In this document: piece after piece, positions 1 through 21,755 of the stretch
Layout: each line of letters starts with the position of its first letter
Position numbering within the stretch: position 1 is the first letter of the stretch
Origin: a virus
Virus record (IMG/VR): IMGVR_UViG_3300008116_000989
Location: 1 to 21,755 of that record
Direction: 5' to 3' (one strand)
Length of the DNA stretch: 21,755 bases
Made by a program: the position numbers and the translations under genes
The notes under the pieces: generated by a model
The model's input: only the letters and a program-made list of their open reading frames with translations
Told to the model about the DNA's origin: nothing
Databases searched by the model: none

Positions 1-46
1 AAGCAGCTAAGTAAATAAGTAAAGTAAATCGGAGAAATAACCAAAT

Positions 47-184
47 ATGGCAAAATCGTTAAGAGGCGAGAGTAGAAAAGTAACATTTGGAAAAAGAAAA
101 ACAGGGCAACCTGGCGGTAAAAAAAGTTACAATAAACATACTCCAAGACCAAAACAATATAGAGGACAAGGTAGAGGTAATTAA
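47..184 (+). CDS. Small basic protein, 45 aa
   Basis: An ATG-to-TAA frame of 45 codons, beginning MAKSLRGESRK and ending QYRGQGRGN. It is very rich in Lys, Arg, Gly and Gln with no hydrophobic segment, so it is probably a nucleic-acid-binding or disordered virion-type peptide; function is unknown. A GGAG at 31-34 lies about 12 bases upstream of the start. It ends one base before the next start codon, consistent with co-transcription. A similar-sized basic peptide occurs at 11956-12063. It is called from tight packing and the ribosome-site-like sequence rather than from homology. Confidence 0.6.
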   Translation: MAKSLRGESRKVTFGKRKTGQPGGKKSYNKHTPRPKQYRGQGRGN

Positions 185-185
185 G

Positions 186-1214
186 ATGATAAAGCTAAAA
201 GACCTATTAAGGGAAGATGATATCGTAAAGAACAAAAAGACCGGGAACGTCTATATGGTAAAGAAGATGGACCCGGCGAAACACGATAAACCTACTCCTG
301 CGGAAGTTGAAAAAACGAAAGCAGCAAATAATGGTCAAATACCAAAAGGTGAAAAACCAGCCGTACCTCAACAAGCACCCCAACAACAAAAGCAAGCACC
401 TGCAGCACAAAAGATGGGTGCATCGGATTTCAAATCATCAGCAGAAAAGGGTAGTGATACTAAATCAACTACTGGCAAAAGACCAGGAGCAGATGATATG
501 AAATTGAAAAACCTAATGCCAGGAATTGATACTACAAAGAAAACATTAGACCAAATTCCACCTACAGCAAAAATGGAACTATCCACAAAAATAGATGGAC
601 TAGTTGATATGGTTAAACAGGCAAAAGCAAAAGGTGAAAAGCCTGAATATTTTAATCTATGTAAAGTGACTGTTCCTGGAACAAACTTATATTGTGATGG
701 CAATTTAGGTATTGATAGAAATGACATGCCACAATTTAAAGGTAATCCAAGACCTGGCTCACCTGCATCTGAAATGCCAAAAAACAAAGATGGTGAAGTT
801 GATGGTGAGGCATTCTTTAAACAACTTTTACAAAGAGATGGTATTAAAGTTGATGGGCCACATGAAGTACCACCAGACCGTTTGAAAGCAACTCAAATGA
901 ACATGGTTGGTGATAAGGTAGCAGGAATGTATGATGCATTAGAACAAGACCCGACTAATCCGGCATTAACTGCACCGATATATGTTTCCAATGATGGTTA
1001 TGTATTAGATGGGCACCACAGATGGGCAGCAATCGTAGCATACAATGCAAAAAATCCAGATAGACCAATTCCAATGAAGGTAAATGTAATAGATGAACCT
1101 ATTAAACCTTTGGTAAAAAGAGCAAACGATTACGCAGATTATATTGGAATAGAAAAGAAAGCAGCAGTTGCAGGACAAGGTAATCCAGCGCTAGCATCTG
1201 AAAAAAAAAAGTAG
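186..1214 (+). CDS. ParB/DGHHRW-domain phage protein (N-terminal part of a possible -1 frameshift product)
   Basis: 342 aa from the ATG at 186 (MIKLKDLLRED). An in-frame TTG at 87 would extend it, but that extension overlaps the 47-184 gene and is rejected. Order: short N-terminal segment resembling the start of the 13802 gene (MIKLSSLIKEA), a Pro/Gln/Ala/Lys-rich linker at about residues 55-105, then a domain at about 190-320 with the motif DGYVLDGHHRW near residues 270-280. DGHHRW is the hallmark of ParB-N-like folds found in phage and plasmid proteins. The 3' end reads into ten A residues and stops at TAG 1212-1214. The -1 frame from 1211 stays open to 1936, which would give a 583-aa protein. 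The exact biochemical role is not known; DNA binding or nucleotide-dependent activity is possible. Confidence 0.75.
   Translation: MIKLKDLLREDDIVKNKKTGNVYMVKKMDPAKHDKPTPAEVEKTKAANNGQIPKGEKPAVPQQAPQQQKQAPAAQKMGASDFKSSAEKGSDTKSTTGKRPGADDMKLKNLMPGIDTTKKTLDQIPPTAKMELSTKIDGLVDMVKQAKAKGEKPEYFNLCKVTVPGTNLYCDGNLGIDRNDMPQFKGNPRPGSPASEMPKNKDGEVDGEAFFKQLLQRDGIKVDGPHEVPPDRLKATQMNMVGDKVAGMYDALEQDPTNPALTAPIYVSNDGYVLDGHHRWAAIVAYNAKNPDRPIPMKVNVIDEPIKPLVKRANDYADYIGIEKKAAVAGQGNPALASEKKK
1200..1214 (+). other. Candidate slippery site (A10, A AAA AAG) followed by TAG
   Basis: The zero-frame codons are GAA AAA AAA AAG TAG, so the heptamer A AAA AAG sits in the X-XXY-YYZ phase used by dnaX-type -1 ribosomal frameshifting. 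A -1 shift reads GTA GAT ACT and stays open to 1936. A perfect 7-bp hairpin, TTTCTTC/GAAGAAA with a 7-base loop (1236-1256), follows, but starts about 24 bases after the site, which is farther than usual for a stimulator. An A11 template, a one-base sequencing deletion or transcriptional slippage would produce the same fusion. Confidence 0.5.
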
Positions 1215-1255
1215 ATACTAAACCATCTAAAAGAGTTTCTTCCAAAGGTGAAGAA

Positions 1256-1936
1256 ATGGGAACAATCCAAACTAAAAAAGGTTCGACTATTTTTGGTGTA
1301 GAACATGATAACATCGAAGGTGCTAAACAGGTAGTAGATGATGTTAAAAACATGTATCCAAAAGATACTAAAATTGTATTTTTAGGAGAGGGTGGTGATG
1401 AAAATGATACATATGTAAAAGGTTCGGAGCAAGAATATATCCACAACGAACTTAAAAAGCATTATCCAAATTTTACAAATGATAGTTGGGATGGTGAAGA
1501 ATTGGATGTTCACAATGACCAATCGGAATTATACAAATATCAGGAAAAGAAAACCGGATTACCACATGAAATAGTAATGGCAGGTAATTGGGCAAATATG
1601 GTAGGACAAGGTGAGGGATTAGATACAATGAATCCCGCCGATTATCTAACCGATAAAGGTAGACAATTTTTACAAGATGCAGCTAAAGAAGCTGGATTTC
1701 CACCAATTAAAAGTTTTGATAAACCAACTAAAAGGGATATACATACTTTGTATAGATTAGCATACCCACAAGATAATGGTGATAAAAAAACAAAAGTAGG
1801 GGAATTATCAGATACATTCAACGATGCTAGAGATGAAAGTTTACTTCGCAAAATGAAAAAATACGAAGATAGGGGGTACAAAGTTGTTTCCGCAGCAGGA
1901 TATAGTCATGTAGATATGATAAAAAACAGAATATAA
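1256..1936 (+). CDS. Unknown protein; probable C-terminal half of the 186 gene product
   Basis: 226 aa from the ATG at 1256, preceded by GGTGAAGAA, so independent initiation is possible; however the same frame is open back to 1211 and joins the upstream gene by one -1 step. The sequence has a beta-strand-like segment TKIVFLGEGG near residue 40 and a C-terminal segment RGYKVVSAAGYSHVDMI. The spacing of an early strand/Gly-Glu motif and a late hydrophobic strand followed by Gly and His weakly recalls the TraB/ChaN/EreA-like superfamily, but this is only an impression. No signal peptide or membrane segment. The gene ends two bases before the first SGNH-like gene. Function unknown. Confidence 0.65.
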   Translation: MGTIQTKKGSTIFGVEHDNIEGAKQVVDDVKNMYPKDTKIVFLGEGGDENDTYVKGSEQEYIHNELKKHYPNFTNDSWDGEELDVHNDQSELYKYQEKKTGLPHEIVMAGNWANMVGQGEGLDTMNPADYLTDKGRQFLQDAAKEAGFPPIKSFDKPTKRDIHTLYRLAYPQDNGDKKTKVGELSDTFNDARDESLLRKMKKYEDRGYKVVSAAGYSHVDMIKNRI

Positions 1937-1938
1937 TT

Positions 1939-2676
1939 ATGAATAGGTTATGGATTTTCGGTGATAGTTTTTCTCACGGACATGGGTTTAACGATGAAGA
2001 CCCCTTTTATGAAAATACACTATTGGAAAATGTGGATAAACGATATTGGGGAGAAATAGTATCGGATGAATTGGGATTGGAATTGATAAACTGCGCAAGA
2101 GTTGGAGCATCAAATGATTACATATTGGATGCTATTTTAGATAATGCAAAAAATATAAAAGAAGGAGACTATGTGGTCATTCAGGCCGCATATTATAGTA
2201 GGTTTGATATACCACACATTACATCATTTAATTTTTTACATACCATCGTCCGATACGGCGATAGTAGAGATATAAAAGTTAATATGATTGGTGATGACCA
2301 AATAACACCAGAAAAGCATGAAACACTAGTAGATTTTGCAATTTACTTTGCAGGATTGCCCGCATATGAGCATAGGCAATTAAATAGATTTGAAAAATTA
2401 ATTCAATTGTTACCTACAAAAAATATAGTATTTTGGTGTTTGAAAAAACCAAATTCACCGAATATAAATGAAATAGAAATTTTGAATAAAGAATATTTTA
2501 TTAAATTCGATAATCAATACATAGGAGCAGAAGATTCATATAACACATATAAAGCAAGAATGTGTGATGAAGACCCTTCTACAACCGATGGGCATATTGG
2601 TGTATTAGGACAACAAGTTATGGCACATGAGGTTTTAAAAAAATTTGGAAAACACTATGCAGACAGAAGAAAATAA
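1939..2676 (+). CDS. SGNH/GDSL-type hydrolase-like protein (copy 1)
   Basis: 245 aa. Block I is FGDSFSHG with candidate nucleophile Ser10; the Asn block is GASND with Asn59; the C-terminal catalytic pair is in TTDGHIG (Asp217/His219) followed by a helix, as expected where block V closes the fold. SGNH enzymes are esterases, acetylesterases or lipases; the substrate cannot be read here. There is no signal peptide, so it acts in the cytoplasm or in the virion. It is the first of five such genes between 1939 and 6352, and it has the most complete set of catalytic-type residues. It overlaps the next gene by 20 bases. Confidence 0.75.
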   Translation: MNRLWIFGDSFSHGHGFNDEDPFYENTLLENVDKRYWGEIVSDELGLELINCARVGASNDYILDAILDNAKNIKEGDYVVIQAAYYSRFDIPHITSFNFLHTIVRYGDSRDIKVNMIGDDQITPEKHETLVDFAIYFAGLPAYEHRQLNRFEKLIQLLPTKNIVFWCLKKPNSPNINEIEILNKEYFIKFDNQYIGAEDSYNTYKARMCDEDPSTTDGHIGVLGQQVMAHEVLKKFGKHYADRRK

Positions 2677-3430
2677 TATATTTGCAGTCGGTTGTTCTTT
2701 TACTTGGGGAGAATCATTGCAATTTTTTTCAGGTTTAGAATCTGTAATTTGGAAAGAGGTAAGACCTTCTTTTCCAGATGCAGAAAAAACATTGGATGAA
2801 GGTCAATTAAATTTTATAAAAGAGAATCGTTGGGTAGCGCAATTAGCAAAAAAATTGGGAGTAGAATATATCACACAATCTAAAAATGGTGGTGCAAATT
2901 TTCAATCTCTTTTAAAGTGTAAATACTTTTATCAACACGAAGAAAATATAAAAAAATATAAAATTTGTATTCTTCAAGTAACACAATTCAGTAGAGACCC
3001 AATTGTTTGTAAAACTCCTGATGGGGAGTATATTTCTGTTCAAGACTTTTCAACAATGATTTCAGATTTTAATATCTTAAATGTTAAAAATGAAGATATT
3101 GTCGCAGATTCTTATACATACTTCTATGATAAATGTTTTGATTTTTTTGAAAAGCTAGAAAGCTTAGGCGTAACCCCATTTATATTTTGTTACCCCATTG
3201 AATCGGTGGATTCTTTACTAAAACATAAAGTAAGTAAATATCATGTAAAATTAAAATATGATAATCAAGAATTTAATTCAACCGATGACTTGGTTAAAAA
3301 ATATCCGTTATTCACAATTGAAAACTATTTTGCAGAAAAAAATCTAAATAAAGGTGATGTTCATTTGACATTAGATGGACATAAAATAATTTCAGATAGT
3401 ATTTATAGTAAAGTAATATCAAACTATTAA
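2657..3430 (+). CDS. SGNH/GDSL-type hydrolase-like protein (copy 2)
   Basis: 257 aa from the ATG at 2657; a TTG at 2645 would add four residues and is less likely. Block I is VGCSFTWGES with candidate nucleophile Ser14, the Asn block is NGGANFQSL, and the C-terminal segment DVHLTLDGHKIISDSI supplies Asp/His. The layout parallels copy 1, although the bodies of the proteins are very different. The middle is rich in Lys, Asp and aromatic residues and has no membrane segment. Likely esterase fold; target unknown. The start lies inside the previous gene, indicating translational coupling. Confidence 0.72.
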   Translation: MQTEENNIFAVGCSFTWGESLQFFSGLESVIWKEVRPSFPDAEKTLDEGQLNFIKENRWVAQLAKKLGVEYITQSKNGGANFQSLLKCKYFYQHEENIKKYKICILQVTQFSRDPIVCKTPDGEYISVQDFSTMISDFNILNVKNEDIVADSYTYFYDKCFDFFEKLESLGVTPFIFCYPIESVDSLLKHKVSKYHVKLKYDNQEFNSTDDLVKKYPLFTIENYFAEKNLNKGDVHLTLDGHKIISDSIYSKVISNY

Positions 3431-3440
3431 AATTATAATC

Positions 3441-4280
3441 ATGCTACTTAAAAGAGGAGATAATAACGAGAATGTAAAATTGATGCAGGAGAAATTAGGA
3501 ATCTCTCCGGCAGTAACTAACTTTGGACCAAAAACCGAAGAAGCAGTAAAAGAATTCCAAAGAAAACATGGATTAACTGCAGATGGTATTGTTGGGCCTA
3601 AAACTTGGGAAATGATTGTTGGTTCTGCAGCACCTGCACCAGCACCACAACCTGTGGCACCAATTGCACCTGTAGGTGGTTTGAAATTAGATAAACTTAA
3701 AGGTCATATTCCTGATGCAGTAATCGCAATGATTCCTGATACGGCAGCTAAATTCCAAATTAACACTCCATTAAGATTAGCACACTTTTTAGCACAATGT
3801 GGACATGAGAGTGGTGGATTCCGATTAACACAAGAGAACTTAAACTATTCAGCAAAAGGTTTGAATGGTATCTTTAAAAAATACTTCCCAACAGAGGCGG
3901 CAGCAGCAGCTTATGCTAGAAATCCACAAAAGATTGCAAACAAAGTATATGGTAATCGTATGGGTAATGGTGATGAAGCAAGTGGTGATGGTTACAAATT
4001 TCGTGGCCGTGGATATATCCAATTGACAGGAAAGGATAACTATACTGCATTTGGTAAATCAATCGGTGAAGATATTTGTGCAAACCCAGATAAGGTAGCA
4101 TCACAATACGCTTTATTATCAGCGGCATGGTTCTTCTCTAAAAACGGATTACATAAGATGGCAGATGGTGGTGCAACTGATGCAGTAGTAACATCTATTA
4201 CTAAAAGAGTAAATGGTGGAACGATTGGATTAGCAGATAGAATAAAACATTTCAAAGAATATTATCATCTATTAAGTTAG
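3441..4280 (+). CDS. Endolysin: peptidoglycan-binding domain plus GH19 lysozyme/chitinase domain
   Basis: 279 aa, modular. Residues 1-60 form a PG_binding_1 domain (NENVKLMQEKLG... FGPKTEEAVKEFQRKHGL..DGIVGPKTW). An Ala/Pro linker covers about 62-80. Residues 82-279 match glycoside hydrolase family 19 as used by phage lysozymes: CGHESGGF with likely catalytic Glu123, then NGDEASGDGYKFRGRGYIQLTG at about 177-196, which carries the second acidic position and substrate-binding strand. The enzyme would cleave the glycan backbone of peptidoglycan. It has no signal peptide, so release needs a holin; candidates lie at 12065 and 12767. It sits between SGNH-like genes, ten bases after copy 2. Confidence 0.92.
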   Translation: MLLKRGDNNENVKLMQEKLGISPAVTNFGPKTEEAVKEFQRKHGLTADGIVGPKTWEMIVGSAAPAPAPQPVAPIAPVGGLKLDKLKGHIPDAVIAMIPDTAAKFQINTPLRLAHFLAQCGHESGGFRLTQENLNYSAKGLNGIFKKYFPTEAAAAAYARNPQKIANKVYGNRMGNGDEASGDGYKFRGRGYIQLTGKDNYTAFGKSIGEDICANPDKVASQYALLSAAWFFSKNGLHKMADGGATDAVVTSITKRVNGGTIGLADRIKHFKEYYHLLS

Positions 4281-4286
4281 TAGTTT

Positions 4287-5033
4287 ATGTTTAATCAAAA
4301 AAAGTTATATGTTGGGGGATGTTCATTTTTAGAAAACCCAAATATTTTACTAAATACAGAATTGAGTGACCACTTTGGGCCTGACCCCATTGTGATAAAC
4401 GCAGCTGCCGGTGGTAGTAATAATGATGCTATATTTAGAAAAGCATATTTTTCACTTTTGAGAAACGATTTTGATTTTGTATTAATCGGATGGACGCAGG
4501 TCTGGAGAATATCAAAAGTTATGGATGTTTTTAAAGAGGATACTGCATATCTAAAAGCATTAACTGATGAATCATATTCATCTATATTAAATACAACGCA
4601 GTATTACACTGCCATTATAGGAAATGATAAAAATTATAATAGATTTTCTCATTTAGAACCGGAAGGAACTGATAATTGTATAATGTATACAATAATCCTG
4701 CATCGTTTAATGAAAGAAAGGGGTATTCCACATTTATTTATATCAATGGGTAATGTTTTTAATTCGACATTGGGTGCAAGACCAGGATGGTTAGAATTTA
4801 TAGATACAAAAAATTATTTTGGTAGTGGTGAATTAAAAGATAAAATGGCAGTTTGTATGACTGATGAATTTCATAATGAACATAAAAATATGTTTGGTGA
4901 AAATTATCACGATTCAACATATACACATCCACTATCACTCATAAGAGATAATGCAAATCATCTAACCGATAGAGGTGGTAGGATGTTGGCAAAACAAATA
5001 TTAGAATACATTAAAGAAAATGGAATCGCATAA
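4287..5033 (+). CDS. SGNH/GDSL-type hydrolase-like protein (copy 3)
   Basis: 248 aa. Block I is VGGCSFLENPN with candidate nucleophile Ser13; the Asn block AAGGSNNDAIF places Asn45 at the expected point after a hydrophobic strand; the C-terminal block is NANHLTDRGGRMLAKQIL with His225. The acidic partner two or three residues before the His is replaced by Asn/Ala, so the triad may be a dyad. A strand FVLIGWTQVWR follows the Asn block, which is typical of this clade. Cytoplasmic or virion protein, no export signal. It overlaps the next gene by 14 bases. Confidence 0.7.
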   Translation: MFNQKKLYVGGCSFLENPNILLNTELSDHFGPDPIVINAAAGGSNNDAIFRKAYFSLLRNDFDFVLIGWTQVWRISKVMDVFKEDTAYLKALTDESYSSILNTTQYYTAIIGNDKNYNRFSHLEPEGTDNCIMYTIILHRLMKERGIPHLFISMGNVFNSTLGARPGWLEFIDTKNYFGSGELKDKMAVCMTDEFHNEHKNMFGENYHDSTYTHPLSLIRDNANHLTDRGGRMLAKQILEYIKENGIA

Positions 5034-5799
5034 ATCAGTTTTATTTTTGGGTTCATCGAATACATTTGGGGTTGGATTACATACATTTAAAACCGAATAT
5101 CTAACAGAATCGGGAGCAAAAAGTTTAAAGTGGCCATACAATCAAACTGGAGAAGATAACGAATTTATAAAATCGGTTAGATGGACAAAATACGTTTCGG
5201 AATACATCCAGAGAAAAGAAATAAATGTAGCTGAAGCCGGTGGTTCGCCTGCTGAATCTTTGTATAGGTTAGAAAATATGAATTTAGAAAATATAGATTA
5301 TATATTTTTTGAGTTTTCTGGAATATACAATTTTTTTGATAGATATTTTCACAATACAGAATATCCAAAAACACCACATGAAATAGAAGCGTTTTTAACA
5401 AATGGAAAAAATGATAGACCGGAATTAAGAAGTAAAATATTAGAATGGTTAGCCAATTATAATCCTGAAGAATTTATAAATGAAGTTATGAATTTGTTAA
5501 AAAAGAAAATAGATGAGTTAGTTAGTAAAAAAATAATTGTTTTGGTTTGGCATGGTGAAATTGATTTTGAAAAATACGATTGGATTAACAGATATATTGT
5601 AAAATTTCCAACAAAAAAAAATTCAAACAATTATGTAGTTCATGATTGGGTTGTAGAAAATGAATTGAGGGTGTGTGATGAGCATCCTATGAAAGATTTT
5701 ATGTATTCAGATATTCATACCGGATTAAAAGGAAATAAATTGGTTGCAGAAATTGTTATAAATCATATTAATGAAAAAGAAAATACTAATAGCTGGTGA
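5020..5799 (+). CDS. SGNH/GDSL-type hydrolase-like protein (copy 4), Asn block changed
   Basis: 259 aa. Block I reads FLGSSNTFGVG with Ser13 at the nucleophile position. The block equivalent to GxSN reads AGGSPAESL, so the conserved Asn is replaced by Pro. The C-terminal segment SDIHTGLKGNKLVAEIV keeps an Asp-x-His pair. The body is rich in Lys/Asn/Phe. Because one oxyanion-hole residue is missing, activity may be altered or lost. The start is inside the preceding gene and its end overlaps copy 5 by 29 bases, so the row is translationally coupled. Confidence 0.66.
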   Translation: MESHKSVLFLGSSNTFGVGLHTFKTEYLTESGAKSLKWPYNQTGEDNEFIKSVRWTKYVSEYIQRKEINVAEAGGSPAESLYRLENMNLENIDYIFFEFSGIYNFFDRYFHNTEYPKTPHEIEAFLTNGKNDRPELRSKILEWLANYNPEEFINEVMNLLKKKIDELVSKKIIVLVWHGEIDFEKYDWINRYIVKFPTKKNSNNYVVHDWVVENELRVCDEHPMKDFMYSDIHTGLKGNKLVAEIVINHINEKENTNSW

Positions 5800-6352
5800 T
5801 AGCTTCGCAGCAGATTGGACAAAAAAATATAAAGATGTTTGTGGTTGGGTTAATATGTTACAATCCGATTTTGATGTAACAAATGTTGCAGAGGCGGGAG
5901 TAAGTGAATATAAAATTTATAAACAATTAGATAATGTCGATGTATCTAAATTCGACCACATAATTGTTTCACACACATCAGCATATAGAATACCAATAGT
6001 AGAACATCCAATTCATAAAGGTGATTTGTTACATAACAATTGCGACATAATTTATTCAGATGTAAAGGAACATACCCATAATCCGATTATGAAAACGGCA
6101 ACGGATTTTTATGGAAGTATATTTCACCCAGAGTATTTTTGTTTTGTAAATGATTTGATATATAAAGAGATTTATAATTTAGTACCAAACGCACTTCATA
6201 TTACTTTCTTTAATAGTTTTTATCCAAAAAATGTTTTGAAATTTGAAGAAATTTTCTTATCTTCAAAGGGAAACGCAAATCATTTAAATAAAAAAGGAAA
6301 TGAATTTGTGTATAAAACAATTTTAAAAAAATTATCAAATGGAAAAAATTAA
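5771..6352 (+). CDS. Short SGNH/GDSL-type hydrolase-like protein (copy 5)
   Basis: 193 aa, the shortest of the group. Block I is LIAGDSFAADW with Ser11; the position of the Asn block reads EAGVSEYKIY, where Glu replaces Asn; the C-terminal block is GNANHLNKKGNEFVYKTIL with a His but no Asp immediately before it. The similarity to copies 1-4 is limited to these blocks and the alternating strand/helix layout. Likely a degenerate member of the same fold. No export signal. Its 3' end overlaps the next small membrane-protein gene by 14 bases. Confidence 0.64.
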   Translation: MKKKILIAGDSFAADWTKKYKDVCGWVNMLQSDFDVTNVAEAGVSEYKIYKQLDNVDVSKFDHIIVSHTSAYRIPIVEHPIHKGDLLHNNCDIIYSDVKEHTHNPIMKTATDFYGSIFHPEYFCFVNDLIYKEIYNLVPNALHITFFNSFYPKNVLKFEEIFLSSKGNANHLNKKGNEFVYKTILKKLSNGKN

Positions 6353-6515
6353 AATATTAGGAAACATTTTAATTGTTACTTGTGTGATTGGTTTAGCATT
6401 ATCGTATGTTACGCAATTATTAAATTTGCCTGTTAAATTGAATTTTTTAGAGGCAGTTGGTGTATATTGTTTATGGACACCTATACATCACACATTCAGT
6501 AGAAAAGAAAATTAA
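6339..6515 (+). CDS. Small membrane protein, 58 aa
   Basis: An ATG frame of 58 codons. A hydrophobic stretch at about residues 6-29 (ILGNILIVTCVIGLALSYV) should span the membrane, and a second, weaker one lies at about 36-48. The C-terminus is basic (HHTFSRKEN). The start overlaps the end of the preceding SGNH-like gene by 14 bases, the same coupling seen between its neighbours. It could be a lysis accessory or a membrane anchor, but no family is recognised. Confidence 0.6.
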   Translation: MEKIKILGNILIVTCVIGLALSYVTQLLNLPVKLNFLEAVGVYCLWTPIHHTFSRKEN

Positions 6516-6525
6516 AAGTTATAGG

Positions 6526-6571
6526 TAGTTTTGGTTATAATCTTATATTTATGTATGAGAATAACCAACTA
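6526..6571 (+). promoter_or_regulatory. Inverted repeat flanking a promoter-like motif
   Basis: TAGTTTTGGTTAT at 6526-6538 is the reverse complement of ATAACCAACTA at 6561-6571 except for a two-base bulge. Between the arms lies TTATATTTAT. If transcription starts just after the motif, only the right arm would be in the RNA, so the repeat would act as an operator rather than an RNA hairpin. The right arm touches the start codon of the 6571 gene. Confidence 0.4.
6543..6552 (+). promoter_or_regulatory. TTATATTTAT promoter-like motif
   Basis: TTATATTTAT begins 28 bases before the 6571 start. It resembles the Bacteroidota -7 element TAnnTTTG with the final G changed to A. The same ten bases occur at 13057, 15682 and 19722, each at a gene boundary. 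No consistent -33 TTTG is seen at the proper distance, so a phage-specific factor is possible. Confidence 0.45.
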
Positions 6572-7224
6572 TGAAACAAAAAGTAACAGCACTGGCATTA
6601 AGCCTAAAGGAAAGAGCTATATATTTTATATTAGCTCCGTTTTTAACATTTATTGGACTTGCGTTCCTATTCCAAGTCTTCTTTGTAATCCTTCAATTTA
6701 GTGGAAACGAAAATCTTGCAACACAAATTGCAAATGAAATTACATGGAGAATTGATGGTACATTTAAAAATAATCCAGATAACATTTGGTATGAAGCAGA
6801 TGAACACATTTGGGTTGAAAGTGTTACCAACAATGTAAAGATAGGTAAATTAGCAGGAAATAGAAATTTAGAATTTGGTGTAAAGAATGTATTAGAGGAA
6901 TATCTACAAGATAAAGGATATGACCTTACTCCATCTGCTCCAAACAAATTACAAGTACAAATCGTATATTTAGATGTTCTTACTACAAAAAAGAACGTAT
7001 CTGTATTCCACAAAAATGAGGAAGAAGTTGTTATCAGAATGAAGGGTATCCTTTACAAAGATGGCAAAAAAGAAAAAGAAGTTATGGTTGAAGAATCATC
7101 TTCTGAAATTTCAATGTCTACACTTATTGTAGACCAAGGTGGAAAGTTTAATCAAACATCATTAAGTAATGCATTAAAGAAAGCTGCAGATAAACTCATA
7201 ACTAAACTTTTTGAAAATAAATAA
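6571..7224 (+). CDS. Membrane-anchored envelope protein with CsgG/TolB-like C-terminal motif
   Basis: 217 aa. One transmembrane segment at about residues 18-42 (IYFILAPFLTFIGLAFLFQVF) is followed by a roughly 170-residue domain expected outside the cytoplasmic membrane. This domain alternates strands (LQVQIVYLDVL, VVIRMKGILYKDGKKEKEV) and ends in a helix with the motif FNQTSLSNALKKAADKL. The CsgG-like protein at 13083 ends with FNQSTISIATKKALDIA, so the two may share a fold of the CsgG/YajG/LptE type. Function unknown; envelope or transport-related role is inferred. It is the first gene of a unit that starts after an inverted repeat and promoter-like motif. Confidence 0.65.
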   Translation: MKQKVTALALSLKERAIYFILAPFLTFIGLAFLFQVFFVILQFSGNENLATQIANEITWRIDGTFKNNPDNIWYEADEHIWVESVTNNVKIGKLAGNRNLEFGVKNVLEEYLQDKGYDLTPSAPNKLQVQIVYLDVLTTKKNVSVFHKNEEEVVIRMKGILYKDGKKEKEVMVEESSSEISMSTLIVDQGGKFNQTSLSNALKKAADKLITKLFENK

Positions 7225-7225
7225 T

Positions 7226-8905
7226 ATGAAAAAATTTTTAACTTTTATAGGGGTATTATTAATATCCCTTTCTTCGTATAGCCAAATTATAGTAAATCAA
7301 TCAATATCATCAGGTCCTTATAGAGTTGGTGATACGTTGACGGTAACTTACAATGTTGATAAGGGAACAACTAAACCAAGATATTTTTGGTTGAGATACT
7401 CTTTTAACAACAAAGCTCTTACCTATGTTTCAACAACATGGAATCAGGGTTCTCAATCACAAACATACTACACAAGTTGGAATAACTACTCATTCAATCC
7501 AAATGCACAGATAAGTGATACTTCATTGTATGCACAATATCAAGCTACACCTTGGGGATATGTAGTAAACAACGATTGGAATGTAGGACAATTAGCAGTT
7601 CAAAGAGCAGACCAATCCGTAAATGGTGTGATAGCAACACAGAAGTATATTCTTAAAGACCAAAACACTTACAATGGAATCTTTAAGTTAAATCTATCAT
7701 ACGCAACAGACAGTGCTACAGGCGCAAACATACCATATGTAAAAACTACCGCAGGACCTACAACAATAACGGGTGTAAGTGGAAACACATCATTTTTCAA
7801 AGTAAGAGTTCTTTTCCCACAAGGATATAATATTACAGCACATCAGGCTCAATTGATGCAACTTAAATCGGATGGTAGTGGTGAAATAGATTGGACAAAA
7901 CCCGCTATAGCAAGTAGAGCATTGGATGGTAGCGGTGAAGCACTATTCACAACGGGTGTTAAAGTTGGTGATAGTTTGGGTGTATGGATTGGTGGAGCAA
8001 TACAGCAAACGTGGATGAATAATATTGTGACAGTATCGGATGCATATAAATCATTCCTTGCAATTTCACAAACCGATATTAATGGTAACCCTACATATTT
8101 CACAAGACCTGTTTTAGAAAAGAAAATTGGTTTAATTACGAAGGATAAAACTGTATTTAGTGAAAGTGATTCTTATTACTCATTCGCTTATGTAATGGGA
8201 CAAGATGTATCCGCAAAAGCATGGATACCAACAAATGCAGCACCTGTTAATGGAGCAGTAAACTACAAATGGCATTCGGGTTTATTAAATCAGAGTTGGT
8301 TGGATGGTGTAGCAAAACATAGAGTATATGTAACAACACCTGCTCAAACCGTAGATGCGGTATTTGCATGGGGTGGTGATTTGGATTGGTCGCATTCATC
8401 TTCACCTGATGCTATCGTAGCAAGTATCAACGCCGGAAATTTCACAAATAAAGCAAACCCTGGTACTTCTGATATTGCAACAATACAAACTATGGCAATG
8501 ACTTCTAATATGAGTAATGTATACCAAAACAAAACAGCAGAGACTGCAAAATTATCAGTTGTTTCCAAATTGGAAAATGGTAAAGTTGTATTGACAGGCA
8601 GTTTAACAAAAGAAGGTTTGGCAGGTTTGCAAGTTGTAATGAATTACGATTCTACAAAACTAACTTTAGAGAATGTAATATTCGATGCAGGTTCAACAAT
8701 TACTAACTTCTCAACACATGATAATGGTAGATTAACATTTGGTTCTATTGACCAATTAAAAACGGCTAGAATTAAAACAGGAACACCTTATAAATTAATA
8801 TTCGCACCAAAGGTAGCATTGACTAATACCGCAGGTTTATTCTTCTTTGTATTGGCAGATGCAGTTGATGGTGCCGGAAACAAAGTTGAACTAACAATAG
8901 AATAA
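7226..8905 (+). CDS. Large exported protein with C-terminal cohesin-like domain
   Basis: 559 aa from the ATG at 7226; an in-frame TTG at 7211 lies inside the previous gene and would spoil the signal peptide. Residues 1-19 are a signal peptide (Lys-rich start, hydrophobic core, cleavage SSYS|Q), with Gln at +1. The mature protein is rich in Tyr, Trp, Asn, Thr and Ser and looks all-beta. A segment IVTVSDAYKSFLA recurs as IVTVSDVYLAFKE in the next gene. The final ~110 residues (VVLTGSLTKEGLAGLQVVMNY onward, ending VELTIE) resemble a cohesin-type domain. Likely an outer-surface protein placed on the infected cell or a virion fibre; neither is proven. Confidence 0.7.
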   Translation: MKKFLTFIGVLLISLSSYSQIIVNQSISSGPYRVGDTLTVTYNVDKGTTKPRYFWLRYSFNNKALTYVSTTWNQGSQSQTYYTSWNNYSFNPNAQISDTSLYAQYQATPWGYVVNNDWNVGQLAVQRADQSVNGVIATQKYILKDQNTYNGIFKLNLSYATDSATGANIPYVKTTAGPTTITGVSGNTSFFKVRVLFPQGYNITAHQAQLMQLKSDGSGEIDWTKPAIASRALDGSGEALFTTGVKVGDSLGVWIGGAIQQTWMNNIVTVSDAYKSFLAISQTDINGNPTYFTRPVLEKKIGLITKDKTVFSESDSYYSFAYVMGQDVSAKAWIPTNAAPVNGAVNYKWHSGLLNQSWLDGVAKHRVYVTTPAQTVDAVFAWGGDLDWSHSSSPDAIVASINAGNFTNKANPGTSDIATIQTMAMTSNMSNVYQNKTAETAKLSVVSKLENGKVVLTGSLTKEGLAGLQVVMNYDSTKLTLENVIFDAGSTITNFSTHDNGRLTFGSIDQLKTARIKTGTPYKLIFAPKVALTNTAGLFFFVLADAVDGAGNKVELTIE

Positions 8906-8906
8906 T

Positions 8907-10990
8907 ATGAGAACGTTATTAGTTACATTATTCTTACTTATATCATTTTTTGGGTTTGGGCAGTCAGTAACGGCGCCCGAACCCAAATCGTTTGCTATTA
9001 ATACCCCTAACCAAGATGCAAGTGGATTTTCCCTAAATGGGTTTAGTTCAACAGCAACACTTCTTTGTGCTATTGGATTACCACAAGCTCCAACTGGAAC
9101 AACATTTTATTTATCAACTACAACAGGATTAACACCTGCAAGTGGTTATACAATGACCGGTAATAAAACTCGTTTAGCATTTACGGGTACAATGGCAAAT
9201 ATAAATGCCGCACTAGCAACACTAAAAGTAAATACAAACGCCACAGCCGGTAACATACAAATATCAGTATCAGCAACTGTTAATCCAACTGATTATTTTT
9301 ATAATCCTTCAAATGGACACTTTTATAGACCAATATCAACTGGTGCAACATATTCAAATGCTAAACTACTTTCATCACAACAAACTTTCAAAGGACAGCA
9401 AGGATATTTGGTAACAATTACTTCATCCGATGAAGATGCTTTTATATTTGCAAATGTTCCGCAAGCTAGTATTTGGTTTGCATTAACCGATGAAATAGTT
9501 GAGGCACAATGGAGAATTGATGCAGGACCCGAAGCAGGAACTTTGATTAAAACATCAAATGGACAAACCGCTGGAAATATACAAGGCCAATATAACAACT
9601 GGGCACCTGGTGAACCAAACAATAGTGGTAACGAAGATTACGCAGTAACTAAATGGGGTGGTGGTTCTCAATGGAACGATTTACCAAATAATTTTAGTTG
9701 TGCGTATGTAGTTGAATTTGGAACTTGGACTAATCCTGATAACCAAACATTTACTGAATTTTATTCTAATAGTGTAATTCATTCAAACGGAGATATATTT
9801 AGAGTTCAATATACTTTTAACTTTACTAATCTTACCGCATCTCGTTTCTCAATTCGTACTCAATCACAATCTAATAATGTATGGACACCTTTTTCACAAA
9901 ACTATACAGCATTAAACAATATTGGTAGAGCAGATATGAGTAGTCAATCTGATACGGTTAGAATAGGAAATGGCACATTCAGAGCAACCACATCCGGCGG
10001 ACAAGTTGAATGGTGCGTGGTATATGATTATGAACCATCAAATCAAAGATACCAAATACTAATTGATAAAAGAGAATTTACAGGTACAGGCGTTTCATGA
10101 TGGGACTTGGGCAGCATATTGGATTTACACACCAACACAATTTAATTTCGCAGGTTCATCATTTGGTGCTAACATAAGAAGAGCTAGTTTCTTTTGGGGA
10201 TTGAGTGCTGAATTTAGTTTTGCACAATCTCTTGCTTATAAACCACAAAGAGTTCAATTTCAAAATCCAATAGCGGATACAATAACTTCTATGTTAGATA
10301 GAATAGTGACGGTATCAGATGTTTATCTTGCATTCAAAGAGTTTTCAGATGGTGGTGGTATATTTGGACCGGGTAGCGGAACTCAATTTGGTTCTGGTAT
10401 CCAATTTATGAATGCAGATGTAAACGAAGATGGACAGTTTAATGAAGCAGATTGTTTCAAATTATTAAGACATCTTTTAGGACAAGAATCATTACTTTCC
10501 GCAAATAATCTTCAATCATTTATGAAGATACTTCCAAAATCAGATTACGATGCTGTAACTAAAACCAATTGGCAAACTTATCCAAATACAACATCAGATA
10601 CTTATGGAAGTTTAACATTAAGTTCTACTCAATTATTAAACGCATTTACACTTAATACATTTTGGAAAGGGGATGTAAACTATACAATTTAAACCCACAT
10701 TACAAACTATTGCAGGAACTCAATTAAGAATAAACTACGATAACAAAATCATTTCATATACAAAAACAGATATAAACACAAATGGTTCACCATCAAACTT
10801 TGCAACAAATAGAGGAAACTTTGTAAATATTGGTTCATTGAATACTGATGGTAGTTCAATATCAAATGCAACTTACAGAATTGTATTTAAAGCAAATCAA
10901 AACCTAAAAGGTATTTTGGGATTAATTAGTATTGATAATATAGAAGTTGTAGATAAGAATGGAATAATTGTAAACACAAGAATATTATAA
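8907..10990 (+). pseudogene. Exported cadherin-like / C-type-lectin-like / dockerin-like protein, broken by two frame shifts
   Basis: Frame 1 runs 8907-10100, the second frame covers about 10063-10692, and the third continues to the TAA at 10988-10990. Removing one base near 10090 (for example TTT to TT) and one near 10675 (for example AAA to AA) restores a 693-aa protein. Order: signal peptide 1-18 (FFGFG|Q); cadherin-like domain at about 42-124 (LAFTGTMANINAALATL); C-type-lectin-like domain at about 131-272 with GYLVTITSSDEDAFI, GEPNN and QWND; second region with IVTVSDVYLAF; dockerin/EF-hand-like DVNEDGQFNEADCFKLL; and a last cohesin-like stretch after 10686 (QLRINYDNKIISYTK). The lectin part suggests carbohydrate binding. 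Both breaks fall at short homopolymers, so sequencing error and true decay are both open. Confidence 0.7.
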
Positions 10991-11331
10991 TGAAAAGAAT
11001 AATTTTAATATTAATTTTGTTTATTGTAGGATGTAGAAAACTAGATGTAGTCCCACAACCAGAAACTAATAAAAATATATTTGAGCAAAATTCTGCTGTT
11101 ATAGAAAACGGACAAGATATAGAGTTTAAATTGGAAACTGATGGAAAATATTTTTTAGTTTTATTTGATTCTACAGCAAATAAAGTAATTAGTAGGGAAA
11201 AATTCATCGGAACATCAGGAAATAACGTAAAAAAAATATACACAAATAGTTTCAATCAAAAAAGTTTATATTTATATTTAGTTAATGAGAATAACCAACA
11301 AATTAAAAAAACTTTAATTACTGTGAAATGA
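10990..11331 (+). CDS. Small lipoprotein, 113 aa
   Basis: The N-terminus is Lys-Arg followed by a Leu/Ile-rich core and the lipobox FIVGC, giving lipidated Cys at residue 15, then RKLDVVPQPE. The mature part (about 98 aa) looks beta-rich (GKYFLVLFDSTANKV, SLYLYLVNENNQQ). Its start shares the A of the TAA stop of the preceding gene, and its stop overlaps the next lipoprotein by four bases (ATGA). The two lipoproteins share the signal-end sequence VGCRK, so they may be distant duplicates. Outer- or inner-membrane lipoprotein of unknown function. Confidence 0.7.
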   Translation: MKRIILILILFIVGCRKLDVVPQPETNKNIFEQNSAVIENGQDIEFKLETDGKYFLVLFDSTANKVISREKFIGTSGNNVKKIYTNSFNQKSLYLYLVNENNQQIKKTLITVK

Positions 11332-11623
11332 AAAAATTAATATTATTTTTGACAATAATGGTTATAGTAGGATGTAGAAAAACTCCATTTATACCAGAAC
11401 TTCCAAAACCTGTGGATAACAGTTTGAAGATTGAAAATTCTGTTGGTATAAAATTACAATCACCATTTGTGACATCCGAAGTAGCAATGAATGTAAAAGT
11501 CGAAACATCACAAACTGTGAATATAAAGTATATACCGCAGCATTGCCTGTATCGGCATATAGAATTGGATTATATGATAGAAATGGTGTTCAATTAGGAA
11601 TAACAGATTTTAATAAACAATAA
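11328..11623 (+). pseudogene. Small lipoprotein with a one-base frame break
   Basis: The zero frame has a lipoprotein signal ending VIVGC|RKTPF (Cys16) and continues to a stop at 11597, but the last ~22 codons of that frame look non-coding. After about 11528 the -1 frame reads VYTAALPVSAYRIGLYDRNG and stops at 11621-11623, giving a sensible 98-aa beta-type protein. Adding one A in the AAA at about 11526-11528 would join them. The tail resembles the strand pattern (YRIGLYDRNGVQLG) of small Ig-like or sorting-type domains of Bacteroidota. It could be a sequencing deletion, a slip site, or genuine damage. Confidence 0.6.
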
Positions 11624-11634
11624 AATAAACAATT

Positions 11635-11952
11635 ATGTCAGAAGAATTAGAACAATCAAATGACGGTACTTGGTCGGGTCTTAAAAAGACTGTTATCGGT
11701 GTCGTTACAACTGCAGTAATGGGATTAGGAACTTGGGGTGTCACTCAAATCACAGGCGGTGGTGATGAACCAGCACCTGCCCCGGCAGCTGCACCCGTAA
11801 TTAACATTACAAACTCAAACCAACAATCTCAAGCGGCAGGTGGAACTACCGTAATTAAAGAGAAAGTGATTGAGAAGCAAGCAGCACCTGCAGCAGCACC
11901 TGTTAAGAAGAAAGATGGTGATGAGTTTAAAGAGAAACCTGCTGAATGGTAA
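11635..11952 (+). CDS. Small protein with one membrane segment and Ala/Pro-rich tail
   Basis: 105 aa. A polar N-terminus (MSEELEQSNDGTWSGLKK) precedes a hydrophobic segment at about residues 19-40 (TVIGVVTTAVMGLGTWGVTQI). The rest is low complexity: an Ala/Pro stretch, an Asn/Gln stretch, a Lys/Glu/Val segment that may form a short helix, and a second Ala/Pro/Lys tail ending KPAEW. It lies among holin-like genes and could be a lysis accessory or a spanin-like anchor, but no diagnostic motif is visible. Confidence 0.6.
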   Translation: MSEELEQSNDGTWSGLKKTVIGVVTTAVMGLGTWGVTQITGGGDEPAPAPAAAPVINITNSNQQSQAAGGTTVIKEKVIEKQAAPAAAPVKKKDGDEFKEKPAEW

Positions 11953-11955
11953 GGT

Positions 11956-12063
11956 ATGGCACGCTCTAAAAAGAAACATTACAACTCACGCAGTATAAAA
12001 GCTGGCAGGAAAACGGCTAAGCGTATAAAATTGAATAACGAAGTTTTGAAAAATTATAAATAA
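11956..12063 (+). CDS. Small basic protein, 35 aa
   Basis: ATG to TAA, 35 codons, beginning MARSKKKHYNSRSIK and containing about a third Lys and Arg. It starts three bases after the upstream stop and ends one base before the next start, which supports translation. It resembles the 47-184 peptide in size, charge and the MA-x-S start. Possible nucleic-acid-binding peptide; function unknown. Confidence 0.5.
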   Translation: MARSKKKHYNSRSIKAGRKTAKRIKLNNEVLKNYK

Positions 12064-12064
12064 A

Positions 12065-12730
12065 ATGGCAGAACAACAATCAGGCTTTAGAGAATTATTG
12101 GCCAACATGATGAAACGTAGATGGTTCATTACCGCATTGGTATTGGGTGGATTTATGTTTATTATGGCAGGTATGTTCGCAGCAATTGGTTTACAAACTC
12201 CAATAGCAGGTGAATGGAAAGAATTATTACTCCTTTTATTAGGTGCATTTATTGGTTCTTATGGTAAAATCATCGACTATTGGTTTAGTGATACCGATAA
12301 GGATAAGATGTTAGTTCAGAAAATGGATGAGGAAGATGGTGTATCTCTTTCACATACAAACGATATGAAAGAAAGTAACAAACCTGTAACACCACTTATT
12401 CCAGACGCGTTTGTACAAGCTGCAAATCACGCACATGAAATCAACTTAATCGAAGCTAACAAACCAACTGATGTTTCATATACTGAAAATAAGGTTCAAG
12501 CTGACGTAGTTGATACAAAACCTAAATCACAACCAAGAACTGGTGTTGAGGTAGATGAAGATGGTGATGGACAAATGGATGGTATTGACTTTGATGGTGA
12601 TGGTAAGATAGATGTATATTTTGCACATAGACAATGTGAACACATTTGGGGCGATTCCGATAACGATGGTGATTTGGAATGTTTGAAGTGTGGTAAGATA
12701 AAAGATGAAGCCGCTGAAATGGTAGGCTAA
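12065..12730 (+). CDS. Holin-like membrane protein with EF-hand-like repeats and a C-terminal zinc-ribbon-like motif
   Basis: 221 aa. Two membrane segments at about residues 21-42 and 52-68 are connected by a short loop (QTPIAGEWKE), the hairpin architecture of many holins. A long acidic tail follows. At about 163-183 there are tandem Asp/Gly repeats (DEDGDGQMDG, DFDGDGKID) of calcium-binding, EF-hand or thrombospondin-3 type. Next comes C-x-H at 191-193 and C-x2-C at 206-209 around another DSDNDGD loop, a zinc-ribbon-like arrangement. Holin, anchor or regulator roles are all possible. The combination of membrane hairpin, Asp-rich loops and Cys/His cluster is unusual for a simple holin. Confidence 0.6.
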   Translation: MAEQQSGFRELLANMMKRRWFITALVLGGFMFIMAGMFAAIGLQTPIAGEWKELLLLLLGAFIGSYGKIIDYWFSDTDKDKMLVQKMDEEDGVSLSHTNDMKESNKPVTPLIPDAFVQAANHAHEINLIEANKPTDVSYTENKVQADVVDTKPKSQPRTGVEVDEDGDGQMDGIDFDGDGKIDVYFAHRQCEHIWGDSDNDGDLECLKCGKIKDEAAEMVG

Positions 12731-12766
12731 AGGTTACATAGTTAATAACAATTAAAACTAAAAGCT

Positions 12767-13027
12767 ATGGGATTTTGGAAAGATTTATTTAATGACAACA
12801 ACACAATCAACGAAAAATCAGTAGTTGGTTTCGGAGCATTTTTAATGATGGTTGTTACCCTTTCAGTAGACATCGTAACAGGTGTAATGGGTAGAGAAAT
12901 GCCAATCCACGAATTTGTATTTGATGGATTTATGGTAATCACATTAGGTGCATTTGGTATCGCTTCAGTTGATAAATTTATCAACGCAAAGAAGGGAAAT
13001 AAACCGGATGAAGAAGAATTAGGATAA
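12767..13027 (+). CDS. Two-transmembrane holin-like protein, 86 aa
   Basis: The N-terminus MGFWKDLFNDNNTINEK is amphipathic. Two hydrophobic segments follow at about residues 18-40 (SVVGFGAFLMMVVTLSVDIVTGV) and 48-66 (FVFDGFMVITLGAFGIASV), then a charged tail KGNKPDEEELG. Size and topology fit class II-type holins that work with cytoplasmic endolysins such as the one at 3441, though it is 8.5 kb away. It is the last gene before a strong terminator. Family assignment by topology only. Confidence 0.6.
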   Translation: MGFWKDLFNDNNTINEKSVVGFGAFLMMVVTLSVDIVTGVMGREMPIHEFVFDGFMVITLGAFGIASVDKFINAKKGNKPDEEELG

Positions 13028-13030
13028 ACG

Positions 13031-13058
13031 AAAGGGAGTATCTAAACTCCCTTTTTTT
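13031..13058 (+). terminator. Rho-independent terminator
   Basis: AAAGGGAGT (13031-13039) pairs perfectly with ACTCCCTTT (13046-13054) across a six-base loop ATCTAA, and seven T residues run from 13052 to 13058. It lies four bases after the stop of the 12767 gene, so it ends the 11.6-13 kb unit. Confidence 0.9.
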
Positions 13059-13066
13059 ATATTTAT
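13057..13066 (+). promoter_or_regulatory. TTATATTTAT promoter-like motif
   Basis: The motif starts at the end of the terminator T-run and lies 16 bases before the CsgG-like start codon. Because transcription from upstream should stop here, a new start is needed, which makes this the best-supported copy of the motif. Confidence 0.55.
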
Positions 13067-13082
13067 AGTAAAAGATTTATGT

Positions 13083-13802
13083 ATGAAAAAATTATTCGTA
13101 TTATTCGTTGGCTTTTTGTTAAGCAATGCTGTGGTTGCCCAAACTGTGGGAAGCACAAAAACTGAACAATATAAAGCATCATTTGAAACCGCAATCGATA
13201 TTTCTAACTTTTTAGATTATGAAGGACCTCAAATTCCTATTCAAATCTTAAAATGTGGTATTTCTGATGAGATGTATGAAATGTATCCAGAACTAAAAGA
13301 AAAGAGAGTAGGTTTGGGTGTAGCTAATATCTCAATGGAATATTTGGAAAACCTCAATCGTTTTAAATTTACCGAAGATAAAACAGAAATTAAGAATAGA
13401 ATGGTGCAACAATTTAAAGCATCAAATGCTGGTATTTCTGAAAACAAAATCGAAGGTAGAGGTAAAATCAATTTGGCTAAATATTTTGTAACAATTGAGT
13501 GTTACGATTATTCAGTATCGGAAGATGAAACCATAAACCTTAAAGATGGTGTTAAGAATATGATGGTAACCCGTATCGGTTTACAGGTTAGATTTACGGA
13601 TGCAGAAACTGGAGTAGTATTCGGAGCAAGTGGTTTGGGTGAAGCAAAAACTACAAGGGAATTAACATTCTTATCAGATGCAACTGTTGATGAAGTTAAA
13701 TTCAATCAATCAACTATTTCAATTGCAACAAAGAAAGCATTGGATATTGCATGTGCTAGAATTTTGGATAGAATGATTAAGAAAGGAATATTTACAAAAT
13801 AA
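13083..13802 (+). CDS. CsgG-like exported protein
   Basis: 239 aa. Signal peptide of about 19 residues ending NAVVA|Q. The mature protein follows the CsgG pattern: a VGLGVANIS strand, ENLNRFKFTE, an amphipathic connecting region, KYFVTIECYDYSV, then GLQVRFTDAETGVVFGASGLGEA and a C-terminal helix FNQSTISIATKKALDIACARIL. CsgG is the outer-membrane pore of curli secretion in bacteria, and CsgG homologues occur in some marine phages. Here the lipidated Cys of bacterial CsgG is replaced by Gln at +1, so it would be soluble or inserted without lipid anchoring. It leads a unit with a lipoprotein and a beta-barrel-type protein. Confidence 0.75.
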   Translation: MKKLFVLFVGFLLSNAVVAQTVGSTKTEQYKASFETAIDISNFLDYEGPQIPIQILKCGISDEMYEMYPELKEKRVGLGVANISMEYLENLNRFKFTEDKTEIKNRMVQQFKASNAGISENKIEGRGKINLAKYFVTIECYDYSVSEDETINLKDGVKNMMVTRIGLQVRFTDAETGVVFGASGLGEAKTTRELTFLSDATVDEVKFNQSTISIATKKALDIACARILDRMIKKGIFTK

Positions 13803-14005
13803 TGATAAAGTTAAGTAGTTTAATTAAAGAAGCAAGTCCAGACCACTCAAATGATAGAGATATGGTAGTAGGTGTTGCGGAAATAATTAAAATGGTAAAA
13901 GACAAAGATAATAGAAAAGATATAGCAGTAGCAATGATGGCAAAATTCAGAAATGAAGATGTTATATTTGATAAAGATGAATTTTTAAAAATGTGTCAAA
14001 TATGA
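13802..14005 (+). CDS. Small helical protein, 67 aa
   Basis: Begins MIKLSSLIKEASPDHSND, similar in its first residues to the 186 gene (MIKLKDLL). The rest is Met, Lys and Asp rich with predicted helices (MVVGVAEIIKMVKDKDNRKDIAVAMMAKF) and no membrane segment. The start shares one base with the upstream stop (TAATG) and its end overlaps the next lipoprotein by four bases. Function unknown; the short MIKL-start pattern is frequent in small proteins of T4-like marine phages by my recollection. Confidence 0.65.
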   Translation: MIKLSSLIKEASPDHSNDRDMVVGVAEIIKMVKDKDNRKDIAVAMMAKFRNEDVIFDKDEFLKMCQI

Positions 14006-14271
14006 AAAAATTAATTTTTATAATTTTATTATTTTTATCGGCTTGTGCACCGGTTAGATATGTCTATGTTGACCCAAAAGATTCTACAATAAAGAGACAG
14101 AGGGTAATATATGATGACTTATACGTTCCATCCCCATTATTTTTTAATTATGGTTGGAATACTCCATTTTATAATCCAATTATTATACAAAGACAAAGAC
14201 CTATTGTAATACAACCAAAAAGACCACAACCATCGACACCTATTAGAAAATTTGAACCACGTAAAAGGTAA
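14002..14271 (+). CDS. Small lipoprotein, 89 aa, Pro/Arg-rich
   Basis: The ATG at 14002 is preferred; an in-frame GTG at 13993 adds three residues. The lipoprotein signal ends LFLSAC|APVR with lipidated Cys at residue 14. The mature chain has aromatic and Tyr/Asp-rich parts (YVYVDPKDS, LFFNYGWNTPFYNP) and a Pro/Arg/Lys-rich C-terminus. It stands between CsgG-like and beta-barrel-like genes, so it may be an outer-membrane accessory. Its stop shares a base with the next start. No recognised family. Confidence 0.68.
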   Translation: MKKLIFIILLFLSACAPVRYVYVDPKDSTIKRQRVIYDDLYVPSPLFFNYGWNTPFYNPIIIQRQRPIVIQPKRPQPSTPIRKFEPRKR

Positions 14272-15680
14272 TGAAAAAATGGTTAATCGGTCTTGCTATA
14301 GGATTATTGTTTGCTTTTCAAGCTAACGGACAAACCTATACTCAATCGTATGTAGATAAATGTACGGGGGAAGTAAAGATAGTTACCACAACTTATATAA
14401 ACGGAAATGCGGTAATATCTTTTTATAATCAAGTCAGAACATTCACACCAACAGAAGTAGCAAATGGAACGGTGCAAGCATGGTTAAATACCGTCTATGC
14501 ACAATATTCTACATTAGCATGTCCTACTAACCAAGTAGTTCAACAGACAGTTCAAAACACAGTATCACAAGCAGCAAGTTCAGCCGCATCACAGGCTGCA
14601 AGTTCAGCTGCTTCATCTGCAGCAAGTAGTTCAGCATCATCGGCAGCATCTTCATCTGCAAGTACAGCTGCAAGTAGTAGTGCAGGAGCATCAACCCCAC
14701 CACCAACATCATCGGCACCACCTGCAAGTAGTGGTACGTCACAAAGTGGGGGTAGTTCTTCATCATCTTCATCACAAAGTGGGGGTAGTTCTTCATCTTC
14801 GGAAAGTAAAACAGAAACAAAGACTGAAACTAAAACGGAATCTAAATCTGAAACTAAATCAGAAAGTAAATCTGAATCTAAAGAAGAATCTAAATCGGAA
14901 AGCAAGAGTGAAGAAAAAAAGGAAGAGTCTAAATCAGAAGAAAAAAAATCCGATGAGAAAAAAGAAGAAAAGAAAGAGGAAAAAAAGGAAGAGAAGAAAG
15001 AAGAAAAGAAAAAAAGTGGAAATCTAAATCCAATGATGTTTGCTTCGGACTTAACAGCAGCACAAAACCCTGATAGGAGATTAAATATGATTATCGGATT
15101 GGGTTGGAGTAGAGCAAGTATGGCGGGTGATGAAACATTTTCGGCAAACGCAATGATATGGAGTAACCTAAAGCAATTTGCATTGAGTGGTGGATATACC
15201 AAAATGGAATTTGAAGAAGGTTCATTAAAAGCAATACACTCATATGGAACTACGTTTGCATATTTGGATGGTAACTTTATGAATTTACTATCCTATACCT
15301 ACGTTAGACCGCATCCAAAATGGGGAACATATGGATATAATTTGGGAGCAATCAATTTGATATTAAGAAATGCAACAAATACAGGATTTGATTATAATTT
15401 AGTAACATCAGCTGTAGGATTTTGGACTAAACCATATCCATATAGTAAAAAACTTACACTATCACCACAAGTATTTATGATGGTATCCCCCATATCTTAC
15501 AATGCGGATACAAAAATGACAATGGTAAATAGACACGCAGGATTTCTATTAGGAACATCAATAGATTACAAAATAAGTAAAAGATTTGGATTCAGCATAA
15601 ACTACAAAGCAAACTTAAACACAGCACCTGGTTCACCATTCTTACACAATGTATTAATTGGTAGTAGATTAATTTTATAA
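14271..15680 (+). CDS. Exported protein with low-complexity linker and C-terminal beta-barrel-like domain
   Basis: 469 aa. Signal peptide ends FQANG|Q at residue 20. A small N-terminal domain (21-95) contains Cys31 and Cys84. Residues about 100-175 are Ala/Ser then Ser/Gly/Pro repeats; about 178-250 are Lys/Glu/Ser repeats becoming pure Lys-Glu blocks. The C-terminal 215 residues alternate amphipathic strands (LNMIIGLGWSRASM, FALSGGYTKMEF, LLSYTYVRPHP, RFGFSINYKANL) and end in SRLIL, typical of outer-membrane beta-barrels. The linker could cross the periplasm or bind peptidoglycan by charge. Its closest context is the CsgG-like gene, in the same unit. Not a recognised porin. Confidence 0.7.
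   Translation: MKKWLIGLAIGLLFAFQANGQTYTQSYVDKCTGEVKIVTTTYINGNAVISFYNQVRTFTPTEVANGTVQAWLNTVYAQYSTLACPTNQVVQQTVQNTVSQAASSAASQAASSAASSAASSSASSAASSSASTAASSSAGASTPPPTSSAPPASSGTSQSGGSSSSSSSQSGGSSSSSESKTETKTETKTESKSETKSESKSESKEESKSESKSEEKKEESKSEEKKSDEKKEEKKEEKKEEKKEEKKKSGNLNPMMFASDLTAAQNPDRRLNMIIGLGWSRASMAGDETFSANAMIWSNLKQFALSGGYTKMEFEEGSLKAIHSYGTTFAYLDGNFMNLLSYTYVRPHPKWGTYGYNLGAINLILRNATNTGFDYNLVTSAVGFWTKPYPYSKKLTLSPQVFMMVSPISYNADTKMTMVNRHAGFLLGTSIDYKISKRFGFSINYKANLNTAPGSPFLHNVLIGSRLIL
14739..14797 (+). repeat. Two tandem copies of a 33-base repeat unit inside the 14271 gene
   Basis: TCACAAAGTGGGGGTAGTTC followed by TTCATC occurs at 14739-14764 and 14772-14797, an exact 26-base match at a 33-base period. 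It encodes SQSGGSSSS twice. Exact copying at the DNA level suggests recent duplication, in contrast with the codon-scrambled Ala/Ser and Lys/Glu stretches around it. Confidence 0.8.
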
Positions 15681-15681
15681 T

Positions 15682-15691
15682 TTATATTTAT
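15682..15691 (+). promoter_or_regulatory. TTATATTTAT promoter-like motif
   Basis: Located just after the stop of the 14271 gene at 15680 and 23 bases before an ATG at 15715. It probably serves the 15.7-19.7 kb unit. No terminator hairpin is visible between the stop and the motif. Confidence 0.45.
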
Positions 15692-15739
15692 CTTAAAGGT
15701 TATGCCGATTGTTAATGAAACTAACACACATGGACGACG

Positions 15740-15982
15740 GTGATAAACAAAATAAGAGAAACAATATCGCAAAAAAGCAAAAGGATGATGCTATACAAAG
15801 ACTTGAGCTTGTTCCTAGCTCTTTTCTTCAATCCTTTTGGGTTCGATGCCGCTCAATATTCCCTGATATTACTGACAGGAAGTTTATGGAGAGCGAACTT
15901 CGTTATGTATTGTATTGCGGCATCTTTTTTTGGATTGTATATTTACTTATTGAAACAATTAAATAAAAAGGTTGATGAGTGA
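15740..15982 (+). CDS. Small two-transmembrane phage protein (GTG start or ATG at 15785); overlapping alternative frame
   Basis: 80 aa if it starts at GTG 15740, 65 aa from ATG 15785. It has two hydrophobic segments, LSLFLALFFNPFGFDAAQYS and NFVMYCIAASFFGLYIYLL, with basic flanks; the sequence LFFNPFGFD is similar, by recollection only, to small membrane proteins of marine myoviruses. A second frame, ATG 15715 to 15966 (83 aa, starting MKLTHMDDGDKQNK and ending in one membrane segment), overlaps it almost completely. I favour the 15740 frame, but codon usage does not decide clearly. It overlaps the next gene by eight bases. Confidence 0.55.
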   Translation: MINKIRETISQKSKRMMLYKDLSLFLALFFNPFGFDAAQYSLILLTGSLWRANFVMYCIAASFFGLYIYLLKQLNKKVDE

Positions 15983-16772
15983 TTTAAAAATTGCGGTTAT
16001 ATTTGGTGGACAATTAAGAACCGGTGTTGAAACTTCCAAAAGTATATTTAATTTTTTAGGAGAGTATTTACCTAATTGTGATTTTTTTGTACATACTTGG
16101 GATATTACCACATATAAAAGAAATGATTATCACGGGTCACACTCACCAACATTCGATTGGGATGCTATAAAATTGAAAGAGGAATACCTAAATCAATTTT
16201 TAGAAATATACAAACCTGTAAAGCACGAAATTACACCGTTTTTAAAATTTAGAAAAGAAGTAGAAGATACCAAAGAATTTTCAGGTACGCATTGGATGTA
16301 TTCTTTTTGGAAAGTCAATGAACTAAAAAAAGATTACGAAAAAGAAAATCGATTTAAATACGATTACGTTTTAAAAGTTAGAGGGGACCTTTGTTTTAGA
16401 ATGGATGTATTTTTAAGAGAGCACATCAATCTGTTACAAAAAAATGAAAATAAAAGGTCAATATTTTTATTTGAGGATATGTACTACATAGCAACTTCGG
16501 AGGTAATTGATGAATTGGCTAATATGGGGCATCCAACAAATGGTACTTTTAAAAATATAGATGGGTTTCAGAACGATTTAAACAGAAATATTATAAAATA
16601 CATAGAAACCACCTTTAATAGAATACCACAATTTCATCAATCGGAATCCGGATGCGATTACTTTTTATTAAGAAATACAGCAAAGCACCTACCATACGAA
16701 AAAATGGATGAAATGGTAAAAATATTTAATACTTATTATGAAAATCACGATTTTAATGAAAAAACTATTTAA
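15975..16772 (+). CDS. Glycosyltransferase-like protein
   Basis: 265 aa from ATG 15975 (preceded by AAAAGG). Starts with a strand and loop LKIAVIFGGQLRTG followed by CDFFVHTWD, and has YDYVLKVRGDLCF near residue 135. The pattern of GGQLR, HTW and an R-x-D-L motif after a YDYV strand is common in GT-A-like proteins of phages and capsule loci. A sugar-nucleotide-dependent transfer is inferred; donor and acceptor are unknown. No export signal. It overlaps the next gene by 17 bases. It may modify virion proteins, phage DNA or host surface glycan precursors. Confidence 0.6.
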   Translation: MSDLKIAVIFGGQLRTGVETSKSIFNFLGEYLPNCDFFVHTWDITTYKRNDYHGSHSPTFDWDAIKLKEEYLNQFLEIYKPVKHEITPFLKFRKEVEDTKEFSGTHWMYSFWKVNELKKDYEKENRFKYDYVLKVRGDLCFRMDVFLREHINLLQKNENKRSIFLFEDMYYIATSEVIDELANMGHPTNGTFKNIDGFQNDLNRNIIKYIETTFNRIPQFHQSESGCDYFLLRNTAKHLPYEKMDEMVKIFNTYYENHDFNEKTI

Positions 16773-17361
16773 TTTAATTGCAATACTTTTAATAGGAATT
16801 GCATCTTACGGACAAGACACAGTTAGAGTAAAAAACAATGTATTTGAAACTCTTTATTCACAATCATTGGAGCAACCACTTTGGATTAAGTATCGTTCAA
16901 TAAATCGACCTACAAACGTTAATAGAGGTACAATGGATTTCTATACCGAGAAGGGTATTAAGACATCAGATGCGGATGATTATAAGGCTAACATATACGA
17001 TAAAGGACATGGTGCACCAGCTGCAACATTTTCTGATAATATGGTAAATCTAAAGCAAACATTCTCATATCTAAATTGTATTCTACAAGACCAATATCTT
17101 AATAGAGGTGAGTGGAGATTGTTAGAGGAGCAAGAAAGAAAATGGGATGATGTAGAAAATCTGACAGTATTAATAACAATTCATTTCGATAAACCAGTAA
17201 AAAGAATACCTACAAACGCAGCAATCCCATCTTATTTAGAAAAACACATTTACTTTGAAAAATCAGGTAAATGGAAATGTTTTGTATTTTTAAATCAGAA
17301 GCCACAATATAAGTGGGAACAATTAGAAAAAATTTGTGAACCATCAGAACACAAAAAATAG
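16756..17361 (+). CDS. Exported DNA/RNA non-specific endonuclease (beta-beta-alpha-metal fold)
   Basis: 201 aa from ATG 16756, chosen because it gives a clean signal peptide ending IASYG|Q at residues 19-20; an ATG at 16738 would add six residues. The mature domain holds DDYKANIYDKGHGAPAA with catalytic-type His85, then QTFSYLNCILQDQYLNRGEW with Asn116, about 31 residues after the His as in Serratia nuclease. This is the Endonuclease_NS family (NucA/NucG). Secreted or periplasmic cutting of nucleic acid is predicted: scavenging, clearing DNA after lysis, or blocking other phages. The start lies inside the glycosyltransferase-like gene. Confidence 0.85.
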   Translation: MKKLFNLIAILLIGIASYGQDTVRVKNNVFETLYSQSLEQPLWIKYRSINRPTNVNRGTMDFYTEKGIKTSDADDYKANIYDKGHGAPAATFSDNMVNLKQTFSYLNCILQDQYLNRGEWRLLEEQERKWDDVENLTVLITIHFDKPVKRIPTNAAIPSYLEKHIYFEKSGKWKCFVFLNQKPQYKWEQLEKICEPSEHKK

Positions 17362-17404
17362 GGGGCTGGGGGAAGTGTCGTTTTGACAAAAATTTTTTGA
17401 TAGT

Positions 17405-18064
17405 ATGAGTTACCTAATTGCAAACATACCACCGATAGAAGTGCTCATTGATAAGCGCTTCCTATACGATTGGCAAACGGATGATACGGGCAAAGTAATG
17501 GGTGAAGGTGAATGGGAAAGGGGCCATTGGGTAACTGTGAAATCTATCCCAAATCGTGCTCTACTATTTGAAACCTATATAGACCGATTTGGAGCAGTGT
17601 ACGATAAGTTACCAATACATGCATTTCGTTGGAGGACTCTGGAAGCAAAAGATAAGGTGTTTCCTTTGGATTTCTTACAACTTTGGGATAATCTATCATA
17701 TAATATTTCCGTAATAGAGAAAAGGGTTTTAAGGGGTTGTAAAACGATTTGTACAATGAAAGACCGTTCGGAAGTAGAGGGTGAATATCTCTTTACTATT
17801 GATACAACACATTCTGAGCCGAATGAAGTGGATACGGGTTGGTCTGAAACTCCAAACGAACACAAATCATTTAATATTTGTAAATTAGATAATGGTCAAT
17901 TCTGCGCACAACCAAATAATCGTTTACGTTGGTTTCAACCATCACGCGGAACGGATTTAAAGGCCGCTCCTTATTTTAGATATTCAACTGAAATTTGGAG
18001 ATGCGAAGACCACGAAAAATGGAGACCATCCGAAACAAAATGGGATTACAATGAAAGGGATTGA
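17405..18064 (+). CDS. Conserved phage-type protein of unknown function
   Basis: 219 aa, no signal peptide or membrane segment. Trp- and Asp-rich with recognisable blocks: FLYDW near residue 20, FETYIDRFGAVYDKLPIHAFRW, PLDFLQLWDNLSYNISVIEK, then GEYLFTIDTTHSEPNEVDTGWSETPNEHK and DNGQFCAQPNNRLRW. From memory, proteins with the same block order (LPLDYLQLWN..., DNGQFALQPNNR) are conserved in T4-like marine phages without known function; this cannot be checked here. Its 3' end overlaps the next start by 14 bases. The upstream spacer is unusually G-rich. Confidence 0.7.
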   Translation: MSYLIANIPPIEVLIDKRFLYDWQTDDTGKVMGEGEWERGHWVTVKSIPNRALLFETYIDRFGAVYDKLPIHAFRWRTLEAKDKVFPLDFLQLWDNLSYNISVIEKRVLRGCKTICTMKDRSEVEGEYLFTIDTTHSEPNEVDTGWSETPNEHKSFNICKLDNGQFCAQPNNRLRWFQPSRGTDLKAAPYFRYSTEIWRCEDHEKWRPSETKWDYNERD

Positions 18065-19736
18065 TAAACTGGCTGCTAAAGTAAATCATGCAGACAAGGT
18101 TATAGTAATAAGTTATGGCGTTTTTATGCAAGGCCAAAGCGTCAATACATTCGATAGGTGGGGTGCTGAATTTATAAGTTGGTTATCGAAACAAAAACAC
18201 TACAAAGAGTATAAAATCGTTATCAATCAATCATCCGAACCCCTATCAAATGCAGGGATGCCATCCATCGCAAACAAATATATACAATCTTATAAGTGGG
18301 TATCTGAAAGTTTAAAAGGATTTGATGTTTACTTAATAACCGATTCTTATGGTGATGAATTTGATAATTGGATAAGAGAACAATTTGGTTGGAAACATCT
18401 CACATATAGGTTTCACTTTGATACAACAAATTGTTTACAAAATTATATTAATAGAAAAATTAATCAACCTAATGGATTTGAAAGAGATATTTTTACTTGT
18501 AATGGTAATATGTCCGCCAAACACAGAATATTAGTAAAAAATTTATGGACAGAGATGAACTTTTGGGAAAAGTCCTATTGGTCTTTTAATGAATCTTCTA
18601 ATTTTGGAGATGGTTTTTTAGATGTAAGATTGGATTTGTTCGGAATATGGAATCTCGCAGCTGATAAATTAGAGAAATGCTTTCTACATTTGATTACAGA
18701 GACTGTATCGGATAACTTTTATACAGGAACAAAAATTCGTATGGATTTTATGTCAAAAATGGGTAGAGCTCTTTCATTTCCAAGACCATTTATAGCATAT
18801 GGTAATATGGGGTTATTAAAGCGGTTGAAAGAATTAGGATTCCAAACATTTGATAAATGGTGGGATGAGTCATATGATGATATTGAAGATTATGGAGAAA
18901 GAATACTAAAAATAAAAACTTTAATTTTAGAATTAAATAAAAAAACACAAGAAGAAAAATTATTAATGTGGAATGAAATGTATGAGGTATTTCAACACAA
19001 TGTAAATTTACTAAAAAATATTTCTTATAATGAAAAAAGAAAAGTAGATTTGGAAATACCAAATTTTTTCAATAATTTTAAGTACGAAACATTAGAATAT
19101 ATGCATATGGATGAATTTAATATTGGAAATCTTTGTGTTTTTTACGATAAAAAATTTGATGGTGGTGGAACTACTTTTGGTTATAATGCGATTACTAAAC
19201 CGGACATTTTGGAAAGAATCAAAGATTCGGGAAAAGTATTAGAAATATGTTCAGGCCCTGGATTTATAGGTTACACATTATTAAAACGAAATAAAGCAAG
19301 CAAATTAATTTTATCAGATATTAATTTAGATGTTGCATCTTTTATACAAAAAACCAACCAATATAATAAATTCGCTAATGTACAATATATACATTCCGAT
19401 TGTTTTGACTCAATTGATAAGGTTCATAAATTTGATACGATTGTATCCAATCCACCACATTTTAAAACGGAAAGACCTGGAGGATATAGAAGTGATGAGG
19501 AACAATTAATATCATTGGATTTAGATATGGCATTTCACAAAAAATTCTTTGAACAAGTTGGAGATTATTTAAATCCAGGTGGTAAGATTGTATTGATTGA
19601 AAATTGTGATGGGGTTACGGAAGATGATATTCGTATGTTATCTAATTCAAAATTTGGGGTAGAAGTGGTTGATTATAATTCGTATGGGTGGGAAGGTAAA
19701 TCTACGTTTTATACGATTATCTTATATTTATTGTAA
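18051..19736 (+). CDS. Fusion of glycosyltransferase-like and class I methyltransferase domains
   Basis: 561 aa. Residues 1-330 start with a strand VIVISYGVFM and contain ETVSDNFYTGTKIRMDF at about 217-233, then PFIAYGNMGLLKRLKELGFQTFDKWWDESYDD at about 246-277; this block resembles the acceptor-side end of GT10-like or other GT-B glycosyltransferases of marine phages. Residues about 370-561 are a SAM-dependent methyltransferase: motif I VLEICSGPGFIG (397-408), DINLD as acidic loop (423-427), and IVSNPPH at 464-470, a NPPY/NPPF-like motif used by methyltransferases acting on planar or amide nitrogen. A protein that both glycosylates and methylates one substrate is inferred. No export signal. 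End contains a TTATATTTAT motif. Confidence 0.65.
   Translation: MKGIDKLAAKVNHADKVIVISYGVFMQGQSVNTFDRWGAEFISWLSKQKHYKEYKIVINQSSEPLSNAGMPSIANKYIQSYKWVSESLKGFDVYLITDSYGDEFDNWIREQFGWKHLTYRFHFDTTNCLQNYINRKINQPNGFERDIFTCNGNMSAKHRILVKNLWTEMNFWEKSYWSFNESSNFGDGFLDVRLDLFGIWNLAADKLEKCFLHLITETVSDNFYTGTKIRMDFMSKMGRALSFPRPFIAYGNMGLLKRLKELGFQTFDKWWDESYDDIEDYGERILKIKTLILELNKKTQEEKLLMWNEMYEVFQHNVNLLKNISYNEKRKVDLEIPNFFNNFKYETLEYMHMDEFNIGNLCVFYDKKFDGGGTTFGYNAITKPDILERIKDSGKVLEICSGPGFIGYTLLKRNKASKLILSDINLDVASFIQKTNQYNKFANVQYIHSDCFDSIDKVHKFDTIVSNPPHFKTERPGGYRSDEEQLISLDLDMAFHKKFFEQVGDYLNPGGKIVLIENCDGVTEDDIRMLSNSKFGVEVVDYNSYGWEGKSTFYTIILYLL
19722..19731 (+). promoter_or_regulatory. TTATATTTAT promoter-like motif at the end of the 18051 gene
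   Basis: The motif overlaps the last codons (Leu-Tyr-Leu) of the fusion gene and lies 11 bases upstream of the 19743 start. It therefore could start a transcript for the two small acidic paralogues. Confidence 0.4.
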
Positions 19737-19742
19737 AACAAA

Positions 19743-19958
19743 ATGGAAAAATATTATTTTATTGTAGATGCAAAGGCACCAGCAGAAGATTCAGTAGTTA
19801 AATTTGAAGATTCAGCTAGTATGATAACCAAAGAAGCTGCCGATGCTTTTATAGCTGCAAATCAAGAAGATTTAGAAGTAGCAATCATATTGGAAGATGG
19901 TGTAGAAATCACTAAAAGATATACCGTATTAGAGGTTCAAGAGGTTGTAGAAGAATAA
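19743..19958 (+). CDS. Small acidic protein, tandem paralogue A (71 aa)
   Basis: Begins MEKYYFIVDAKAP and is rich in Glu, Asp, Val and Ala. Its core ITKEAADAFIAANQEDLEVA aligns without gaps to LTLEDAQSWIDANQVDLAEV of the next gene; both start with a YxxIVD strand and end in VEE. This marks a tandem duplication. The small size and charge suggest a regulator, an inhibitor or a virion decoration protein, but there is no direct evidence for any. Confidence 0.65.
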   Translation: MEKYYFIVDAKAPAEDSVVKFEDSASMITKEAADAFIAANQEDLEVAIILEDGVEITKRYTVLEVQEVVEE

Positions 19959-19983
19959 TTTTTTAAGAAATAAAAAATAAAAA

Positions 19984-20181
19984 ATGGCACAAGGACAGTA
20001 TTGCATTGTAGATGTAACAGTAGATGGTAGCAAACCACTTGATGGGTTAGTAGGTTTAACACTTGAAGATGCTCAATCTTGGATTGATGCTAATCAAGTT
20101 GATTTGGCTGAAGTAACCGAAGAAGGACACGCTGTTAAATATCTTATTCAACCAGATAATTGGGTTGAGGTAGAAGAATAA
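19984..20181 (+). CDS. Small acidic protein, tandem paralogue B (65 aa)
   Basis: Begins MAQGQYCIVDVTVD and shares the A/D-ANQ-DL core and the acidic VEVEE end with the gene at 19743, separated by 25 A-rich bases. Protein similarity is clear although DNA has diverged. Unknown function. Its stop is four bases before the next SGNH-like start. Confidence 0.65.
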   Translation: MAQGQYCIVDVTVDGSKPLDGLVGLTLEDAQSWIDANQVDLAEVTEEGHAVKYLIQPDNWVEVEE

Positions 20182-20185
20182 TTTA

Positions 20186-20914
20186 ATGAGATTATCAAAA
20201 AGTTACGATTTTTACTTATTTGGATGTTCACACACTGCAAATTTTCAAACAGATTTTAGGCGTGAAATACCAGAGCATTTTGTACATGCTTTTTGTTTTG
20301 GGGGAAATTCAAACGATAAAATAATTAGAGATTTAAAATCTCAAATATACAAACTAACAAATGGTTTTACGCAAAGTGTTAGAAACGTATATTTTAACAT
20401 ACAATTTACCTATTTCAATAGAGCAAATTTTTTTTCTGATTTAGAAGGAAAGTATATTCCATTTCATTCTACAAATATTATGAATCAACCATTTGGTACG
20501 GAAAATGGTGAATGTAATGTAATCTATAACCAATTTTATACAGATTGGCTAACATATTTTTTTAATGAACAAAACAGACTAGAAGAATTATTAATGGAAT
20601 GCCAAATTATTAAAAAATTAATGGATGATTTTGGTATAAAATATAATTGGTATTTGTGGGCTGGGATAAACAACGTAGAAACAAAAAATTCAAAAAAAGA
20701 GTTTGAAGAAAAAAAACCAATTTTTGAAGATAGATTTGAAAAATTAGGATTTCATAAATTTGATGAATTTTGGTATTTTGAAGATTATGCAATAAAACAT
20801 AAAATGCGTCTTATAGATATTATTGGTGGTCCGGAAGATGAACATTTATCAGGAGAGTCCAATAAAAAGCTAATAAATACACTATTATCAATATTTAATG
20901 ATAAAATATCTTAA
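20186..20914 (+). CDS. SGNH/GDSL-type hydrolase-like protein (copy 6)
   Basis: 242 aa. Block I LFGCSHTANF gives candidate nucleophile Ser15; the Asn block reads CFGGNSNDKIIRDL; the C-terminal catalytic region reads GPEDEHLSGESNKKLINTLL with Asp-Glu-His. The same G-C-S form of block I occurs in copies 2 and 3. It is 14 kb from the other five, beside glycan-modifying genes, which strengthens a glycan-ester link for the whole group. No export signal. Confidence 0.7.
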   Translation: MRLSKSYDFYLFGCSHTANFQTDFRREIPEHFVHAFCFGGNSNDKIIRDLKSQIYKLTNGFTQSVRNVYFNIQFTYFNRANFFSDLEGKYIPFHSTNIMNQPFGTENGECNVIYNQFYTDWLTYFFNEQNRLEELLMECQIIKKLMDDFGIKYNWYLWAGINNVETKNSKKEFEEKKPIFEDRFEKLGFHKFDEFWYFEDYAIKHKMRLIDIIGGPEDEHLSGESNKKLINTLLSIFNDKIS

Positions 20915-20919
20915 TATAT

Positions 20920-20942
20920 AACCCATTGATTATCAATGAGTT
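20920..20942 (+). terminator. Possible terminator hairpin
   Basis: AACCCATTGA and TCAATGAGTT form a ten-base stem with one mismatch and a three-base loop TTA. A-rich bases follow rather than a T-run, so termination is uncertain; it stands between the SGNH-like gene and an independent promoter. Confidence 0.4.
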
Positions 20943-20962
20943 AAAAAATATTTTCAGATTTA

Positions 20963-20994
20963 TTTGGTAGTTTGGAAAAGTTTTCGTATATTTG
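20963..20994 (+). promoter_or_regulatory. Bacteroidota-type promoter TTTG-N20-TATATTTG
   Basis: TTTG at 20963-20966 and TATATTTG at 20987-20994 fit the Bacteroidota -33 TTTG and -7 TAnnTTTG elements with 20 bases between them. The ATG of the nuclease-like gene follows four bases after the -7 element, so the transcript would have almost no leader. Confidence 0.65.
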
Positions 20995-20997
20995 GAT

Positions 20998-21555
20998 ATG
21001 CCAAACAAAAATATTCAAAGGTACATTGATTTTTACGAACAAAAACTCAATGAAGCTACCCAATGGGGTAAAAAAGGTAAAATGGGGATGGTACGTTCTA
21101 CAATGAAAGATTCGGTAGAATTGTTACTTGACTTAATATGGAAAACCGAAAAGGGTGGAAAATCGAAGAAAAATGACTTTGTAAATTCCACATCAAAAAA
21201 TGGATATGTACTAAAATTTCAGGTAGATAGACATTTATATACTGAAAAATTGGTTGGATTATGTGAATGTAAGGCGTATTTGGATAGATGTTTTATGGAA
21301 AGGGCAAGTTCCGACTTTGGAAGGATTAAAAACGGAGTAGACGAAAAACCTAAAACATTTATTTTGGCATTGGAAGATGCAGTTGGTAGTGAAGCATATA
21401 ATTATTATATGGATGAAGGAAACATTGATAAAGTGTTTTATCTTTTGGATGGTAAAAGAAGTCCGAAGAAACCAATTTGGAAACCGAAGTTTAGAAAAAG
21501 TATAAATGTAGAAAAACTAAAAGAGTTTGTTTCATTTGTACAAAATATAAAATAG
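20998..21555 (+). CDS. PD-(D/E)XK nuclease-like protein, 185 aa
   Basis: ATG 20998 is preferred over a TTG two codons earlier. After a helical N-terminus (RYIDFYEQKLNEATQWG and VELLLDLIWK), the region FQVDRHLYTEKLVGLCECKAY has an Asp followed by a strand with E-C-K, which fits the D...E-x-K metal site of PD-(D/E)XK restriction-type or homing-type nucleases. Length suits a small type II restriction enzyme or mobile nuclease. No cognate methyltransferase gene is adjacent. A host-type promoter precedes it and tmRNA follows 13 bases after its stop. The exact specificity cannot be judged. Confidence 0.6.
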   Translation: MPNKNIQRYIDFYEQKLNEATQWGKKGKMGMVRSTMKDSVELLLDLIWKTEKGGKSKKNDFVNSTSKNGYVLKFQVDRHLYTEKLVGLCECKAYLDRCFMERASSDFGRIKNGVDEKPKTFILALEDAVGSEAYNYYMDEGNIDKVFYLLDGKRSPKKPIWKPKFRKSINVEKLKEFVSFVQNIK

Positions 21556-21568
21556 TTCTTTAAAATAT

Positions 21569-21755
21569 GGGGATGTTTGGTATTGATTGCCATGCGAATG
21601 GTAGTACCACAAGTAGAGAAATGATACTATCTCTTAATATCGTATCGAAACAATAAATGACGAAAAGTCAACTATGACTTACAATGACCTTATGGCATTC
21701 GTAGGTATGGATTACGCTGTAGCAGCCTAACCCTTCCCGTACACATCATGGGACT
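21569..21755 (+). ncRNA. ssrA: tmRNA (ssrA), 5' part; 3' end outside the window
   Basis: The 5' end GGGGATG has the form of the tmRNA acceptor strand. GCCAT-GCGA-ATGGT (21589-21602) forms a hairpin in the place of the GGGAUUUGCGAAACCC hairpin of E. coli tmRNA, with the same GCGA loop start. A pseudoknot follows: AGAGA (21615-21619) with TCTCT (21630-21634), interlocked with GATAC (21623-21627) and GTATC (21642-21646), matching PK1. Nine bases later an open tag frame runs to TAA 21728-21730 and ends GMDYAVAA, the form of a proteolysis tag. The 3' tRNA-like half lies beyond 21755, so acceptor pairing cannot be checked. The tmRNA rescues stalled ribosomes together with SmpB. Confidence 0.85.
21656..21730 (+). 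other. tmRNA tag reading frame (about 24 codons)
   Basis: The frame starts NDEK, recalling the ANDEN start of proteobacterial tags, and ends MDYAVAA before TAA. At about 24 residues it is two to three times longer than the usual Bacteroidota tags of about nine residues. The resume codon could be AAT 21656 or ATA 21653. The final AVAA fits recognition by ClpXP-like proteases. Confidence 0.75.

Follow-up and report, generated by a model that had tools for sequence, protein, structure and literature searches.

Aquatic phages related to Flavobacterium phage immuto keep a CsgG-like gene and a tethered-barrel gene together near genes for secreted sticky proteins

Organization and conservation of the locus

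The window (the whole stretch of DNA analyzed here, 21,755 nucleotides of IMG/VR virus record IMGVR_UViG_3300008116_000989) contains, as read directly from its sequence, four open reading frames (239, 67, 89, and 469 aa) arranged head to tail within positions 13083-15680, in agreement with the initial annotation. The features of this segment and of its 5' boundary are as follows:

13030..13056, + strand: intrinsic-terminator-like hairpin AAAGGGAGT...ACTCCCTTTTTTT, 5' of the unit (sequence read directly)
13058..13066, + strand: promoter-like motif TATATTTAT, 25 bp 5' of the CsgG-like gene (motif count in the window)
13083..13802, + strand: predicted CsgG-superfamily exported protein, 239 aa (AlphaFold2 (AF2) with Foldseek/VIA, hhalign, > 500 viral relatives)
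13802..14005, + strand: 67-aa accessory protein, rarely conserved
14002..14271, + strand: 89-aa lipoprotein with lipobox FLSAC (LSAC), rarely conserved
14271..15680, + strand: tethered barrel partner, 469 aa (N-domain next to the CsgG-like gene in 160/162 loci)
14331..14534, + strand: N-domain of the partner, residues 21-88, with invariant Cys31, Cys84, Phe, Gly, and Trp (alignment of 28 diverse members)
14535..15017, + strand: Ala/Ser-rich (partly helical), then Lys/Glu-rich low-complexity tether (sequence; pLDDT < 50 for residues 119-250)
15027..15677, + strand: predicted 12-stranded outer-membrane beta-barrel, residues 253-469, with a hydrophobic C-terminal strand (AF2; FapF, NalP, and KdgM matches)

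The terminator/promoter junction placed ahead of the unit in that annotation is present: the hairpin and the TATATTTAT motif directly after it form the boundary between the CsgG-like gene and the preceding gene, and a second copy of the motif lies at 15683. The window holds five copies on the + strand and none on the - strand (chance expectation of 1.77 for both strands), and four of the five sit 20-57 bp 5' of a gene. As a general promoter of CsgG-like genes the motif was rejected, an upstream copy being found in merely 10 of 155 loci. Upstream of the junction, the window encodes a membrane-segment protein with calcium-binding-like DEDGDGQMDGIDFDGDGKID repeats (12065-12730) and, as its neighbor, a small two-helix holin-like protein (12767-13027).

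When viral contigs were scanned twice for the CsgG-like protein, 491 relatives were confirmed in one scan and at least 538 in the other; contigs carrying its gene number more than 500 and reach 326 kb. The nearest cultured relative is gp017 of Flavobacterium phage immuto (54.5% identity over 92% of the protein), a phage annotated with T4-type gp20 and gp23. The gene is phage-restricted and near-absent from host chromosomes: a genome search found it on two genome contigs alone, the sole strong match among 395 Bacteroidota genomes was one MAG that had already been found before, and the same MAG was the only one of 296 genomes to contain the N-domain of the partner.

The linkage between the first and the fourth gene is fixed, with the N-domain partner beside the CsgG-like gene in 79/80 clade-A and 81/82 clade-B loci from IMG/VR, and with a stop/start overlap or a distance of ≤ 30 bp between the two genes in 96 loci, although near-duplicates are common among the sampled loci and these counts therefore overstate independence. 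The 67-aa gene was found in 4 of 82 loci (window copies included) and the lipoprotein gene in 10 of 82. Since genes 2 and 3 are so seldom present, the originally proposed four-gene unit was dropped; across other phages it is genes 1 and 4 that stay together, and these by themselves are the conserved unit, the 67-aa and lipoprotein genes being local accessories. As a description of the full module the four-gene unit is also too narrow, in that the conserved module reaches upstream of 13083-15680 and includes p105, a second CsgG-like protein, and cohesin and lectin genes.

Predicted folds of the CsgG-like protein and its barrel partner

Neither protein of the pair has a usable match in Pfam, PHROGs, or NCBIfam; Pfam PF03783 (CsgG) matched nothing in the 239-aa protein or across four phage genomes, and a PDB sequence search with the CsgG-like profile likewise returned nothing. 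The AF2 model of the 239-aa protein (25-member alignment, mean pLDDT 75.5) retrieved only CsgG among its top Foldseek matches (4uv2, E 6.7e-7), followed by PelC, and it was matched by VIA to CsgG 6l7a with Z 11.6 over 174 residues at 9% identity. The hhalign comparison of the CsgG-like profile with a 12-member CsgG profile (E. coli CsgG and 11 bacterial relatives) was colinear over 177 columns (probability 73.8, E 2.9e-5); this profile was required, as the lone E. coli CsgG sequence gave no match. A BFVD fold search yielded one annotated phage CsgG as well as weak remaining matches. Because the AF2/Foldseek/VIA results and the profile comparison agree, while the sequence libraries are blank and identity is only 9%, the predicted CsgG fold is well assigned but the relationship is remote, and the proposal of an exported CsgG-like protein stands.

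This similarity raises the question of whether the protein acts as a genuine CsgG-type nonameric outer-membrane pore, i.e., a pared-down curli channel for secretion or uptake. CsgG itself is the best structural match, and two long beta-hairpin strands are extended in the AF2 model, but the equivalent of pore hairpin 1 carries a conserved acidic SVSEDE segment where CsgG proteins are Gly-rich (32% charged and a mean of 4.3 acidic residues in the CsgG-like family vs. 15% and 1.2 in CsgG). The window protein has a signal peptide without a lipobox and so lacks the lipoprotein anchor of CsgG, and a lipobox-like signal occurs in 25 of 158 members, most of which have a cleavable signal without one. 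Moreover, neither CsgF nor curlin repeats scored over the cut-off in seven related phage records (which may be incomplete), in line with the absence of a curlin-like repeat protein noted from the window; for this reason curli secretion is unlikely, and we regard the pore reading as quite improbable. Judging from sequence and model, the CsgG-like protein may instead form a periplasmic ring, and the acidic segment in place of the Gly-rich hairpin makes it more likely that the membrane is spanned by the separate barrel. Of the suggested outer-membrane pore or barrel, the barrel is retained, and the CsgG-like protein is less likely than the barrel to span the membrane.

The 469-aa partner is composed of a signal peptide, the N-domain, an Ala/Ser segment that is partly helical, the Lys/Glu tether, and a C-terminal barrel. 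AF2 confidently predicts a 12-stranded outer-membrane barrel for the latter, spanning residues 255-468 in the model; this bears out the beta-barrel-like end recognized in the initial annotation. Its structural matches (FapF as the top Foldseek match, NalP, and KdgM) are general for 12-stranded barrels. Matches of the whole protein in sequence libraries were discarded, being confined to the low-complexity tether. A PDB sequence search with the N-domain profile found nothing, and the N-domain alignment is too variable for scanning viral sequences. Partners from the immuto-like clade share the layout of the window protein, with an N-domain, a Gly/Ser/Asn-rich tether, and a diverged C-terminal region that appears barrel-like by eye from its sequence. 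Some clade-B phages encode a separate protein of 262-273 aa that resembles the barrel domain of the window and adjoins the mini-CsgG gene (L088:3741-4535, L137:8661-9449, L163:9513-10334), and therefore the barrel exists in both fused and stand-alone forms.

A larger exported module and the rival readings

The pair is part of a more extensive exported module, which in the window comprises the following genes:

6571..7224, + strand: p217, a second, smaller CsgG-superfamily protein (shared motif, Lipoprotein_16 (YajG) match, HMM cross-match)
7211..8905, + strand: exported protein with a C-terminal cohesin-like domain (orthologue L003:378-2060 vs. Cohesin 3.7e-6; HMM)
8907..10990, + strand: exported C-type lectin/dockerin protein, three ORFs in the window (Lectin_C; Dockerin_1 8.7e-4; a single 763-aa ORF in L003)
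11635..11952, + strand: p105, inner-membrane-anchored, with one TM segment, a Pro/Ala-rich periplasmic tail, and a conserved C-terminal Trp (alignment; constant neighbor of the CsgG-like gene)

Among loci with full flanks (≥ 5 kb on each side of the CsgG-like gene; 41 in clade A and 48 in clade B), p105 is present in 41/41 and 48/48, p217 in 38/41 and 48/48, and the lectin in 28/41 and 42/48, respectively, and a cohesin HMM match was obtained in all 41 clade-A loci. The motif FNQ(S/T)..(I/L)S.A.KKA is shared by p217 and the CsgG-like protein, and their HMMs cross-match; hence, these phages carry two CsgG-superfamily proteins.

Most clade-B loci (76 of 82) encode, upstream of the CsgG-like gene, a protein whose C-terminus is T9SS-tail-like; the distance is 1.0-2.8 kb in those inspected, and the tail-like proteins that were scanned with Pfam bear cohesin. 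Pfam Por_Secre_tail, indicative of type IX secretion cargo, scored over the cut-off once per genome in four phages; it was seen in sister-clade neighbors only and was not found in the cohesin protein of the window. In a reciprocal search for new loci via the cohesin-tail protein alone, both p105 and the CsgG-like gene were recovered in 23 of 25, the other two contigs stopping before these genes would be reached.

Several further observations concern the neighborhood. Cohesin and dockerin-like domains adjoin in phage loci (window 7211-10990; L083:4961-5692; L109:3649-5553); the cohesin protein of the sister clade has a type IX secretion tail (Por_Secre_tail) at its C-terminus, and in L109 a single protein combines a dockerin-like stretch, cohesin, and the tail. 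The split of the lectin/dockerin gene at 8907-10990 into three ORFs in different frames may reflect an assembly error, a pseudogene, or programmed shifts. At 16738-17361 lies an exported DNA/RNA non-specific endonuclease (Endonuclease_NS, E 4.9e-18), a secreted phage nuclease that is module-linked in some phages. Six look-alike proteins (1939-6352 and 20186-20914) have an initial GDSF/GCSF/GSSN motif as in SGNH hydrolases and no relevant Pfam match.

The two proteins of the pair evolve very differently. Relative to the window copies, the CsgG-like protein shows dN of 0.02-0.10 and dS of 0.5-1.6 (dN/dS about 0.05, strong purifying selection) and the barrel shows dN of 0.18-0.43, about seven times that of the CsgG-like protein, at similar dS (dN/dS about 0.3); the ratios are rough because synonymous sites are near saturation, and the contrast between the two proteins is clear. 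A fast barrel is what would be expected of exposed loops, and one reading of it is superinfection exclusion, in which the surface-exposed barrel and the ring would mask or remodel receptors without any export. The decameric surface-exclusion lipoprotein TraT is indeed among the structural matches, but weakly (Z 6.8), and the cohesin/dockerin/lectin genes and p105 would be left unexplained. We consider this reading unlikely as the main role, and it is compatible with a surface-display model.

Phage receptor-binding proteins can contain C-type lectin domains, so that the module might alternatively encode virion components, either exported for late assembly or serving as tail or decoration proteins. 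The signal peptides, along with a distance of at least ~65 kb between the immuto module and the annotated baseplate, tail, and capsid genes, make such a role very improbable.

Finally, p105, the CsgG-like protein, and the tethered barrel might span the envelope as a spanin-like device or gated pore that breaches the outer membrane late in infection. The layout of p105, taken alone, resembles an inner-membrane spanin, holin-like or endolysin genes are sometimes near, and CsgGF of phage Melnitz has been suggested to act in lysis (PMC9004378). Nevertheless, the endolysin linkage is variable (6/41 clade-A vs. 26/48 clade-B loci) and the annotated holin-endolysin pair of immuto lies ~30 kb off, which together make lysis less likely; very low dN/dS and constant lectin/cohesin neighbors are also atypical of lysis genes, and we view this explanation as rather unlikely.

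Proposed role and comparison with known systems

Among the uses initially suggested for the unit, export fits the gene neighborhood best and release fits it less well. Based on gene linkage and on the structural analogue PelB-PelC, we tentatively favor, at somewhat less than even confidence, an envelope ring-and-barrel complex that would export or anchor the phage's own surface proteins on the infected cell. During infection of a Bacteroidota cell, the CsgG-superfamily protein would be exported to the periplasm and form a ring beneath the outer membrane, into which the 12-stranded barrel of the partner would be inserted. The tether would let the N-domain, presumably disulfide-bearing, dock in or on the ring, as the periplasmic part of PelB does inside the PelC ring, and p105 would tie the inner membrane to the complex via its Pro/Ala arm and terminal Trp. 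Adhesion or phage reception might then be altered, or rivals shut out, by the secreted lectin and cohesin/dockerin proteins that such a complex would export or anchor.

Fixed gene order could, however, stem from common timing rather than from a common machine. Cargo with a T9SS tail should exit via the host type IX system, and the ring may therefore be unneeded for it; the window-clade cohesin protein, in which no such tail was detected, counts against the export model. A broader possibility, which we rate as doubtful, is a phage-specific display machine, functionally unrelated to curli and conserved in a large clade of aquatic large-genome phages, that mounts phage cohesin/dockerin/lectin adhesins on infected Bacteroidota, some of them being routed through type IX secretion of the host.

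Overall, the retention of the CsgG-like/tethered-barrel pair near secreted sticky-protein genes in hundreds of aquatic phages related to immuto suggests that the surface of the infected cell is rebuilt. The lineage occurs on more than 500 viral contigs and yet is unmatched in Pfam, PHROGs, and NCBIfam, and its conserved partners indicate surface proteins and not amyloid. If the phages do encode, beside the pair, cargo for type IX secretion by the host, this would give viruses a novel means of dressing the cells they infect, and a cultured member, immuto, makes the question directly testable.

Previous reports of phage CsgG concern SAR11 and OM43 phages, with proteins recognized as CsgG and CsgF: pelagiphages and methylophage Melnitz encode CsgG-CsgF, some with CsgA/B (PMC7029224, PMC9599517, PMC9004378), and there is no consensus on their function. 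The family described here is similar in being a phage-encoded CsgG-fold protein whose benefit has no agreed explanation; it represents a separate and very common lineage that differs in falling outside Pfam CsgG and in having a tethered barrel and surface proteins as its partners. We found no report of a CsgG-like/tethered-barrel module in the open-licence literature. With curli type VIII secretion the 239-aa protein shares its predicted fold, as reflected in the colinear profile alignment, whereas the phage family lacks the Pfam match, mostly lacks the lipid anchor, and has an acidic hairpin instead of a Gly-rich one, a separate barrel partner, and no detected CsgF or curlin repeats. The amyloid secretion barrel FapF, which also follows an N-terminal helical region, resembles the partner at 9% identity, but 12-stranded barrels from other families match equally.

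In the PelB-PelC exopolysaccharide exporter, a periplasmic PelC ring is combined with a separate PelB barrel of 16 strands with TPR repeats (PMC12141448). The phage partner differs in its 12 predicted strands and in lacking TPR; it has a disordered tether and a small domain with two cysteines, and no polysaccharide genes were seen beside the pair. By analogy, and with a putative ring on the phage side, PelB-PelC nevertheless appears to be a better model than curli for the pair, as in both cases a CsgG-superfamily gene stands beside that of an outer-membrane barrel with a periplasmic N-terminal part.
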